From: Oscillospiraceae bacterium
GTDB lineage: Bacteria > Bacillota > Clostridia > Oscillospirales > Acutalibacteraceae
Length of the DNA: 64,000 bases
NCBI GenBank assembly: GCA_012520505.1
Contig: JAAYOC010000021.1
Coordinates: forward strand, 1-64,000
Reading direction: 5' to 3'
Under the pieces are notes generated by a model. It searched no databases, was not told where the DNA came from, and saw only the letters and a list, made by a program, of their open reading frames with translations. The translations under genes and the position numbers were made by a program. The stretch's first letter is position 1, and each line of letters begins with the position of its first letter. Shown here piece after piece: positions 1 through 64,000 of the stretch.

Positions 1-1
1 A

Positions 2-601
2 GGTGAGCCGATTAAAGTTGAACGTAAGCTTCCTAACGAGCCAATTTCAGTTGTATCTAATTATTTTGAAGAAAAACTCGCTGTTGCCATTCCACTTTTT
101 TCATTTGGAATTAAGATGCCTATAGATGGTCTGGAATCTTTAAAGACAAAGATTGCAGATTCAATTATTGCAGATTGTGTTATGGGTAAATCTTCAAAAC
201 TTTATAACAGACTTCTTGAAAAGGGGTTTATTAATAAAAATCTTGAATGTGATTTTATGCATGGTCCCGGATATAAACTTTTTGTTTTTACAGGCGAAAG
301 TAGAGAAGCAAAAAAGGTTGTAGAAGAAATTAAATCAGAAATTTTAACACTTCAAGAAAAAGGTATTAAAAAAGAAGATTACGAAAGAATTCTTAAAATG
401 CATTATGGACGTGCAATAATGGACTATAATGACATTGAGGGGCTTGGAAATGATATGGTTTCATGTTATTTTAATGGAGATAGGCTATATGACGAACTTA
501 AAATTTATAAAAAATTAACTTTAGGTTTTGTCAATAAGGAACTCAGAAATATAGATGTGTACAATAGTGCACTATCAGTAGTGTCGGAGGTGGAAATGTA
601 A
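2..601 (+). CDS. M16 family peptidase-like protein (YmfH type), C-terminal part
   Basis: The reading frame is open from base 2, so the N-terminal part lies outside the window; the ORF track begins at an internal Met. About 199 residues are visible. They resemble the C-terminal half of the inactive-type M16 proteins called YmfH/YfmH in Firmicutes (for example GYKLFVFTGESREAKKVVEE and the YNDIEGLGNDMVSCYF stretch). The catalytic HxxEH region would be upstream and cannot be checked. The stop overlaps the lgt start by one base (TAATG), so the two are translationally coupled. Homologues are often found beside pgsA, recA or lgt; the specific role is not settled. The family call rests on general resemblance. 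Confidence 0.6.
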   Translation, partial: GEPIKVERKLPNEPISVVSNYFEEKLAVAIPLFSFGIKMPIDGLESLKTKIADSIIADCVMGKSSKLYNRLLEKGFINKNLECDFMHGPGYKLFVFTGESREAKKVVEEIKSEILTLQEKGIKKEDYERILKMHYGRAIMDYNDIEGLGNDMVSCYFNGDRLYDELKIYKKLTLGFVNKELRNIDVYNSALSVVSEVEM

Positions 602-1824
602 TGAAAGATTTTACCATTGTATATTTTAATGGAATAGACAGAGGGTTTTCTATTCCGGCAACTATAGCAGAATTTTCAATTGGCGGACTTGATATTGTTA
701 TCAAATGGTATGGACTTTTAATCGCAGTAGGATATCTTTTAGCTCTGCTGTTTGGCACCAAACTTGCAAAGAAAGCAAAACTAGATGTTGATGCTCTTTA
801 TGACGCAATAATTTTTGGTACCATAGGTGGAATACTTGGTGCTCGTATATTTTACGTGCTCTTTAATCTTGATTTTTATCTTGCAAATCCTTCTCATATC
901 CTCAATATAGGTGAGGGTGGGCTTGCAATTTATGGTGGCATTATCGGAGGATTAGGAGTTGGAGCAATAGTATGTAAAATTCGTAAAGTCAGTGCTCTTG
1001 ATATGGCCGATGTAGCTGTTGTCGGATATCTTATAGGTCAAGGTGTTGGCCGTTGGGGTAATTTTACAAATCAAGAAGCTTTTGGAATTAATACTGATTT
1101 GCCATGGGGAATGATGTCTGAAAAGACGACATCTTATCTTATTGCAAATCAAGATATTTTGATAGCACGAGGTATCGAAGTTGATCCGTTTAAAGGAGTT
1201 CATCCTACATTTCTTTACGAATCTATTTGGTGTATATTAGGATTTATTATCCTTTATATAATTTTTGATAAACGCCGACATTTCAGTGGCCAAATGGTTT
1301 TGATTTACGGTGTTTGGTATGGATTTGAACGTGCAATAGTAGAAGGTCTTCGAATTGATAGTCTCTACATCGCCGGCACTACGTTTAGAGTATCTCAAGT
1401 TTTATCTATTGTACTTTGCGTAGTATGTTTGATATTATTAATCAGAGGTTTGATAAAGCACAAGGGGGAATACGTTAATGGACAAGAAGGAGAAGCTTCA
1501 GAAGAAGCAACCAGTGGAGAAGAAAGCAATAGAGAAGAAATCAGTGGAGAAGAAACCAGCGGAAAAGAAACCGACGAAAAAACAGTCAATAGAGAAAAAA
1601 CCGGTGGAAAAGCAACTAGAGGAGAAGAAATCAGTAAAAAAACAACCGGTCGAAGAGTTGAAACTCTCAAAGAAACAGATAAGAAAACTTCGCAAGCAGG
1701 AGAAAAAACAAAAGAAGGAAAAGGTTCAAAAGAAGGAGCCTCAAAAAAAGCAAGTAAATCTTCAAAAGCAGGAGGAACCTCTAACAAAAAGGGAGCAGAA
1801 AAAGCTTCAGAAGCAGAAGTCTAA
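601..1824 (+). CDS. lgt: Prolipoprotein diacylglyceryl transferase, with a long hydrophilic tail
   Basis: Lgt transfers diacylglycerol from phosphatidylglycerol to the lipobox cysteine of prolipoproteins at the membrane. The Lgt signature GRWGNFTNQEAFG lies near residue 150, HPTFLYES follows near residue 200, and several hydrophobic segments span residues 20-285. The SD GGAGGTGG precedes the ATG. The catalytic module ends near residue 288, the usual Lgt length. The remaining ~120 residues are a Glu/Lys/Ser/Gly/Thr-rich tail with no family counterpart known to me. This tail overlaps, in a different frame, a lysine-rich ORF with its own SD (1478-2029), so it may be read-through of a stop-free purine tract. 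The window encodes at least three lipoproteins that Lgt would modify. Confidence 0.93.
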   Translation: MKDFTIVYFNGIDRGFSIPATIAEFSIGGLDIVIKWYGLLIAVGYLLALLFGTKLAKKAKLDVDALYDAIIFGTIGGILGARIFYVLFNLDFYLANPSHILNIGEGGLAIYGGIIGGLGVGAIVCKIRKVSALDMADVAVVGYLIGQGVGRWGNFTNQEAFGINTDLPWGMMSEKTTSYLIANQDILIARGIEVDPFKGVHPTFLYESIWCILGFIILYIIFDKRRHFSGQMVLIYGVWYGFERAIVEGLRIDSLYIAGTTFRVSQVLSIVLCVVCLILLIRGLIKHKGEYVNGQEGEASEEATSGEESNREEISGEETSGKETDEKTVNREKTGGKATRGEEISKKTTGRRVETLKETDKKTSQAGEKTKEGKGSKEGASKKASKSSKAGGTSNKKGAEKASEAEV

Positions 1825-2029
1825 AAAAAAGCAAGCAAAGCTTCAAAAACAGGAGCCTCTAACAAAAAAGGAACAGAAAAATCTTAAAAAACAAGAAGAG
1901 ATTCAAAAGAAAAAGAAACCATCAAGGATGAAGAAAATAGCTAAAAAGAGAACTAAAAAGATGTTAAAAAATCAGTTCTTTTCAAAGAAGACAAGAAGGC
2001 ATAAAAGGAGAGCTCTTGGCAGATTATAG
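1478..2029 (+). CDS. Lysine-rich low-complexity ORF overlapping the lgt 3' end in another frame
   Basis: This 183-codon frame starts at an ATG eight bases after AAGGGGG, inside the end of lgt, and runs 205 bases beyond the lgt stop. The product is extremely basic. It begins with five-residue repeats of the type P/S-V/I-E-K-K and continues with two copies of an EPLTK.EQK.L.KQ motif, one lying across the lgt stop. It ends in a basic tail (KTRRHKRRALGRL). The same composition on both sides of the lgt stop suggests that this frame, not the lgt tail, may be the translated one. I recognise no family; nucleic-acid or ribosome binding is only a guess from charge. It may also be non-coding repeat DNA. 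Confidence 0.4.
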   Translation: MDKKEKLQKKQPVEKKAIEKKSVEKKPAEKKPTKKQSIEKKPVEKQLEEKKSVKKQPVEELKLSKKQIRKLRKQEKKQKKEKVQKKEPQKKQVNLQKQEEPLTKREQKKLQKQKSKKKQAKLQKQEPLTKKEQKNLKKQEEIQKKKKPSRMKKIAKKRTKKMLKNQFFSKKTRRHKRRALGRL

Positions 2030-2121
2030 GAGATGTAGTGAAGGTTTGTAGTTATAACTGCAAGGATTTAAGACGAAGTATATACATAAATACCTTGGGG
2101 ATGGACTATAATAATACCGAT

Positions 2122-2155
2122 AAAGCACCGTCAAATAATGCTTGACGGTGCTTTT
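2122..2155 (+). terminator. Rho-independent terminator after lgt
   Basis: A 12-bp perfect stem (AAAGCACCGTCA / TGACGGTGCTTT) with a 9-base loop is followed by a short T run. Its 3' arm contains the -35 hexamer of the next promoter. Confidence 0.85.
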
Positions 2156-2170
2156 ATACTGTGTTATAAT
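2142..2170 (+). promoter_or_regulatory. sigma-A promoter of rplU-rpmA
   Basis: TTGACG (2142-2147), a 17-bp spacer and TATAAT (2165-2170). The -35 element lies in the 3' arm of the upstream terminator. Confidence 0.85.
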
Positions 2171-2173
2171 ACA

Positions 2174-2262
2174 CGTTGCCGCATATTCTGGGTTGGTGCT
2201 GAAAAGCCCATAAGTAAAGCAATTTCACCCATCGTAGCGAGACTTAAACAAAAGGAATGAAA
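2174..2262 (+). promoter_or_regulatory. L21 leader (autoregulatory r-protein leader)
   Basis: The 5' UTR of rplU contains GCCGCATATTCTGGGTTGG and a following GCTGAAAAGCCC segment. This resembles the conserved part of the Firmicutes L21 leader (Rfam L21_leader) as I remember it. Position (between promoter and rplU) fits. Covariance-model scoring was not possible. Confidence 0.55.
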
Positions 2263-2266
2263 ATAC

Positions 2267-3010
2267 ATGTACGCAGTTGTTGAAACAGGCGGAAAACAGT
2301 ATAAGGTTTCTGAAGGCGATATTATTTATGTTGAGAAACTCGCAGCAGAAGAAAATGCTAAAGTAATTCTTGACAAGGTTTTAGCTATTGTAACAGAAAA
2401 AGGCATCAAGGTTGGTTCTCCTTATGTTAAGGGTGCAACAGTTGAAGCTAAAGTTATTAAAAATGGTAAGGGCAAGAAGATTACCGTATTTACTTACAAG
2501 AAAAGAAAAAATTTACAAAGAAAGCTTGGCCATAGACAGCCATACACAAAGCTTGAAATAACAAATATTTTTGCTAAGGTCGAAAAATCTGCAGCTGAGG
2601 ATAAGCCTGTAAAGGCTGAAAAGACAGCTGAAAAACCGGCAGCTGAGAAGAAGGCACCGGCTAAGAAGACAGCTGAAAAACCGGCAGCTGAGAAGAAGGC
2701 ACCGGCTAAGAAGACAGCTGAAAAACCGGCAGCCGAGAAGAAGGCACCGGCTAAGAAGACAGCTGAGAAGCCGGCAACTGAAAAGAAGGCACCGGCTAAG
2801 AAGACAGCTGAGAAGCCTGCAGCTGAGAAGAAGGCACCGGCTAAGAAGACAGCAGAGAAGCCGGCAGCCGAAAAGAAGGCACCGGCTAAGAAGACAGCTG
2901 AGAAGCCGGCAGCTGAAAAGAAAGCACCGGCTAAGAAGACAGCTGAGAAGCCGGCAGCCGAAAAGAAGGCACCGGCTAAGAAGACAGAATCTGAGAAAAA
3001 CGTTAAATAA
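2267..3010 (+). CDS. rplU: 50S ribosomal protein L21 with repeat tail
   Basis: Residues 1-103 are a standard L21 ([18 protein letters not shown] start; [19 protein letters not shown] near the end), a 23S rRNA-binding large-subunit protein. Family length is about 102 residues. Here residues ~104-247 form an Ala/Lys/Pro/Glu tail with eight copies of a 15-residue unit [15 protein letters not shown], encoded by 45-bp tandem repeats, then TESEKNVK. The tail is positively charged, probably disordered, and resembles histone-H1-like tails seen on some ribosomal proteins. It heads an rplU-rpmA operon behind its own promoter and leader. No prp protease gene lies between rplU and rpmA. Confidence 0.97.
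2624..2983 (+). repeat. 45-bp tandem repeat, 8 copies, in rplU
   Basis: Eight in-frame copies of a 45-bp unit (ACAGCTGARAARCCGGCAG...). Copies differ mainly at synonymous sites, plus one Ala-to-Thr change in copy 4. The copy number is likely to be unstable. Confidence 0.95.
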
Positions 3011-3030
3011 GAAAGGAGTGTAGATTCTAA

Positions 3031-3294
3031 ATGGCACATAAAAAAGGAATGGGTTCTACCCGTAACGGTCGTGATTCCGAGTCAAAACGTCTTGGCGTTA
3101 AAAGAGCTGATGGTCAGTTCGTACTCGCAGGGAACATTCTTGTAAAGCAAAGAGGAACACGTATTCACCCTGGCAACAATGTTGGTAAGGGAAAAGATGA
3201 TACACTCTTTGCAAAGATAGACGGTAGAGTTAGTTTTGAACGCTACGGTAAGGACCGTAAAAAGGTTTCAGTTTATGCTGAAGACAAACAATAA
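3031..3294 (+). CDS. rpmA: 50S ribosomal protein L27
   Basis: An 87-residue L27 that starts [18 protein letters not shown], with SD GAAAGGAGTG. L27 sits at the peptidyl-transferase centre. Many Firmicutes make L27 with a short N-terminal extension removed by the Prp protease, whose gene lies between rplU and rpmA. Here the protein begins directly at the mature AHKKG sequence and no prp ORF fits the 20-bp gap. It is the last gene of the rplU operon, with a strong terminator 54 bp downstream. Confidence 0.97.
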
Positions 3295-3347
3295 TCGTTT
3301 TAGATTAAAATTCGATAATTGTTTAATAATTATTTTCTAAACGAATT

Positions 3348-3381
3348 AAAAAAGAAGTCACCTTTTGGTGACTTCTTTTTT
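3348..3381 (+). terminator. Terminator of rplU-rpmA
   Basis: Stem AAAAAAGAAGTCACC / GGTGACTTCTTTTTT with a TTTT loop. The symmetric A and T runs mean it could work in both directions, so it may also serve minus-strand nrdG. Confidence 0.9.
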
Positions 3382-3504
3382 AGTAAGATATCTTACTTTG
3401 CAAATTTTTCGTTTTGCACTTATAAATATAAAATAAACACAAGATGTTTCCCTTTATAAATTATCTGGCTAAATAATTAAATTTTTCGTTCTATGTTTTG
3501 TAGC

Positions 3505-3572
3505 ATTTAGCAAATAGTTTAATTTAGCAAATAGTTTAATTTAGCAAATAGTCTAATTTAGCAAATAGTCTA
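3505..3572. repeat. 17-bp tandem repeat, 4 copies, reaching the nrdG stop codon
   Basis: Four back-to-back copies of ATTTAGCAAATAGTYTA (3505, 3522, 3539, 3556), then a decaying fifth. Copies 1-2 carry TTTA and copies 3-4 carry TCTA at the end. The fourth copy supplies the nrdG stop codon (complement of CTA, 3570-3572). Confidence 0.95.
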
Positions 3573-4082
3573 ATTTAACGAACTGAGTACGGTTTGTCTT
3601 TGTTCTAAAGATGCCGGAACATCAATAATTCGTTGGTTTTTTGACCCTCTAAAACGAATTTCTAATGATTTTTCCTCTTCTATGAACTTGCCATCTATTA
3701 GAAGGGAAAGTTCTGAAAGCAATTCAAACCATCCGTTTTCCTCATTGGCACCGGCAAGTAGTTCTTCAAAGGTCCAACCTGAAAAGGCCAGGACATCAAG
3801 TCCTAAAGCTTTTACCTCTTTTGCTAATACGGTAAAAGCTTTTGCTTGGCAGAAAGGTTCGCCACCCGAAAGGGTGACGCCCTTTAAAAGTTTATTTTCT
3901 TTGACGACCTTTATTATGTTGCCCACAGTAGATTCATAACCATCATCAAAACTCCAAGTATCCGGATTTTGACAACCTTGGCATCTATGTGGACAACCTT
4001 GTGCAAAAACTACAAGTCGCCAACCTGGACCATCTACCACGGATTCTCTAATTATGCCTGCAAGACGTAATTTTGTTTCCAT
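3570..4082 (-). CDS. nrdG: Anaerobic ribonucleotide reductase-activating protein (radical SAM)
   Basis: NrdG is the radical-SAM activase that makes the glycyl radical on class III ribonucleotide reductase. The [4Fe-4S]-binding CxxxCxxC is visible as CPHRCQGC near residue 30, followed by NPDTW and the SAM-binding GGEPFCQ, both typical of NrdG. At 170 residues the length is normal. The start overlaps the stop of the 55-residue ORF by one base (TAATG), so nrdD, the small ORF and nrdG form one coupled minus-strand operon. The last codons fall in a 17-bp tandem repeat, so the C-terminus may have been altered by repeat slippage. Confidence 0.95.
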   Translation of the reverse strand: METKLRLAGIIRESVVDGPGWRLVVFAQGCPHRCQGCQNPDTWSFDDGYESTVGNIIKVVKENKLLKGVTLSGGEPFCQAKAFTVLAKEVKALGLDVLAFSGWTFEELLAGANEENGWFELLSELSLLIDGKFIEEEKSLEIRFRGSKNQRIIDVPASLEQRQTVLSSLN

Positions 4083-4249
4083 TAGATTTGTTCAAATTCT
4101 CCGGCACCTGTGCCAATTGAATGTTTAACTCTATCGTTTACTTCAGCAAACTTAGCATCGTTGAAGCGATCGAGTGTTCCTACGAGATAACCGGTTATTC
4201 TTCTGATTCTTTCAAATTTTACGCCTTCGCCAACAATTTTGTTATCCAT
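4082..4249 (-). CDS. 55-residue NrdD-like protein carrying the glycyl-radical motif
   Basis: This ORF is too short for the supplied track. It reads MDNKIVGEGVKFERIRRITG, then YLVGTLDRFNDAKFAEVNDR, then VKHSIGTGAGEFEQI. In ordinary class III NrdD the C-terminus carries R-x-C/T-GYL with the radical glycine and then RxxN.GK..E...RVKH. That whole block is here and not in the neighbouring 783-residue NrdD. It has an excellent SD (AAAGGAG) and lies 21 bp after nrdD, directly coupled to nrdG. It is either the true radical-bearing subunit of a split enzyme or a spare part that restores damaged NrdD, as YfiD does for pyruvate formate-lyase. I recall very short NrdD-like proteins annotated in other Clostridia but know of no characterised example. 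Confidence 0.85.
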   Translation of the reverse strand: MDNKIVGEGVKFERIRRITGYLVGTLDRFNDAKFAEVNDRVKHSIGTGAGEFEQI

Positions 4250-4270
4250 GAAAATTCTCCTTTCAAAATG

Positions 4271-6622
4271 TTATTGTTCAGCAGGAGCTTCTGTTTCCGG
4301 CGCAGAAGTTTCTACAATATGTATTACTTTGTCTTTTTCTTCAAGTGGGTTTTCATCACAAGAATATGCAGGACCTGAATATCCTTTAAGTTTCATTAAA
4401 ACGTCACGGGAAATAGCTTCGCCGTCGTGACGACCGCAGCGAGGACATACATCGCCAATGATTCCGGTGTAACCACAAACCGGATCACGATCAACAGGAT
4501 GATTAATTGACACATAACCCATATCATGTTCTTTCATGCAGCGAATAACTGATTCGAAGGCTTCAAGGTTTTCAGTTGGGTCGCCGTCCATTTCGATGTA
4601 TGAGATGTGACCACCATTTGTAAGTGCGTGGTATGGTCCTTCAATTTTTATTTTATCAAATGCAGAGATTGGGAAGTATACAGGAATGTGGAATGAGTTT
4701 GTGTAATATGGTCTGTCAGTAACACCAGGAATAGAACCATAGAGTTCTCTGTCCATACGTACAAAACGTCCGGAAAGGCCTTCAGCCGGAGTTGCAATAA
4801 AGGAATAGTTAAGACCGGTTTCTTTTGCTTTTGCATCAATACGTTGTCTCATATGACCAACAATTTCAAAACCAAGATTGCGAGCTTCTTCCGTTTCACC
4901 ATGATGAGAACCGATGAGCGATTTAAGTGTTTCAGCAAGTCCAATGAATCCCACGGTAAGAGTACCATGTTTTAATACTTCCATAAGTTCATCGTCCGGT
5001 TTTAATTTGTCTGAATCAAGCCATAATCCTTGTCCCATAAGGAAAGGATAGTTATAAACTTTCCTATGACCTTGAATTAAGAAACGATCATAAAGCTGCT
5101 CAAACACGAGATCAAGCTTTCTATCTAAATCATCAAAGAAAATATCAAGATCACCATGAGCTTTGATAGCAATTCTTGGAAGGTTTATAGATGTAAACGA
5201 GAGATTTCCTCTACCGCAAACCTGTTGACGGGAAGGGTCGTAAACGTTAGATAGTACACGAGTACGACAACCCATATATGCAGCATGAGTATTGTAGTCG
5301 TCTTCCTTAAAAAGGGGTAGGTTAAACGAAGAATCCATAAATGAGAAGTTAGGGAAGAGTCTTTCTGCAGATACTTTCATTGCAAGTTTAAAGAGGTCGT
5401 AGTTTGGATCATCCGGGTTATAGTTGATACCTTCTTTAACACGGAAGATATGGATTGGGAAGATAGGTGTTTCACCATTTCCAAGACCGGCTTCTGTTGC
5501 AAGGAGGATGTTTTTGATAACAAGTCTACCTTCAGCAGAGGTGTCAAGACCATAGTTTATAGATGAGAATGGAATTTGAGCACCGGCACGTGAGTGCATT
5601 GTATTAAGATTGTGTACTAAAGCCTCCATTGCTTGAAATGTAGCTCTATCAGTTTCTGACACAGCCTTTTTTAATGCAAATTGTTGAGCCTTTTTAACAT
5701 TTGCTTCAGGGAGTTTGTATTTGTTTATAAGGAGTTCAGCTTCATATTTTTGATAGTCATTATCATTAGCAAGAACGGGAGATACTTTATATTGGGCTTC
5801 TACTTCAAGGCAGAGATTTTTTGTCGCTTCTAATGCATCTTCAAATCCACAGAGAAGTTCAAGGCCTTTGCACATATTATCAATATAGCGTTTTCTGTAG
5901 GTCTTTTTAACACCGGGAGCCATCCCTAAATCAAAGTTAGGAATAGATTGACCACCGTGTTGATCATTCTGATTAGATTGAATTGCAATACAAGCGAGTG
6001 AAGAATAGCTTGAAATATCGTTAGGTTCTCTAAGGAAACCATGGCCTGTAGAAAAACCACCCTTAAACAACTTTAAGATGTCAATCTGACAGCAAGTCGT
6101 CGTAAGGGTTAGGAAGTCAAGGTCATGTATATGAATGTCTCCATCAGCATGCGCTTTTGCGTGTTCGGGTTTAAGAACATAAAGTTCATTAAACTGTTTC
6201 GCACCTTCCGACCCGTATTTAAGCATGGTGCCCATTGGTGTGTCGCCATCAATGTTAGCATTTTCACGCTTTATGTCGTTTTCTTTTGCATCTTTGAATG
6301 TCAGACCCTCATAGATTTTCATAAGACGAGTGTTCATCTCACGAACTCTTGAGCGTTCTGACCTGTACAAAATGAATTTTTTAGCAGTCCTTGCGTGACC
6401 GTTGTCTATAAGCACTTGTTCAACTGCATCTTGAATTTCTTCTACAGTTGGTCTGTCATTTCCGGTCGATTCAATATATGTTACTACTTGTCCGGCGAGA
6501 GCGAGTGCTTTTTCATAGTCTTGCCCTCCGATTGATTTAGCAGCACTATATATTGCGTTTGCAATCTTGTCAATTGAGAAGGGAACTGCTCTTCCGTCTC
6601 TTTTGATAATGGTTTCAATCAT
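4271..6622 (-). CDS. nrdD: Anaerobic ribonucleoside-triphosphate reductase, main chain
   Basis: Class III RNR reduces NTPs to dNTPs without oxygen. The start chosen is the ATG at 6622 (MIETIIKRDGR), nine bases after AGGGGAG; the track start at 6646 would place that SD inside the protein. Residues 1-~90 are an ATP-cone allosteric domain. The catalytic barrel follows (TTCCQIDILKLF, GNLSFTSINLPR, RAGAQIPFSSINYG). A zinc-ribbon-like CGYTG...CPRCGRHDGE lies near residue 735. After the ribbon one expects the RxxGYL glycyl-radical loop. Instead the chain ends in an unrelated acidic tail, and the radical motif is on the next ORF. Transcription starts from a promoter overlapped by two NrdR-like boxes. 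Confidence 0.95.
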   Translation of the reverse strand: MIETIIKRDGRAVPFSIDKIANAIYSAAKSIGGQDYEKALALAGQVVTYIESTGNDRPTVEEIQDAVEQVLIDNGHARTAKKFILYRSERSRVREMNTRLMKIYEGLTFKDAKENDIKRENANIDGDTPMGTMLKYGSEGAKQFNELYVLKPEHAKAHADGDIHIHDLDFLTLTTTCCQIDILKLFKGGFSTGHGFLREPNDISSYSSLACIAIQSNQNDQHGGQSIPNFDLGMAPGVKKTYRKRYIDNMCKGLELLCGFEDALEATKNLCLEVEAQYKVSPVLANDNDYQKYEAELLINKYKLPEANVKKAQQFALKKAVSETDRATFQAMEALVHNLNTMHSRAGAQIPFSSINYGLDTSAEGRLVIKNILLATEAGLGNGETPIFPIHIFRVKEGINYNPDDPNYDLFKLAMKVSAERLFPNFSFMDSSFNLPLFKEDDYNTHAAYMGCRTRVLSNVYDPSRQQVCGRGNLSFTSINLPRIAIKAHGDLDIFFDDLDRKLDLVFEQLYDRFLIQGHRKVYNYPFLMGQGLWLDSDKLKPDDELMEVLKHGTLTVGFIGLAETLKSLIGSHHGETEEARNLGFEIVGHMRQRIDAKAKETGLNYSFIATPAEGLSGRFVRMDRELYGSIPGVTDRPYYTNSFHIPVYFPISAFDKIKIEGPYHALTNGGHISYIEMDGDPTENLEAFESVIRCMKEHDMGYVSINHPVDRDPVCGYTGIIGDVCPRCGRHDGEAISRDVLMKLKGYSGPAYSCDENPLEEKDKVIHIVETSAPETEAPAEQ

Positions 6623-6642
6623 TTTTAAGTTCTCCCCTAAAA

Positions 6643-6707
6643 ACACAACATCTTGTGTTCAGATAAAGTTACCTTTACATTATATAGCATATGCAGTTCT
6701 TCGTCAA
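6643..6707 (-). promoter_or_regulatory. nrdD promoter with tandem NrdR boxes
   Basis: On the minus strand: TTGACG (plus coordinates 6702-6707), 17-bp spacer, TATAAT (6679-6684). A palindromic 16-mer ACACAACATCTTGTGT (6643-6658) fits the NrdR-box consensus. A weaker one at 6675-6690 overlaps the -10. The two starts are 32 bp apart, the usual spacing of paired NrdR boxes (about three helical turns). Confidence 0.75.
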
Positions 6708-6768
6708 TGTTACAGAATATATAAATTTAAATGTCTTTTTTTAGTGCTTTTATAGAAAAGAAGCAAAT

Positions 6769-6797
6769 TTGACTTTAATGTACTATTGTTATAAAAT
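6769..6797 (+). promoter_or_regulatory. Promoter of the 6843 operon
   Basis: TTGACT, 17-bp spacer, TAAAAT, divergent from the nrdD promoter. Confidence 0.7.
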
Positions 6798-6842
6798 GAA
6801 ATGTAATTTTTTATACCATTATAATGCATGGAGGAATTCCTC

Positions 6843-7736
6843 GTGAAAAAAATAAAAATTGCTTCTTTATCTCCACAGCCACTTCTTTTGATTATGGCAA
6901 CTTTTACTTTAATAGCTGTACCACTTCGAATGTTCCAGCTTACAAATTGTATCGATGCTACTACCGGATTTTGGGTTGTAAAGGATGTAACAATGTGGAT
7001 TCTTTACATCCTTTGTGCAGTGTTTGTGGTGATTGCTTTCTTTATATCTTTTCTTTCCGGTATTATGAAAATGCCGGAATTGGATGATAAGCGAGATATT
7101 CCACTCGCTATCTTTGCAAGTCTTCTTTCCATTGCACTTATTGTAGATGCTGTAAGAAAAGTGCCACTTCTTATAACTCTTATAGAGAAAATTGATGGTC
7201 CTTTTGGAATAGAAACAGTTATATACATAATTTCATCAGGCACTTTACCTCTTGCTTTACAGGTTTTATCGGTGTTTTTTGCCACAATATATATTATGTT
7301 TGTGGCAGTTTCTTTCATAAAAGGAAACGGGGCATATAAAAAAAGAAGGCTTCTTGCTCTTTGGCCGACACTTTGGGCGATGTTTCGTTTGATTTATCAC
7401 TTTATAGACCCAATTAATTATAAAAATGTTTCGCAACTTTTCTTTCAAATGATTCTATTGAGCTTTATGATGATTTTTTATTTATCATTTGCAAGACTTG
7501 CATCTCAGGTGAATGCAGATAATAGTATGAGTACACTTTGGTTTTCAGGAATTTCGGCTGCATTTATGGGCTTTGTTTCAAGTCTTTCACCTATACTTCT
7601 TATGATATTTGGAAAAGCGGACCTTCTTCCGGCACATTATCCGGTTTATTTTTCGGATTTGGCTTTTGCATTATTCGTAACAGCATTCCTTTTCACGGTA
7701 GTTCCAAGAACAATAAAGAAAAAGATAGAATCATGA
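6843..7736 (+). CDS. Polytopic membrane protein of unknown function
   Basis: I do not recognise this family. The GTG at 6843 is chosen because GGAGG lies eight bases upstream; the track start (6828) overlaps that SD. The 297-residue protein has about seven or eight hydrophobic segments spread over its length, such as LLLIMATFTLIAVPLRMFQL and LYILCAVFVVIAFFISFLSG. It has basic residues in several loops and ends KKKIES. No catalytic motif is evident. It is the first gene of an operon; its stop overlaps the holB start (ATGA), which ties its expression to holB and ricT but says little about function. Confidence 0.75.
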   Translation: MKKIKIASLSPQPLLLIMATFTLIAVPLRMFQLTNCIDATTGFWVVKDVTMWILYILCAVFVVIAFFISFLSGIMKMPELDDKRDIPLAIFASLLSIALIVDAVRKVPLLITLIEKIDGPFGIETVIYIISSGTLPLALQVLSVFFATIYIMFVAVSFIKGNGAYKKRRLLALWPTLWAMFRLIYHFIDPINYKNVSQLFFQMILLSFMMIFYLSFARLASQVNADNSMSTLWFSGISAAFMGFVSSLSPILLMIFGKADLLPAHYPVYFSDLAFALFVTAFLFTVVPRTIKKKIES

Positions 7737-8554
7737 AAACAAGATTAAATACTTTAATTCAAAGTGGACGTATTCCACATGCACTTGTTATTGACGGTGC
7801 AACATATGAAGCTAGACTTAAAGTAGCTAAAGAAATTGCAAGTGCCATTGTACAAGAAACAAAAAAGGTGGCACAAAACATACATCCGGACGTAAAGATT
7901 GTCTATCCAGAGAAGGACCATAAGACAGTCGGTGTAGATATTATTAGAGAAGTGGTTGAAGATGCTTTTTTGCTTCCAAACGATTGTGACCGCAAGGTGT
8001 ATGTTGTAGAACAGGCGCATCAAATGACAATTGCAGCACAGAACGCATTTCTCAAGATTTTGGAAGAGCCGCCAAGGTTTGTAACTTTTATTTTACTTTG
8101 CGATTCATACACTGCACTTCTTCCAACTGTGCTTTCAAGGTCAACAATCTTTTCTCTTACAGATGATGATGCATTAAAAGCCCATGAAGCTTATGATGCA
8201 TCTTTGGAATTAGCAATTAACATTGCAACGGCAATGATAAAACGTAGTGAATATGAGATTATGCTCAGCATTGCTCCTTTTGCAGTGGATAAGGTTTATG
8301 ATGAAAAGCTGGATATCTCTCTTGAGTGTCTTCAATTGATACTTAGAGATGCATTGGCAATTAAAACCGGAGCAAGTGAAAAAATCTTAGGCGAAGAAGT
8401 ATCTAAATCGCTCGCAAATGAGTATAGTTCTGAAGAACTGATTGATTTTATATCTGGAGTTTCAGATATTGTAAAGGCTAAGTCAATTTATGCGAATAAG
8501 AAATTGACAGTTTCAAGGCTTACAGCAAAACTCTCTGGAGGTAAGAATGACTGA
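7733..8554 (+). CDS. holB: DNA polymerase III delta-prime subunit-like protein
   Basis: The ATG overlaps the previous stop; the track ORF starting at 7538 is an upstream extension in a different gene's region. The 273-residue protein has the clamp-loader delta-prime pattern: SGRIPHALVIDG at the N-terminus, VGVDIIREVVEDAFLLP, KVYVVEQAHQMTIAAQNAFL and KILEEPP around residues 95-120. The Walker A region is degenerate (IDGATYEARLK instead of GxxxxGKT) and the zinc-binding cysteines are absent; delta-prime need not hydrolyse ATP. The context holB-ricT matches B. subtilis holB-yaaT. Confidence 0.88.
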   Translation: MKTRLNTLIQSGRIPHALVIDGATYEARLKVAKEIASAIVQETKKVAQNIHPDVKIVYPEKDHKTVGVDIIREVVEDAFLLPNDCDRKVYVVEQAHQMTIAAQNAFLKILEEPPRFVTFILLCDSYTALLPTVLSRSTIFSLTDDDALKAHEAYDASLELAINIATAMIKRSEYEIMLSIAPFAVDKVYDEKLDISLECLQLILRDALAIKTGASEKILGEEVSKSLANEYSSEELIDFISGVSDIVKAKSIYANKKLTVSRLTAKLSGGKND

Positions 8555-9416
8555 AGTAGTTGGTATTAGATTTAAAGAGGTCGGCAAAATATATAGTTTT
8601 GACCCTAAAGAAATAAAGTTTGAAATTGGACAACAGGTAATTGTTGAGACGGCTTTTGGTGTAGAATGTGGAACCGTTGCTACCGCAAATAAAATGGTAG
8701 AAGAAGATACAATTGTAGCACCGTTAAAGCCAATAATGCGAATTGCCACAGATGAAGACTTGGAACAGATTGCTGAAAATACTGAAAAGGAAAAAGAAGC
8801 TTTTAAAATCTGTGAAGAGAAAATTAAAAAACATGAGCTTGAAATGAAGCTTGTAGATGTTGAATATACATTTGATCGAAGTAAAATTCTTTTTTATTTT
8901 ACAGCTGATGGAAGAGTAGATTTCCGTGAGCTTGTAAAAGATTTAGCAAGTGTATTTAAAACCAGGATTGAGCTTCGCCAAATTGGTGTTAGAGATGAAG
9001 CAAAAATGCTTGGAGGTCTTGGTATTTGTGGTAGACCGTTTTGCTGTCACTCATATATGGGTGAGTTCCAGCCGGTATCAATTAAGATGGCAAAAGAACA
9101 GGGACTTTCTTTAAACCCTACAAAAATTTCCGGCACCTGTGGAAGACTTATGTGTTGTTTAAATTATGAGCAAGAATCCTATGAGCATCTTATGAAAATT
9201 ACTCCAAAGGTAGGAGCTCTTGTAGAAACGAAGGACGGTAAAGGTTGTGTAGTAGAGTCAAACCTTATTACCGGTGTAATTAAAGTGCAATTTGATAAAG
9301 ATCCGGATGTGCCACCTGTCACTCTTACACGAAAACAGGTTAAGATTTTACAAAATGCTCAAACTTCAGTTACTAAAGAAGAACTTGATGCTTTAAAATC
9401 TATTGAAGAAAATTGA
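8547..9416 (+). CDS. ricT: RicT/YaaT, PSP1-domain protein
   Basis: RicT forms the RicA-RicF-RicT Fe-S complex that, in B. subtilis, assists RNase Y-dependent mRNA processing. The PSP1 domain covers roughly residues 60-145. Conserved cysteines follow in LGICGRPFCCHSYMGEF and ISGTCGRLMCCLNYE, the usual YaaT pattern. Length (289) is typical. It overlaps holB by eight bases and is likely co-translated with it. Confidence 0.93.
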   Translation: MTEVVGIRFKEVGKIYSFDPKEIKFEIGQQVIVETAFGVECGTVATANKMVEEDTIVAPLKPIMRIATDEDLEQIAENTEKEKEAFKICEEKIKKHELEMKLVDVEYTFDRSKILFYFTADGRVDFRELVKDLASVFKTRIELRQIGVRDEAKMLGGLGICGRPFCCHSYMGEFQPVSIKMAKEQGLSLNPTKISGTCGRLMCCLNYEQESYEHLMKITPKVGALVETKDGKGCVVESNLITGVIKVQFDKDPDVPPVTLTRKQVKILQNAQTSVTKEELDALKSIEEN

Positions 9417-9464
9417 TTAAGGCACCATATATACAGGTGTTTTACATATGGAAGGATGAAAAAA

Positions 9465-9953
9465 ATGGCAGAAGAAAAAATAGTTTTAACCGCCGATGGT
9501 CTTAAGGAAATTCAAGAAGAACTTGAGCGACATAAGACAGAAGGACGTAAGGATATTGCGGAAAAGATTAAAGTAGCTCTTTCATTTGGCGACTTATCGG
9601 AGAATGCTGAGTATGATGAAGCAAAGTATGAGCAAGGAAAACTTGAATCTCGTATTAACGAACTTGAAGCAATACTTCAAAACTATGAATTAATCGATGA
9701 AAAGAAGATTAAGAAGGATATTGTAAACAGAGCCTCTCTTGTAACAATAGAAGATATTGAAACAAAAAAGAGACTTACGTATCAAATTGTTGGTCCTCAG
9801 CAAGCAAATCCTCTTAAGGGTAGAATTTCAGATGAATCGCCGGTAGGCAAAGCTTTATTGGATAGGAAAAAGGGTGAAACTATTATTGTTGATACTCCCG
9901 CAGGTAAACTTAAATATAAGATTATTGACATCGACAAGAAAAAGAAAAAATAA
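9465..9953 (+). CDS. greA: Transcription elongation factor GreA
   Basis: GreA stimulates transcript cleavage by backtracked RNA polymerase. The ATG at 9465 (MAEEKIVLTADG) is chosen because GGAAGG lies nine bases upstream; the track ATG at 9456 directly abuts that SD. The N-terminal coiled coil carries the catalytic acidic tip (GDLSENAEYDEAK near residue 42). The C-terminal FKBP-like domain includes NPLKGRISDESPVGKALL. Length is 162, slightly longer than usual because of a lysine-rich end (DIDKKKKK). It lies just upstream of lysS, a common Clostridia arrangement. Confidence 0.95.
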   Translation: MAEEKIVLTADGLKEIQEELERHKTEGRKDIAEKIKVALSFGDLSENAEYDEAKYEQGKLESRINELEAILQNYELIDEKKIKKDIVNRASLVTIEDIETKKRLTYQIVGPQQANPLKGRISDESPVGKALLDRKKGETIIVDTPAGKLKYKIIDIDKKKKK

Positions 9954-9976
9954 TTTTATATTTAGGAGAGTAAAAA

Positions 9977-11926
9977 ATGGCTGAAAACATGTTAAATCAA
10001 AAGCCTCTTGTACAAGAAGAAATAAAAGAAACACAAGAAGAAATTCAAGAGGCAACAAATGAACAAAGACAAATTAGAATAGAAAAATTAAAGTTCCTTC
10101 AGGAAAATAATCGGGATCCGTATGAGGTAATGGTTGCAAACCAGACTCACAGGAGTTTAGAAATAAAAGACAATTTTGATGAGCTTGAGGGCAAGGAAGT
10201 TTCTATATGTGGAAGAATCATTGCTCGTCGAATTATGGGAAAAGCTTCTTTTGTAACTATCCAAGACAGACTTGGTCGTATCCAATCATATATCGCAATC
10301 AACAATATTGGTGAAGAGGCTTATGCAGAATTTAAAAAGCAGTGGGATATAGGTGACATAATAGAAGTTAAGGGTATAGTGTTTAAAACAAAGACCGGAG
10401 AAGTTTCAGTTCAAGCTAAGAAAATTAAGCTTCTTTCAAAATCACTTCTTCCACTTCCTGAAAAATTCCATGGTCTCAAAGATACAGATATTCGTTACAG
10501 ACGTCGTTGCTTAGACCTTATTGTAAATCCGGATGTTAAGGATACTTTTATAAAGCGCTCAAAGATAATTCAAAGTGTTAGAAAAACTCTTGACGATGTT
10601 GGTTATATTGAAGTTGAGACACCGGTTCTTAATATTATTCCCGGTGGCGCTGCTGCTCGTCCATTTAAGACACATCACAACGCACTTGACCTTGATATGT
10701 ATATGCGTATTGCTACAGAGCTTCCATTAAAACGTCTTATTGTAGGTGGAATGGAACGTGTCTATGAAATTGGTCGAATTTTTAGAAATGAAGGAATGAG
10801 CACAAAGCATAATCCGGAATTTACAACAATCGAATTTTACGAAGCATATACCGACTACAACGGAATGATGGACCGTACAGAGGACATCATTCGTAATGCT
10901 GCAATCGCAGCAAACGGTACAACAAAACTCACTTTTAAAGGCGTAGAGATGGACCTTGCTGAACCATTTGCAAGAATTACAATGGTTGATGCAGTTAAAA
11001 AATATACGAATATAGATTTTGAAGAATTTGTTGGTGACAATGAAAAGGCTATTGCTCTTGCGAAAGAACATAAAATTGAAACAGAAAAGGGCAAGGAGAC
11101 TTGGGGAGATATTTTAATGCTCTTCTATGATGAGTATGTTGAAGCAAATCTTCAGACTCCAACATTTATCATTGACTATCCGGTAGAAGTTTCACCTCTT
11201 GCAAAGCGTAAGCCATCAAAACCATATCTAACAGAGCGTTTTGAACTCTTTATTTGTGGTGCTGAATATGGAAATGCTTATTCGGAACTTAATGACCCGC
11301 TTGACCAAATGGAACGATTTAAGCATCAGCTTATGCTCCGTGATTATGGTGACGAAGAAGCTAATATGCTTGATGACGATTTCGTTACAGCTCTTGAATA
11401 CGGACTGCCACCAACAGGTGGTTGTGGTATTGGTATTGACCGTCTTGTAATGCTTCTTACAAATAATGAATCAATCCGCGATGTAATCCTCTTCCCAACG
11501 ATGAAGGTTATTGGTGGTAAAACATCTTTAGAAATTGAACTTCCTGAACTCGATTTATCAAAAGTAAAGATAGAACCTTTATTTGAAGATATGGTAGATT
11601 TTGAAACTTTCTCTAAGTCCGATTTTAGAGTCGTAAAGGTTCTTAATTGCGAAGAAGTACCAAAGTCTAAAAAGTTATTGAAGTTTACTTTAAATGATGG
11701 CTCAGGTAATGACAGAACAATTCTTTCAGGAATTAAGGAATATTACAATGCTGAAGATTTAATTGGTAAAACTTTAGTGGCAATAACAAATCTCCCTGAA
11801 AGGGTAATGATGGGTATTCCATCTCAAGGTATGGTTATTTCAGCAGTATATGAATATGAAGGAGAAGAAAGACTCAATCTTATCATGCTTAATGACAGAA
11901 TTCCTGCCGGTGCGAAGTTATATTAA
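9977..11926 (+). CDS. lysS: Lysyl-tRNA synthetase with C-terminal tRNA-binding (EMAP-like) domain
   Basis: Class II LysRS. An OB-fold anticodon domain spans roughly residues 60-165 (EVSICGRIIARRIMGKASF). The catalytic domain has motif 2 (FRNEGMSTKHNPEFTTIEFY) and motif 3 (GCGIGIDRLVML, near residue 480). Ordinary LysS ends near residue 500. Here residues ~540-649 add a Trbp111/EMAP-type tRNA-binding domain (DFRVVKVLNCEEVPKSKKLL, PERVMMGIPSQGM), as on bacterial MetRS. The domain probably raises nonspecific tRNA affinity. SD AGGAGA; last gene of greA-lysS, followed by a strong terminator. Confidence 0.97.
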   Translation: MAENMLNQKPLVQEEIKETQEEIQEATNEQRQIRIEKLKFLQENNRDPYEVMVANQTHRSLEIKDNFDELEGKEVSICGRIIARRIMGKASFVTIQDRLGRIQSYIAINNIGEEAYAEFKKQWDIGDIIEVKGIVFKTKTGEVSVQAKKIKLLSKSLLPLPEKFHGLKDTDIRYRRRCLDLIVNPDVKDTFIKRSKIIQSVRKTLDDVGYIEVETPVLNIIPGGAAARPFKTHHNALDLDMYMRIATELPLKRLIVGGMERVYEIGRIFRNEGMSTKHNPEFTTIEFYEAYTDYNGMMDRTEDIIRNAAIAANGTTKLTFKGVEMDLAEPFARITMVDAVKKYTNIDFEEFVGDNEKAIALAKEHKIETEKGKETWGDILMLFYDEYVEANLQTPTFIIDYPVEVSPLAKRKPSKPYLTERFELFICGAEYGNAYSELNDPLDQMERFKHQLMLRDYGDEEANMLDDDFVTALEYGLPPTGGCGIGIDRLVMLLTNNESIRDVILFPTMKVIGGKTSLEIELPELDLSKVKIEPLFEDMVDFETFSKSDFRVVKVLNCEEVPKSKKLLKFTLNDGSGNDRTILSGIKEYYNAEDLIGKTLVAITNLPERVMMGIPSQGMVISAVYEYEGEERLNLIMLNDRIPAGAKLY

Positions 11927-11972
11927 AACTCAAGCTATATAGAATGAATGTTTCAATATAGGAGTTAAATAG

Positions 11973-12016
11973 AAACTGAGGTTAAGCGTGAAGCTTAACC
12001 TCGGTTTCGTTTTGTG
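11973..12016 (+). terminator. Terminator after lysS
   Basis: 15-bp stem AAACTGAGGTTAAGC / GCTTAACCTCGGTTT (one G-U pair), five-base loop, then T-rich sequence. Confidence 0.88.
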
Positions 12017-12051
12017 ACTTATTTTTGTTGTAGTAAAAAGGGATGAATAAA

Positions 12052-12573
12052 ATGCAAAGTACACAGGCAAATAAAACAAAAAGAATAGTGCTGGCTTCTA
12101 TGTTGGCATCACTTATTTGTGTAGCGACAATGATAATAAAAATACCTACACCATTAAAGGGATATCTAAACTTTGGTGATGGCGTTGTATTGCTTGCTGG
12201 TTGGATTCTTCCTCCTTTGTATGGATTTCTTGCTGCCGGTATTGGTGCAACCCTTGCGGATATTTTTTCAGGATATGTTATTTATGCACCTGCAACTTTT
12301 GTCATTAAGGGTTTGATGGCACCTATAGCGTTTTATGGATTTAAATTTTTAAATAAAAAAATTGGCAATACGGCTTCAAGGGTTGTTAGTGGAATTCTTG
12401 CTGAACTTTTTATGGTAGCGGGTTATTATCTGTTTGAAGGAACTGCTTTATACGGCTTTGAGCCATCACTTGTAAATATTCCCGCAAATGCTATTCAAGG
12501 TGTAGCAGGAGTGATTCTTGGTGTAGCTTTTATTAAGATTTTTAATAAAAATAAGATATATTTCAAGGAATAA
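12052..12573 (+). CDS. ECF transporter S component (substrate unknown)
   Basis: A membrane-embedded substrate-capture subunit for an energy-coupling-factor vitamin or micronutrient importer. The 173-residue protein has five or six hydrophobic segments and the ECF S motif near the N-terminus (KRIVLASMLASLICVATMI), then GYLNFGDGVVLLAGWILPP and IYAPATFVIKGLMA. It resembles the ECF-ribofla_trS family (PF07155), but substrate cannot be told from this. ATG 12052 is preferred because AAAGGG lies nine bases upstream; ATG 12043 touches that SD. No EcfA/EcfT genes are in the window, so it would use a shared module elsewhere. Confidence 0.85.
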   Translation: MQSTQANKTKRIVLASMLASLICVATMIIKIPTPLKGYLNFGDGVVLLAGWILPPLYGFLAAGIGATLADIFSGYVIYAPATFVIKGLMAPIAFYGFKFLNKKIGNTASRVVSGILAELFMVAGYYLFEGTALYGFEPSLVNIPANAIQGVAGVILGVAFIKIFNKNKIYFKE

Positions 12574-12705
12574 GATAGCTGTAAAGTAAAAAGACTTTAC
12601 AAAGAGCAATGTTGGATTAAAATGATTAAAATGCTGGATTAAAATAAAATAAAAAAGAAAATATAACGTAATAAAATGAATATACAAATTAGAAAAGAGA
12701 AATAT

Positions 12706-13226
12706 ATGGATTATATTGAACTTGCAAAAAAATGTGGCTTTGATGTTGCAGTAAAACTTTTGCCGGAAAAGTTAGTTGCACGAAAAGATATTCGGGATAT
12801 GTGTAAAGAGGATAAGTGTGGTGTTTTTGGGAAAAACTGGACTTGTCCACCTGAGTGTGGAACACTTGAAGAATGTGAAAGAAAAATGAGACAATATAAA
12901 AACGGTATTCTTCTTCAAAAGGTGGGAAATCTCTCTCGTGTAATAGATGTGAAAGCTTATATAAAAATTGAAAAAGAGTATAGAGAAAGTCTTTTAAAAT
13001 TGCAGCAGAAATAAAAAAGACACATCCAAATGCTCTTTGTCTTGGAGCCGGAGCATGTACCGTTTGTGAAAAATGTGCATATCCAAATCCATGTCTTTTT
13101 CCGGAAAAAGCTTTGTCTTCTATGGAAGCATATGGTCTTTTTGTAACACAGGTATGCAGAGATTGTAATGTCCCATATTATTATGGTGAGAAAACAATAA
13201 CTTTTATGGCATGTGTTTTATATTGA
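12706..13226 (+). pseudogene. DUF2284 metal-binding protein, frameshifted
   Basis: The first frame (MDYIELAKKCGFDVAVKLLP) carries cysteines typical of DUF2284 (CKEDKCGVFGKNWTCPPECG) and stops at 13014 after SLLKLQQK. The family sequence continues at once in another frame from about 13005: AEIKKTHPNALCLGAGACTV, with further cysteine pairs (CEKCAYPNPC, VCRDCNVPYYYGE), to a stop at 13224-13226. The break is near TTGCAGCAGAAATAAAAAA; loss or gain of one base there would restore a ~173-residue protein. It is either a recent pseudogene or an assembly error. Function is unknown; the cysteines suggest an Fe-S or other metal centre. Confidence 0.8.
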
Positions 13227-13304
13227 CGATAAAGATAAAAAATTTATAAAAGCAAAAGTAAAAGTGAAAGCAAAAATAAAAGCAAGATAGAATGAGTTGA
13301 TAAA

Positions 13305-13333
13305 AAAGGGTTCAGTGTTACACTGAACCCTTT
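13305..13333 (-). terminator. Terminator of the aroQ-larC-murT-gatD operon
   Basis: 13-bp stem AAAGGGTTCAGTG / CACTGAACCCTTT with TTA loop. The T run (TTTTTT) follows on the minus strand, matching the minus-strand operon that ends at 13423. Confidence 0.8.
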
Positions 13334-13422
13334 ACATATTTTTACATATTTTTATATATTTCCATATATTTTTTCTATAATTTTTGCTGTATTTAATTTT
13401 TTTAGCTTGAGGAAATTTTAAG

Positions 13423-14136
13423 CTATTTGAGAAGTTCTTTTAAACGCTTTTCATATGCTTTTTTTTCATATTCAAGACTCACACTCGTATAATTTTTATC
13501 TGCAATTTTTATAAGTTTGTCTGTAAATTGTGGGTTGAGTGGTAGAATTGGGCCTGTGTGGTATGTTGCGAAAAGGTTGTTGTCACGCACACCTTCAATT
13601 TTACTATCAGGATTCATTCCGCAACCTTTTTTCATGTTAAGAAAAGGTTTTGGATTTTCACCATAGGAATGGCTGAGAAGATTTTTAAATCCAACAATCT
13701 GAATATCATCAAACTCACCTACACTACAGTCGTTATAACGCAATTTTGAAAATTGTTTTGCATAGTATGGATAAAATTTTAAGCATTCTATTTTTTCACC
13801 CGCAGGAGTCTCAATATATTGACCAAAAAGTTCAAATGCGTTACCGGTAGCTAAAAGTATTCCTCCGTTATCAATACGGTTTTTAATTTTATCGATATAT
13901 TTTTTTAATTCTTCAATTTCTACTAGTTGGTGCTTTTCTTGGCATGGACCTATAAGAAGAAAATCTACTTGATTATTTATGAAAGCAGGTTCATCAAATA
14001 ATGCTGTTTCAATTATTGCAATTTCATATCCTGCTTTTTCTAATTTCTTTTTGAGGTATTCGCAATTGCCACGATCGCCATAAAGATTGTTAAATTCAGG
14101 ATAAAGGATTTCTATTATGATTTTTGACATAATCAT
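13423..14136 (-). CDS. gatD: GatD-like glutamine amidotransferase subunit lacking the catalytic cysteine
   Basis: MurT/GatD amidates the D-Glu of lipid II; GatD is the glutaminase subunit. The 237-residue protein aligns along its length with GatD: N-terminal LYPEFNNLYGDRGN, central TPAGEKIECL, C-terminal GPILPLNP. In S. aureus GatD the nucleophile Cys94 is in ICGGYQFLG. Here the equivalent stretch reads ATGNAFELFG, with Gly at the Cys position. The catalytic His region (TYLHGP) reads TYHTGP. The glutaminase activity is therefore probably absent or altered, and the partner may use free ammonia. It overlaps murT by four bases (ATGA), SD AAAGGAGG. This may be a divergent paralogue rather than the main GatD. 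Confidence 0.8.
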   Translation of the reverse strand: MIMSKIIIEILYPEFNNLYGDRGNCEYLKKKLEKAGYEIAIIETALFDEPAFINNQVDFLLIGPCQEKHQLVEIEELKKYIDKIKNRIDNGGILLATGNAFELFGQYIETPAGEKIECLKFYPYYAKQFSKLRYNDCSVGEFDDIQIVGFKNLLSHSYGENPKPFLNMKKGCGMNPDSKIEGVRDNNLFATYHTGPILPLNPQFTDKLIKIADKNYTSVSLEYEKKAYEKRLKELLK

Positions 14137-15533
14137 TTATCCTCCTTTTGTGACATTGCTTTTTTAATTTTTTTAACTATATTCGTTGCATAAAGCTCAA
14201 AATAAATTATGATATTTCTTCCTGTAACATTTTTTTCGCTAATTTCTATTGCTAATTCATCATAATTTTCGAAGAGAACGATTTTTGAAGTATTGATGCC
14301 TTTTATTTCAAGGCAGTTTGCAACATCGAAGCAACGACTACCGCCTATATATATAGTGTTCACACTTTCCATGTTTAGTGGTTTAAAATCTGTGTCATAA
14401 AGCCATGAAATATCTTCGTGACCATGTTTTTTATCTTTTGAGTCAGTAATTAGAAGTACAACATCTTTTTCATCATCAGTGCTACTTAGATATTTAAAAC
14501 TCTGTGAGCATGAAATGGGATTTTGATTTTTGGAAAGCATAGAAATAACTTTAATATCATTATATTCGTTTTCTTGAAAACGTCCTGTTTTTGATGATAA
14601 ATCCTCAATACTGTTGGCAATTATATCAATATCAATATCCATAAGTCTGCAAACAGCACAGGCACCTGTAATATTAAACACATTGAAGAAATTGCCTTTT
14701 TGGAAAGGAAGAACAAGTTTTTCTCCTCTGTTGTCATTAAACACAAATGTACCTTTGTTGAAATCTACATCGCTCGCAAAAAAGCTGCTTTCTGGCATTT
14801 TGAATCCGCAATGAGTACAGAATGGAACACCAATATGGTTATAGTGGTAGAATTCATAATCTAGTTTGTGATGGCATTTCGGACAGGCAATAAGGTCGCA
14901 AACTGTATCTACACATGAATCGGTACTTTTTTCGGTCTTGTTTACCGAAAAGAAAACTCTTTCACAAACATCTTCACCGAGCAGTCCTGAAATGCCGTCA
15001 TTACCATTAAGCACCAGAGTAGTTTTTTCATTCAAATAATCATTGATTTTATCGAATATAAACCCACTATGACCGTTTCGCTTAATTGAGTCACGGAAAA
15101 GATTTGTACAAAGAATGTAGTTTGGAACAAATTTGGTATATATATACTGTGATGAACGTTCATCTACTTCAAGGATAGCTACATCTGCGGTAATTTTACC
15201 GTCTAATGTACATTTAGTAACAAGCGCTGACGCAAGTCCTGTGTCCATATTTGAACCTTTTGAATTATTAACAACTGTTTTTCCGCTGTTTTGAATAATA
15301 TGTGTTAATAAGTTTGAAGTTCCCGTTTTTCCGTTTGTTCCGGTTATACAAATTATCGTTTCCGGCATAATAAAGTAGGATAATGTATCGGGGCATATTT
15401 TTAACATAATTGCCCCGGGTGTATTAGTACCTCTTTTAAATATTTTTTGAAGCAGGAAGGCTGAAATTTTTCCTACAATTATTGCCATTAAAAATCTTAA
15501 TTTGCTCATCTTAATTAATGCTCTTTTCGTCAT
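14133..15533 (-). CDS. murT: MurT-like Mur ligase (lipid II isoglutaminyl synthase, ligase subunit)
   Basis: Cytoplasmic-face ligase that activates the lipid II D-Glu carboxylate with ATP. The P-loop ITGTNGKTGTSN lies near residue 62. The MurT-specific four-cysteine ribbon (CPKCHHKL...CTHCGFKM) is near residues 218-243, and the C-terminal DUF1727 region includes SKTGRFQENEY and KDKKHGHEDISWLYD. A hydrophobic stretch (LRFLMAIIVGKISAFLL) at residues 13-30 suggests membrane association. Length 466 is normal. The start may be the ATG at 15533 or the one eight codons in; neither has a strong SD. It sits with gatD and downstream of larC, which is not a usual partner. Confidence 0.88.
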   Translation of the reverse strand: MTKRALIKMSKLRFLMAIIVGKISAFLLQKIFKRGTNTPGAIMLKICPDTLSYFIMPETIICITGTNGKTGTSNLLTHIIQNSGKTVVNNSKGSNMDTGLASALVTKCTLDGKITADVAILEVDERSSQYIYTKFVPNYILCTNLFRDSIKRNGHSGFIFDKINDYLNEKTTLVLNGNDGISGLLGEDVCERVFFSVNKTEKSTDSCVDTVCDLIACPKCHHKLDYEFYHYNHIGVPFCTHCGFKMPESSFFASDVDFNKGTFVFNDNRGEKLVLPFQKGNFFNVFNITGACAVCRLMDIDIDIIANSIEDLSSKTGRFQENEYNDIKVISMLSKNQNPISCSQSFKYLSSTDDEKDVVLLITDSKDKKHGHEDISWLYDTDFKPLNMESVNTIYIGGSRCFDVANCLEIKGINTSKIVLFENYDELAIEISEKNVTGRNIIIYFELYATNIVKKIKKAMSQKEDK

Positions 15534-15544
15534 TCTTTTATTTG

Positions 15545-16378
15545 TCAGGAATGTATATCTAAGTGTAGCGTTAAATAGTTTGGACGAGAAAATTCTTTAC
15601 TACCTATTCCATATGAAGTTTTTGTAGGTTTAAAGTCAGGAAGGTTGGTAAATTCATCTACAAAATATTTTAGGAGCGCAGCACCGGTAGGTGTGCAGAG
15701 TTCTCCTTTTATGTCGGTACTGTAATATGGAATTTCGCGAAGGATGTTTGCGGTCGCAGGAGCGGGAACAGGAAGTTCGCCATGAGCACATATTACAGTT
15801 CCGCTACCGACATGAATAGGTGAAGAGATAATTTTCTCAGGTGCAAGCTCATGTATAAGAAGGCAGACAGCAGTAATGTCTGCAACAGCATCCATCATGC
15901 CAACTTCATGAAAATGTACTTGGGAAACCGGAACATCATGTGCCTTTGCTTCTGCATCAGCAATAATGTTATAAACATTAAACACATCTTCTTTAACTTT
16001 TTCCGGAATATCTAAGCCTGCAACTATATGTTTAATATCGTGTAGGTTATTATGACTGTCGTGGTGATGGGAGTGCTCGCAATGTGTATTCATATTTTTA
16101 TTGTGATGATGTTCTTTTGTGTTATGTAAAACATTGTTATCGCAATGATGTTTGTGATGCTCCTTTGAATCTTCTTCAATTCCGTTTATTTTGACTGAAA
16201 TATGAATACCGGTAATTTCTTTATCTGTTTTTAGTGATTTTTCTATTGTTACACCCGGAATTCCAATGTGATTCATTTTTTCTATGAAAGCATCTTGATT
16301 TTCGATTAAACCTAAAAGTGCTGCAGTTAACATATCTCCAGCAGCACCCATTTTTGCGTCAATATAAAGTGTTTTCAT
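15545..16378 (-). CDS. larC: LarC1-type nickel-pincer cofactor chelatase half, His-rich
   Basis: LarC inserts nickel into the lactate-racemase pincer cofactor; in L. plantarum, LarC1 and LarC2 are joined by ribosomal frameshift. This protein covers LarC1: MKTLYIDAKMGAAGDMLTAA, HFHEVGMMDAVADI, the CTPTGAALL motif and a terminal RPNYL. It then stops at 277 residues. I looked for LarC2 in the next bases in all minus frames and found only murT. A histidine-rich insert (residues ~75-112, including HHHNKN, HSHHHD) is likely a metal-binding loop. No larA or larB is in the window. It overlaps aroQ by four bases (ATGA). Confidence 0.88.
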   Translation of the reverse strand: MKTLYIDAKMGAAGDMLTAALLGLIENQDAFIEKMNHIGIPGVTIEKSLKTDKEITGIHISVKINGIEEDSKEHHKHHCDNNVLHNTKEHHHNKNMNTHCEHSHHHDSHNNLHDIKHIVAGLDIPEKVKEDVFNVYNIIADAEAKAHDVPVSQVHFHEVGMMDAVADITAVCLLIHELAPEKIISSPIHVGSGTVICAHGELPVPAPATANILREIPYYSTDIKGELCTPTGAALLKYFVDEFTNLPDFKPTKTSYGIGSKEFSRPNYLTLHLDIHS

Positions 16379-16815
16379 TTTTGCTCCTTATAATTTTCTA
16401 CTAAAGTGTCTATTGCCAGGGCATAACTTTTGAAACCTTCTCCTTTGATTACTTTAAGGCAAGCCGGTGCAATATAGCTTATTTTTCTAAAGTCTTCTCT
16501 TTTATCAAGATCTGAGATATGGACCTCAACTACAGGAATGCCGACAGTTTTAAGGGCATCATAAATTGCAATGCTTGTATGAGTAAAAGCTGCAGGGTTT
16601 ATTACTATGCCATCAAAATGGTCATAGGCTTCTTGAATTTTATCTATTAGATCCCCTTCATGGTTTGACTGAAAGATTTCCACATCAACTTTTTTTTCTT
16701 TACAATGTTTTACAATGTAGTTTTTAAGGTCTTCATAAGTGTCTTCTCCGTATATCAAGGGCTCGCGAATACCGAGCATATTGATGTTGGGGCCGTTGAT
16801 AATTAAAATTTTCAT
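16375..16815 (-). CDS. aroQ: 3-dehydroquinate dehydratase, type II
   Basis: Third step of the shikimate pathway (dehydration of 3-dehydroquinate). All type II motifs are visible: NGPNINMLGIREPLIYG with the catalytic Tyr near residue 22, INPAAFTHTSIAI in the middle, and EVHISDLDKREDFR carrying the catalytic His. Length 146 is typical. SD GGTGGTG lies seven bases before the ATG. It heads the minus-strand operon with larC, murT and gatD; no other shikimate gene is nearby. Confidence 0.97.
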   Translation of the reverse strand: MKILIINGPNINMLGIREPLIYGEDTYEDLKNYIVKHCKEKKVDVEIFQSNHEGDLIDKIQEAYDHFDGIVINPAAFTHTSIAIYDALKTVGIPVVEVHISDLDKREDFRKISYIAPACLKVIKGEGFKSYALAIDTLVENYKEQK

Positions 16816-16895
16816 ATTAACACCACCAAGAAAAAAGCTGTATTTATTGTATCAAAGATGTTAGAATATTACTAGCATTTTTAGGGGGATTAAAA

Positions 16896-17735
16896 ATGAA
16901 AATCTTTAAGTTCAAAAATTTGAATGAACATATTTGTTTGGTAAAAGAGTTGATATCAACATCATTTCTTATCAAAGGTGAAGATGCCACAATACTTTTA
17001 GGTACCGGTATGGGTGTTTTTAATTTAAAAAAACATATCGCCAAAAAATATGATAATGATCTCATTGTTGTAAATTCACATTTTCTTCCATTTCATTCAG
17101 GTGGCAACTTTAGGTTTCAGGAAGTGCATATAGGTGAAAATGATTTGCCAACTTTTACAAAAAAAGATGAATATTTTAAATTGTTAGACATTTTACCTTC
17201 TGTATATAAGGAAAATAAGAAATTAATACTTCTTAAGCCTTTAATTGATAAAGTTCTCAAGGTGAAAAAAGGCAAAACAAAATACGAGCCTTTAAAAGAT
17301 GGCGATGTAATTGACCTTGGCGATAGAGATATCATAGTAAAAGATTTTCCGGGTCATACACAAGGTTCAATTACACTTCTTGATGAAAAGAAAAAAATAA
17401 TCTATTCCGGCGATTCATGCAGTATGGGGTTTTTATTTTTTACAAATCCTGCAGCTAAAACATCTGAGTACAGAGAAACAGCACTTGAGTATTATAGTGA
17501 AGTAAAGAAATTAGGGTACAAGAAGATGTATAGTTCGTTCATTTCATATATTCCGTTTCCTAATAGAATAAGTTTCATCAGAGATTTCGGTAAATGGATT
17601 GGACAGCTTACTCCTGAACAGGCAAAAATAAAAATTAATGTTCCCGGTGCAGAAAGTGAACTTTGCATTGCAATTAAATCCAGCATTAGGCATTTGATGT
17701 TTATTTGTGCTTATTGGGAGCATCAATGTGAGTAA
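16896..17735 (+). CDS. MBL-fold metallo-hydrolase-like protein with a degenerate metal site
   Basis: The 279-residue protein has the metallo-beta-lactamase fold layout: TSFLIKGEDATILLGTGMGV at the start, a loop VVNSHFLPFHSGG, then DFPGHTQGSITLL and IYSGDSCSMGF. In active family members the first loop is HxHxDH. Here it is HFLPFH, keeping the outer histidines but not the middle His and Asp, so one metal site is probably weakened. The later His (GHTQGS) and Asp (SGDS) are present. Substrate is unknown. SD TAGGGGG precedes the ATG. It is transcribed divergently from aroQ and ends in a hairpin before the glycosyltransferases. Confidence 0.75.
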   Translation: MKIFKFKNLNEHICLVKELISTSFLIKGEDATILLGTGMGVFNLKKHIAKKYDNDLIVVNSHFLPFHSGGNFRFQEVHIGENDLPTFTKKDEYFKLLDILPSVYKENKKLILLKPLIDKVLKVKKGKTKYEPLKDGDVIDLGDRDIIVKDFPGHTQGSITLLDEKKKIIYSGDSCSMGFLFFTNPAAKTSEYRETALEYYSEVKKLGYKKMYSSFISYIPFPNRISFIRDFGKWIGQLTPEQAKIKINVPGAESELCIAIKSSIRHLMFICAYWEHQCE

Positions 17736-17740
17736 ATAAA

Positions 17741-17762
17741 AGCCCTCTCGGTGGAGAGGGCT
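17741..17762. terminator. Hairpin after the MBL gene
   Basis: AGCCCTCTC / GAGAGGGCT stem with GGTG loop. The T run is weak on the plus strand (TTACTAGTTAG) and a little better on the minus strand, so termination strength is uncertain. Confidence 0.55.
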
Positions 17763-17777
17763 TACTAGTTAGTTTTA

Positions 17778-17806
17778 TTGTAAATATACATATTGTATGC
17801 TAAAAT
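17778..17806 (+). promoter_or_regulatory. Promoter of the glycosyltransferase/tar cluster
   Basis: TTGTAA, 17-bp spacer, TAAAAT, ahead of the first GT2 gene. Confidence 0.6.
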
Positions 17807-17839
17807 ATATGGGATTTTTTTAGGAAGGAGTTTTAAGGG

Positions 17840-18574
17840 ATGACGGTTTCAGTAGCAATGGCTGTATATAATGGTGAGAAGTATATTGAAGAACAACTAA
17901 ATTCTATTTTAAAACAACTTCGATTTTATGACGAGGTAATTGTTTCTGATGATAATCCGGGTGGAGGCACGGCGGAAATAGTTTTGCGTATGGCAGAAAA
18001 AGATAGTCGTATTAAATACATTGAAGGTCCAAGACAGGGAGTTATACGAAACTTTGAAAATGCAATAGGACGCACAAAAGGAGATATTATCTTCCTTTCA
18101 GATCAGGACGATGTATGGCTTCCAAATAAAGTAATTTCTGTTACTAGAAAATTTAAGGAAGAAAATGCAGTGCTTGTTATGCATGATGCGAAAATTGTTG
18201 ATGAAGATTTAAATGAAATAGCTCCATCTTTTTTTGAAATAAGAAATGCTTCTACAAGCTATTTTAAAAATGTTTGGAAAAATTCATATATAGGATGTTG
18301 TATGGCTTTTTCTGCTGAGTTAAAAAATGCGATTTTGCCTTTCCCTATGGGGCTTCCGATGCATGACCAGTATATTGGACTTATAGCCGGTAAAGTAGCA
18401 TCTGCAAATGAAAAAAAGGGTTTAGAAGAGAACTGTAAAGTAGTTTTACTTGACACTCCTCTAATTTTATATCGTCAGCATGAAAAAAATCTCACAAGCC
18501 AAGAATCAAGCTTTTTAGATAAACTTCGCTGGAGAACAAATATATTAAAAAACACCTTGTTCAAAAGTGTTTAA
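17840..18574 (+). CDS. Glycosyltransferase family 2
   Basis: A 244-residue GT-A glycosyltransferase, probably cytoplasmic and membrane-associated. The N-terminal strand VSVAMAVYNGEKYIEEQLNS and the acidic DQDDVW (residues ~90-95, the DxD-type metal/nucleotide-sugar site) are clear. HDAKIVDEDL and MHDQYIG follow, as in rhamnosyl- and galactosyl-transferases of surface polysaccharides. The sugar cannot be deduced. SD AAGGAG. It precedes a second GT2 and tarI/tarJ, which places it in assembly of a ribitol-phosphate-containing surface polymer. Confidence 0.9.
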   Translation: MTVSVAMAVYNGEKYIEEQLNSILKQLRFYDEVIVSDDNPGGGTAEIVLRMAEKDSRIKYIEGPRQGVIRNFENAIGRTKGDIIFLSDQDDVWLPNKVISVTRKFKEENAVLVMHDAKIVDEDLNEIAPSFFEIRNASTSYFKNVWKNSYIGCCMAFSAELKNAILPFPMGLPMHDQYIGLIAGKVASANEKKGLEENCKVVLLDTPLILYRQHEKNLTSQESSFLDKLRWRTNILKNTLFKSV

Positions 18575-18652
18575 GTGTTTAAAGGAAGGGCTTTTAAGGC
18601 ATAATTTTAAAATGCTTTGATTAAAAAGCATCTCATTAAGGACGGTGTAAAT

Positions 18653-19447
18653 TTGATAAAGGTATCAGCCTGTATTGTTACACACAATAATGTCAAATAT
18701 ATTGAAAAAGCTGTTAGAACATTACTTGACAGCGTAAAAACTGATAACATAGATTTTAGGCTTTATGTCATTGATAATGCTTCAACAGACGGAACGGTAG
18801 AACTTTTAATCGCAAAGTTTTGTGATAGAAGTAATTTTGAACTCATCGAAAATGATAAAAACATTGGTTTTGGTGCTGCACATAATCAAATGATAGAGAT
18901 TATCAATGGCGAGTTTAAATCGAACTATCATTGCGTGGTCAATCCGGATGTAGAAATCAGAGATGATATTTTGGATATAATGGTCTCTTATATGGAAGAG
19001 GAAGAACAGAGCGATGTAGTTCAACTTTCACCTAGAATTTGTTTTCCGGAAACGGGAAAAGATCAAATTTTAGGAAAAAGAAATCCGCATTTTATCTATC
19101 TTGTATCAAGTAGGCTTAGAGGCAAAAAACCTTCATGGCTTCTCTCAAGATATGCAATGCTTGATGCAGATTATTCAAAACCTTTTGAGATTTGGAATGC
19201 AACAGGGTGCTTTATGTTTTTTAGAACAGAAGCTTTCTTAAGACTTAACGGTTTTGATGAGCGTTACTTTATGTACTTTGAAGATTGTGACATAACAAGA
19301 GAAATGAAAAAACTTGGAAGAGTTCTATTTTTCCCTCATGCAATTGTTTACCATGTGTGGGCAAGAGATTCAAAGCGGGATGCAAATTTAAAGAAGATAC
19401 ACATTCAGTCGATGTTTAAATATTACCTAAAATGGAGGACTATATAA
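18653..19447 (+). CDS. Glycosyltransferase family 2 (WbbL/rhamnosyltransferase-like)
   Basis: GT2 enzyme of 264 residues. The fold starts at VSACIVTHNNVKYIEKAVRT; VNPDVEI near residue 100 is the DxD-like site, and GFDERYFMYFEDCDITREM is the characteristic C-terminal motif of WbbL-type rhamnosyltransferases. I choose the TTG at 18653, because AAGGACGGTG lies upstream and the homology starts there; the track uses an earlier TTG at 18617 with no SD. The stop is next to the tarI start, whose SD (GGAGG) is in the last codons, so the genes are coupled. Confidence 0.88.
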   Translation: MIKVSACIVTHNNVKYIEKAVRTLLDSVKTDNIDFRLYVIDNASTDGTVELLIAKFCDRSNFELIENDKNIGFGAAHNQMIEIINGEFKSNYHCVVNPDVEIRDDILDIMVSYMEEEEQSDVVQLSPRICFPETGKDQILGKRNPHFIYLVSSRLRGKKPSWLLSRYAMLDADYSKPFEIWNATGCFMFFRTEAFLRLNGFDERYFMYFEDCDITREMKKLGRVLFFPHAIVYHVWARDSKRDANLKKIHIQSMFKYYLKWRTI

Positions 19448-20161
19448 ATGGTATTTGCTGTAGTATTAGCAGGTGGAATGGGCTCACGTATGGGTAATTC
19501 AGATACTCCAAAGCAGTATTTGGAACTTGGTGGGCAACCAATTATTATCCACACAATTGAAAAGTTTTTTGTAAACGAAAAGTTTGAACATGTAATTGTT
19601 TTAACACCGGAATCTTGGGTAGCTCACACATTGAATATGATTAAAAAATCAATGGGTAACACAGACAGAGTATCCGTAATTCCCGGAGGCGATACAAGAA
19701 ACGATACTCTTTATAATGCAATTAAGTTTGTTGAAGAAAGATATGGTATAGATGATGATACAATTCTCGTTACTCATGACGCAGTTCGTCCATTTGTAAC
19801 TCATAGAATAATTGAGGAAAATATTGAAGCTGCAAGAAAATACGGTGCTTGTGATACAGTAGTTCCTGCAACTGATACGATCGTTGAAAGCCTTGACGGA
19901 GAAATTATTTCAAGTATTCCGGATAGAGCTACTCTTTTCCAAGGACAGACACCGCAGAGTTTTAACGCAAAAAAACTCCGCGATTTATATCTTTCACTTA
20001 CAAAAGAAGAAAAAGAAAATCTTACAGATGCATGTAAAATTTTTGCTATGAAGGGAGAAACTGTTCATCTTGTGGAAGGTGAAGTTTCAAACATAAAGAT
20101 TACATATCCCTTTGACCTTAAAGTTGCAGCTACGATGCTCAAAGGAGACATTGATAAATGA
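19448..20161 (+). CDS. tarI: Ribitol-5-phosphate cytidylyltransferase (TarI; IspD family)
   Basis: Makes CDP-ribitol from CTP and ribitol 5-phosphate for teichoic-acid-type polymers. The nucleotide-binding AGGMGSRMGNSDTPKQYL, the central THDAVRPFVTHRIIEENI, and GQTPQSFNAKKL are shared by TarI and IspD. TarI is preferred over IspD because the next gene, overlapping by four bases (ATGA), is a TarJ-type dehydrogenase, and a TagB/TarL-like polymerase follows. Length 237 fits TarI. SD GGAGG, nine-base spacing. Confidence 0.88.
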   Translation: MVFAVVLAGGMGSRMGNSDTPKQYLELGGQPIIIHTIEKFFVNEKFEHVIVLTPESWVAHTLNMIKKSMGNTDRVSVIPGGDTRNDTLYNAIKFVEERYGIDDDTILVTHDAVRPFVTHRIIEENIEAARKYGACDTVVPATDTIVESLDGEIISSIPDRATLFQGQTPQSFNAKKLRDLYLSLTKEEKENLTDACKIFAMKGETVHLVEGEVSNIKITYPFDLKVAATMLKGDIDK

Positions 20162-21183
20162 TTAACTCCATTTACCAATTAACCGCACCTCGAATGATTG
20201 AGGTCACTTATGACGAAATTGATTTAAGTGTACCAAGTGTAATTATACGTCCGACACGTTTGTCAATTTGTAAGGCTGACCAAAGATACTACCAAGGTGC
20301 TCGCTCAAAGGCAGTTCTTAGAAAAAAACTGCCAATGGCACTTATACATGAGTGTATGGGTGAAGTTGTGTTTGATTCAACGGGCACTTTTAAAGCGGGT
20401 GACCGTGTAATTGCAATTCCAAACACACCAATTGAAGATGATGAAATTATTGCTGAAAACTATAGAACCACAAGTAAGTTTCGTTCAAGCGGTTTTGATG
20501 GTTTTCTTCAAGACTATGTTCAAATGGATCCGGATAGACTTGTAAAAGTTGCAGATTTTGTAAATCCTGATGTTTGCTCTTTTGCAGAATTGATTTCTGT
20601 AGCAATGCATGTAATATCAAGATTTGATAAAATTGCCCATAAAAGAAGAGATACTATAGGAGTTTGGGGTGACGGAAACCTTGGCTTCATAATAGCATTG
20701 CTTTTAAATTATTTATGCCCAAATACAAGGATTTATGTTTTTGGTATAAATCATGATAAACTTTCATATTTTTCATTCGTTCATGAAGCAATACATATTG
20801 ACGACATTCCGGCAGATTTAAAACTTGACCATTGTTTTGAATGTGTTGGTGGCCCCGGAGCAGAAAATGCAATTAACCAGGCGATTGACCACATTAATCC
20901 GGAAGGTACCATTGTTTTAACAGGTGTTTCAGAAAATAATACTGCTATTAACACGCGAATGGTTTTAGAACGCGGACTTAGAATGTTCGGAAGTTCACGT
21001 TCAGGTAGAGAAGACTTTGTTAAAACGGTTAAGTTTCTTGAAGAAAACAAAGAAGCGGTTCGTTATTTTGAGAATTTAATAGGCGATGTAATTGATGTTA
21101 GAACGATTCCTGATATTCACAAAGCTTTTGATGCTGATTTAACGTACAGGATTGGAAAAACAGTTCTACATTGGAATAAATAA
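20158..21183 (+). CDS. tarJ: Ribulose-5-phosphate reductase, zinc-alcohol-dehydrogenase family (TarJ)
   Basis: TarJ reduces ribulose 5-phosphate to ribitol 5-phosphate with NADPH, supplying TarI. The 341-residue medium-chain dehydrogenase has the TarJ N-terminus (IYQLTAPRMIEV, RPTRLSICKADQRYYQG), the zinc-ligand region (CKAD, HECMGEV), a Rossmann segment (GVWGDGNLGFIIALLL) and HCFECVGGPGAENA. It overlaps tarI by four bases. Loss of both would remove CDP-ribitol. The downstream spacer holds a 17-bp tandem repeat before the polymerase gene. Confidence 0.9.
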   Translation: MINSIYQLTAPRMIEVTYDEIDLSVPSVIIRPTRLSICKADQRYYQGARSKAVLRKKLPMALIHECMGEVVFDSTGTFKAGDRVIAIPNTPIEDDEIIAENYRTTSKFRSSGFDGFLQDYVQMDPDRLVKVADFVNPDVCSFAELISVAMHVISRFDKIAHKRRDTIGVWGDGNLGFIIALLLNYLCPNTRIYVFGINHDKLSYFSFVHEAIHIDDIPADLKLDHCFECVGGPGAENAINQAIDHINPEGTIVLTGVSENNTAINTRMVLERGLRMFGSSRSGREDFVKTVKFLEENKEAVRYFENLIGDVIDVRTIPDIHKAFDADLTYRIGKTVLHWNK

Positions 21184-21199
21184 AAGAAAAGTAAATTCT

Positions 21200-21302
21200 G
21201 GCGCAGAATGTAAACCGGCACAGAGTATAATACCGGTGCAAAATATAGACCGGTGCAGAATATAAACCGGCACAGAGTATAGACCAGTGTAGAATATAGA
21301 AC
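21200..21302. repeat. 17-bp tandem repeat, 6 copies, between tarJ and the tar polymerase
   Basis: Six adjacent units of consensus GGYRCAGARTATARACC starting at 21200, 21217, 21235, 21252, 21269 and 21286 (the second is 18 bp). It is more GC-rich than other spacers here. It is not a CRISPR because the units directly abut. Confidence 0.92.
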
Positions 21303-21331
21303 ATGTTTAAATTTAAGAAGGAGGTACAAAT

Positions 21332-22441
21332 ATGTCAATTAAAGATTTGGCATTTTCTGTTTACTCCTTCTTTTTTAATCTTGGTGCTAAAAAGGCTGTA
21401 GTAGAAAACCGTGTTGGACTCGTATCTATGCATAATGCTCACTTTACAGATGGTTTAGGTGAAATAAAGCGTGAAATGGGCAAAGGTTATAAATATCTTA
21501 AAATAGAACGCAAAATAGATTTCAAATTTTTAACAACCGACGCATACCGTCTTGGTCAATGTAAATATATTTTTTTTAATGACAATTTTATGCCTCTTTC
21601 AAAATGCAGGCCAAACTCTAAAACCACTATTGTTCAGCTTTGGCATGGCATGGGCGCGTTTAAAAAATTTGGAATGGATATCCCTCAAGATTCTAAGGTA
21701 AGAGCTAGGGAAATTGCTGCAAACAAGAAGCTTAACTTTGTGGTTTGTTCATCTCCTAATGTGGCAGAAATTTATGCTAATGCTTTTTCAGTTGACCTAT
21801 CAAAAATAATTGATACAGGTACACCAAATCAGGATTTTTATTTCAGAAAAACTCATACGCATATTTATGACACTTATCCAAAACTTAAAAATAAATTTGT
21901 AATTCTTTATGCGCCGACTTTTAGAGACGGTATTTCTAATGAAGAAATATTTAATAATTTTGATATTGAATATATAAAATCAAAACTATCAAGCGATGTA
22001 GTTTTAACGGTAAGGATGCACCCACAAGTAAACAACAATGCAAAATTTGAAGAGTATAAGAATGCAACAGACTATATAGATGTAACAGACTATAAAAACG
22101 TAAACGAACTTTGTAAAGCTGCAGACCTTTTAATAACTGACTATTCATCCATCTGTATGGATTTTGCTCTCCAAAGAAAACCAATGATTTTCTTTGCATA
22201 TGATTTAGATTATTATAAGGGTGCAAGGGATTTTTATTTTGATTATGAAAAATATGTTCCGGGTCCTATAGTTAAAACGAAAGAGGAACTCGTGAAAACA
22301 ATAAATGAGATTTATAAGAAACAAAAATCAGGCGAAGAAACCGTAGATAAAATCAAACTGGACAAGTTTTATGAGTTTAACTTTGACAGTGCTGACGGTA
22401 CAGCAACTAAACAGTTGCTTGAAAGAATATTATATAATTGA
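21332..22441 (+). CDS. CDP-ribitol/CDP-glycerol phosphotransferase (TagB/TarL-like)
   Basis: A 369-residue Glyphos_transf (PF04464) protein that adds polyol-phosphate units from a CDP-polyol at the inner membrane face. Motifs: QLWHGMGAFKKFG near residue 105, then VCSSPNVAEIYANAF, TGTPNQDFYF, ILYAPTFRDG, VTVRMHPQ-type (VLTVRMHPQVNN), and ADLLITDYSSICMDFA near residue 265. Whether it is a primase (TagB/TarB) or polymerase (TarF/K/L) cannot be told. With tarI/tarJ beside it the donor is likely CDP-ribitol. SD AAGGAGG. Confidence 0.88.
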   Translation: MSIKDLAFSVYSFFFNLGAKKAVVENRVGLVSMHNAHFTDGLGEIKREMGKGYKYLKIERKIDFKFLTTDAYRLGQCKYIFFNDNFMPLSKCRPNSKTTIVQLWHGMGAFKKFGMDIPQDSKVRAREIAANKKLNFVVCSSPNVAEIYANAFSVDLSKIIDTGTPNQDFYFRKTHTHIYDTYPKLKNKFVILYAPTFRDGISNEEIFNNFDIEYIKSKLSSDVVLTVRMHPQVNNNAKFEEYKNATDYIDVTDYKNVNELCKAADLLITDYSSICMDFALQRKPMIFFAYDLDYYKGARDFYFDYEKYVPGPIVKTKEELVKTINEIYKKQKSGEETVDKIKLDKFYEFNFDSADGTATKQLLERILYN

Positions 22442-22576
22442 TGAAAAATTAGATTATAAAGCTAAAGCCCGTTTTGAAAACGGGTTAATTACTTTAAAAC
22501 GGAAATCAAAAAAATTTATAAAAATTGTAAGATTTTTTATTCTTTTACGTCTGTTTAAGTGAAAGGTGGGATTTTT

Positions 22577-23503
22577 ATGAAAAAAATCACAGCAATAATT
22601 TGTGTAGTAGTTGTTCTTTTTGTAGGGTTATGTGCAGTAGTTGGTGGAGTTAAAAATAAAAACTCTTATCAAAAGATGGAACTTTATGGTGAGAAGGCGT
22701 TAGGCATAGGTATGGGTTCTAATCAAGTTATGGATAATGCTGAGTCCTCAACACCAAAAGAGGGAGAACAAAATATTTCTTCCGGAAGTTTAAGATCATA
22801 TGATTCAATGATAATTAAGACAATGGGTCTTACGGTTGAAACAAAGAAATATGATGATTTCTTAAAGGCAGTAAATAAACGAATAAAAGAGCTTGGCGGT
22901 TATGTTGAGAGATCTAATGAATGGGCATATGAATCTGAAAACAGACATTATGAAATGACAATTAGAATTCCGGCAGAGAAACTTGATGCATTTTTAAATA
23001 CAGTTGAAGGAAATGCGACTGTTATATCTAAATCTACAGATTCAACAAATGTAGCTCTCACATACATAGATACTGAATCGCGTATAAAGGCACTTCGTAC
23101 TGAACAGGAAACACTTCTTAGTCTTCTTGCAAAAGCACGTAATTTAGATGAAATACTTACAATTCAAGATAGACTGACAACAGTTAGAGCAGACCTTGAA
23201 TCATATGAGAAAATTCTTAAAACTCTTGATAACGATATTGATTATGCAACAGTATCACTGGATGTCACAGAAGTAAAGAGAGAATCTTCTACCGGGACAG
23301 GGTTCTTTACAGAAATTAAAGAAGGATTTCTTGATACAATTTATAACATTGGAGAGGGAGCAAAAGAAATCTTTAAAGCTTTCATTATTAATCTTCCATA
23401 TATTGTGATTATTGCGATTGTAGTAGCAATTCTTTATGTTATAATGAAGAAGATTAAAAAGATGAGAGGTAAAAATAATGCTTCCGGACAAGGAAATAAT
23501 TGA
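22577..23503 (+). CDS. DUF4349 membrane protein
   Basis: A 308-residue protein with an N-terminal membrane anchor (IICVVVVLFVGLCAVVGG), a DUF4349 core (DSMIIKTMGLTVETKKYDDF; TIRIPAEKLDAFLNTVEG; SKSTDSTNVALTYIDTESRI) containing a coiled coil around residues 160-210, and a C-terminal TM helix (LPYIVIIAIVVAILYVIM). The start at 22577 follows SD AAAGGTGGG; the track GTG start lies before that SD. DUF4349 proteins often accompany ECF sigma factors. It overlaps the sigma gene by 26 bases, which supports a joint envelope-stress function. Ligand and mechanism are unknown. Confidence 0.85.
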   Translation: MKKITAIICVVVVLFVGLCAVVGGVKNKNSYQKMELYGEKALGIGMGSNQVMDNAESSTPKEGEQNISSGSLRSYDSMIIKTMGLTVETKKYDDFLKAVNKRIKELGGYVERSNEWAYESENRHYEMTIRIPAEKLDAFLNTVEGNATVISKSTDSTNVALTYIDTESRIKALRTEQETLLSLLAKARNLDEILTIQDRLTTVRADLESYEKILKTLDNDIDYATVSLDVTEVKRESSTGTGFFTEIKEGFLDTIYNIGEGAKEIFKAFIINLPYIVIIAIVVAILYVIMKKIKKMRGKNNASGQGNN

Positions 23504-24029
23504 ACTCTATCAGCAAAGAAAAGAATCAGCAATAGAGGAAACAAGGATTAAATATTCAAGGTATATTTTTACAATAGCTTTTAATGTTTTGTCTACTAAA
23601 GAGGATGCCGAAGAATGTGAAAATGACACATACTTTACGGTTTGGAATCTTATACCTCCACAAGTTCCGTTAAACTTTAAAATTTTTCTCGGAAGAATAA
23701 CAAAAAATAAGGCTCTTGATATGTATAGAAAAGCACATGCAGAAAAACGGGGAGCGGGTATGGAAGTTCTTTTATCAGAACTTACTGAAGCTTGCCCATC
23801 TGCGGAAGAAGAAGCAGATGCAATTATGCTTGCAAAACAAATTTCCGCTTTTTTACGAACACTTCCGGAAGAGAAAAGGATAATGTTTGTAAAAAGATAT
23901 TGGTATGGTATGAAAGTAAAAGACATTGCAAGGGAAATGAATATTTCTGAATCAAAGGTTTCAACAACACTTCATAGAGTACGAGCTGACCTTAAAATTG
24001 AACTTGAAAGTGAGGGGATAGCTATATGA
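23478..24029 (+). CDS. ECF-type RNA polymerase sigma factor
   Basis: A 183-residue sigma-70-family protein. Region 2 covers residues ~15-90 (YSRYIFTIAFNVLSTKEDAEE; NDTYFTVWNLIPPQ; FLGRITKNKALDMYRK) and region 4 covers ~125-178 (LRTLPEEKRIMFVKRYWYGM; VKDIAREMNISESKVSTTLH). It overlaps both neighbours (26 bases with DUF4349, ATGA with the next gene), so the three form one co-translated unit. Its target promoters are unknown; autoregulation is usual for the class. Confidence 0.92.
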   Translation: MLPDKEIIELYQQRKESAIEETRIKYSRYIFTIAFNVLSTKEDAEECENDTYFTVWNLIPPQVPLNFKIFLGRITKNKALDMYRKAHAEKRGAGMEVLLSELTEACPSAEEEADAIMLAKQISAFLRTLPEEKRIMFVKRYWYGMKVKDIAREMNISESKVSTTLHRVRADLKIELESEGIAI

Positions 24030-24640
24030 AGTCAGAAAAACTGTATGAATCAATAACATTTATTGATGAAGATATAATTGAAGAAGCTGAAATGCAAATA
24101 GAACTAAATCGCAAAGGTAAAACGAAGAATAAGAAAAAGGATAAGGATAAGGAAAAGATTAAAACGAAGGTAATTTATAAAAAGTTAATTCCAATTGCAG
24201 CTTGTTTCGTTTTGCTTTTTGTAATAGCAATTCCACTTATTAATCAAAATTTAGGTTTAAAATCAAATGATTCCAAGTATGCGTTTTATGGTAGTAAAGG
24301 GAATTTATTCGACGGTTTTGGATCAGATATAGAGAAAAATAATGAAGCTGTTGAGGAAACTCCAAATATTTCTGAAAATGCAGGAGAAGGGGAAAACATA
24401 AAAGGTTTTAGTGAGCCAAGACCATTTGATTTTTTTGTAAATGAAGTAGATAAATATTACTCCTCTGCCGAAGAAGCTCAAAAAGATTATGAAAAAAGCA
24501 ATTGGGTTGTTACAAAGTACGGTGGAGAAAAATATGTAGTACTTGAAATGCCAATAGAAGATGGCGGGAAAAAGACAGTTTATTATTTAATCGAGACAGA
24601 TGGCAAGTTCAGAGAAGTTGTTGATGTTGAAAAACCGTAA
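24026..24640 (+). CDS. Probable cognate anti-sigma factor
   Basis: A 204-residue protein with a charged N-terminal cytoplasmic part (MKSEKLYESITFIDEDIIEE, then a Lys/Asp-rich linker), one TM helix (LIPIAACFVLLFVIAIPLI, residues ~55-73) and an extracytoplasmic domain of ~130 residues. No zinc-type HxxxCxxC motif is present. Position directly after an overlapping ECF sigma gene, and this topology, are the grounds for the anti-sigma call; the family itself is not one I recognise. A strong terminator follows. Confidence 0.65.
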   Translation: MKSEKLYESITFIDEDIIEEAEMQIELNRKGKTKNKKKDKDKEKIKTKVIYKKLIPIAACFVLLFVIAIPLINQNLGLKSNDSKYAFYGSKGNLFDGFGSDIEKNNEAVEETPNISENAGEGENIKGFSEPRPFDFFVNEVDKYYSSAEEAQKDYEKSNWVVTKYGGEKYVVLEMPIEDGGKKTVYYLIETDGKFREVVDVEKP

Positions 24641-24668
24641 ATAAAAGAAATTTTTATATTTTTAATTG

Positions 24669-24702
24669 AAAAAGACGCTTCATTTTGAAGCGTCTTTTTT
24701 GT
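24669..24702 (+). terminator. Terminator of the sigma operon
   Basis: AAAAAGACGCTTCA / TGAAGCGTCTTTTTT stem with TT loop and a long T run. Confidence 0.92.
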
Positions 24703-24850
24703 TTTTTTATCTTCTTTTCATTTCGTTTTTTTCCCTCTTTTTTTATTCCTTTTTGTTTTTTGTTCTTTGTTTCTCTTTTGTTTCTTTGTTCTTTTTTGTT
24801 TTCTTTGTTTTCCTTTCGTTTTTCTTTGTTTTTTCGATTTCTTTCTATAT
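24700..24850. repeat. Pyrimidine-only tract with short repeats
   Basis: About 150 bases almost entirely T and C with occasional G (units like CTTTGTTTTC, TTTTTGTTC, period near 10). It fills the gap between the sigma operon and the convergent deacetylase gene. The 78-residue ORF called here is Phe/Ser low complexity and is not believed. Confidence 0.85.
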
Positions 24851-24870
24851 ATGTTATCTAAAACTATCTA

Positions 24871-26337
24871 CTAATTGTTGGTTGCAGCCTTCGTATTTGT
24901 AGCTTCTGAACTAGGAACTTCAGTGTTTTCAATTGCCGGTTTTTCTTGTCTTATATAAACTTTTCCGGGTTCTAGTTTGTCGCCGGAACTTTCTATGAGT
25001 TCTGTTATTGTTACCAGCTGATATCCATCAGCAATTAATTTTGGAATGACTTTTTCCATAGCTTCCACAGTAGTTCCATAAAGATCGTGACAAAGAATTA
25101 TTGCGCCATCGGAAGCATTATTTGTAATTTCTCTATAAATTGCATTAGCATTTTTAGTTTTCCAGTCTAAAGTATCAATAGACCACATGACAAAAGAAAC
25201 ATTAAGATTTTTTCCTATATTTATTATTTTGCTGTTATAAGAACCGTAAGGCGGTCTGACAAGAAGACAGTCCTTACCCGTAACATCATATATTTTGGCT
25301 CTCGTCATCATAATTTGGTCTGTAATTTCTTTTTCTGAGAGGTTTGTAAGCTTACGGTGGTTCCAGCTGTGATTACCTATTTCGTGCCCTTCATTTGCTA
25401 TTCTTATCAGTGTATCTTTTCTTCCTTCAATAAGGTTTCCAAGTACAAAAAAGGTCCCTTTGCCACCATGCATTTTAAAAATATCAAGTATTTTTTCCGT
25501 ATGTATACTCGGACCATCGTCGAAAGTCAACGCAATTCTTCGACTTCCGGCAGGAATAGGCTGTTTAGGAGTATCTTTATTTGGTAAAGGTTCCTCAGAT
25601 GGTTTGTCTATAATTTTTTCATTTTTCGATTTCAGGAAAGATTCGTTTAGAAGATCTGTAATATCACTGTATTTAAAAAATATTCTTTTTGTTCCTTCTG
25701 ACATAGTAAGATATTTACCGCGTTCCAGGATGATTTCAATTCCATCATTTGTCAGGATTATGTTATCAAGGAAGTTTTCATCAATGGTTTCAGTGTCAAC
25801 ACCGGCTTTTGCAGCTACCATTTCCTCAAAAGTTTTATAAGATCTGCTGTTAATAATATCTCTTGTTTTTAAAAGTTTTTTATTTTTTATATCGGCATTA
25901 AATGTTTTGATAATATCAATTGGATGTGCCATATGGGATGACAAAAATGCACCTTCCATTTCAATGCTGGCAATAGAGGCGCTAATGTTGTAGCTTTGGT
26001 ATGATACGGTTAATTCGGCAGAAGTTCCTTTACTGACTTTTGCTTCTGTAATGTATACGTTTGCTGTTTTTTTAATCCAAGCATTTATTTCTTTATCAAG
26101 AAATTTGTGATCTGTTTCAGGATAAAGAATTGCGATTGCAATTCTTGGATTTGCATAGATATAACTTGTTGTTGTACCGAATTCACGCACAGGAGATTCA
26201 AATTTATCAACATTACTTAGATATTCTTTTAATAATTCATCTCCGGTTTTGTTTGGTGGGTTGTTGTTTACACATCCGGTTAAAAATATTAAGACAAAAC
26301 ACAAAAGAATACTTATGATACTTACAAATCTTTTCAT
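24871..26337 (-). CDS. Polysaccharide (peptidoglycan) deacetylase, PdaC-like lipoprotein
   Basis: A 488-residue exported lipoprotein (lipobox LTGC near residue 22). Residues ~50-245 form a DUF4163/DUF3298-like domain, as in B. subtilis PdaC. Residues ~268-455 are a NodB deacetylase: RIALTFDDGPS (metal Asp), IGNHSWNHRKL (His ligands), RPPYGSYNS, SIDTLDW and ILCHDLY (catalytic His). It removes acetyl groups from wall glycans at the outer membrane face. A Glu/Pro/Ser/Thr tail with no structure ends the protein. It lies 19 bp after the acyl-CoA-ligase fusion gene and may be cotranscribed with it. Confidence 0.9.
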   Translation of the reverse strand: MKRFVSIISILLCFVLIFLTGCVNNNPPNKTGDELLKEYLSNVDKFESPVREFGTTTSYIYANPRIAIAILYPETDHKFLDKEINAWIKKTANVYITEAKVSKGTSAELTVSYQSYNISASIASIEMEGAFLSSHMAHPIDIIKTFNADIKNKKLLKTRDIINSRSYKTFEEMVAAKAGVDTETIDENFLDNIILTNDGIEIILERGKYLTMSEGTKRIFFKYSDITDLLNESFLKSKNEKIIDKPSEEPLPNKDTPKQPIPAGSRRIALTFDDGPSIHTEKILDIFKMHGGKGTFFVLGNLIEGRKDTLIRIANEGHEIGNHSWNHRKLTNLSEKEITDQIMMTRAKIYDVTGKDCLLVRPPYGSYNSKIINIGKNLNVSFVMWSIDTLDWKTKNANAIYREITNNASDGAIILCHDLYGTTVEAMEKVIPKLIADGYQLVTITELIESSGDKLEPGKVYIRQEKPAIENTEVPSSEATNTKAATNN

Positions 26338-26356
26338 AACGACTTCCCTTTAATTT

Positions 26357-28645
26357 TTAAAGTTTAGAACGGATAATCTTTCCGCTAGTAGTCTTTGGAA
26401 GCTCCTCATAAAATTCAATTACACGAGGATACTTGTATGGTGCAGTTTTTTTCTTTACATATTCTTGAATTTCTTTCTTTAAATTGTCTGAAGGTTCTGT
26501 TCCTTTTACGAGAACGATAGAAGCCTTAACAATTTGACCTCTTACTTCGTCCGGCACAGGAGATACCCCGCATTCTAAAACGTAAGGGAGCTCCATGATA
26601 ACATTTTCTATTTCGAAAGGTCCAATACGATATCCGGAAGATTTAATAAGGTCATCAGCACGTCCAACATACCAGAAGAACCCATCTTCATCTTTGAATG
26701 CTAAATCGCCGGTATGGTAGAGGCCACTGTGCCAAACTTCACCTGATTTTTCTGCACCTCTATAATAACACATAAAGAGACCACAAGGTGCATCTTTTTC
26801 TACGTTAACACAAATTTCACCTGTCTCACCCGGTTCAGCTTCATTGCCGTCGGAATCAATAAGACGAATATCATATATTGGAATTGGCTTGCCCATAGCA
26901 CCAATCTTGTGTTTAGCACCGGTGAGATTGCCTATCATAAGTGTACTTTCTGACTGACCAAAGCCTTCCATAATTTTGAGACCTGTGAGGCGCTCAAACT
27001 GGGTATAAACCTCCGGGTTTAAAGCTTCACCGGCTGTTGTTGCATGTTCAACAGAAGAAAGGTCATATTTAGCTAAATCTTCTTTTATCATCATTCTGTA
27101 CATTGTAGGCGGAGCACAGAATGTAGTTATATGATATTCCTTAAATAGTGGAAGTATATCATCTGCATGAAATCTATCAAAATCATATACGAAAGTTGCC
27201 GCTTCGGAGAGCCATTGACCATAAAGTTTGCCCCAGAGCGATTTAGCCCACCCTGTATCTGAAATTGTAAAATGAAGTCCATCAGGGTCAACACAATGCC
27301 AATATTTAGCAGTAATGAAATGTCCCAGAGGATATTTATAGCTGTGAAGTGCCATTTTAGGGTAGCCGGAAGTTCCTGAAGTAAAGAACATAAGCATTGG
27401 GTCATCGCCTTTTGGAGAGTTAGCTTTACGACTATATTCGTTTGAGAAAAGTTGCCATTCATTGCTGAAATTTCTCCAACCGTCAATATCAGCATTTACA
27501 ACAAGTTTAATTTCTAATGTTGGAGAGGTTTTAGCTGCAATGTCAACTTCATTTGGAACTCCGTCATCAGCAGTACAGAGGACCGCTTTGATGCCTGCTG
27601 CATTAAATCTATATTCGAAATCTTTATTTCTAAGTTGATTTGTTGCAGGGATTGCAATTGCACCAATTTTATGAAGACCTAAGATTGCAGGCCAGAATTC
27701 ATAATGACGTTTTAAAACGAGCATTACTTTATCGTGACGTTTAATTCCAAGACTGGTGAAATAGTTTGCTGTTTTGTTTGAAAGCTCCATCATTTCTTTG
27801 AATGTAAAACGTTTTTCATTTTTATTTACATCAAGATGAATCATTGCAAGTTTATCCGGTTTAGTTTTTGCAAGCTCATCAACTACATCAAAGGCAAAGT
27901 TAAACTTTTCTGTATTTTTAAAATCAACTTTTATAGGTGTGCGATTTTCATCTTTTTCAACTGAAACCCACTTTTTGTACACACGTTCTTTCTGTTCTTC
28001 ACCAATACGACGAGGAGTTTCGCCTTCAGTTGTCTGAACGGTTTGTAGTTCAGGTATAGGTTCACCAGCAGCATTTAAAACTATTGCATAAAAAAGACAG
28101 TTCTTACCTTCGGTCGCAATCATGCCATGGGGAGTGCTTGAGTCGTAATAAATTGTGTCACCGGCATGAAGAATTTCAATATGGTCGCCAACTTGAACTT
28201 TAAGCGCTCCTTCTATTACGATGTCAAGCTCTTGTCCCTTATGAGTTGTAAGTTCAATGTCACTATGTTGTGCTTTTTCAGAGTATTCAGCTTCAACATA
28301 AAGGGGATCAGAAATTCTGTTTTTGAAGGTTGCGGCTAGGCTATAATAAGTCATGCCATGTGCTTGCTGGATTTTTTGTCCTTCACCTTTACGAGTTAAT
28401 ACGAGTTTTGCAAGAGTAGGCGACTGACCTTCAATAATGTCAGTAACGTCTACTGAGAATGCTTGAGCACAACGGTAAAGAAAGGCAAAGTTCAAGTCTC
28501 GCTCACCATTTTCACAGGCGATGTATTCATTTTCTAAAACACCGGTTTGTTCAGCCATATAAGCTGTTGTAAAGTTTTCAATTTCGCGCAGTTCGCGTAT
28601 ACGCCCTGCTATTTCTTTGATTTTGAAATCAAGTTCTGTAATCAT
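26357..28645 (-). CDS. XRE-cupin-AMP-forming acyl-CoA ligase fusion
   Basis: Three parts in one 762-residue chain. Residues ~10-68 are an XRE helix-turn-helix (IRELREIENFTTAYMAEQTG; VLENEYIACENGERD). Residues ~120-195 are a cupin_2 (GQELDIVIEGALKVQVGD; TIYYDSSTPHGMIA). From ~225 to the end is an acetyl/medium-chain acyl-CoA-synthetase-type ligase: FTSGTSGYPK (P-loop), GFGQSEST, HTGDLAFKDEDGFFWYVGR and the terminal catalytic lysine in PKTTSGKIIR. The fused HTH-cupin looks like a ligand-sensing transcription factor. The acid substrate is unknown. SD AAAGGAGG. A T-box riboswitch controls the gene, which suggests a link to amino-acid-derived acids. Confidence 0.92.
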   Translation of the reverse strand: MITELDFKIKEIAGRIRELREIENFTTAYMAEQTGVLENEYIACENGERDLNFAFLYRCAQAFSVDVTDIIEGQSPTLAKLVLTRKGEGQKIQQAHGMTYYSLAATFKNRISDPLYVEAEYSEKAQHSDIELTTHKGQELDIVIEGALKVQVGDHIEILHAGDTIYYDSSTPHGMIATEGKNCLFYAIVLNAAGEPIPELQTVQTTEGETPRRIGEEQKERVYKKWVSVEKDENRTPIKVDFKNTEKFNFAFDVVDELAKTKPDKLAMIHLDVNKNEKRFTFKEMMELSNKTANYFTSLGIKRHDKVMLVLKRHYEFWPAILGLHKIGAIAIPATNQLRNKDFEYRFNAAGIKAVLCTADDGVPNEVDIAAKTSPTLEIKLVVNADIDGWRNFSNEWQLFSNEYSRKANSPKGDDPMLMFFTSGTSGYPKMALHSYKYPLGHFITAKYWHCVDPDGLHFTISDTGWAKSLWGKLYGQWLSEAATFVYDFDRFHADDILPLFKEYHITTFCAPPTMYRMMIKEDLAKYDLSSVEHATTAGEALNPEVYTQFERLTGLKIMEGFGQSESTLMIGNLTGAKHKIGAMGKPIPIYDIRLIDSDGNEAEPGETGEICVNVEKDAPCGLFMCYYRGAEKSGEVWHSGLYHTGDLAFKDEDGFFWYVGRADDLIKSSGYRIGPFEIENVIMELPYVLECGVSPVPDEVRGQIVKASIVLVKGTEPSDNLKKEIQEYVKKKTAPYKYPRVIEFYEELPKTTSGKIIRSKL

Positions 28646-28700
28646 GAGATCCTCCTTTTCGTTGCTTTAGAGAAGGCTAAATTTTAGATAAGGCTGAAAT

Positions 28701-28985
28701 AAAAAAGCTCGTCTCAAAGCATTTACTTTGAGACGAGCAACAAATCTAATTTGTACCCGCGGTACCACTCAAATTGCTAAATAAATTAGCCACTTCAAAC
28801 TCTAACAAGTTCTATGCACTTACGTAGCATGCACGAATGGGTTCTACTAAGTAAAACTTTTCTTCCCACCAGCTCGGGAGCTACAAACAAAAATTTCTTG
28901 TTATCGGTTTACACCATACACCGACTCTCTTAAAACAAGGGGAATTTTGTCCTCTCCGTCAAAGCTTTTGTATAAAATTGTATGT
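28701..28985 (-). promoter_or_regulatory. T-box riboswitch upstream of the XRE-cupin-ligase gene
   Basis: On the minus strand the leader has an AGAGAGTCGGTG Stem I element, the T-box sequence TGGTACCGCGG (plus coordinates ~28758-28768) and a terminator hairpin GCTCGTCTCAAAG / CTTTGAGACGAGC followed by TTTTTT (28701-28738), 56 bp before the ATG. Aligning its Stem I base (GTA-G-CTCC) with the Cys T-box in this window (TGC-G-CTCG) gives GTA (Val) as a candidate specifier. The specifier assignment is uncertain. Confidence 0.9.
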
Positions 28986-28989
28986 TAAA

Positions 28990-29018
28990 TTTATACACTA
29001 AAAAAAATATTAAGTCAA
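28990..29018 (-). promoter_or_regulatory. Promoter of the T-box transcript
   Basis: Minus strand TTGACT (29013-29018), 17-bp spacer, TATAAA (28990-28995). Confidence 0.8.
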
Positions 29019-29079
29019 GTTCTTTTTAAAAAGTATATACATATAAGGATTAATTTCAAGGTCAAAATAATAAAAACAC

Positions 29080-29108
29080 TTGCTTTTTAACAACCTTTTT
29101 GCTAGACT
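29080..29108 (+). promoter_or_regulatory. Promoter of rpmB
   Basis: TTGCTT, 17-bp spacer, TAGACT; about 55 bp before the rpmB ATG. Confidence 0.55.
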
Positions 29109-29163
29109 AACTCTGTTACTTTACTATTGGCGTGGCCTGTATATGAAAAGGAGGTGCCGAAAC

Positions 29164-29349
29164 ATGGCAAAATGTGAATATTGTGGTAAAAGTGTATCCT
29201 TCGGTATCGCGGTTTCTCACTCACATAGACGTTCAAATAAAATATGGAAACCTAATGTAAAAAGAGTAAAAGCTGTTGTAGACGGAACTCCAAAAAGAGT
29301 ATATGTGTGCACACGTTGTCTTCGCTCAGGAAAAGTTCAACGTCCATAA
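29164..29349 (+). CDS. rpmB: 50S ribosomal protein L28 (zinc-binding form)
   Basis: The ATG at 29164 follows AAAAGGAGGTG; the longer track ORF adds unrelated upstream sequence. The 61-residue product MAKCEYCGKSVSFG... with CEYC and CTRC pairs is the C+ (zinc ribbon) form of L28, a large-subunit protein. It is monocistronic; a hairpin and a tRNA gene follow. Confidence 0.95.
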   Translation: MAKCEYCGKSVSFGIAVSHSHRRSNKIWKPNVKRVKAVVDGTPKRVYVCTRCLRSGKVQRP

Positions 29350-29359
29350 TCAGTAGACA

Positions 29360-29382
29360 AAGGAGTTGCGATGCAACTCCTT
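29360..29382 (+). terminator. Hairpin between rpmB and tRNA-Gln
   Basis: Perfect 10-bp stem AAGGAGTTGC / GCAACTCCTT with GAT loop. Only TTAAATA follows, so it may be a weak terminator or a processing structure, with the tRNA partly co-transcribed. Confidence 0.5.
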
Positions 29383-29388
29383 AAATAC

Positions 29389-29462
29389 AGCGGAATAGTG
29401 TAACGGTAACACGACTGACTCTGACTCAGTTATTTGGGGTTCGAATCCCTATTCCGCTGCCA
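29389..29462 (+). tRNA. tRNA-Gln (anticodon CTG), CCA encoded
   Basis: Full cloverleaf: acceptor AGCGGAA / TTCCGCT, D arm GTGTAACGGTAACAC, anticodon stem ACTGA / TCAGT with loop CTCTGAC (anticodon CTG, reads CAG), T loop TTCGAAT, discriminator G, then encoded CCA. Confidence 0.96.
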
Positions 29463-29464
29463 GA

Positions 29465-29503
29465 GAAAACAGAACAATCCCGTTTTGGGGTTGTTCTGTT
29501 TTC
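29465..29503 (+). terminator. Terminator after tRNA-Gln
   Basis: GAAAACAGAACAATCCC / GGGGTTGTTCTGTTTTC stem, short loop. From here to the recA promoter (29504-29639) is T-rich sequence with no gene that I can support. Confidence 0.85.
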
Positions 29504-29639
29504 AAATGTTAGTTGTTCGTTTTGTTGGTGACAGTTATTTTTGTTTGGTTATTTTTTTTAGACGAGTGTCTTTTATTTTGTGTTTTTTTACCTTTTGTCC
29601 GCTTTTTCGTACCTTTCGTACTCACTTTCTAAAATAGGG

Positions 29640-29691
29640 TTGACCTGTCAGATTTTATAGTCTATAATAATCCCAGGCGAACATTTGTGCG
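29640..29691 (+). promoter_or_regulatory. recA promoter with LexA (SOS) box
   Basis: TTGACC, 17-bp spacer, TATAAT (29663-29668). Just downstream is CGAACATTTGTGCG (29678-29691), one base from the Firmicutes LexA/DinR consensus CGAACNNNNGTTCG. Binding there would block transcription. Confidence 0.8.
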
Positions 29692-29711
29692 AACAAAAAG
29701 GAGGAGTTTGT

Positions 29712-30848
29712 TTGTCAGATAAAAGTAAAGCTTTAGAAACAGCAATAGCTAAAATAGAAAGACAATATGGTAAAGGGGCAATTATGCGCCTTGGACAAAA
29801 CCAGGGAATGAATATTGAAGCAATTTCAACCGGTTCGTTCACCCTTGACATTGCTACCGGTATTGGCGGTCTTCCAAGGGGAAGAATTGTTGAAATTTAC
29901 GGACCGGAAGCATCCGGTAAGACAACTCTTGCTCTTCATGCAGTGGCTGAAGCACAAAAGGCAGGTGGCGAAGCGGCGTTTATTGATGCTGAACATGCAC
30001 TTGATCCTGTTTATGCAACAAATCTTGGTGTTGATGTTGACTCTTTGCTTGTTGCTCAGCCGGATAATGGTGAACAGGCACTTGAAATTGCAGAATCACT
30101 TGTTCGTTCCGGTGCAATTGACATATTAGTTGTTGACTCGGTTGCAGCGCTTGTTCCACGTGCAGAAATTGAAGGTGAAATGGGAGATCCGCATGTTGGT
30201 CTTCATGCAAGACTTATGTCACAAGCACTTAGAAAACTTGCGGGTGCTGTTGCAAAATCGAACTGCATTATTGTTTTTATCAATCAACTTCGTGAAAAAG
30301 TTGGTGTAATGTATGGAAATCCGGAAGTAACAACCGGTGGTCGTGCACTTAAATTTTATGCATCAATGAGAATTGATGTTCGTCGTATTGAGCAGCTTAA
30401 AGGATCGGGTAATGAATTTATAGGTTCAAGAACTCGCGCAAAAGTTGTAAAAAATAAAGTTGCTCCTCCATTTAAAGAAGCAGAATTTGATATTATTTAT
30501 GGTCGAGGAATCGCTAAAGAAGGAGAAATTCTTGATGCCGCAGTAAATCTTGACATTATAAATAAGAGTGGTGCTTGGTTCTCATATGGAGATCAAAGAC
30601 TTGGTCAAGGTAGAGAAAACGTTAAACAATATCTACTTGATAATCCTGATTTTATGGCTGAAATTGAGACTAAAGTACAGGCTAATATTTCTGAGCTTTC
30701 CAATCAAATGAAGGCTGCTTACAGAGGTGGAAGGGTAAATACTGAACCAACAGAAGCAGATTCTACTGAAGAAATGCCGGTTGCAGTGGATAAACCTACA
30801 ACTGCTGCCGCTGCTAAGGCAAAGCTTGATATAACGGTAGATGATTAA
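29712..30848 (+). CDS. recA: Recombinase RecA
   Basis: Strand-exchange and LexA-coprotease ATPase. I choose the TTG at 29712 ([12 protein letters not shown]), seven bases after AAGGAGG; the track start at 29685 overlaps the LexA box. Walker [13 protein letters not shown] is near residue 65, Walker [11 protein letters not shown] near 140, and the L2-type [20 protein letters not shown] near 195. At 378 residues the C-terminal tail is somewhat long and Ala/Glu-rich. The RecX gene follows after two bases. Confidence 0.97.
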
Positions 30849-30850
30849 AA

Positions 30851-31468
30851 ATGAAATTAACCGCAAAACAGGGTAGAGGTAGCAAGGTGCATCTTTCAAT
30901 TGATGGTGAATATGTTGTTACCACAAGTGTAAATTTTTGGTATTCTTTGGGTATCCCTGTTGAAACTGAAATTACAGAGGAAGAGTGGGAAGCTCTCCTT
31001 AGTAAAATTAATTATCAGAAGCTTTATTCAAGAGCTCTTGATAGTCTTTCAATCAGAGACCATTCTAAAAAGGAATTGACAGATAAGTTAATTAAAAAAT
31101 TTGGCTTTGAGGTTAAAGAAGATATTGCTCTTATCATTGATGAGCTTGTTGAGAAAGGTCTTCTTGATGATGAACGGTTTGCCCATGCTTATGCGGAAGA
31201 ATTGATTAAAAGAAAACATGCAAGTCCGGCAGGTCTTAGGGCAGCACTTTCTGCTAAGGGTATATCAAGAGATATTATTTCATCGGTTTTGGAAGATGTG
31301 AATATAGATACAAAGGCTACAATTAACGAGCTCCTTGATACTAAATATCACTCAAGAGATTTGATGAATGAAACTCAGAAAACTAAAGTTTTTAATGCAC
31401 TTGTGCGTCTTGGGTTTTCATACAACGATATTAAATCAGTTTTTTATGATAGAACAAAAGAAATATAA
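30851..31468 (+). CDS. recX: Regulatory protein RecX
   Basis: RecX modulates RecA filaments. The 205-residue protein has the three-repeat helical RecX layout, with RALDSLSIRDHSKKELTDKL and ELVEKGLLDDERFAHAYAEE as the most typical segments. It begins two bases after the recA stop, without a strong SD, so is probably translated by coupling. A terminator closes the SOS operon. Confidence 0.93.
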   Translation: MKLTAKQGRGSKVHLSIDGEYVVTTSVNFWYSLGIPVETEITEEEWEALLSKINYQKLYSRALDSLSIRDHSKKELTDKLIKKFGFEVKEDIALIIDELVEKGLLDDERFAHAYAEELIKRKHASPAGLRAALSAKGISRDIISSVLEDVNIDTKATINELLDTKYHSRDLMNETQKTKVFNALVRLGFSYNDIKSVFYDRTKEI

Positions 31469-31487
31469 ATAATAGAAAATAAATAGT

Positions 31488-31521
31488 AAAAATCCGTTGT
31501 AAAAAATACAACGGATTTTTA
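31488..31521 (+). terminator. Terminator of recA-recX
   Basis: AAAAATCCGTTGT / ACAACGGATTTTT stem, AAAAAAT loop, T run. Confidence 0.9.
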
Positions 31522-31629
31522 AATTGCAATTTATTGTTACTTAAAATAGGTAAAGATTGAGTCGAATATTTAGACAGTTTAAGTTAATTTTAAGGTCAAA
31601 ATAGGATAGTGAACACGTGCGTTGCCGTG

Positions 31630-31658
31630 TTGAAAATATACATACAATGTGATATAGT
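31630..31658 (+). promoter_or_regulatory. Promoter of pgsA
   Basis: TTGAAA, 17-bp spacer, TATAGT, about 30 bp before the pgsA start. Confidence 0.65.
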
Positions 31659-31687
31659 TAAAAAAATAATTTTGATGGAGAATTTTT

Positions 31688-32248
31688 ATGAATATACCTA
31701 ACCAATTGACTATTGCAAGAATGATTATTACCCCAGTTTTTCTTGCAGTTTTTACAATCCCGTCTATTCCTTATAACTATGCAATTGCAATGTTATTGTT
31801 TATTATTGGCTCACTTACAGACCTCTTTGATGGAATAATTGCCAGAAAGCGTAACCTTGTTACGAATTTTGGTAAGTTTGCAGATCCACTTGCTGATAAA
31901 ATACTTACAACTTCTGCACTTTTAGGCTTTATGGCACTTGGTTATTGTAATGTGTGGGTAGTTTTTCTTGTGCTCTTCAGAGAGTTTGCAATAAGCTCAA
32001 TGCGACTTATAGCGGCTGCTGAAGGTCTTGTAATTCCTGCTAACATATGGGGTAAGGTTAAGACAACGTTTCAAATGGTTGCCACCATTGCAATTATGCT
32101 TGGTCTTGTTTTGGTTGGGGATTTCGGTATAGAACTTCCGCTTCATTTTGTTGCAGATATACTGTTTTGGATTATTGCAGTACTCACAATAGTTTCCGGT
32201 GTTGTGTATGTAAAAGACGGTGTAAAAGTAATTGACTTTTCAAAATAA
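31688..32248 (+). CDS. pgsA: CDP-diacylglycerol-glycerol-3-phosphate 3-phosphatidyltransferase
   Basis: Commits CDP-diacylglycerol to phosphatidylglycerol synthesis, the lipid Lgt uses as donor. The CDP-alcohol phosphotransferase motif DG..AR...G..D...D is visible as DLFDGIIARKRNLVTNFGKF then ADPLADK (residues ~40-65). The 186-residue protein has about five TM helices. A promoter for the cysteine T-box transcript lies in its last codons. Confidence 0.95.
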   Translation: MNIPNQLTIARMIITPVFLAVFTIPSIPYNYAIAMLLFIIGSLTDLFDGIIARKRNLVTNFGKFADPLADKILTTSALLGFMALGYCNVWVVFLVLFREFAISSMRLIAAAEGLVIPANIWGKVKTTFQMVATIAIMLGLVLVGDFGIELPLHFVADILFWIIAVLTIVSGVVYVKDGVKVIDFSK

Positions 32249-32259
32249 ATTGATATTAT
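32232..32259 (+). promoter_or_regulatory. Promoter of the Cys T-box/cysE-cysS transcript
   Basis: TTGACT, 16-bp spacer, TATTAT; the -35 lies inside the end of pgsA. Confidence 0.6.
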
Positions 32260-32279
32260 AGTAATACATTTGAATACGG

Positions 32280-32472
32280 CGTTGAACGAGAAGAGTAGTA
32301 GACAAGTAAAGTGCAAAAGAGAGATGGGGTCACCGGCTGAAAGCCCTGTTGGTAGTTTCGCCTATGAAGTGCGCTCGGGAGTCACTTTTTAAAAAGAGAA
32401 ATAAATGCGGAGTGGAACCGCGGGAACTTGATTTTCGCCTCCGTCACCTTGTTGGTGACGGAGGATATTTTT
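32280..32472 (+). promoter_or_regulatory. Cysteine T-box riboswitch
   Basis: Stem I with AGAGAGATGGGG, specifier TGC (32370-32372) in GAAGTGCGCTC, T-box GTGGAACCGCGGG near 32411, and a terminator CCTCCGTCACC / GGTGACGGAGG plus T run (32438-32472). Uncharged tRNA-Cys would favour antitermination into cysE-cysS. Confidence 0.9.
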
Positions 32473-32475
32473 TAG

Positions 32476-32756
32476 TAAGTGTTCTGTTGAAGAATTAGCA
32501 GATGTTATATTGAAAAATTAATAGGTATCATATTAGAAGATTTAATAAATTGGTAAATATTATATTGAAAATAATATGCTTTAGGATTAAGATTTTGATA
32601 TAAGATATAAAATATTTTTTAAATAAAAAGTCTTGTATAGAAACTTCAGATAGAAATAGAAAGTTTTAAAAAACAGACGGTTTGAACGAGCGGTATAGAT
32701 AAAAAATTTTTAAAGGTAGTAGGTTTTAAAACGTAAGTTTTAGGAAGAGGAAGATT
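32476..32756. other. AT-rich spacer with decayed repeats
   Basis: About 280 bp between the T-box terminator and cysE. It contains imperfect repeats such as GATGTTATATTGAAAA, GGTATCATATTAGAAG and AATATTATATTGAAAA. I see no gene. Confidence 0.6.
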
Positions 32757-33422
32757 ATGTTAAGCTTGATAAAAAAGATGATAGATTATATGGTTGAAGA
32801 TGTGTGCTGTGTAAAAGAGCGCGACCCTGCAGCAAGAGGAAACATTGAAATTCTTTTGCTGTATCCGGGGCTTCGTGCTATTTGGTACTATAGGGTTGCG
32901 CATTATCTTCATAATAAAAGGTGTTTCTTTTTAGCTCGTGCGCTCTCACAGCACGCTGCAAAAATAACCGGAATCGAAATACATCCGGGTGCAAAGATTG
33001 GTCGTCGTTTCTTTATCGACCACGGCCATGGCGTGGTAATAGGTGAAACGACTGAAATCGGTGACGATGTTACTATTTACCAGGGAGTAACTTTAGGTGG
33101 AACCGGTAAAGAAAAAGGAAAGCGTCACCCAACAATCGGCAACGGTGTAATGATAGGTTCCGGTGCAAAGGTCTTAGGACCTTTTAAGGTTGGTGACAAT
33201 TCAAACATTGCATCAGGTGCTGTGGTACTTGAGGAAATTCCACCGAATTCTACTGCTGTAGGTGTACCCGCGAGAGTGGTAGTTAGGGATGGAAAAAGGA
33301 TAGACAACCTTGATCAAATTAATGTACCGGACCCTGTAAAGAATGAAATAGATAAATTGAAAGAACAGATAGAAAAACTTGAAAAGGAAGTTAAAAAATC
33401 AAAGAAGGAGAAGAAGAAATGA
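32757..33422 (+). CDS. cysE: Serine O-acetyltransferase
   Basis: Acetylates L-serine with acetyl-CoA, the first step to cysteine. The left-handed hexapeptide repeat is clear (HPGAKIGRRFFIDHGHGVVI; EIGDDVTIYQGVTLGGTGKE, with the catalytic His in DHGHG). The 221-residue protein ends with a lysine-rich coiled coil (EIDKLKEQIEKLEKEVKKSK) beyond the catalytic domain. It is coupled to cysS by an ATGA overlap, and both sit behind a cysteine T-box, joining cysteine synthesis and charging. Confidence 0.96.
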   Translation: MLSLIKKMIDYMVEDVCCVKERDPAARGNIEILLLYPGLRAIWYYRVAHYLHNKRCFFLARALSQHAAKITGIEIHPGAKIGRRFFIDHGHGVVIGETTEIGDDVTIYQGVTLGGTGKEKGKRHPTIGNGVMIGSGAKVLGPFKVGDNSNIASGAVVLEEIPPNSTAVGVPARVVVRDGKRIDNLDQINVPDPVKNEIDKLKEQIEKLEKEVKKSKKEKKK

Positions 33423-34819
33423 GAGTCTTCAATACGTTGACAAGGAAAAAGGAAGAGCTTGAACCAATTGTTCCCGGAGAATATAAAATTTATGCTTGCG
33501 GACCTACAGTTTACAACTTAATTCATATTGGTAATGCACGTCCACTTTGTGTATTTGATGTACTTCGTCGTTATCTTGAATATAGAGGTAACAAGGTTAT
33601 ATTTGTTCAAAATTTTACCGATATTGACGATAAGATTATAAATCGCGCAAATGAAGAAGGTACAGATTACGAAACAATTGCAAAGAGATATATAGAAGAA
33701 TATTGGATAGATGCTAAGGGCTTAAATATTCGTGAAGCTGATTTTCATCCAAAGGCAACGGAAAACATGCCTGAAATTATCAACATCATTAGTACCCTTA
33801 TCGAAAAGGGACACGCATATGTTGTTGAAAATGGTGATGTTTATTTCGCAACAAAAACTTTCGAGAAATACGGCAAACTTTCACATCAACCGCTTGAAGA
33901 ACTTGAGGCCGGTGCCAGGATCAATGTCGGCGAACTTAAAAGAGAACCAATAGATTTTGCACTTTGGAAGTCCGCAAAACCGGGAGAGCCGTTTTGGGAT
34001 TCACCTTGGGGCAAGGGTAGACCGGGTTGGCATATTGAGTGTTCTGCAATGAATAGGGGTATCCATGGAAATACAATTGATATTCACTGTGGTGGTCAGG
34101 ATTTAATTTTCCCGCACCATGAGAATGAAATAGCTCAATCTGAATGTTGCAACGGTGTTCCTTTTGCTAATTATTGGATGCATAACGGGTATATAAATGT
34201 TGATAATGTGAAGATGTCTAAATCGCTCGGAAATTTTTTCACTGTCCGCGATGTAGCTGAAAAATATGGTTATGAGCCAATTCGTTATCTTATGATTTCT
34301 TCACACTATAGGAGTCCAATCAATTATAGTATAGATACCATTGAACAGTGTAAAGCAGCTCTTACTCGCCTTTACACTTGCAGGGATGGTCTTGATTTTG
34401 CTCTTGAAAATGCTGTTGTTGATACTCGTCCACAAGATTTTGAAATAAAGAAAACACTTGATATGCACAGAACAAAGTTCATTGAGGCGATGGATGATGA
34501 TTTAAATACAGCAGATGCGCTTGCTGCAGTTTATGATCTTGTTCGTGATATTAACACACATGTATTGTCAGGTGATGCATCTCAAAGTCTTATTGAATAT
34601 GCAATCGAGGAATTTGATGAGCTTACAGAAGTTTTGGGTCTTGTATATAACAGAAAAGAAGAGTCGCTTGATATTGATGTTGAACAACTTATTGCTGAAA
34701 GAAATATGGCACGACAGAATAAAGATTTTGCTCTCGCAGATAAAATCAGAGATGATTTAAAAGCTCAAGGAATCATTCTTGAAGATACACCACAGGGTGT
34801 AAAATGGCATAAAGTGTAG
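33419..34819 (+). CDS. cysS: Cysteinyl-tRNA synthetase
   Basis: Class I synthetase of 466 residues. HIGH-type motif as HIGNARP near residue 35, zinc ligands in YACGPTVYN and GWHIECSAM and the HHENEIAQSE segment, and KMSKSLGNF near residue 265. Overlaps cysE by four bases; under T-box control. Confidence 0.97.
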   Translation: MRVFNTLTRKKEELEPIVPGEYKIYACGPTVYNLIHIGNARPLCVFDVLRRYLEYRGNKVIFVQNFTDIDDKIINRANEEGTDYETIAKRYIEEYWIDAKGLNIREADFHPKATENMPEIINIISTLIEKGHAYVVENGDVYFATKTFEKYGKLSHQPLEELEAGARINVGELKREPIDFALWKSAKPGEPFWDSPWGKGRPGWHIECSAMNRGIHGNTIDIHCGGQDLIFPHHENEIAQSECCNGVPFANYWMHNGYINVDNVKMSKSLGNFFTVRDVAEKYGYEPIRYLMISSHYRSPINYSIDTIEQCKAALTRLYTCRDGLDFALENAVVDTRPQDFEIKKTLDMHRTKFIEAMDDDLNTADALAAVYDLVRDINTHVLSGDASQSLIEYAIEEFDELTEVLGLVYNRKEESLDIDVEQLIAERNMARQNKDFALADKIRDDLKAQGIILEDTPQGVKWHKV

Positions 34820-35034
34820 ATATAAAATAAAATGTAAATATAAAACAAAATGTTTTAAATGTTTCAGACGTAAAAGGTAAAAAGAAAAATATAAAAAGTA
34901 ATGCAAGTTTTATAAAAAATGTTAAAAATAAGAAATTTGTTAAATGAGAGTCTATGAAAAGGCTCTTATTTATAGGCTTCTTATACGATATACACAAAAA
35001 CTTTTTAAAATGTTAAAAAAATATATAAAAAGTG
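34820..35034. other. AT-rich spacer after cysS
   Basis: Repeats of the kind TATAAAATAAAATGTAAA and AATGTTTTAAATGTTT. No terminator with a good stem and no credible gene were seen. Confidence 0.5.
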
Positions 35035-35063
35035 TTGACATTTTGCAAAGATTAGTGTATAGT
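35035..35063 (+). promoter_or_regulatory. Strong promoter of an orphan transcript
   Basis: TTGACA (35035-35040), 17-bp spacer, TATAGT (35058-35063), with no protein gene following for 700 bp. Confidence 0.75.
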
Positions 35064-35065
35064 GA

Positions 35066-35310
35066 GAACTGTAAGAGGGATAGTCCTTATAAAACGAAGA
35101 GGCGGAGAAGTTATACTTCTGTGGAATACTGCGGAAAAGGTAACTTCTCCACCCCACTCCCACTTGCAGGTTAATTAAAATCCTTTGTCGTTGTAAGTTT
35201 TTCATTTTACCCTCCAGTTTTTAGATAGTTTTTCATTTTATTCTCCTTTATTTGAATAATTATCTCCTCAAACTGAGATGCTCCAGTAAGTCCAACTGGA
35301 GCTTCTTGGT
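35066..35310 (+). ncRNA. Candidate structured small RNA, family unknown
   Basis: Downstream of the promoter the RNA can fold with an outer stem (AACTGTAAGAGGGA with TCCCACTTGCAGGTT, near 35067-35174). Inside it is a perfect 10-bp hairpin GGAGAAGTTA / TAACTTCTCC (near 35104-35150) with a 27-base loop. A T-rich 3' part carries several CCTCC/TCTCC motifs that could pair with Shine-Dalgarno sequences. It ends in a GCTCCAGT / ACTGGAGC hairpin. I tested it against memory of 6S RNA, SRP RNA, T-box and common riboswitches and found no match. Confidence 0.45.
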
Positions 35311-35316
35311 TTTTTA
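35280..35316 (+). terminator. Terminator of the orphan RNA
   Basis: GCTCCAGT / ACTGGAGC, loop AAGTCCA, then TTCTTGGTTTTTT. Confidence 0.75.
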
Positions 35317-35339
35317 ATTTCTTTTTTGTAATAGGGAAG

Positions 35340-35650
35340 AGCTAAAATTTGATAGGGAAGATTTGAAGAAGATCTGAAATATAAAAATGTCAAAAAATAT
35401 TTATATTTAGGATGTTAAGATATTAGAATATGTCTAAGCATTAGAATATGTTTAAGCATTAAAATGTGGAGTATGTTAAGGTATAGGGAATATTAAAATA
35501 CAGAGAATATTAAAATATAGAGGATTATTACTTCTAAGGAAATATTAAACATAAAGAAAAATTGAAAATAGCAAACGAGATAAACATATGAAAAAATGAG
35601 AAAAGCAGAGAAAAAGTGAGAAAACAAAATCTAAATTAAAAAACATTAAA
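35340..35650. repeat. AT-rich spacer with decayed short tandem repeats
   Basis: Includes ATTAGAATATGTCTAAGC followed by ATTAGAATATGTTTAAGC (18 bp), and GAATATTAAAATACAGA followed by GAATATTAAAATATAGA (17 bp). No gene is supported. Confidence 0.8.
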
Positions 35651-35657
35651 AAAATGG

Positions 35658-35686
35658 TTGACGACACTTGTTTTTGATGTTATCAT
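35658..35686 (+). promoter_or_regulatory. Promoter of rplM-rpsI
   Basis: TTGACG, 17-bp spacer, TATCAT. No clear L13 leader structure follows in the 73-bp UTR. Confidence 0.7.
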
Positions 35687-35759
35687 TACCAAGCAATAAA
35701 ATCACTAAAATACATAACAAAACAAATTATTAAATTTATTAAACGGAGGAAAAGATCCT

Positions 35760-36188
35760 ATGTCAACTTATATGCCAAAAGCAGGCGATATTACTCGTGA
35801 CTGGTATGTTCTTGACGCGGAAGGTAGAACACTTGGTTCACTTGCAACTGAAGTTGCTACGCTTCTTCGTGGAAAGCACAAGCCAACATTCACACCTCAT
35901 GCTGATTGTGGCGATCATGTCATTGTAATTAATGCTGATAAGGTTGTTTTAACAGGTAAAAAGCTTGAACAAAAGAAATATTACCGTCATACAGGTTATG
36001 TTGGAAATCTTAAGGAAATTAAGTATAAGGAACTTATGAAAACAAAGCCTGATTTCGTTGTAATTAAAGCAGTTAAGGGTATGCTTCCACGCAATACGAT
36101 TGGAAGAAATTCTCTTACAAGGCTTCGTGTATATGCTGGTCCTGAGCATCCACATATTGCTCAAAATCCACAGCCACGTGAATTTTAA
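35760..36188 (+). CDS. rplM: 50S ribosomal protein L13
   Basis: 142-residue L13 with the standard DWYVLDAEGRTLGSLATEVA, NADKVVLTGKK, KGMLPRNTIGR and RLRVYAGPEHPH motifs. SD CGGAGG. Operon with rpsI, the universal pair. Confidence 0.97.
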   Translation: MSTYMPKAGDITRDWYVLDAEGRTLGSLATEVATLLRGKHKPTFTPHADCGDHVIVINADKVVLTGKKLEQKKYYRHTGYVGNLKEIKYKELMKTKPDFVVIKAVKGMLPRNTIGRNSLTRLRVYAGPEHPHIAQNPQPREF

Positions 36189-36206
36189 GAAAGGGGATGA
36201 CGTCAC

Positions 36207-36605
36207 ATGTATAATGAAAAAGAATATTTTTATGGTACAGGCCGTAGAAAGAGCTCAGTTGCTCGTGTGCGTGTTTACAAGGGAACTGGTAAAATTACAA
36301 TAAATGAAAGAGACATTGATGATTATTTTGGTCTCGGCACATTAAAATTCATCGTTCGTCAACCTCTTGAACTTCTTGGTCTTACAGAGCAGTTTGACAT
36401 TATTTGTCGTGTAAACGGCGGCGGTGTTTCAGGTCAAGCAGGCGCAATTCGTCATGGTCTTTCACGTGCTTTAATCCAGTATGATGAAAAACTTCGTCCA
36501 GAGCTTAAAAAGGCAGGATTCCTCACACGTGATCCACGTATGAAGGAAAGAAAGAAGCCGGGTCTCAAGGGCGCTCGTCGTGCACCACAGTTCTCAAAGA
36601 GATAA
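36207..36605 (+). CDS. rpsI: 30S ribosomal protein S9
   Basis: 132-residue S9 with [37 protein letters not shown] and the basic C-terminus ending FSKR that reaches the P-site tRNA. SD AAAGGGGATG; second gene of rplM-rpsI. Confidence 0.97.
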
Positions 36606-36634
36606 TTATACGACTACAATCGAACAAAGTATTC

Positions 36635-36669
36635 AAAACCTCGAAGCTATCACAGTCTCGAGGTTTTTT
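36635..36669 (+). terminator. Terminator of rplM-rpsI
   Basis: AAAACCTCGA / TCGAGGTTTT stem, 12-base loop, T run. Confidence 0.88.
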
Positions 36670-36739
36670 CTTTATATATTTCGGAGTTTTTAAGTTGCAA
36701 AAAACAGGAAAAGGAGGAAATAACGACTCAAATAAGTGC

Positions 36740-36851
36740 CAAAAAGGTGCAAGTAATTGCAAAACTAACTTGCCAAAAGGTGCAAATAGCTCTTTAAACA
36801 ACTATCAAAAAGGTGCAAGTAATTGCAAAACTAACTTGCCAAAAGGTGCAA
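36740..36851. repeat. 46-bp direct repeat (2 copies) built from a small palindrome
   Basis: Identical copies at 36740-36785 and 36806-36851 (66-bp period). Each contains two GCCAAAAAGGTGCAA-like units, and ACTTGC / GCAAGT forms a small inverted repeat. It lies just before the SD of the DUF4143 ATPase gene. Confidence 0.9.
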
Positions 36852-36891
36852 GTAATGATAAAATGTGTTTATAAAGATAGGAGGTAAATCT

Positions 36892-38253
36892 ATGAGGAGA
36901 CTAGCTTTACAAGAATTAATAGCTTGGAATAAAAATGAAAGAAGAAAACCTCTGATTGTTTGGGGTGCACGACAGGTTGGTAAAACTTATCTTGTTCAAA
37001 AGCTTTTTGCAGAAGAATATTATATAGATAGGTATATTTATATAGACTTCAAAATAGAAGATGAGGTTCGTGAGTTTTGTACTAATACTGCTAATGCTGA
37101 AAAAATTATTGAGTACATTTCATTGCTAAAAGGTAAACAAATTGATGAAACTGTTCTTTTGATATTTGATGAAGTACAGGAGTGCCCAAATATAATTTCT
37201 GCTTTAAAATATTTTTGTCAGGATTTTAGAAAAATTCCTGTTATTGCAACGGGTTCAATGGTAAGAATAAAACTACAAAGAGAAGTAAATAAAAGAGGTT
37301 CTCAGGAAAATAGGAAATTTCTTTTTCCGGTGGGTAAAATAGATGAACTTACAATTTATCCAATGACTTTTGATGAGTTCCTTATGAATAACAATGAGGT
37401 GCTTTATAATGCAGTTAAAACTGCATATGAAAACAAGACTCCATTGGCAACTCAAATTCATGAGTTAGCACTGGAGGAAGTGTACAAATATTTGCTTGTT
37501 GGTGGAATGCCTGAAGCTGTAGGGGCATACATCGTAAGAGACGATCTTTTTGAATCGAGAAAAATATTGACTGCACTCTATAATAATTACCTAGCAGATA
37601 TGGAACTTTATCAAGCAAGTCGAGAGTCTGTTTTGCGTTCTCGCAATCTGTTTAAAAATATTTATGCTGAGCTTAATAAAGAATCTAAAAATTTTTCGCC
37701 TGGATTCATTGAAAAGAATAGTAAAACTAGAGATTTTGCAACCTCAATTGAATGGCTTAAACTCACGCATATAGTTAGCCAATCTTTCCAGGTAAAGACA
37801 AAAGTCACAATGCCACTTATACCGGACAATAAAAGTAGTTTCAGGCTTTTCCTTGGCGATATAGGCATGTTTTCATATCAAAGTGGAATAAATGCAGCTT
37901 CGTTTATTTCAAATGAAAGAGATAATACCTTGTCAGGAATATTCTTTGAAAATTTTGTGGCAAATGAATTAGTAGCTAAAGGGCATGATCTTTATTATTG
38001 GAGAGGTAAAGCATCTTCTGAAATAGAGTTTATTATCGAGTCAAACAATAAGCTTTATCCGATAGATGTTAAAAAAGGGAAAGGTAAACTTAATTCACTA
38101 CAAAAATTTGCTGAACACAATAAATATGAGTGTGCAATCAAGATTTCTAAGAATAACTATGGTTATGATGCAAAACAAAAGTTGCTTACAACTCCATTTT
38201 ATTTTGTATCGTTTATAGCGAAAGATTTCGCAGATGGAACAATGATAGTATAA
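36892..38253 (+). CDS. AAA_14/DUF4143 ATPase
   Basis: A 453-residue protein of the common ATP-binding DUF4143 family. Walker A GARQVGKTYL near residue 26, Walker B LLIFDEVQEC near 90, sensor ATGS, and a DUF4143 domain in the C-terminal half ending in a PD-(D/E)xK-like region (YYWRGKASSEIEFII; LYPIDVKKGKGK). The latter suggests a nuclease-type fold. The start follows SD AGGAGGT; the track start is 27 bases too early. Members occur as single accessory genes with no agreed function. The gene has its own terminator and a repeat-rich upstream region, which suggests lateral acquisition. Confidence 0.88.
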   Translation: MRRLALQELIAWNKNERRKPLIVWGARQVGKTYLVQKLFAEEYYIDRYIYIDFKIEDEVREFCTNTANAEKIIEYISLLKGKQIDETVLLIFDEVQECPNIISALKYFCQDFRKIPVIATGSMVRIKLQREVNKRGSQENRKFLFPVGKIDELTIYPMTFDEFLMNNNEVLYNAVKTAYENKTPLATQIHELALEEVYKYLLVGGMPEAVGAYIVRDDLFESRKILTALYNNYLADMELYQASRESVLRSRNLFKNIYAELNKESKNFSPGFIEKNSKTRDFATSIEWLKLTHIVSQSFQVKTKVTMPLIPDNKSSFRLFLGDIGMFSYQSGINAASFISNERDNTLSGIFFENFVANELVAKGHDLYYWRGKASSEIEFIIESNNKLYPIDVKKGKGKLNSLQKFAEHNKYECAIKISKNNYGYDAKQKLLTTPFYFVSFIAKDFADGTMIV

Positions 38254-38272
38254 ACACTCTAGGAAAAAAATG

Positions 38273-38308
38273 GCAACCGGTATAATAGCGAAAGCTGGTT
38301 GCTTTTTT
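38273..38308 (+). terminator. Terminator after the DUF4143 ATPase
   Basis: GCAACC / GGTTGC outer stem followed by TTTTTT. Confidence 0.75.
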
Positions 38309-38443
38309 GTGTCGCGTATATTATCATATTATTTAATATTTTAGGGCACTAAAGCACAAGAAAGACTAAGTGAATAATAGACTCAAGTGGCGATACTGGG
38401 CACCGAAAATATAAAAATAGAATAAAGAAAGAGAGGAAATTTT

Positions 38444-39535
38444 ATGAAGAAAGAAAAAGCTTCTCAGAAAAAGCCACAAGGTTTTGTGGCTAAGATTAAA
38501 GCTTTTCTGAACGAAATTTTCATCGACGGTCTATCCGGTATGGCTTTGGGTCTTTTCGCAACGCTCATTATTGGAACCATTATCGCACAGGTTGGTACAC
38601 TTATTGGTGGAGAAATCGGTAATTATATGGTTATAATTGCGAATGTCGCAAAGAGCCTTACCGGTGCAGGCATTGGTGTTGGTGTTGCGGTGAAATTTAA
38701 GCAAGGCCCGCTTGTTACGGTGTCTGCTGCAGTTGCCGGCCTTATTGGTGCATTCCCTGCGGTAGCAAGTGGAATGACTGAAATAATACTTGGCAAGCCA
38801 GGTGAGCCTCTTGGTGCATTTGTGGCAGCTATGGTTGCAATTCAGCTTGGAAAGCTTGTTGCAGGCAAGACACCGGTAGATATTATTATTACACCATTTT
38901 TGCTTATTATTGCCGGTGCAGCAACAGGAATAGTTGTTGGTCCTCCAATTTCAAAGTTTATGCTTTGGCTTGGTGAAATCGTAAACTTTAACGTTGACGC
39001 ACATCCGATTATTGGTGGTATAATTGTGTCTGTACTTATGGGAATCATTTTAACTTTACCAATAAGTTCCGCAGCAATTGGTATTTCGATGGGAATCACC
39101 GGTCTTGCTGCCGGTGCGGCAACGGTTGGTTGTTGCTGCAATATGGTTGGTTTTGCAGTTGCAAGTTATAGAGAAAACAAATTTGGTGGCCTTATAGCTC
39201 AAGGTGTTGGTACTTCAATGCTTCAAATGCCTAACATTGTTAAGAAACCAATAATTTGGGTTCCTGCAATTGTTTCATCTGCAATTCTTGGTCCAATTTC
39301 TTCTGCTGCACTTGGTATGAAGAGTAACCCAATTGGTTCCGGTATGGGAACGTCTGGTTTTGTTGGACAGATTGCTGCTTTTGAAACAATGGTTCCGGAA
39401 ATTGGTTTAAGAATGACATTGCTCCAAATTTTAGTAATGCATATTGTTCTTCCTGCAATTATAAGTCTTATAGTATCCGAACTTATGAGAAAGAAAGGCC
39501 TAATTAAGTTTGGAGATATGAAACTCGATACTTAA
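38444..39535 (+). CDS. PTS_EIIC_2-family membrane protein
   Basis: A 363-residue polytopic protein resembling the PTS_EIIC_2 family (PF13303): FIDGLSGMALGLFATLIIGT, KSLTGAGIGVGVAVKFKQGP, and a later GCCCNMVGFAVASYRENKFG. About nine or ten hydrophobic segments. Such proteins are annotated as PTS IIC components, but no EIIA or EIIB gene is nearby and the substrate is unknown. SD GAGAGGAAA. It precedes proB with a 74-bp gap and may be cotranscribed with proBAC, though the link is not obvious. Confidence 0.8.
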   Translation: MKKEKASQKKPQGFVAKIKAFLNEIFIDGLSGMALGLFATLIIGTIIAQVGTLIGGEIGNYMVIIANVAKSLTGAGIGVGVAVKFKQGPLVTVSAAVAGLIGAFPAVASGMTEIILGKPGEPLGAFVAAMVAIQLGKLVAGKTPVDIIITPFLLIIAGAATGIVVGPPISKFMLWLGEIVNFNVDAHPIIGGIIVSVLMGIILTLPISSAAIGISMGITGLAAGAATVGCCCNMVGFAVASYRENKFGGLIAQGVGTSMLQMPNIVKKPIIWVPAIVSSAILGPISSAALGMKSNPIGSGMGTSGFVGQIAAFETMVPEIGLRMTLLQILVMHIVLPAIISLIVSELMRKKGLIKFGDMKLDT

Positions 39536-39609
39536 AGAAAGTTTTAAGAATAAAAATAAAAACAAGAACAATGCCGCTGAGCGATTAAATTAAAAAAAGA
39601 GATGATAGT

Positions 39610-40377
39610 ATGAGAATTGTTGTTAAGGTGGGCACAACCACATTAGCTCACAGTACAGGAAATTTAAATATCAGACGAGTGGAAGAACTCTGCAAGGTTT
39701 TATCTGACCTAAAAAATGCAGGGCATGAAGTTGTGCTTGTTTCTTCAGGCGCAATTGGAATGGGTCTTGGTAAACTTTCCATGAAGAAAAAGCCTGAAGA
39801 TATTCCAACAAAACAGGCTTGTGCTGCTGTGGGACAGTGTGAACTTATGTATACTTACGATAAGCTTTTCTCAGAATATAATCACATTGTAGGTCAAATT
39901 CTTGTTACGGGTGAAGATATAAAAAATCCTGTACGTCATCAGAATTTCCAGAATACTGTATATAGACTTTTGGAACTCGGCGCACTTCCAATTATCAATG
40001 AGAACGACTCAGTTGCTACAGAAGAAATCATAATAGGCGATAACGATACTTTAAGTGCTGTAGTTGCTCAATCAGTTGATGCAGACTTGCTTGTTATACT
40101 CACAGACATAGATGGTTTTTATACTGCAAATCCTCATGAAGATAAGGATGCTGAACTTATCAAAGAAGTAGTAGATATAGATGCAGTAGAGGCAATGGCT
40201 GACGATACTCAAACAAAGCTTGGCACAGGTGGAATGAAAACAAAACTTTTAGCTGCAAGAATTGCAGTAGGTGCCGGTATGGATATGGTTATTATCAATG
40301 GTAAGCGACCGGAGTTGTTATATAATATTGCAAGTGGGAATGATTTTGTAGGTACTAGATTTATCGCTAAAAAATAA
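39610..40377 (+). CDS. proB: Glutamate 5-kinase
   Basis: First step of proline synthesis. The 255-residue amino-acid-kinase domain shows VVKVGTTTLAH, VLVSSGAIGMGLGKL, INENDSVATEE and TKLGTGGMKTKL. The C-terminal PUA domain found in E. coli ProB is absent, as in many Firmicutes. Followed by proA and proC. Confidence 0.95.
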   Translation: MRIVVKVGTTTLAHSTGNLNIRRVEELCKVLSDLKNAGHEVVLVSSGAIGMGLGKLSMKKKPEDIPTKQACAAVGQCELMYTYDKLFSEYNHIVGQILVTGEDIKNPVRHQNFQNTVYRLLELGALPIINENDSVATEEIIIGDNDTLSAVVAQSVDADLLVILTDIDGFYTANPHEDKDAELIKEVVDIDAVEAMADDTQTKLGTGGMKTKLLAARIAVGAGMDMVIINGKRPELLYNIASGNDFVGTRFIAKK

Positions 40378-40489
40378 TGGTGTAACAGTGCTAAAAAATT
40401 AAAGGATGAATTATCTAACAAAATAATATATAACAAAATAAGAGGAGTAAAAAAGAAGAAACAGTTGAATTAAAGAGGAAACAAAGAAC

Positions 40490-41728
40490 ATGAGTAAGAT
40501 GACTACAATAGAGCTTTGTAAAGCAGCAAAAGAGACAACAAGATTAATTGCTAGTCTTTCAAATGATGAAAAAAATTCAGCCCTTAAAAAAATGGCTGAA
40601 AAACTCATAGAGAACACATCTGAAATCTTAAAGGCGAATGAAAAAGATGTCGCTGAACAAACAGGAAAACTTTCAGATGCGATGATAGATCGTCTAAAAC
40701 TTACGAAAGATAGAATTAAAGGAATGGCGGACGGTCTTTTAGAACTTACAAAACTTCCTGATCCTGTTGGAAAAGTTATTACAGAGTTTGAAAGACCAAA
40801 CGGTATGCGTATTTCAAAGCGACTTTATCCGCTCGGCGTGGTTGCAATTATCTACGAGAGTAGACCTAACGTAACCTCGGACGCAGCAGGGCTTTGTTTC
40901 AAAAGCGGTAATGCTTGCGTCCTTCGTGGCGGCAAAGAAAGCTACAGGTCTTCAAAGGCAATTGTAACAGCGCTTAAACAAGCGCTTAAAGAAGAAGGCC
41001 TTCCGGAGAACGCAATAAATCTCGTAGATGATATTACACGCCGAAGTGCAAATGAACTCATGACTGCTGAGGGTCTTGTTGACCTTCTTATTCCACGAGG
41101 TGGTGCAGGTCTCATTAAAGCGTGTACAGAGAATGCAAAGGTTCCTTGTATTCAAACAGGTACCGGTATTTGCCATATTTATGTTGATGATACGGCAAAT
41201 CTCAATGATGCGTTAAACATTGTTGATAACGCAAAAACAAGTAGACCATCAGTGTGTAACGCAGTTGAAGTACTTTTAGTTCACGAATCGATTGCAAAAG
41301 AATTTTTACCGGCCCTTAAAGCTAGGATTCCACAGGTTGAAATTAGACTTTGTGACAAAGCGCAAAAAATTATCGATGGCATACCTGCCGGAGAAAACGA
41401 TTTTGATACAGAGTTTCTAGACTACATACTTGCAATAAAAATCGTGCGCGATGTAGATGCTGCAATAGAGCATATTTTAAAGCATTCAACAGGTCACTCT
41501 GAAGCAATTATCACAGAGACTGAAAGTGCTAAGAAAAAATTTATAGCTCAAATAGACTCAGCGGCTGTATATGTAAATGTATCAACTCGCTTTACAGATG
41601 GTGGGGAATTTGGACTTGGATGTGAGATGGGGATCTCAACTCAAAAGCTTCATGCAAGAGGACCTATGGGACTGGATGAGCTTTGTACATATAAGTATGT
41701 CATACTTGGAAACGGACAGGTGAGATAA
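40490..41728 (+). CDS. proA: Gamma-glutamyl phosphate reductase
   Basis: Reduces glutamyl phosphate to glutamate semialdehyde (412 residues). Typical motifs: YPLGVVAIIYESRPNVTSDA, LLIPRGGAGLI, the catalytic Cys in SRPSVCNAVEVLLVH, and FTDGGEFGLGCEMGISTQKL. SD AAGAGGAAA. The stop overlaps the proC start by one base (TAATG). Confidence 0.96.
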   Translation: MSKMTTIELCKAAKETTRLIASLSNDEKNSALKKMAEKLIENTSEILKANEKDVAEQTGKLSDAMIDRLKLTKDRIKGMADGLLELTKLPDPVGKVITEFERPNGMRISKRLYPLGVVAIIYESRPNVTSDAAGLCFKSGNACVLRGGKESYRSSKAIVTALKQALKEEGLPENAINLVDDITRRSANELMTAEGLVDLLIPRGGAGLIKACTENAKVPCIQTGTGICHIYVDDTANLNDALNIVDNAKTSRPSVCNAVEVLLVHESIAKEFLPALKARIPQVEIRLCDKAQKIIDGIPAGENDFDTEFLDYILAIKIVRDVDAAIEHILKHSTGHSEAIITETESAKKKFIAQIDSAAVYVNVSTRFTDGGEFGLGCEMGISTQKLHARGPMGLDELCTYKYVILGNGQVR

Positions 41729-42528
41729 TGATTAAATATGGATTTATTGGAGCGGGGAATATGGCTACCGCTTTCGTATATTCTTTAATTAAGCAAGTTT
41801 CATCAGCCCAAATTGGCATTAGTTCAAAGCCACCTGAAGATGCAGAAAGACTTACAAAGGAAACAGGCACAATTGAATGTACAAATTTAGAAATCGCAAA
41901 AAATACGAAGTATTTAGTACTTGCGGTGAAACCACAGCATTATGATGAGGTGCTCAAAGAGATTAAGGATGAAGTTAATAAAAATAATCCAATCATCGTA
42001 ACGATGGCTGCCGGTAAAACTATTGCAAGTATCCATAAAGCTTTGGATAACGACAAAATATCTGTGATTAGAATTATGCCGAATACACCTGTAAAAATAG
42101 GTAAAGGTACAATTCTTATTGCAAGTAAGAATGTAACAAATCAGCAATTAGAGGAATATAAAACAGACCATAAGAATGCCGGTAGATTCATAGAGCTTGA
42201 CGAAGATTTAATTGATGCAGGTTCTGTTATTTCAGGTTGTGGTCCTGCCTTTGTTTTTCAATTTATGGAAGCAGAAATTAAAGCAGGAATGTCTTTAGGT
42301 CTTGATAAAGAAACGGCAACTATTTTAGCTCTTGAAACAGCAAAGGGTACAGCAACTCTTGCAATTGAAGAGGATAAAAATTTAGAAGATTTAAGGGAAT
42401 CTGTTTGCAGTAAAGGCGGTTCAACTATAGAAGGCGTAGAATCCTTTAAACAAGCAGATTTAGATGGCATTGTTAAAGAAGCTTTGACTAAATCTTTCGA
42501 AAAAACCTTGCAGTTAGGCAAGGAGTAA
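41728..42528 (+). CDS. proC: Pyrroline-5-carboxylate reductase
   Basis: Last step of proline synthesis (266 residues). Rossmann start YGFIGAGNMATAF, RIMPNTPVKIGKG in the middle, and the signature SGCGPAFVFQFMEA with SKGGSTIEGVESF in the helical domain. Ends the proBAC operon before a strong terminator. Confidence 0.96.
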   Translation: MIKYGFIGAGNMATAFVYSLIKQVSSAQIGISSKPPEDAERLTKETGTIECTNLEIAKNTKYLVLAVKPQHYDEVLKEIKDEVNKNNPIIVTMAAGKTIASIHKALDNDKISVIRIMPNTPVKIGKGTILIASKNVTNQQLEEYKTDHKNAGRFIELDEDLIDAGSVISGCGPAFVFQFMEAEIKAGMSLGLDKETATILALETAKGTATLAIEEDKNLEDLRESVCSKGGSTIEGVESFKQADLDGIVKEALTKSFEKTLQLGKE

Positions 42529-42561
42529 ACCTTTACAGAAATAGTTACAAAACTGTTACAG

Positions 42562-42590
42562 TGGGCATTTTGTTATAAAATGCCCAATTT
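42562..42590 (+). terminator. Terminator of proBAC
   Basis: TGGGCATTTT / AAAATGCCCA stem, GTTAT loop, then ATTTT. Confidence 0.88.
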
Positions 42591-42690
42591 TCTCGCCGTA
42601 AAATTTCTGTATTAGAAAAATAAAAGCCTAAATCGCACAAAAAACATTAAAAATTTGTTAAATTCACATAAAATAAATGATTAAAAATAT

Positions 42691-42720
42691 TTGACACTTT
42701 TGCAACTAATAAATTATAAT
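42691..42720 (+). promoter_or_regulatory. Promoter of the YabE-like gene
   Basis: TTGACA, 18-bp spacer, TATAAT. Confidence 0.8.
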
Positions 42721-42763
42721 ATCGCAGCAATTATAGAGGGAACTTTAACGAAGGGGACTTTGA

Positions 42764-44041
42764 ATGATTAGAACGCAAGAAGGCCGTGTATTTACCGGAG
42801 CAACAAAAAATAGAATAGTTGCGTCGTGCATACTTGTTTTTTTATGCTGTTGTACACTCATCGCTTCAGCTGCTTCTACATATACTGTAGACGTTTTAGT
42901 AGATGGAAAGATAATCACGGTTAATACGTCCGAACAAGATGTAAACATAATAATACAACAAGCTGGTGTTACACTTGGTGAGAGAGATAAGCTTGATACG
43001 AGGAATTTTAAAGTTAGCACAGATGCTGATGAAGGTAATAAAATTATAGTTCTTCGTGCAACACCAATCACTATTTTAGACGACGGTGAAGTCGTTGCGG
43101 TGGTTAAAGTTGCCGGCACAGTAAAGGATGCTCTTTTAGAAGCCGGTGTCGTTTGTCGTCCTGTGGATGAAATGAATTTTAAGGAAGCAGACCCACTTGA
43201 AAAAGACATGGTAATTGAAATTCGCCGCGCATTTTCAGTTGAAGTTTTTGCAGATGGTGAACATCAATCTGCTGATTTTTTAACAGGTACAGTTGCTGAT
43301 GTACTTATAAAGCTTAATATTACACTCGGTGAAAATGATGAAGTAAATCCAAGTCTTAATACAAAGTTAAGACCTGGCAGAGAAATTCGTGTCTATAGAG
43401 TTGAATACGAAGAACGAACAGAAACAGAAACAATTAAATTTAAAACAGTTAAAAAGGCTTCTGCCAGCATTTATAAAGGTACAAGTCAAATAGAACAAGA
43501 AGGCAAAAACGGTTCTAAGACTGTTGTATATAAAGATAAAATTGTAGACGGTAAAGTTGCAAAAGCTATAAAGGTTTCAGAAAAAATAATTGAACCTGCA
43601 GTAAATAAGATTGTACTCGAAGGTACGAAGATAAAGTTGCTTGCAACTGCAACTCCTCTTTCAAAACTTCCACTTCCTTCAAATTATGTTCTTACGGATG
43701 GGATTCCAACTGAAGCAATTGCAACGATTACAGGCGGATCAACAGCATATACAGCAGATGCAGGAAAGGGTACAGCGTCAGGAGTCCCAGCTCAATCCGG
43801 TTATGTAGCGGTTGACCCTAAAGAGATTCCATATGGAACAGAAATGTATATCGTTACATCAAACGGTAGATATATTTATGGTTATTGTATTGCTGCTGAT
43901 ACAGGAAATGTTCATAAATGGAAGAAAAAAGGAACGGTTGTAGACGTTTTCTTTGATACTAAAACAGAATGCTATCAATGGGGTAGAAAAGATGTAACCA
44001 TATACATCTTAAAATGGGGTAGCGGTAAAGTACAAAAGTAG
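42764..44041 (+). CDS. YabE-like cell wall protein (DUF348, G5, 3D domains)
   Basis: A 425-residue exported wall enzyme. A hydrophobic signal/anchor covers residues ~18-37 (IVASCILVFLCCCTLIASA). DUF348-type repeats follow (~40-215), then a G5 domain (~220-300; EERTETETIKFKTVKKASAS). A C-terminal 3D domain (~335-425) has the aspartates in YCIAADTGNVHKWKKKGTVV and DVFF. The 3D domain is related to lytic transglycosylases (MltA/Rpf-like), so it probably cuts peptidoglycan during growth or resuscitation. It has its own promoter and a shared convergent terminator. Confidence 0.9.
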   Translation: MIRTQEGRVFTGATKNRIVASCILVFLCCCTLIASAASTYTVDVLVDGKIITVNTSEQDVNIIIQQAGVTLGERDKLDTRNFKVSTDADEGNKIIVLRATPITILDDGEVVAVVKVAGTVKDALLEAGVVCRPVDEMNFKEADPLEKDMVIEIRRAFSVEVFADGEHQSADFLTGTVADVLIKLNITLGENDEVNPSLNTKLRPGREIRVYRVEYEERTETETIKFKTVKKASASIYKGTSQIEQEGKNGSKTVVYKDKIVDGKVAKAIKVSEKIIEPAVNKIVLEGTKIKLLATATPLSKLPLPSNYVLTDGIPTEAIATITGGSTAYTADAGKGTASGVPAQSGYVAVDPKEIPYGTEMYIVTSNGRYIYGYCIAADTGNVHKWKKKGTVVDVFFDTKTECYQWGRKDVTIYILKWGSGKVQK

Positions 44042-44114
44042 ATATTAGATAAAACAGATACAGCACAGATAAATACATATATATTTTTACGCATACATTT
44101 TAGAATAAAAAACA

Positions 44115-44140
44115 AAAAGCGCACCAGCGGTGCGCTTTTA
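44115..44140. terminator. Bidirectional terminator between YabE-like gene and fba
   Basis: AAAAGCGCACC / GGTGCGCTTTT stem, AGC loop, A and T runs on both sides, between convergent genes. Confidence 0.9.
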
Positions 44141-44148
44141 GTTTACTT

Positions 44149-45084
44149 TTAGATAGTATCTTTACATCCAAGAACGTTTAGAATCTTGTGTTCAACCATG
44201 TCAGCAACTGCTTGACGGGCAGGAGCAAGATATTGACGTGGGTCAAAATGACTTGGATTTTCAACTAAGTATTCTCTAATTGCAGCTGTCATTGCTAGAC
44301 GGATGTCTGAATCGATATTGATTTTACAAACTGCCATTTTTGCAGCTTGACGAAGCATTTCCTCCGGAATTCCGATTGCATCAGGTATTTGTCCGCCGTA
44401 GCTGTTAATTTTCTTTACGAATTCCTGTGGTACTGAAGATGCACCATGAAGAACGATTGGAAAACCTGGAAGACGACGAGAAATTTCTTCAAGGATATCA
44501 AATCTAAGAGCTGGTTTTTGACCCGGTTTAAATTTAAAAGCTCCGTGGCTTGTACCAATTGCAATTGCAAGAGAATCACAACCTGTCCGATTTACAAACT
44601 CTTCTACATCATTAGGGTTTGTATATGAAGAATCTTTTTCAGAAACAACAACATCATCTTCAACACCGGCAAGCATACCAAGTTCAGCTTCAACAACTAC
44701 ACCATGGTCATGAGCATATTCAACGACGCGTTTAGTAATTTCAATGTTTTCTTCAAAAGGCTTTGAAGATGCATCAATCATAACAGATGTGAAGCCACCA
44801 TCAATACAAGTTTTACAGATTTCAAAATCCGCACCATGGTCAAGGTGAAGAGCAATCGGAAGGTCAGTCTCTTTAATTGCAGCTTCAACAAGGCTCATAA
44901 GGTATTCGTGCGATGCATATTTTCTAGCACCGGCAGAAACTTGTAAAATTACAGGTGCATTACACTTTTTTGCGGCAGTAGTGATACCTTGAACAATTTC
45001 CATGTTATTTACATTAAAGGCACCAATAGCATAGCCGCCGGCATATGCTTTTTTAAACATTTCTTTAGTAGTAACTAATGGCAT
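44149..45084 (-). CDS. fba: Class II fructose-bisphosphate aldolase
   Basis: Zinc-dependent glycolytic aldolase, 311 residues. Visible: GAFNVNNMEIVQG, ALHLDHGADFEICKTCIDGG (metal His), EAELGMLAGVEDDVV, GTSHGAFKFKPGQKP and VLHGASSVPQEFV. The SD (CGGAGGAT, minus strand) and a promoter TTGACA-18-TATAAT are upstream. Monocistronic. Confidence 0.96.
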   Translation of the reverse strand: MPLVTTKEMFKKAYAGGYAIGAFNVNNMEIVQGITTAAKKCNAPVILQVSAGARKYASHEYLMSLVEAAIKETDLPIALHLDHGADFEICKTCIDGGFTSVMIDASSKPFEENIEITKRVVEYAHDHGVVVEAELGMLAGVEDDVVVSEKDSSYTNPNDVEEFVNRTGCDSLAIAIGTSHGAFKFKPGQKPALRFDILEEISRRLPGFPIVLHGASSVPQEFVKKINSYGGQIPDAIGIPEEMLRQAAKMAVCKINIDSDIRLAMTAAIREYLVENPSHFDPRQYLAPARQAVADMVEHKILNVLGCKDTI

Positions 45085-45128
45085 AGCAAAATCCTCCGAT
45101 AGATAAAAGATAAAATATTAACAAACTT

Positions 45129-45181
45129 ATTATAAGCCCAAACTTCTATCATTGTCAAAAGCTATATTTATATGTTAAAAT
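45129..45181. promoter_or_regulatory. Overlapping divergent promoters for fba and the aminotransferase
   Basis: Minus: TTGACA (45153-45158), 18 bp, TATAAT (45129-45134). Plus: TTGTCA (45152-45157), 18 bp, TAAAAT (45176-45181). The two -35 hexamers occupy the same seven bases. Confidence 0.8.
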
Positions 45182-45205
45182 ATACCATCGACGGAGGCGA
45201 CTAGA

Positions 45206-46390
45206 ATGACCGAATATATATTTTCAGATAGAATAGCAGGACTTAAACCTTCAGCGGTTCGTGAAATATTAAAATCAACATCAGATCCAAATGTAGTTTC
45301 ACTTGCGGCCGGTAATCCTGCACCGGAAGCTTTTCCAAAAGAAGAGCTTAAGACGATAGCCACAAAAATTTTTAATGAAGAACCAATTACAGCTCTCCAA
45401 TACGGAATTACTGAAGGATATGCGCCTCTTATTGAACTGCTCAAAGAATACTTAAAGAAACGCTACAATATGGGAACAGAAAACGATGAATTAATTATAA
45501 CATCAGGGGCCACTCAAATAATGGATCTTTTAACAAAAGTACTTTGTAACGAGGGCGATGTAGTAGCTTGTGAGAATCCATCTTTTATAGGGTCTCTGAA
45601 TTGTTTTCGTTCCTATAACTGCAAGCTTCTTGGCATAGATATAGAGGAAGATGGAATAAATGTAGAGCAATTTGAAGAAAAAATTAAGGACTGTAAAGTA
45701 AAATTCCTTTACACAATACCGAATTTTCAAAATCCAAGTGGTGTTACGCTGTCTGTAGAGAAACGACAAAAAGTCTATGAACTTGCGAAAAAGTATGATT
45801 TTTTAGTACTTGAAGATAATCCATATGGTGACCTTAGAGTAGAAGGTGAAGACCTTCCAACAATTAAATCGCTCGATACGGAAGGCAGAGTAATTTATGC
45901 CGGTACTTTTTCGAAACTTATTGCTCCGGGAATTAGAGTCGGTTATGTTCTAGCTCCAAAGGCACTTATATCTAAGATGACTGTCGGCAAACAAACAGAG
46001 GATGTACATACTCCAATGTTTAATCAACTTCTTGTATACCACTTTATGAAAGATTATGATATTGATGAGCATATAAATAAAATGAGCCAAATTTACAAAA
46101 AAAAGAGGGATTTAATGCTCAGTCTTATAGATGCACATCTTGGAGATAAAGTAACATATGTTAAACCCGAAGGCGGAATGTTTGTCTGGTGTAAACTTTG
46201 TAACGATATAGATATGCTCACATTCTGTAAAGAAGCTGTAAACAGAAAGGTTGCTGTTGTTCCCGGTACTGCTTTTCTTACAGATGAAAATGAAAAAACA
46301 AATTATATACGCTTAAATTTTTCAACACCAACCGATGATGATATGAAAAAAGGCATTAAAATATTAGGAGACATTGCAAATGGCAGATAA
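45206..46390 (+). CDS. PLP-dependent aminotransferase (class I/II, LysN/aminoadipate type)
   Basis: A 394-residue fold-type I aminotransferase: SLAAGNPAPEAFPKEELK near the start, LQYGITEGYAPL, TSGATQIMDLL, IPNFQNPSGVTLS, and the PLP lysine in AGTFSKLIAPGIRVGYVLAP. It lacks the N-terminal GntR domain of MocR proteins. Substrate is unclear: 2-aminoadipate, aromatic or branched-chain donors are possible. It overlaps trpS by 11 bases, which makes an aromatic or tryptophan link attractive but unproven. Confidence 0.88.
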   Translation: MTEYIFSDRIAGLKPSAVREILKSTSDPNVVSLAAGNPAPEAFPKEELKTIATKIFNEEPITALQYGITEGYAPLIELLKEYLKKRYNMGTENDELIITSGATQIMDLLTKVLCNEGDVVACENPSFIGSLNCFRSYNCKLLGIDIEEDGINVEQFEEKIKDCKVKFLYTIPNFQNPSGVTLSVEKRQKVYELAKKYDFLVLEDNPYGDLRVEGEDLPTIKSLDTEGRVIYAGTFSKLIAPGIRVGYVLAPKALISKMTVGKQTEDVHTPMFNQLLVYHFMKDYDIDEHINKMSQIYKKKRDLMLSLIDAHLGDKVTYVKPEGGMFVWCKLCNDIDMLTFCKEAVNRKVAVVPGTAFLTDENEKTNYIRLNFSTPTDDDMKKGIKILGDIANGR

Positions 46391-47405
46391 AATCGCAGCT
46401 AACAATGAAAAAAAACAAAAGGTTCTAAGTTTAATTCAACCAAGTGGAACACCAACTCTTGGTAATTATCTTGGAGCACTTAAGAATTGGAAAGATATTG
46501 CAGAGCAATATGACTGTGCTTTTGGTGTAGCGGATTTACATTCAATTACTGTGCGCCAAGAACCGGCAAAACTTAGAGAACAAGTGCGCAACATGTATGC
46601 TCTTCTTTTGGCAATTAATCTTGACCCTGAAAAGAATATTATTTTTATACAAAGTCAAGTTCCTACACATGCACAATTAGCATGGATTCTTAATTGCTAT
46701 ACACAGTTTGGTGAAATGTCGAGAATGACTCAATTTAAAGATAAGTCAAAAACTCATACAGACAATATTAATGTAGGCCTTTTTGCGTATCCTGCTCTCA
46801 TGGCTGCAGACATTTTGCTTTACCAAGCAAATTTTGTACCGGTCGGAGCAGACCAAAAGCAACATCTTGAAATAACAAGAGATATTGCTGAGAGGTTTAA
46901 CGGTCTTTACGGTCCAACATTTGTTGTTCCGGAACCACTGATTATGGAAACCGGTGGAAAAATTATGTCTCTTCAAGAGCCGACAAAGAAAATGTCGAAG
47001 TCGGACTCTAATCCTAAATCGTTTATATCTATGCTTGATAAGCCGGATATGGTAATGCGAAAATTTAAGAGTGCTGTAACTGACTCAGATGCGAAGGTAG
47101 AATTTAAAAAAGGTAAAGACGGTGTAAATAACCTTATGGGCATCTACTCCTGTTGTACAGGTAAAACATATGATGAGATTACAGCAGAGTTTGAAGGTAA
47201 AGGTTATGGCGACTTTAAAGTTGCAGTAGCAGAATCTGTAATAGAAGAACTACGTCCGGTTCAAGAAAGCTTTGAAAAAATTATAAAAGAGAGAGCATAT
47301 CTTGAAGATTGTATGAAGAATGGTGCAGAAATTGCAACAAAAATCTCACAGCGCACTCTTGATAAAGTGATGAAGAAGATAGGTTTTTATCAATTTAAGG
47401 GTTGA
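46380..47405 (+). CDS. trpS: Tryptophanyl-tRNA synthetase
   Basis: Class I synthetase, 341 residues from the ATG at 46380 (SD AGGAG, nine-base spacing; the track start is two codons earlier). HIGH-type motif in PSGTPTLGNYLGAL, GLFAYPALMAADILLYQA, VGADQKQHLEITRDIAERFN, and KKMSKSDSN. The mgtE promoter overlaps its stop codon. Confidence 0.96.
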   Translation: MADKIAANNEKKQKVLSLIQPSGTPTLGNYLGALKNWKDIAEQYDCAFGVADLHSITVRQEPAKLREQVRNMYALLLAINLDPEKNIIFIQSQVPTHAQLAWILNCYTQFGEMSRMTQFKDKSKTHTDNINVGLFAYPALMAADILLYQANFVPVGADQKQHLEITRDIAERFNGLYGPTFVVPEPLIMETGGKIMSLQEPTKKMSKSDSNPKSFISMLDKPDMVMRKFKSAVTDSDAKVEFKKGKDGVNNLMGIYSCCTGKTYDEITAEFEGKGYGDFKVAVAESVIEELRPVQESFEKIIKERAYLEDCMKNGAEIATKISQRTLDKVMKKIGFYQFKG

Positions 47406-47429
47406 CAATATTGAAAAAAAGACTAAAAT
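47402..47429 (+). promoter_or_regulatory. Promoter of the mgtE leader transcript
   Basis: TTGACA, 16-bp spacer, TAAAAT; begins inside the trpS stop. Confidence 0.75.
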
Positions 47430-47454
47430 CATAAAGGTAGTTTATTAGGAAAGG

Positions 47455-47612
47455 AGCCCACATTATGGATTGTGACGGGACATATCGAAGTACAATGACT
47501 AAATTTATCAACACATATGAGTGGGCTGCTTTTTGATTGATTTTTGAAGTTAGCCCTTAAGGGTTACGTGAATAAAATGTAGACCTTCTTGCTCGTATGT
47601 GAGTAAGGAGGT
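47455..47612 (+). promoter_or_regulatory. mgtE leader with two alternative hairpins
   Basis: Element 1: AGCCCAC...GTGGGCTGCTTTTT (47455-47534), enclosing the leader ORF. Element 2: a 12-bp stem ACCTTCTTGCTC (47583-47594) / GAGTAAGGAGGT (47601-47612) that sequesters the mgtE SD AAGGAGG and is followed by TTTATT. I looked for an M-box and did not find its conserved sequence. Confidence 0.65.
47465..47536 (+). CDS. 23-residue leader peptide ORF upstream of mgtE
   Basis: ATG with an excellent SD (AAAGGAG, nine bases upstream) opens a 23-codon frame starting MDCDGTYRSTM and ending EWAAF. Its SD region (AGCCCAC, 47455-47461) can pair with GTGGGCT at its end (47521-47527), which is followed by GCTTTTT like a terminator. 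Translation of the peptide would decide which structure forms. It may work like the MgtL-type leader peptides that sense Mg2+ through ribosome stability, although the sequence is unrelated. The acidic start MDCD is compatible with that idea. Confidence 0.6.
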   Translation: MDCDGTYRSTMTKFINTYEWAAF

Positions 47613-47618
47613 TTTATT

Positions 47619-48971
47619 ATGCATGTAATTGATTATGATGTTCTCAATGGGTATGTTGATGAAAAAAACTTTTCAATGCTTAGAACTGAACTCATTGGAC
47701 TTAATAAAGTAGATATAGCAGAGTTTCTTGGAAAACTTGAAAGAGATATAATGATTAGAGTTTTCCGAATTTTACCAAAAGATATTTCTGCAGAAGTGTT
47801 TTCTCATCTTGAATCTGAGGATCAGGGAGATATAATTTCTTCTATCACAGATACCGAAATTAAAAAATTAATTGATGACCTTTTCCTTGACGATATGGTC
47901 GATTTAGTTGAAGAAGTTCCTGCGAATTTAGTTACAAGAATTCTAAGAAACGCTACTCCGGAAACCAGAAAACTTATCAATACATACCTTAGCTATCCGG
48001 AAGAATCCGCCGGTAGCATTATGACAAATGAAATGGTTGAGCTTCATGACAGACTTACTGTTAAAGAAGCAATTAACCATATTAGAAAAACGGGTATTGA
48101 TAAAGAAACAATTTATACTTGTTATTGTATTGACAACGGTAGACATCTAATTGGTACAGTTGATTTTGCTGATCTTGTTTTCAATAAAAGTGATGCATTA
48201 ATCCGAGATATCATGGATGAAGATAAGCAGCTTGTTTATGTAAATACTCTTGATGACCAGGAAAAAGTTGCAGATATTGCAAAGAAATATGACTTGCTTG
48301 CGGTACCGGTTGTAGATAACGAAAAAAGACTCGTTGGTATGGTAACCATCGACGACATCATTGATATTATTGAAGAAGAGACCACTGAGGACTTCGAGAA
48401 GATGGCTGCTCTTTTGCCATCAGAAGACGTATATTTAAAAACTCCTGTACATATTCTTGTTAAGAATAGGATAGGATGGCTTTTAATTCTTATGATTTCA
48501 GCAACGCTCACAGGTTTTATTATCCAATCTTTTGAGGATATGTTAGCTGTTATAACAGGTCTCACTGCTGCAATACCAATCATTACCGGTACAGGTGGTA
48601 ATGCGGGTAACCAGAGTTCTACTTTAGCAATTCGTTCTCTTGCTCTTGGTGAGATTGAACTTAAAGATTGGTTTAAAGTTCTCTTTAAAGAGATTAGAGT
48701 TGCAGTAGCTTGCGGCGCAATTTTAGGAATTGTAAATTTTGCCCGAATGCAGATTATGGGAAGTGCAGGCTCAATGTTAGTTTATTTGACAGTGTCCCTT
48801 GCAATGTTCTTTGCAGTTGTAATGGCAAAGATGATTGGTTGTCTTCTTCCTATGCTTGCAAAGCTTGTAAAGATAGACCCGGCAGTAATCGCAGGACCGG
48901 TAATTTCAACATTAGTAGACTCTTTGAGTTTGCTTGTGTATTTTGTAATTGCAAGAGCGTTTTTGATTTAA
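47619..48971 (+). CDS. mgtE: Magnesium transporter MgtE
   Basis: Mg2+ channel of 450 residues. N-terminal MgtE_N helical domain (~30-130, with LGKLERDIMIRVFRIL and LVEEVPANLVTRILRNATPE), two CBS domains (~130-250, LVGMVTIDDIIDIIEEETTE), then the five-helix MgtE pore domain (~285-450, with TGTGGNAGNQSSTLAIRSLA). Under the unusual leader described above. A terminator overlaps its stop. Confidence 0.96.
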   Translation: MHVIDYDVLNGYVDEKNFSMLRTELIGLNKVDIAEFLGKLERDIMIRVFRILPKDISAEVFSHLESEDQGDIISSITDTEIKKLIDDLFLDDMVDLVEEVPANLVTRILRNATPETRKLINTYLSYPEESAGSIMTNEMVELHDRLTVKEAINHIRKTGIDKETIYTCYCIDNGRHLIGTVDFADLVFNKSDALIRDIMDEDKQLVYVNTLDDQEKVADIAKKYDLLAVPVVDNEKRLVGMVTIDDIIDIIEEETTEDFEKMAALLPSEDVYLKTPVHILVKNRIGWLLILMISATLTGFIIQSFEDMLAVITGLTAAIPIITGTGGNAGNQSSTLAIRSLALGEIELKDWFKVLFKEIRVAVACGAILGIVNFARMQIMGSAGSMLVYLTVSLAMFFAVVMAKMIGCLLPMLAKLVKIDPAVIAGPVISTLVDSLSLLVYFVIARAFLI

Positions 48972-48987
48972 AAAACGCTCTTTTTTT
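48953..48987 (+). terminator. Terminator overlapping the mgtE stop
   Basis: AAGAGCGTTTTT / AAAAACGCTCTT stem, T run. Confidence 0.9.
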
Positions 48988-49015
48988 ATGCCTTATTCTG
49001 AGCAATAAAACATTC

Positions 49016-49045
49016 TTGCACTTTACTATGGTAATATGATAAAAT
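49016..49045 (+). promoter_or_regulatory. Promoter of the amino-acid ABC transporter operon
   Basis: TTGCAC, 18-bp spacer, TAAAAT. Confidence 0.6.
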
Positions 49046-49102
49046 GTAAAAAGCTCGTGTGCACATAAGCGTGTATATAAAATATAAAGAGGAGATATAA
49101 TA

Positions 49103-49894
49103 ATGAAAAGAATAATCGCATTAACACTTGCTCTTGTAATGCTTCTTGCTTTCACAGCTTGTGCAAAGAAAGACCAAAAAGAGCAGACAGACTTTGAGTA
49201 TGTAAAATCAAAAGGAAAATTAGTTGTAGGTATTACAGATTTTAAACCAATGGACTATAAAGACGAAAAGGGCGAATGGATAGGCTTTGACGCGGATATG
49301 GCTAAGGAGTTTGCTAAATCGCTTGGCGTAGAAGTTGAATTCGTACAGATTGACTGGGGTAAGAAGGCTTTTGAACTTGACGCAAAGGCAATTGACTGCG
49401 TATGGAACGGTATGACTCTTACAGATGAAGTTAAAGCTTCTATGTCTACATCAAACCCATATTGCAACAACCAGCAGGTTATTATTGTTAAGAAGGACAA
49501 GGCTGCAAACTATAAGTCAGTTGCAGATTGTAAGGACCTTCAGTTCGCAGTAGAGACAGGTTCAGCCGGCGCTAAGCAGGCAGTTGCAAATAATTTCAAG
49601 GCAACAGAAGTTCTAGACCAGGCAAAAGCACTTTCAGAGGTTAAGTCAGGAGCAGCTGATGCAGCAATTATCGACTCACTCATGGCAGCAGCTATGGTAG
49701 GTGAAGGTACAGGTTATTCGGATCTTACATACATTCTTCCACTCAACGATGAACTTTACGGAGTAGGTTTCAGAAAGGGTTCAGACCTCACAGAAAAACT
49801 CAACCAGTTTTTGAAAGACACATACAAAAGCGGAAAAATGCAGGAAATTGCTAAAAAATATGGAACAGAGGCTGCTCTCGTAGAGCAGAAGTAA
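49103..49894 (+). CDS. Amino acid ABC transporter substrate-binding lipoprotein
   Basis: A 263-residue SBP_bac_3 protein. Lipoprotein signal with lipobox FTAC near residue 21. Core motifs: KGKLVVGITDFKPMDYKDEK, GFDADMAKEFAKSLGVEVEF, the VWNGMTLTDEVKAS loop, and AVETGSAGAKQA. It is likely to bind a polar amino acid; which one cannot be read. First gene of a tight three-gene operon (SD GAGGAG); the permease ATG directly follows its stop. Confidence 0.93.
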   Translation: MKRIIALTLALVMLLAFTACAKKDQKEQTDFEYVKSKGKLVVGITDFKPMDYKDEKGEWIGFDADMAKEFAKSLGVEVEFVQIDWGKKAFELDAKAIDCVWNGMTLTDEVKASMSTSNPYCNNQQVIIVKKDKAANYKSVADCKDLQFAVETGSAGAKQAVANNFKATEVLDQAKALSEVKSGAADAAIIDSLMAAAMVGEGTGYSDLTYILPLNDELYGVGFRKGSDLTEKLNQFLKDTYKSGKMQEIAKKYGTEAALVEQK

Positions 49895-50584
49895 ATGGAA
49901 ACTTTTTTAGAACAGTTACCAATAGTTGTAGGGTCACTCAATGTTGGGTTTTTACAGACTCTCAAGCTTTTTGTTGTAACCCTTCTTGGCTCCTTACCTT
50001 TGGGGCTAATCATTGCTCTCGGCTCAATGACAAAGTTCAAGCCGATACAAATCTTAACAAAATCAGTAGTTTGGGTCATTAGAGGCACTCCTCTAATGAT
50101 TCAACTTCTCATTATCTATTACATGCCCGGTCTCGCTTTTAACAACCATTTTTGGGGTAGTGGCGAGGACGGACGTTTCCTTGCAGCAGCCGTAGCGTTT
50201 ATATTTAACTACGCATGTTATTTGTCGGAAATTTATAGAGGCGGACTTCAAGGAATCCCTGTTGGTCAAGACGAAGCAGGTGTTGTTCTCGGAATGACTA
50301 AATCGCAGATATTTTTTAAAGTGAAACTTCTTCAAATGATAAAACGAATAGTACCACCGGTTTCCAATGAAATAATCACACTCGTAAAAGATACGGCTTT
50401 AGCTCGTATGATAGCTCTCCAAGAAATAATTTGGGCGGGAGAAGCATTCCTTAAAGGCTCACATGGCATTGCCGGTGCAATCTGGCCACTTTTCTTTGCA
50501 GCTCTATATTACTTAGTGTTTACAGGTGTCCTCACTGTCCTTCTTGGAAAACTTGAAAAGAAGCTAGACTTCTTTAAAATTTGA
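49895..50584 (+). CDS. Amino acid ABC transporter permease
   Basis: A 229-residue HisM/GlnP-type permease with about five TM helices. It has the family segments VGFLQTLKLFVVTLLGSLPL, VWVIRGTPLMIQLLI, and the EAA loop EIYRGGLQGIPVGQDEAGVV LGMT. Translated by coupling at the SBP stop. Forms the membrane pore, probably as a homodimer since only one permease gene is present. Confidence 0.94.
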   Translation: METFLEQLPIVVGSLNVGFLQTLKLFVVTLLGSLPLGLIIALGSMTKFKPIQILTKSVVWVIRGTPLMIQLLIIYYMPGLAFNNHFWGSGEDGRFLAAAVAFIFNYACYLSEIYRGGLQGIPVGQDEAGVVLGMTKSQIFFKVKLLQMIKRIVPPVSNEIITLVKDTALARMIALQEIIWAGEAFLKGSHGIAGAIWPLFFAALYYLVFTGVLTVLLGKLEKKLDFFKI

Positions 50585-50594
50585 GGTGATGGAT

Positions 50595-51371
50595 ATGCTT
50601 AGAGTAGAAAATGTAGAAAAATATTTTGGAAGAACAAAGGTACTGGAAGATATTAGCTTTGAATTAAAGCAGGGTGAAGTTCTCGCAATCATTGGTTCTT
50701 CAGGTTCAGGAAAGACTACACTTCTTCGTTGTATAAACCTTCTTGAACAACCTACCAAGGGTAAGATATACATTTATGATGAGCTCCTTTTGGATGCAGA
50801 ACTTCCAAAAGCAAAATTTGATAAAGATATTAGAAAAAAACATTTACATTTTGGTCTTGTGTTTCAGAACTTTAACCTTTTTCCACAGTACACGGCTAAG
50901 AAAAACGTAATGTTGGCGGTTGAACTTCTTGCTAAGGAAAGACCGGATTACAAGGCAAATAAGGATAAAATTTTAAAGGAAATAGAAGAGGAAGCTGAGC
51001 AGCTTCTTATAAAGATGAATCTTCAGGATAGAATAGACCACTACCCGCATCAACTTTCAGGTGGTCAGCAACAACGAGTTGCAATTGCTCGTGCACTTGC
51101 ACTTCATCCCGATATTCTCTGTTTCGATGAACCTACAAGTGCACTTGATCCGGAGCTTACCGGCGAAGTACTTAAAGTAATCCGCGACCTCGCAGACGAA
51201 AATATGACTATGATAATCGTAACTCATGAAATGTCCTTCGCACGAGATGTAGCAGATAGAATAATTTTTATGGATGAAGGTAGAATAATTGAAGAAGGTC
51301 CTGCAAAAAAATTAATAAACAACCCACAAACAGATAGATTAAAAGATTTCTTAACCAGAGTTGAGGTTTAA
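50595..51371 (+). CDS. Amino acid ABC transporter ATP-binding protein
   Basis: A 258-residue GlnQ-type ATPase. Walker A GSSGSGKTTLLR, Q-loop VFQNFNLFPQYT, signature LSGGQQQRVAIARALA, Walker B ILCFDEPTSALDPE, switch His in VTHEMSFA. The ATG at 50595 (MLRVENVEKYFG) is preferred since GGTGAT lies before it; the track GTG start is nine bases earlier. Confidence 0.95.
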   Translation: MLRVENVEKYFGRTKVLEDISFELKQGEVLAIIGSSGSGKTTLLRCINLLEQPTKGKIYIYDELLLDAELPKAKFDKDIRKKHLHFGLVFQNFNLFPQYTAKKNVMLAVELLAKERPDYKANKDKILKEIEEEAEQLLIKMNLQDRIDHYPHQLSGGQQQRVAIARALALHPDILCFDEPTSALDPELTGEVLKVIRDLADENMTMIIVTHEMSFARDVADRIIFMDEGRIIEEGPAKKLINNPQTDRLKDFLTRVEV

Positions 51372-51412
51372 TTGTAAAACGAAACTTAAAATCAAAGAAA
51401 TAATAAAAAGTC

Positions 51413-51440
51413 AAGGCCCAGAAAAGTCTGGGCCTTTTTT
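51413..51440 (+). terminator. Terminator of the ABC operon
   Basis: AAGGCCCAGA / TCTGGGCCTT stem, AAAG loop, T run. Confidence 0.92.
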
Positions 51441-51491
51441 ATGGACACGAAACTTAAATTCTATTGAACTGAAATTGAAACTATTATAAAA

Positions 51492-51949
51492 TTATATGCG
51501 ACCTAGTTTTATGGAAACAAGTTCAGGGGTAACGCCAAAGAAGGCAGAAGCTCCTGAAATATCCATATTACCGTAGTTTCTACGGTATAAAGCTAAACTT
51601 GCGTCAGATATTAAAAGATGAGCTGCAAAAATATTCGCTTCCCGTTCTGTTTTACAATCAATTAAAAAATGTCAAAGTCTGTAAGGATGCCACCTCTTGC
51701 AAGGCGTCTGTGAAGTCTATCGTGACCTAGTTCATGTGCACAGATAATTCTTGAAGAAACTGAATTTAAAGTGCTGTTTAGAACAATGTAAGGGATTCGA
51801 TGCATAACACAATAATATCCGGACAAGGAACCTAAATGGGAATAACGCACTTCTATATCGAGTGCGGCACAAATTTGAAAAGGGTCAGAAGTCCCATATT
51901 TTTCTACAAGTTTTTCAGCAACTCTTTTAATTCGTAATACATCATTCAT
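51492..51949 (-). pseudogene. ImmA/IrrE-type metallopeptidase, frameshifted at a poly-T run
   Basis: The start at 51949 (MNDVLRIKRVAEKLVEKYG) overlaps the XRE gene by eight bases. The zinc motif AHELGHDRLH is present. The first frame stops at 51662 after GGILTDFDIF. The family sequence resumes in another minus frame: LIDCKTEREANIFAAHLLIS, then YGNMDISGASAFFGVTPELV, ending at 51492. The junction is a run of six T (minus strand); seven T would restore one ~152-residue protein. This could be a true mutation, a phase-variable tract or an assembly error. ImmA proteins cleave phage/ICE-type repressors. Confidence 0.82.
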
Positions 51950-52337
51950 GGCGTCCGTATTTTTTGCGTGCCTTGTCTTTTGAATCCCAATAGACCTCAT
52001 TTATTGACTTTAACACATAATCTTTGTCCGGTTCAGAGAGTGTACCTCCGGAGAATAATGCTCGCATTTCTTTAATAATGCTTGCTAATTCTCTTTCGGC
52101 GACAGGCCCGCCTTTCTCGCCCGCCACCATAATATAGTAATCTTCATTTGAAATTAGTCTTTCAATAGGTACATTAAAATAAGCAGCAAGCCTTTTTGTA
52201 TATTCTTGCTTGCGCGGGTAACATTTACCCATCTCATAATTTTGCAAGGTTCTAAGATTAATTCCGGTCGCATTTGCCACTTCTTTTTGTGTTACACCTT
52301 TTTGCTTTCTAAGCATTTTAAGCTCATCACAAAACAT
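51942..52337 (-). CDS. XRE-family transcriptional regulator
   Basis: A 131-residue protein with a Cro/C1 helix-turn-helix at residues ~5-60 (LKMLRKQKGVTQKEVANATG; INLRTLQNYEMGKCYPRKQE) and a C-terminal half of unknown fold. SD AGGAGGTG. It overlaps the ImmA-type gene, the usual repressor/antirepressor-protease pair of mobile elements. No other phage or ICE gene is near, so it may be a remnant or a stand-alone regulator. Confidence 0.9.
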   Translation of the reverse strand: MFCDELKMLRKQKGVTQKEVANATGINLRTLQNYEMGKCYPRKQEYTKRLAAYFNVPIERLISNEDYYIMVAGEKGGPVAERELASIIKEMRALFSGGTLSEPDKDYVLKSINEVYWDSKDKARKKYGRHE

Positions 52338-52359
52338 GAAAGCACCTCCTATTAATCAA

Positions 52360-52389
52360 AGTATAACCTTAGCAAAATTGGCCGGTCAA
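52360..52389 (-). promoter_or_regulatory. Promoter of the XRE/ImmA pair
   Basis: Minus strand TTGACC (52384-52389), 18-bp spacer, TATACT (52360-52365). Confidence 0.65.
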
Positions 52390-52488
52390 TCACCCAGTAT
52401 ATAAAGTCGAAAACAGCACATAAAAGGTTTTAATACAGGGAAATTTCAAGACATTAGAACTGTTTAGAAAACTCAAAGGAGATTAAAC

Positions 52489-53700
52489 ATGCTAACGAGT
52501 AACTTATTAACCACTCAGAGTAATAATCCGGTTTCAAAACTCGGATTTGGACTTATGCGTCTTCCGGTAGAAAACGGGGAAATAGATATTGCCAAGACTA
52601 GAAGAATGGTTAAAAGAGCAATTGAGGCAGGTATAAATTATTTTGATACCGCTTATCCATATCATGACGGAAAATCTGAACTTATTATTGGAGAAATTCT
52701 TAAAGATTTCAAAAGAGAAGAATATTGTCTTGTAACAAAATTCCCCGGTCATGAAATTAGAGATACACATGATCCAAAAGGTGTTTTCGAACATCAACTT
52801 CAAAAATGTCAAGTAGATTATTTTGATTATTATCTCCTTCATAATGTGAACGAACAAAGCATATATGTTTATTTGGATAAGGAAATTAATATCATTCCTT
52901 ACTTTTTGGACCAAGTTAAATCGGGTAGGATAAAGCATTTAGGATTTTCAACTCATGGAAGTGCGAAATGTATTAAAAAATTTTTAGATTCAAAAATAGA
53001 ATACAATAACAAATCAATCACAATTAAAGATGTTATGGAACTTTGCCAAATTCAATACAACTATGTAGATGCAAAGATGCAAAAGGCAGATGAAAAATAT
53101 AATCTTCTCGTTTCATATAACATTCCTGTTGTGGTAATGGAACCGGTAAGAGGAGGAAAACTTGCTGAACCGGATGAAGCACTTCAAAAATTAAGACCGA
53201 ACGATACCATTGCTTCATTTGCGTTTCGTTGGCTTCTTGAAAAGGAAAATATAGCGGTAATTCTTTCCGGTATGTCTAATGAAGAACAATTAGAAGACAA
53301 CCTTAAAACCTTTTATAGCTATGTTCCATTAACGGAAGAAGAAAAGGATGCACTTGATACTAAGGCAGATAATCTTACTCACTTTATACCCTGTACCGGC
53401 TGTAAATATTGTTTAGATAGCTGTCCGAAAAATTTAAATATTCCATTTTTTATGTCTTCATACAATGAAGCAAAATTTGGTCCATATTTAATTCTTGGTA
53501 TGCAATTTGATTTTATTTCAGCAGAGGAACAACCGGATCAATGTATTAAATGCAGAAAGTGTGAACAAATCTGTCCACAAAATATTAAAATTGCTGATCA
53601 TATTGAAGAACTAATTTCCATTCTAAAAACCATTCCTAAATGGGCAGACCTATGTAGAGAACGTGAAGAGGCCAGTAAGAAATTGAGGGAAGGAAAATAG
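52489..53700 (+). CDS. Aldo/keto reductase with C-terminal 4Fe-4S ferredoxin domain
   Basis: A 403-residue fusion. Residues ~15-285 are an AKR barrel (KLGFGLMRLPVENGEIDI; ITYFDTAYPYHDGKSE-like INYFDTAYPYHDG, CLVTKFPGHE, YLLHN). Residues ~300-385 carry two Fe-S cysteine sets (CTGCKYCLDSCPKNLNIP and CIKCRKCEQICPQNIKI). The architecture is common in Clostridia and probably takes electrons from ferredoxin; the carbonyl substrate is unknown. SD AAAGGAG. Confidence 0.93.
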   Translation: MLTSNLLTTQSNNPVSKLGFGLMRLPVENGEIDIAKTRRMVKRAIEAGINYFDTAYPYHDGKSELIIGEILKDFKREEYCLVTKFPGHEIRDTHDPKGVFEHQLQKCQVDYFDYYLLHNVNEQSIYVYLDKEINIIPYFLDQVKSGRIKHLGFSTHGSAKCIKKFLDSKIEYNNKSITIKDVMELCQIQYNYVDAKMQKADEKYNLLVSYNIPVVVMEPVRGGKLAEPDEALQKLRPNDTIASFAFRWLLEKENIAVILSGMSNEEQLEDNLKTFYSYVPLTEEEKDALDTKADNLTHFIPCTGCKYCLDSCPKNLNIPFFMSSYNEAKFGPYLILGMQFDFISAEEQPDQCIKCRKCEQICPQNIKIADHIEELISILKTIPKWADLCREREEASKKLREGK

Positions 53701-53791
53701 GAATTAAAAGGCCAACAATTGATTGATAAATTAAAAGCAACTAAGGACAACAAAAAGATGCAATGTTTAGGATAAATGTACACTGAAAGTC

Positions 53792-53836
53792 TTGCCACTT
53801 TGTCCCGAATATGGTATAATATTCGGGACAAGGTGG
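53792..53836 (+). promoter_or_regulatory. Promoter and operator palindrome of the AbiE pair
   Basis: TTGCCA, 17 bp, TATAAT (53815-53820). The -10 is inside a perfect inverted repeat TTGTCCCGAATA (53800-53811) / TATTCGGGACAA (53820-53831), extendable to 17-bp arms with one mismatch (53795-53836). It is the expected place for autorepression by the antitoxin. Confidence 0.85.
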
Positions 53837-53843
53837 GGTATAA

Positions 53844-54455
53844 ATGTCAAATTACACAAAGCAAATTGAAAATAAAATAAAAGACTTTAATAGTGGTAAA
53901 GTATTTATCGCAAACGATTTTTTGAAAATTTCTTCTTATGAAACTGTTAGGCGGATACTTAACCGCTTGGTTGATAATGGAAAAATTAAAAGAATTATAA
54001 AAGGGTTTTATTATAGCCCTAAATATAGTGAGTTGTTGCAGGAGTATGCAACTCCATCAATGCATGAGCTCGCTATTGCAATAGCAAGAAAATATAATTG
54101 GGATATTGCTCCGAGTGGCGTAACTGCGCTCAATATTTTAGGCTTGTCTACACAGGTGCCAGCTAAGTATACTTATGTTTCAAGTGGACGCAGTAAGGAA
54201 TTTTCAGTTGGCAACATTACGATAGTTTTTAAGAAGGTTAAGCCAGGTGACGTTGCAAATATGTCCTTCAAAACTGCAACGATCATTCAAGCAATAAAAG
54301 CTTTAGGAAAGGAAGGTGTAACTAACAAGCATATAAGACAAATTCAGCGAACTCTGAATGAAAATGAAAAAAGTAATTTAATGAATGAAGCGATTTCCGC
54401 CGCTGCATGGATTTATGAAATAATTAGAAAAGTATGTGAGGAAAACAATGAGTAA
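53844..54455 (+). CDS. AbiEi-type antitoxin (DUF6088-like)
   Basis: A 203-residue protein. The N-terminal winged helix (KVFIANDFLKISSYETVRRI; LNRLVDNGKIKRIIKGFYYS) is typical of AbiEi transcriptional autorepressors; the C-terminal domain (ATPSMHELAIAIARKYNWDI; GVTALNILGLSTQVPAKYTY) is the antitoxin part. It overlaps the toxin gene by eight bases. AbiE systems are type IV toxin-antitoxin modules that can abort phage infection. The strong palindrome over its promoter supports autoregulation. Confidence 0.88.
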   Translation: MSNYTKQIENKIKDFNSGKVFIANDFLKISSYETVRRILNRLVDNGKIKRIIKGFYYSPKYSELLQEYATPSMHELAIAIARKYNWDIAPSGVTALNILGLSTQVPAKYTYVSSGRSKEFSVGNITIVFKKVKPGDVANMSFKTATIIQAIKALGKEGVTNKHIRQIQRTLNENEKSNLMNEAISAAAWIYEIIRKVCEENNE

Positions 54456-55440
54456 GTTTTATGTAGAATCAAAAGAAGAATTACAAATTTTGATTACGAA
54501 CGCAGCTGGGAAATTAGGAACAAGCGAAGCCGTAGTAGAGAAGGATTATTGGGTAAGTTTTATTTTAGACTATCTTTTTAATCAGAACAGATGGAAAGAT
54601 GCATTTACTTTTAAAGGGGGTACATCGCTCTCAAAATGTTATGGTTTAATAGAAAGATTTTCTGAAGATATTGACCTTATACTTGATTGGAGAGTTTTAG
54701 GCTATTCTAAAGATGAACCGTGGGCGAGCCGTTCTAATACGCAACAAGATAAATTTAATAAGGAAGTTAATCTGAAAACAGAAAATTTTTTAAAAGATGT
54801 ATTCATAAAAGAGCTAGAAAAGGACTTTAAAAAACTTTACAAAGTGGAGATTAGATTTTTTCTTGATGCAGAAGATTCCAAAAGTATAAGAGTTGAATAC
54901 CCAATAGCTTTTTCATCTGCATATTTAACACAAACTATAAAAATGGAAATAGGAAGCTTTGCGGCGTGGACTCCGGCTATTGAGACGGAAATCGAACCAA
55001 TAATATCTAAGATGTATCCAAAACTATTTAAGGGAAAGTCTTGTATACGAACTGTATCACCTGAAAGGACTTTTTGGGAGAAGGCAACAATATTACATCA
55101 TGAGGCAAACAGACCAAAGGCTCTGTATATGCCTGTTAGGCATGCGAGACACTATTATGATTTATATGAAATGTCAAATACATATGTTAAGGATTTAGCG
55201 TTTTCGAATAGGGAACTTTTAAAAAAGGTAACTAAATTTAAAATGAAGTTTTATCCAAGAGGTTGGGCTAGATATGAAGACGTTTTAGATGGTAAACTAC
55301 GCCTAGTTCCTGACAATTTTCGTTTTGCAGAAATAGAAAAAGACTATGACGCAATGAAAGAAATGATTTATGGTGAAACTCCTAGTTTTGATGAGATAAT
55401 GAAATCATTAACAAATTTAGAAAATGAAATAAATATGTAG
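54448..55440 (+). CDS. AbiEii-type nucleotidyltransferase toxin
   Basis: A 330-residue protein of the AbiEii/AbiGii family. The nucleotidyltransferase motif is clear: FTFKGGTSLSKCYGLIERFS EDIDLILD, that is GGTSLS plus DxD. RTVSPERTFWEKATILHHEA is another family block. It is expected to transfer a nucleotide to a cellular target (tRNA for MenT-type relatives) and stop growth. The ATG at 54448 follows GAGG and overlaps the antitoxin end; the GTG at 54436 used in the track precedes that SD. Confidence 0.9.
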   Translation: MSKFYVESKEELQILITNAAGKLGTSEAVVEKDYWVSFILDYLFNQNRWKDAFTFKGGTSLSKCYGLIERFSEDIDLILDWRVLGYSKDEPWASRSNTQQDKFNKEVNLKTENFLKDVFIKELEKDFKKLYKVEIRFFLDAEDSKSIRVEYPIAFSSAYLTQTIKMEIGSFAAWTPAIETEIEPIISKMYPKLFKGKSCIRTVSPERTFWEKATILHHEANRPKALYMPVRHARHYYDLYEMSNTYVKDLAFSNRELLKKVTKFKMKFYPRGWARYEDVLDGKLRLVPDNFRFAEIEKDYDAMKEMIYGETPSFDEIMKSLTNLENEINM

Positions 55441-55452
55441 AGATAAACAAAG

Positions 55453-55482
55453 AGGCTTAGCGGGTTTCGCTAAGCCTTTTTG
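55453..55482 (+). terminator. Terminator of the AbiE operon
   Basis: AGGCTTAGCG / CGCTAAGCCT stem, short GGTTT-like loop, TTTTT. Confidence 0.9.
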
Positions 55483-55507
55483 TGTTGTTGATATGATTTA
55501 AAAAAAT

Positions 55508-55536
55508 TGTGTATTTACATAGCATTTTTAAATGAG
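55508..55536. repeat. 28-bp imperfect direct repeat, copy 1
   Basis: TGTGTATTTACATAGCATTT plus TTAAATGAG, just beyond the stop of the minus-strand lipoprotein gene. The second copy is at 56281-56308. Confidence 0.8.
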
Positions 55537-55540
55537 TGTT

Positions 55541-56176
55541 TTATTTTTGTGCTTTTTCGTCAGCAGCTTTTTTAGCAAGCCAATCTTTATAGGTTGTTTC
55601 GAGAAGTACATCGCCCGTACTTTCTTTTATAATCATAATTTTTACATTTATCTTATCTTTGTCTTTACCATTTATAATTTGACCATGTAGCCCGACTTGA
55701 AAGATTTTTGTAAGAAGCATTGGGTCATCTTTTGTATATTTGTCAGTTGTATAAATAGTAAATTCAGTGTAATCTTCCTTGTATTCAATTTTGCTGAATG
55801 TACCGGGAGCATCTTTGCCTTTAGTTATGCTATCAATACCTTCATCAACTGATTCTTTATATTTTTGAAGTTGTTCTTGATATTTTTCTTTTGTCATCAC
55901 AAATGTTACAGAACCGTCTTCATTGATAGTAGCGCTTATAAAACCTTCTTCTTCACTAGTTTTTGCTACTATTTCTTCAATATTTTGGTCTTCAAAGAAG
56001 CTGTCAGGAACGGTGATTGTAACATTTGGATCTTCTTTTTCAATGCTAGTACTTTCTTTTTCAGTATTTTCCCCGGTATCTTTTTTATTGTTTATTACAT
56101 CGTCTCCGGATTTTTTGCACGCAGCAAAACTAAAGAGTATTGCTAAAGCTAAAATCACACTAATAAATTTTTTCAT
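55541..56176 (-). CDS. Lipoprotein of unknown function
   Basis: The start at 56176 (MKKFISVILALAILFSFAAC) follows AGAGGTGAC; the track adds 24 upstream codons. The lipobox FAAC places the mature N-terminus at residue 20. The 211-residue protein has an acidic Ser/Thr/Glu linker (~25-55) and a mixed alpha/beta remainder (ATINEDGSVTFVMTKEKYQE; DYTEFTIYTTDKYTKDDPML). I do not recognise the domain. It stands alone between the AbiE operon and the phosphoesterase. Confidence 0.82.
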   Translation of the reverse strand: MKKFISVILALAILFSFAACKKSGDDVINNKKDTGENTEKESTSIEKEDPNVTITVPDSFFEDQNIEEIVAKTSEEEGFISATINEDGSVTFVMTKEKYQEQLQKYKESVDEGIDSITKGKDAPGTFSKIEYKEDYTEFTIYTTDKYTKDDPMLLTKIFQVGLHGQIINGKDKDKINVKIMIIKESTGDVLLETTYKDWLAKKAADEKAQK

Positions 56177-56280
56177 TTTGTCACCTCTTATTTCAAATTG
56201 TCTCAATAAGACATGTTTATTATACACTTTTTGTTTTAAGTAAAGCAAATTTTCATAACAAATCGGGTATTTAATAAAAG

Positions 56281-56308
56281 TGTGTATTTACACAGTATTT
56301 TTAAATAG
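56281..56308. repeat. 28-bp imperfect direct repeat, copy 2
   Basis: TGTGTATTTACACAGTATTT plus TTAAATAG, just beyond the stop of the minus-strand phosphoesterase gene; partner of 55508-55536. Confidence 0.8.
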
Positions 56309-56318
56309 GCGTGGCAGG

Positions 56319-56774
56319 TTACATTTCAAAATGCTCAAATGTTATTGTATCTGTAATTGTAATAACGCCATACTGCCCTTTGGCGATTGAGCCCGGATTA
56401 AAAAGATGTATACCACTTTGTTGTTCATAGTAAGGAATATGAGTGTGACCGAAAAGGGCAAAGTGGCAATTATATTTTTTGGCCTCAACTATAAGTTTAC
56501 TAAGATTACTTTTGACACGTTGCGCAGCACCATGAGTAATTAGGAATTTATGGTTTTTAATATTTTCTATAAGGGTTACAGGTAATTGTGAAAAGTAATC
56601 ACAGTTACCTTGTACTTGAATGATTTTTTTGCCGATAAGTTCATTTTTAGCAATTTTTAAATCGTGCTCACCGTCACCCAGATGTATTAGAATATCCAGG
56701 TCTTTGTGGTGATATATTGCGCTATAAAGATGTTGATCTCTGCCGTGAGAATCCGATACTACTAATATTTTCAT
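56319..56774 (-). CDS. YfcE/MJ0936-type metallophosphoesterase
   Basis: A 151-residue calcineurin-like phosphoesterase. The metal ligands are all visible: VVSDSHGRD, HLGDGEHD, VQGNCDY, ITHGAAQR, FGHTHIP. Substrate is unknown; relatives are phosphodiesterases acting on small model substrates. SD AAAGGA. A perfect hairpin lies at the start of its leader. Confidence 0.92.
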   Translation of the reverse strand: MKILVVSDSHGRDQHLYSAIYHHKDLDILIHLGDGEHDLKIAKNELIGKKIIQVQGNCDYFSQLPVTLIENIKNHKFLITHGAAQRVKSNLSKLIVEAKKYNCHFALFGHTHIPYYEQQSGIHLFNPGSIAKGQYGVITITDTITFEHFEM

Positions 56775-56785
56775 TTTGTTCCTTT

Positions 56786-56819
56786 ACGGACCTTAAAGAT
56801 AAGGTCCGTTTTTATTTTT
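56786..56819 (+). terminator. Hairpin with T run opposite the phosphoesterase leader
   Basis: ACGGACCTT / AAGGTCCGT stem, AAAGAT loop, then TTTTATTTTTT on the plus strand. On the minus strand it sits at the 5' end of the phosphoesterase mRNA; the -10 TATAAT of that gene (extended TGG) is at 56824-56829. Confidence 0.55.
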
Positions 56820-56930
56820 TAGTATTATACCACAATAACGAGATTGTTAAAATGTTTAAAAATTGTTGTTGAAAGAGAGCACTAATTTGGGGTATTGTGG
56901 AAATGATATAAATTTGTTAGGTGATAGATT

Positions 56931-57968
56931 GTGAGAAAAATAGTTGTTGTTCCGGATTCGTTTAAAGGAACGCTTAGTTCAATAGATTTTTGTAGGGTCG
57001 CAAAAAAGGCTCTTGATGGTGAAGTTATAGCAGTTCCTGTAGCTGATGGCGGTGAAGGGACTGTAGATTGTTTTTTGGAAATGGGTTGGAATCCTGTTTC
57101 AGCAACTGTTACAGGTCCACTTTTTGAGTCTGTAGAAGCAGTTTATGCCGTCAGGGGTGACACAGCCGTTTTAGAGTCCGCTACTGCGTGCGGTTTAGAT
57201 TTAAGTGGTGGGCTGGTAATGAAGGCAACCACATATGGTGTTGGTGAGCTCATAGAGCACGCTGTAGAAGTTTCCGGCTGTAAGTCAATAATACTTGGAC
57301 TCGGCGGCTCCGGCACCAATGACGGCGGTTGTGGCGCCCTTTGTGCACTCGGTGCAAAGTTTTATGATTCTCTCGGCAATTCCTTTGTGCCGGTTGGTGG
57401 CACATTAGGGCTTATTGCCGATATAGATGCGTCTGAGTTACCTGATATAGATTTGACGCTTATGTGTGATGTCTCAACAACTTTTTTAGACGCTGCTGTT
57501 ATCTTTGCACCGCAGAAGGGCGCAGATGAAACTGAAGTTTTAGAGTTGACTGCCGGACTTATGCATTTAGCTTCTTTTATGCCGGGTATAGAAAATGTTC
57601 CTGGCGGAGGAGCTGCAGGAGGATTGGGAGCGGGTCTTCATTTCTTTTTGAAAGGTAAAATTGTTTCCGGAATAGATGCTATTTTAGATGCAGTAGATTT
57701 TGAAAATCTTATTTCTGATGCAGATTTTGTAATAACAGGAGAAGGAAAATTAGATGAATCAAGTGTTTCCGGAAAGGTTGTATCCGGAGTTGCCCGTAGA
57801 GCTGCTGCTCTAAATGTGCCCTGCATTGCTGTTTGTGGTGCGGCAGAGATAGATGGAACCGCTTTAAACCTTAGTGCTGTGCACGTTATCAGCACAAAAA
57901 GCAAGACATTGGAAGAACTAAAAAAGACTATAAAAGACGATTTATATGCAAAATTAAAGGAACTGTAA
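56931..57968 (+). CDS. Glycerate kinase (GK-II/GlxK type)
   Basis: A 345-residue glycerate kinase that phosphorylates D-glycerate. Motifs: VVVPDSFKGTLSS at the start, PVADGGEGTVDCFLE, GLGGSGTNDGGCGALCALGA near residue 130, GGGAAGGLGAGL, and ITGEGKLDESSVSGKVV. GTG start, SD AGGTGAT. The terminator begins within its last codons. Confidence 0.95.
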   Translation: MRKIVVVPDSFKGTLSSIDFCRVAKKALDGEVIAVPVADGGEGTVDCFLEMGWNPVSATVTGPLFESVEAVYAVRGDTAVLESATACGLDLSGGLVMKATTYGVGELIEHAVEVSGCKSIILGLGGSGTNDGGCGALCALGAKFYDSLGNSFVPVGGTLGLIADIDASELPDIDLTLMCDVSTTFLDAAVIFAPQKGADETEVLELTAGLMHLASFMPGIENVPGGGAAGGLGAGLHFFLKGKIVSGIDAILDAVDFENLISDADFVITGEGKLDESSVSGKVVSGVARRAAALNVPCIAVCGAAEIDGTALNLSAVHVISTKSKTLEELKKTIKDDLYAKLKEL

Positions 57969-57999
57969 AGCCAAAAGACTTTACAGTTCCTCGTTTTTT
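57959..57999 (+). terminator. Terminator overlapping the glycerate kinase stop
   Basis: GGAACTGTAAAG / CTTTACAGTTCC stem, CCAAAAGA loop, TCGTTTTTT. Confidence 0.92.
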
Positions 58000-58007
58000 G
58001 AATTTTA

Positions 58008-58080
58008 CTCTCTTTTGTTCTCTTTTATTCTCTTTTATTTTCTTTTATTCTTTTTCATTCTTTTTAATTTTTTTCTCTTC
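58008..58080. repeat. Pyrimidine tract with ~10-bp units
   Basis: Near-tandem TCTCTTTTATTC-type units. The distal part encodes the lysine/glutamate-rich tail of the 44-residue minus-strand protein. Confidence 0.8.
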
Positions 58081-58179
58081 GCTTTTAACGTTATCGTAAA
58101 TGAATAGACCACAAATTGAGAGGTCTATAACTGTCGCAAAGATAAGAACTACAAGTGCTCCTGTTGTCATTACTGCCAT
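58045..58179 (-). CDS. 44-residue single-pass membrane peptide
   Basis: Too short for the track. SD AAGGAGG precedes ATG; the product is MAVMTTGALVVLIFATVIDL, SICGLFIYDNVKSEEKKIKK, NEKE. There is one TM helix and a charged cytoplasmic tail. It starts 13 bases after the stop of the membrane-protein gene 58192-58848, so the two are an operon. Function is unknown; small accessory subunit of that membrane protein is a reasonable guess. Confidence 0.7.
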   Translation of the reverse strand: MAVMTTGALVVLIFATVIDLSICGLFIYDNVKSEEKKIKKNEKE

Positions 58180-58191
58180 TATAAAACCTCC

Positions 58192-58848
58192 TTAAATTAA
58201 ATGCATTACTCCACCTACAATTAGAAGGATTAAATCCATCAATGCAAGGCAACCAACAAATTTTACCGAACCTTTGATTGTTGGTCTGTCGTAGGTGTAG
58301 AAAGCTGCTGCGAAGAATGGTAAATATCCGATGATCCAAAGAACCCAAGGGAATCTTATTTGCCACCAGGACCATTCCCAAGTGAGAACTCCTGCATAGT
58401 TGAGGAAACATTCAACTGCTACTGCGGCCGTTGTTAAAACTACTGCAAAGAAAATTCGGTTTGGAATACCAAGAATTTTCATCTTTTTGTCTTCAGGAAG
58501 TAAAAGGACAGCCGATATTCCCATGATGAAAAACATGATTGAAATTTCAATATTGTATCCAATCAAAATCAAGAGGGAAGTATTTCCGTGCGCTGGCGTT
58601 CCCCAAACCGGAGCCTGATGACTAAGAAAACAGACATAGGAATTCCAAATTTCGTTGAATAAATCTACAAGCCAAAGTGCCGCACCTGCAAGAACAGCTT
58701 TATAATTCTTTTCACTTAATTCTTTAGATACGATGTACATAAAGATAAGGAAAATAGGTATGATATACCACTGCATTGTTTCTGCCGGTTGACGAAGAAT
58801 TTCCAACGATGACTGGGTGTACTCTGAAAACTCATACATAGTTTTCAA
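58192..58848 (-). CDS. Membrane protein A of the lipase-linked pair, unknown family
   Basis: A 218-residue protein with about six TM helices, rich in Trp. It is a paralogue of 60658-61302: both share LLPEDKxMKILG..NR.FFA (residues ~125-140) and, near the C-terminus, WW...P.W....Y.PFF.A...TYD. Conserved membrane glutamates (NEI in TM2, IEIS in TM3, VECFL in TM4) hint at a catalytic or transport role. I do not recognise the family. It is divergent from lipase 1 and cotranscribed with the 44-residue peptide. SD AGGAGGATTG. Confidence 0.8.
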   Translation of the reverse strand: MKTMYEFSEYTQSSLEILRQPAETMQWYIIPIFLIFMYIVSKELSEKNYKAVLAGAALWLVDLFNEIWNSYVCFLSHQAPVWGTPAHGNTSLLILIGYNIEISIMFFIMGISAVLLLPEDKKMKILGIPNRIFFAVVLTTAAVAVECFLNYAGVLTWEWSWWQIRFPWVLWIIGYLPFFAAAFYTYDRPTIKGSVKFVGCLALMDLILLIVGGVMHLI

Positions 58849-58881
58849 TCCTCCTTTATTTAGTTTTCCGTGTCAAATAAC

Positions 58882-58910
58882 ACTATAAAAATTTTATCAC
58901 ATCAAAACAA
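58882..58910 (-). promoter_or_regulatory. Promoter of membrane protein A
   Basis: Minus strand TTGTTT (58905-58910), 17-bp spacer, TATAGT (58882-58887). Confidence 0.55.
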
Positions 58911-58932
58911 TAAAAAGCAATACTTGTTAGTA

Positions 58933-59100
58933 ATCAATGTTTGTCCCCAAAATAGTGTTTGTTAAAATCAACGTTTGTTAGAAAATAATCTTTATTAAAA
59001 TTGATGTTTGTTAAAAAACGATGTTTATTAAAATTAACGTCTGCCAAAAAATGGTGTTTATAAAAATCGATGTTTGTTAAAAAAACAACGCTTGTTTAAA
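58933..59100. repeat. ~17-bp degenerate tandem repeat, about 10 units
   Basis: Units of the form ATGTTTGTTAAAAAACG / ATGTTTATTAAAATTA / ACGTTTGTTAGAAAATA fill the region between the divergent membrane-protein and lipase promoters. Confidence 0.88.
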
Positions 59101-59119
59101 GAAATATCAACGGTATAAT
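59092..59119 (+). promoter_or_regulatory. Promoter of lipase 1
   Basis: TTGTTT, 16-bp spacer, TATAAT; the -35 lies in the last repeat unit. Confidence 0.6.
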
Positions 59120-59139
59120 TATTTGTGAGGTGAAATAAA

Positions 59140-60279
59140 ATGAATGATTATCCTATCCTTTTAATTCATGGAATGCTCGGCTTTGGTGAAGAAGAAAAAA
59201 TATATGATGTAATACCATACTATGGTATGTTGACGGGTTCATTGGTTAAAAGACTAAGAGCGAAAGGATACCGTGCCTATGCCCCTAAAGTAGGCTCTGT
59301 CGCATCCGCGTGGGACCGCGCATGCGAACTTTATGCCTGCTTGACTGGTGGCACGGTAGATTATGGCGAGGCGCATTCAAAACGCTTTGGTCATGCACGC
59401 TATGGACGCACTTATGACAAACCTCTTATTCCCGACTGGGGAAAAGATTGTAAAATTCATATGTTTGGTCATAGCTTTGGCGGTGCAACAATGCGTATGT
59501 TTGTAGCGCTCCTCGCCGATGGCTGCGAAGCTGAACGTGCTGCTACCGGTGATGATACCAGCCCACTTTTTATGGGCGGAAAAGGAGATTGGGTAGCAAG
59601 CATTACAGCACTCGCAGCTCCACATGATGGCACGACAATTATGCATGCAATTCCGGGTTTTATTCCAATTTTAAAATACGGAGTATATTTTATTGCTGCT
59701 TTTCTTGAAAAAATTTTCAAGAAAATTTATGACTTTGGTGTAACAGATGCTTGGGATTTAAGTTCTTTTTCTGGAATAATGCATACAATTCGCTCAAAGG
59801 ATAATCTTTTCTGGGATCTTAGAATTGACGGTGCTGCTCAGATGGCAGAACATGTAAAGTGTTACGACACAACATACTATTTTTCCGTTCCGACCCTTGG
59901 AACAGAAAAGCGTGCGGACGGTAAAATTCATAAGGCTCCAATTATGTTTCCAATTCTTTGGATTACCGGTTTTGCGATGGCTCACTATAAACCGAAGCCA
60001 AATTTGAAAAATCTTGTTAACTGGGATGAATCTTGGCTTCATAGTGATGGTCTCGCGACATATGGTTCAAGTCTTTTTCCTAAAAATGATCCACACATCA
60101 ATTGGGTAGATGCAGATCAAACTAATTTAAAGAAGGGTATTTGGTACACTATGCCGGATGCGGATTCTGATCACGGTACAATCATAGGTGGCTCACTTAA
60201 ATACATAGGGAAAGGCAAATATAAAATTTTTGATGCTTATTATCAAGAACATATTGATAGACTGATGCAACTTGATTAA
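59140..60279 (+). CDS. Lipase 1, family I.5-like, without signal peptide
   Basis: A 379-residue alpha/beta hydrolase resembling the thermophilic Bacillus/Staphylococcus lipases (families I.5/I.6). PILLIHGMLGFGEEE forms the oxyanion region, and AWDRACELYACLTGGTVDYG with AHSKRFGHARYGRTY holds the zinc-site Asp and His. FGHSFGG carries the nucleophile Ser, SDGLATYGS the Asp and SDHGTIIGG the His. Unlike the extracellular enzymes it starts directly at the catalytic fold, with no secretion signal, so it should act in the cytoplasm. Paralogue of lipase 2 at 61541. SD GAGGTG. Confidence 0.9.
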   Translation: MNDYPILLIHGMLGFGEEEKIYDVIPYYGMLTGSLVKRLRAKGYRAYAPKVGSVASAWDRACELYACLTGGTVDYGEAHSKRFGHARYGRTYDKPLIPDWGKDCKIHMFGHSFGGATMRMFVALLADGCEAERAATGDDTSPLFMGGKGDWVASITALAAPHDGTTIMHAIPGFIPILKYGVYFIAAFLEKIFKKIYDFGVTDAWDLSSFSGIMHTIRSKDNLFWDLRIDGAAQMAEHVKCYDTTYYFSVPTLGTEKRADGKIHKAPIMFPILWITGFAMAHYKPKPNLKNLVNWDESWLHSDGLATYGSSLFPKNDPHINWVDADQTNLKKGIWYTMPDADSDHGTIIGGSLKYIGKGKYKIFDAYYQEHIDRLMQLD

Positions 60280-60308
60280 AATCTGATTTAAGAAAAATTA
60301 AGAAAAGC

Positions 60309-60361
60309 ACCGACCTTTAATTGTTAGATTTAGGTCTAACTTTTTTTGGTCGGTTTATTTT
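60309..60361 (+). terminator. Terminator after lipase 1
   Basis: ACCGACC / GGTCGGT outer stem with an inner GTTAGA / TCTAAC hairpin, then TTATTTT. Confidence 0.7.
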
Positions 60362-60408
60362 GAGGTAATTTTCTATTTTTACATAAATTTATCATAAATT
60401 TTTTATTA

Positions 60409-60520
60409 TATTCTCCTGTGTATTTATCTTCTTTTAGCATATTTTCTCGTGCACTTATATTCATTCAGCGTATTTTCATATGTTCCTATACTCTTTTAGC
60501 ATATTTTCATATATTCTTTT
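60409..60520. repeat. Degenerate ~35-bp tandem repeat
   Basis: CTTCTTTTAGCATATTTTC, TTCATTCAGCGTATTTTCAT, and CTCTTTTAGCATATTTTCAT recur with a period near 33-37 bp. Confidence 0.75.
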
Positions 60521-60563
60521 AAAATGTTTGTATATGTTTTTTATTGGTATTTACATGTCGTTG

Positions 60564-60593
60564 TTGATTTTTTTAACTTTTATATGATAAAAT
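60564..60593 (+). promoter_or_regulatory. Promoter of membrane protein B
   Basis: TTGATT, 18-bp spacer, TAAAAT. Confidence 0.55.
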
Positions 60594-60657
60594 TTTACCG
60601 TAGTGTTTTAGACACGAGAAGTTGTTAAAAAATTATCTAAAGGGGAGGTCTATTTAT

Positions 60658-61302
60658 ATGCTATTTGGTGATGGTTCACAGGCTGCTATACAGGCTGTAG
60701 AAGCAGCGAAACTTGCTGTGCGTTCAGTAGATAATTTTAATTGGACATTTATCACATTGCTCGCACTTGTAGTTATTTGTGGATATATTCCACGTATAAG
60801 GGACAAGAAATGGGACAGTATTGCTGCTGCACTTGCTCTTTACGGAGTACACTGGATTTATGAAATTGCAAATGCAGTAATTTGCCATTTTACCGGTTTT
60901 GCTCTCTGGCACGTAACACCTGAAAGCACGACATTTATTCTTTTAATTGGTGTATGTTGGGAACTTTCGCTTATGTTCTCAATCGCTGGTTTCCAGGTTG
61001 AGCTTCTTCCGGAAGATAAGAATATGAAGATTCTCGGAATGAATAACAGAGTATTCTTTGCAATTATACAGGCTCTTGGATTTTCAGTTTTTGAAATCTT
61101 CCTTGCAGCAACACCTTCCTTTGTGTGGGTATATAAGTGGTGGGGAACAATACCTGTGTGGATTACAGTTTATATTCCATTCTTCCTTGCTTCCAACTTG
61201 ACATACGATATGCCAAGAGAAAAGCAGAAGAAATTTGTGGGTATTCTCTGGGCACTTGTAGCAATACTTCTCATCGTACTTATTCCACTCGGAATTATCT
61301 AA
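60658..61302 (+). CDS. Membrane protein B of the lipase-linked pair, unknown family
   Basis: A 214-residue paralogue of membrane protein A, with about six TM helices and the shared LLPEDKNMKILGMNNRVFFA, WELSLMF, FEIFLAA and VYIPFFLASNLTYDM segments. The ATG at 60658 follows GGGGAGG; the track start is 36 bases too early. It lies 240 bp before lipase 2 in the same direction, with a hairpin between, so the two may be partly cotranscribed. Function is unknown. Confidence 0.82.
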   Translation: MLFGDGSQAAIQAVEAAKLAVRSVDNFNWTFITLLALVVICGYIPRIRDKKWDSIAAALALYGVHWIYEIANAVICHFTGFALWHVTPESTTFILLIGVCWELSLMFSIAGFQVELLPEDKNMKILGMNNRVFFAIIQALGFSVFEIFLAATPSFVWVYKWWGTIPVWITVYIPFFLASNLTYDMPREKQKKFVGILWALVAILLIVLIPLGII

Positions 61303-61312
61303 TTTAATTGAG

Positions 61313-61346
61313 AAAGCGGTGAGTATTTTTGCTCACCGCTTTAATT
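61313..61346 (+). terminator. Hairpin after membrane protein B
   Basis: AAAGCGGTGAG / CTCACCGCTTT stem, loop TATTTTTG, weak T tail. Confidence 0.75.
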
Positions 61347-61455
61347 ATCATTTCCATCACTTTCTTTATTTAGATTATCACTTCCATCACTTTCTTATCT
61401 AGATTATCATCTCTGCCACCTTCTTACTTAATTATTATTTCCATTACCCTTTCGT
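61346..61455. repeat. ~29-bp degenerate tandem repeat, 4 units
   Basis: Units ATTATCATTTCCATCACTTTC, GATTATCACTTCCATCACTT and GATTATCATCTCTGCCACCT, ending in a more decayed copy. Confidence 0.85.
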
Positions 61456-61483
61456 TACTTAAACTTAACAATTTATCTGTCTA

Positions 61484-61511
61484 TTGTAAAAAAATAATCA
61501 AACGTTATAAT
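61484..61511 (+). promoter_or_regulatory. Promoter of lipase 2
   Basis: TTGTAA, 16-bp spacer, TATAAT, about 30 bp before the ATG. Confidence 0.6.
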
Positions 61512-61540
61512 TAGTGTACACTGATATTGGAGGAAAATTT

Positions 61541-62722
61541 ATGAAATTTACGACAAATTATCCATTCGTTTTAGTTCACGGAATGCTCGGATATGGTAAG
61601 GATGAAATGGTGAATAAAATGATTCCTTATTGGGGAATGCTTTCAGGAAATCTTATGCCATATTTAAAAAATTTGGGATTTGAAGTTTATAATCCGTCAA
61701 TAGGTAAATATTCGAGTAACTGGGATAGAGCGTGTGAACTTTGGGCACAACTAGTGGGTGGCACTGTAGACTATGGTGTTGCTCATTCAAAAAAATATGG
61801 ACATAAGAGATTTGGACGCACATACAAAAAACCTCTTTTTGAGGGCTTTGGTCCGGATAAGAAAATAAATTTAGTAGGTCATTCACTCGGTGGCCCAACA
61901 ATTCGTCTACTTGCAACACTTATGGCAGATGGCTCAAAAGAAGAACAAGAGGCAACTCCGGAAGATGAATTGTCAGATCTTTTCAAAGGTGGAAAAGAAG
62001 ATTGGATTTTTTCAATTTCTGCAGTTGCAAGTGTACAAGAAGGTACAACACTTGCTTATTCTATGCAAAAGACTATTCATTTTCTTGAACTTTTCACATA
62101 CTTCTTTGCTAATATTACCGGTAACAACCCATTAGGTATGTTATATGAGAGTCATATGGAGCAGTGGGGTCTCATTGAATGGGAAGACGGTAAAATTAAA
62201 TCTAAATCGCTCGATGTAGAAAAATGGAAAAAAATTCAAGATAGTCGTGATAATGTATGGAGCGAGATTACTTTGAAAGGTGCTAAAGAAGTGAATAAAC
62301 AGATTAGATGTCTTAAAAATGTTTATTATTTCTCATGGCCTTGTTGTAAGAGTTCTCAAATGTTTTTTATGAACAAGCCGCGTCATACACCACGTTTTAT
62401 AATGTCTCCGTTATTTTGGGGATTTTCACATTCAATTGGTAAATACTCAGAAAATAAAGTGGATGATTATCCAATTGACGAGCGTTGGCTTCCAAACGAT
62501 GGACTTGTTCCAACAATCGCTCAATTGGCACCATCTGGAGAACCATATGTTTACATGCGTGACCTTAAAGGTGAGCCGAAAAAAGGTATTTGGAATATTT
62601 ATGATGTAGTATCTTGTGACCATTTAGGTATTGTCGGCGGTTTATTGCTTCCAACTTCTGCAAGTAAACTACAACCAATATATCTTGACCGTTTTGGTTT
62701 GATTAATAAACTTAAAAAATAA
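61541..62722 (+). CDS. Lipase 2, family I.5-like, without signal peptide
   Basis: A 393-residue paralogue of lipase 1. NYPFVLVHGMLGYGKDEM opens the fold; NWDRACELWAQLVGGTVDYG and AHSKKYGHKRFGRTY give the zinc site. VGHSLGG holds the Ser, NDGLVPTIAQL the Asp and CDHLGIVGG the His. No signal peptide is present: the homology begins nine residues after the ATG at 61541, which follows GGAGG. A ~25-residue insert near residue 215 (EWEDGKIKSKSLDVEKWK) distinguishes it from lipase 1. Substrate lipids are unknown. Confidence 0.9.
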   Translation: MKFTTNYPFVLVHGMLGYGKDEMVNKMIPYWGMLSGNLMPYLKNLGFEVYNPSIGKYSSNWDRACELWAQLVGGTVDYGVAHSKKYGHKRFGRTYKKPLFEGFGPDKKINLVGHSLGGPTIRLLATLMADGSKEEQEATPEDELSDLFKGGKEDWIFSISAVASVQEGTTLAYSMQKTIHFLELFTYFFANITGNNPLGMLYESHMEQWGLIEWEDGKIKSKSLDVEKWKKIQDSRDNVWSEITLKGAKEVNKQIRCLKNVYYFSWPCCKSSQMFFMNKPRHTPRFIMSPLFWGFSHSIGKYSENKVDDYPIDERWLPNDGLVPTIAQLAPSGEPYVYMRDLKGEPKKGIWNIYDVVSCDHLGIVGGLLLPTSASKLQPIYLDRFGLINKLKK

Positions 62723-62756
62723 AAAAATGTAGTTTAAAACAACAATTAAGCAAGCA

Positions 62757-62822
62757 TAAGTACGTATAAGTATGTATGAATACATAATGAACACATACAA
62801 ATACATACAAATACATATAAGA
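62757..62822. repeat. ~10-bp degenerate repeat
   Basis: GTACGTATAA / GTATGTATGA / ACACATACAA / ATACATACAA / ATACATATAA-type units after lipase 2. Confidence 0.75.
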
Positions 62823-62865
62823 TGAAAACCTTAAAATTTAGTTTTAAACAAGAATATAATAAGTG

Positions 62866-62900
62866 AGAGAGGCTGACCACCGGGTCAGCCTCTCTTTATA
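62866..62900. terminator. Terminator between convergent lipase 2 and DUF805 genes
   Basis: AGAGAGGCTGACC / GGTCAGCCTCTCT stem, ACCG loop, T-rich on the plus side. Confidence 0.82.
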
Positions 62901-62943
62901 TCTTTATATAATTTCATTTAGATATTTAAATTTACTCAAAAGC

Positions 62944-63612
62944 TTACTCAGGTTTTTTTGCACCACATTCTACGCAGAAGTTGCCGTCATTGTTTGCACC
63001 GCATTCACATTTCCAAGTACCATCATCAGCCATAGCTTTTTCAACGACTGGAGCCTCTTCAACTACCGGTGTTTCTTCTAAAACGACTTCTTTGACCTCC
63101 TCAACTTCTTCTACATCTTCAACAACCGGAGCTTCTTCCGGAGACACTTCAATTGTTTCAGCTACAGGTTCTTGTGCGGATTTCGGTTCAGCTTGAGAAG
63201 GAGGTTTTTTTGCATTGTTACTGCCAATGTTTATGATTGGTTCTTTTGATGTTGGAAGACACCAAAATACGATAACTGCAACTTGTCCAATTGATACAAG
63301 AAATTGAATGAACCAAAACCACCATGGAAGTCCTGCATCTCGGATTCGTCTAATTTCCATTGCGAGATGTGCAATTGCGAGGAAAATTGTTACGATTGAA
63401 TAAAGAATTAACAGAAGGATAAATAGTGCAATTGCAGGTCCTGCTGTTGGGTCAGATCCGGACATATAAGCTATGAAAGGAACGAGACCTAAAATAGAGA
63501 GAATAAGGTGTACAATAAATGTTGCGAGTGTTGCCCACCAGAATGTAGGGCGATCAGTGATACCTGTGAAATCATTCCATCTGGAAATCATTTCTTTGAA
63601 AGCTTTAATCAT
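62944..63612 (-). CDS. DUF805 membrane protein with C-terminal zinc ribbon
   Basis: A 222-residue protein. Residues ~5-125 are a DUF805 domain with three or four TM helices (RWNDFTGITDRPTFWWATLA; HLAMEIRRIRDAGLPWWFWF). A very acidic Glu/Val/Pro linker follows (~140-195), then a double-CxxC zinc ribbon (WKCECGANNDGNFCVECGAK). The ribbon presumably binds a protein partner. Function is unknown. SD AGGAGGCAACC. Confidence 0.88.
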   Translation of the reverse strand: MIKAFKEMISRWNDFTGITDRPTFWWATLATFIVHLILSILGLVPFIAYMSGSDPTAGPAIALFILLLILYSIVTIFLAIAHLAMEIRRIRDAGLPWWFWFIQFLVSIGQVAVIVFWCLPTSKEPIINIGSNNAKKPPSQAEPKSAQEPVAETIEVSPEEAPVVEDVEEVEEVKEVVLEETPVVEEAPVVEKAMADDGTWKCECGANNDGNFCVECGAKKPE

Positions 63613-63669
63613 AAAGGTTGCCTCCTAAAAATTCATTTTAAAATTTATAAATTGGATATTTATAATTCG

Positions 63670-63699
63670 TTGTAAATATTATACTTTGTATGGTATACT
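63670..63699 (+). promoter_or_regulatory. Promoter of the DUF4236 gene
   Basis: TTGTAA, 18-bp spacer, TATACT. Confidence 0.6.
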
Positions 63700-63728
63700 T
63701 TATGCAAGTAAAAACGAGGTGAATATAT

Positions 63729-64000
63729 ATGGGTTCATTTAGATTTAGGAAGAGCATTCAGATACTTCCCGGTGTAAAATTAAATATCAATAAAAAAAGC
63801 GTATCTATCAGCATCGGTAAAAAGGGTGCACATTATACAGTTAGCTCAAATGGAACCAGGACGAAATCAATTGGAATTCCGGGTACCGGTCTTTCATATG
63901 TTGACCGTGATACTTCTAAGACTAAGAAGAAAACTCCAACTAAAGCAGTTGACACAAAAGCAGAGGCTTCCGGAACGGATGTAAATGGCGATGGAGTAAC
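63729..64000 (+). CDS. DUF4236 domain protein, N-terminal part
   Basis: The ATG follows GAGGTG and opens a frame that is still open at the window end, so at least 90 residues. MGSFRFRKSIQILPGVKLNI, NKKSVSISIGKKGAHYTV and GIPGTGLSYVDR match the DUF4236 domain, a short basic N-terminal module of unknown function. A Lys/Thr-rich linker follows (SKTKKKTPTKAVDTKAEASG). It is missing from the ORF track because it has no stop in the window. Confidence 0.85.
   Translation, partial: MGSFRFRKSIQILPGVKLNINKKSVSISIGKKGAHYTVSSNGTRTKSIGIPGTGLSYVDRDTSKTKKKTPTKAVDTKAEASGTDVNGDGV

Follow-up and report, generated by a model that had tools for sequence, protein, structure and literature searches.

The window analysed here is a 64,000-nt stretch of contig C14 from the 1.69-Mb metagenome-assembled genome (G000) of an uncultured gut bacterium, whose related public records come from Candidatus Limimonas, a member of the Acutalibacteraceae, and from other Clostridia/Oscillospiraceae. 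Between the housekeeping genes cysS (33419-34819) and rplM (35760-36188) lies a predicted plus-strand small RNA gene of about 245 nt, here called RNA-A (35066-35316). Its promoter (35035-35063) consists of TTGACA (35035-35040), a 17-nt spacer and TATAGT (35058-35063), matches the consensus at 11 of 12 positions and is the best of 7 promoter-like sites in the region (5.5 expected from shuffles). By sequence it is a near-perfect sigma-A type promoter, and the -10 box would place the transcription start near 35070. The RNA is predicted to end at an intrinsic terminator (35273-35316), with a stem-loop at 35280-35302, the loop AAGUCC and a U-rich tract; it is the sole terminator detected in the region, where 0.3 were expected, and ends about 440 nt before rplM. 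No conserved plus-strand open reading frame (ORF) was found in RNA-A. Promoter, terminator and the lack of a good plus-strand ORF agree with an initial annotation of this DNA, which had also failed to match the RNA to 6S, SRP, T-box or any riboswitch. A scan with the Rfam 15 covariance models bore this out, giving RNA-A no family at the gathering score and nothing plausible at E values up to 10. The only Rfam matches in the window are a T-box leader (28726-28971, minus strand) and a nearby tRNA gene (29389-29459, plus strand).

The window copy has a predicted folding energy of -75.5 kcal/mol, compared with -51.1 kcal/mol for dinucleotide shuffles (z = -5.07, 0 of 200 shuffles). The predicted fold contains an inner hairpin (35104-35150) with a perfect 10-bp stem (35104-35113 with 35141-35150), and an outer stem joining 35066-35079 to about 35210-35220. 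Hairpins of different sequence occupy the inner position in three related genomes (G007, G008 and G016), and the outer stem and the 10-bp hairpin are absent from most relatives. The description of the locus as a structured RNA holds for the window copy.

Conservation and orientation of the RNA-A unit

The unit is present in seven other species of the genus (eight in total), so the initial annotation, which had made its reading depend on conservation in close relatives, passes on this point. Alignment shows that the -35 and -10 hexamers are common to all eight species, as are a core of about 46 nt and the terminator, whose stem is preserved through changed pairs and whose loop reads AGUCC in 7 of the 8. 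The region from promoter to core varies in length and sequence. Because the RNA of G001 and G003, about 108 nt long, consists only of a short leader, the core and the terminator, we take the core to be the part that cannot be reduced further, and assign the outer stem and the 10-bp hairpin to a 5′ extension.

The unit has the opposite orientation to cysS and rplM in G007 and G008, which indicates that RNA-A is a free-standing transcription unit and not an rplM leader. G016 has a related unit on the opposite strand, at a distance of about 1.2 kb from rplM. T-box, riboswitch and ribosomal protein leaders stand 5′ of the gene they control and on the same strand, an arrangement broken by the two inversions. 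That RNA-A acts as a leader or attenuator of rplM-rpsI, in autoregulation by ribosomal protein L13, is accordingly refuted for the inverted species. It is extremely improbable in general: RNA-A does precede rplM in the window, as it does in several relatives, but its own terminator precedes that gene, the G016 unit is displaced to the opposite strand, and rplM has a conserved promoter of its own. Of the two origins offered by the initial annotation, a leader whose gene has been lost finds no support, since in no species is the unit followed by coding sequence, its terminator is preserved, and its orientation can reverse. The other, a trans-acting small RNA (sRNA), is supported by a unit with its own promoter and terminator, kept in eight species and inverted in two, whose only strictly conserved part is complementary to ribosome-binding sites (anti-RBS). 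As predicted from sequence, its own promoter, its intrinsic terminator and the absence of a conserved ORF are features of a trans-acting base-pairing sRNA, and so is a conserved, unpaired stretch with complementarity to the initiation regions of mRNAs.

Repeats occur in the flanking DNA. In G007, six 20-bp repeats of GGGGACGGTTCTCGACAATC directly follow the RNA-A terminator (L003:1602-1719). The window holds short AT-rich tandem repeats at 35422-35518, between RNA-A and the rplM promoter (ATTAGAATATGTCTAAGC twice, and TAAAATACAGAGAATATTAAAATAT-like units). GAGAAA hexamers recur exactly every 10 bp upstream of rplM (window 35598-35663; -162, -152 and -142 from the rplM start) and are followed by AAATTAAAAA, which in the majority of loci possessing it lies exactly 25 nt before a TTGAC -35 box. 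The GAGAAA/AAATTAAAAA element is found upstream of rplM in relatives (L042-L071) from many genera of the family, and the array resembles a promoter-upstream DNA element in phase with the helix.

The anti-RBS core and its candidate targets

The conserved core (35227-35272, plus strand) contains CAT (35234-35236), TCTCC (35242-35246) and TCTCCTC (35263-35269). Upstream of it lies an extra anti-RBS unit (35196-35226) with CAT (35203-35205) and CCCTCC (35210-35215), which is an imperfect direct repeat (77%) of 35227-35257 and was not seen in the alignment of relatives; its CCCTCCAGTT pairs with the RNA-A 5′ end in the predicted outer stem. All three pyrimidine motifs listed in the initial annotation are present. 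It had missed the CAT that stands before the first CUCC motif and again before the second, in each case at the usual Shine-Dalgarno (SD)-to-AUG distance, so that each of the two units is complementary to an SD, a spacer and AUG AAA AAC. The complement of the core has a double SD with AUG AAA AAC and has the form of a consensus ribosome-binding site with its start codon at normal spacing (GAGGAGAUAAUUAUUCAAAAUAAAGGAGAUAUUAAAAUGAAAAAC; UUGAGGAGAUAAUUAUUCAAAAUAAAGGAGAUAUUAAAAUGAAAAAC).

A 32-nt stretch, AUCUCCUUUAUUUUGAAUAAUUAUCUCCUCAA, is letter-for-letter identical in seven congeneric species of Candidatus Limimonas; in the window copy it is slightly changed and its first half is partly duplicated upstream. 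Among the same species pairs, leaving aside two near-identical pairs, rplM is 76-86% identical overall and 49-70% identical at third codon positions. The first CUCC is predicted to be unpaired with a probability of 0.75-1.0 in seven members. Judged by these comparisons, the U-rich part, and not the fold stressed in the initial annotation, is what evolution keeps. When 84,980 species, as well as viral contigs, were scanned with a degenerate pattern, the core proved to be confined to Limimonas. Core matches at L032, L034, L039 and L041 were rejected as chance matches missing the context, and those in G011, G046, G052 and G058 are ordinary ribosome-binding sites of genes on the other strand.

The complement of the core looks like a classical initiation region, and at the first unit in the window a minus-strand ORF of 66 aa begins, as would suit an orphan initiation region (SD and AUG) of a short or lost minus-strand gene. 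This reading is very unlikely, as the peptides after the AUG are entirely different among species and stop early (MKNY*, MKKLPN*, MKKTFHLVV*), and the conserved promoter and terminator sit on the plus strand.

Complements of 10 nt of the core were found in 46 of 653 initiation regions of G000 versus 9 of 614 coding windows, and in 83 of 1,262 versus 14 of 1,166 in G007. They are five to six times as frequent in initiation regions as in coding windows, and roughly double the level of shuffled cores, which average 29 (G000) and 35 (G007) initiation-region matches. Among 100 shuffles of the G000 core, 8 reach the 10-nt count and 1 reaches the 11-nt count; part of the enrichment is common to all C/U-rich sequences.

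No single long target is conserved across species, so that RNA-A more probably acts through a seed on several mRNAs than as an antisense RNA to one. Genus-wide searches with 32-, 23- and 22-nt patterns (up to 3 mismatches) found essentially only RNA-A itself with the second half of the core, and scattered gene starts with the first half. Ranking of all G000/G007 ortholog pairs with RNAduplex gave no standout target for RNA-A or for the partner RNA described below (RNA-B). Binding lipoproteins recur among the best start-site complements (MetQ-like, TupA-like, amino-acid and OppA-like). An exact 23-nt core match precedes an amino-acid-binding protein gene in G008, a match with one mismatch precedes a MetQ-like gene in G004, and MetQ-like orthologs in G000, G009 and G002 keep AAAGGAGA(U/G)A...AUG. 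A TupA-like gene is among the closest start-site complements in both G007 and G008. Any preference for lipoproteins is weak: the upstream-only test gives P = 0.026 and 0.012, and relative to other MKK genes there is none in G007. It is a lead only, because binding lipoproteins are common among MKK starts anyway; the targets are only candidates. A tblastn search with one query in parts of two genomes, a weak test, found no Hfq.

RNA-B and its complementarity to RNA-A

A reverse match to the 5′ part of RNA-A was found elsewhere in G000, outside the window and unlinked to RNA-A (contig C1, about 62255-62390, minus strand). This locus, RNA-B, has a predicted TTGACA-17-TATAAT promoter and a strong terminator, which would delimit a short transcript containing UAUCUUCUUUGCCCCUUCGUUUUAUAAGG. 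The anti-B motif of RNA-A, TCCTTATAAAACGAAG (35084-35099, plus strand), is fully complementary to G000 RNA-B over 16 nt, and weaker pairing extends to about 35114. Within a 60-genome set of relatives and 250 genomes of the family, RNA-B was found in five genomes (G000, G007, G016, G172 and G032) representing three genera. RNA-B loci also have no match in Rfam 15.

Pairing of 16-24 nt occurs in four genomes of three genera. Gapless exact pairing covers 16 nt in G000, 22 nt in G007 and 19 nt in G032, where shuffled RNA-B gives at most 11, 11 and 10 nt, respectively; in G016, 24 nt pair with G-U included, compared with 19 nt for shuffles. The exact-run lengths are far above those of shuffles. The motif reads CCTTATAAAACGAAG in G000 versus CCCTTTATAAAACGAAG in G007, and RNA-B differs in step. 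In five genomes (G001, G002, G003, G005 and G009) RNA-A lacks the motif; RNA-B is absent from these same genomes, including its syntenic site where that is readable. G008 has the motif, and neither RNA-B nor its neighbour gene was found in this assembly, which is 77% complete. The two separately encoded RNAs thus have conserved mutual complementarity, as a sponge pair would, and comparative sequence supports their pairing. The G016 RNA-A-like unit (L098:1506-1740) is longer, carries CUCC in several hairpin loops (for example, UUCUCCC within GUGAAGC-UUCUCCC-GCUUCAC) and shares a UUGAUAUCUUCU stretch with RNA-B.

Which of the two RNAs acts on the other may be read either way. RNA-B could be the main regulator and RNA-A mainly its sponge, with the anti-RBS core a second, separate activity added in Limimonas; we consider this possible but doubtful. 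The cysS-rplM spacer of G032 holds a short unit of about 88 nt with the anti-B motif and a terminator, little else and no anti-RBS core. Position and motif are what tie it to RNA-A; it indicates that the two functions are separable and favours RNA-A as a sponge. In addition, UAUCUUCUUUGCCCC is kept in all five RNA-B copies, while G007 RNA-A pairs only with the part neighbouring it; UAUCUUCUUUGCCCC there is unexplained by RNA-A pairing, which suggests further RNA-B targets. RNA-B is also syntenic in G000 and G007 and, on the DUF362 side, in G016. Against this, initiation regions show no enrichment of complements to the conserved segment of RNA-B, a result that speaks for RNA-B as the antagonist, and the motif-less RNA-A persists in the five species that lack RNA-B, so RNA-A does not need it.

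The G000 and G007 copies of RNA-B (L074 and L075) could encode 14- to 15-aa peptides ending in RYLLCPFVL (MYYLNRYLLCPFVL and MFIKLYRYLLCPFVL, respectively), and such a frame is not present in the other three copies. The peptides would fit a type I toxin-antitoxin pair in which RNA-B codes for a tiny hydrophobic toxin and RNA-A is the antisense antitoxin. We hold this to be highly unlikely: three of the five copies (G016, G172 and G032) have no such frame with a start, the peptide is therefore not conserved, the frames have no clear SD, the shared C terminus follows from the conserved RNA-B segment, and RNA-A persists without RNA-B.

Proposed mechanism and comparison with known systems

Comparison among the genomes shows three conserved features: an independent unit, an anti-RBS core predicted to be unpaired, and a complementary partner found together with its docking site. 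RNA-A is, in our judgment, probably a trans-acting, start-site-blocking noncoding sRNA paired with the antisense or sponge RNA-B. It would be transcribed from its own promoter and end at its own terminator. The most likely targets of the single-stranded core are the translation initiation regions of several mRNAs, to which it would base-pair and so block translation. These mRNAs probably have AAAGGAGAUA...AUGAAAAA starts; those for the substrate-binding lipoproteins of ABC transporters are an example. In G000 and some relatives, the 5′ extension is complementary to RNA-B, which, if transcribed from its locus elsewhere, is expected to form a duplex with RNA-A; one RNA would then titrate or destabilize the other. 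A broader reading is more tentative: RNA-A may be a general start-site mimic over SD and AUG AAA AAC that represses exported-lipoprotein genes as a class, with RNA-B an antagonist gained or lost with the docking site. If true, this would make the pair an sRNA-antisRNA module of the Oscillospirales.

The Acutalibacteraceae are a family of abundant gut bacteria. A narrow literature search found no description of small RNA regulation in this family, and no small RNA circuit was found described for the Oscillospirales. The RNA-A gene is kept almost unchanged where the neighbouring noncoding DNA is scrambled, and the presence of RNA-B follows that of its docking site; the series of presence and absence across species is a natural test of an sRNA gaining or losing an RNA antagonist. 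From its sequence, RNA-A would be a new small RNA family with an RNA partner, of a kind already known, and the two RNAs together suggest a previously undescribed translation switch.

In its putative working, the pair is most like RoxS with its sponge RosA, and in its candidate targets most like GcvB. In enteric bacteria, one seed region of GcvB is considered to cover the ribosome-binding sites of many mRNAs for periplasmic or lipoprotein substrate-binding proteins and so to repress them, and GcvB is countered by the sponge SroC. The likeness lies in a single seed and, as predictions for RNA-A, in substrate-binding protein targets and a second RNA that counters the first. GcvB differs in its G/U-rich seed and its use of Hfq, and SroC in its origin from an mRNA. 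GcvB and oppA are treated in PMC9988348. In Clostridioides difficile, SpoX and SpoY, which have Hfq ligation data behind them, act on initiation regions by pairing, and each may be a sponge for the other (PMC10267692). RNA-A and RNA-B resemble them as Clostridia sRNAs with predicted initiation-region pairing and possible mutual sponging, and differ in sequences and genes (PMC10267692).

RoxS (RsaE) of Bacillus subtilis has C-rich single-stranded regions complementary to SD sequences, and RosA is a free-standing sponge sRNA with a region complementary to RoxS; both have sigma-A promoters and intrinsic terminators (PMC8216469). RNA-A and RNA-B have the same predicted arrangement, an anti-SD sRNA and a separate complementary sRNA, each with a sigma-A promoter and an intrinsic terminator (PMC8216469). 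A covariance-model search with the RoxS/RsaE Rfam family found no sequence homology to RNA-A. The RNA-A core, unlike RoxS, also covers the start codon and AAA AAC. RNA-A would pair with RNA-B through a separate 5′ extension and not through its anti-RBS core, which differs from RoxS/RosA, and its host belongs to a different phylum branch (Clostridia, Acutalibacteraceae).
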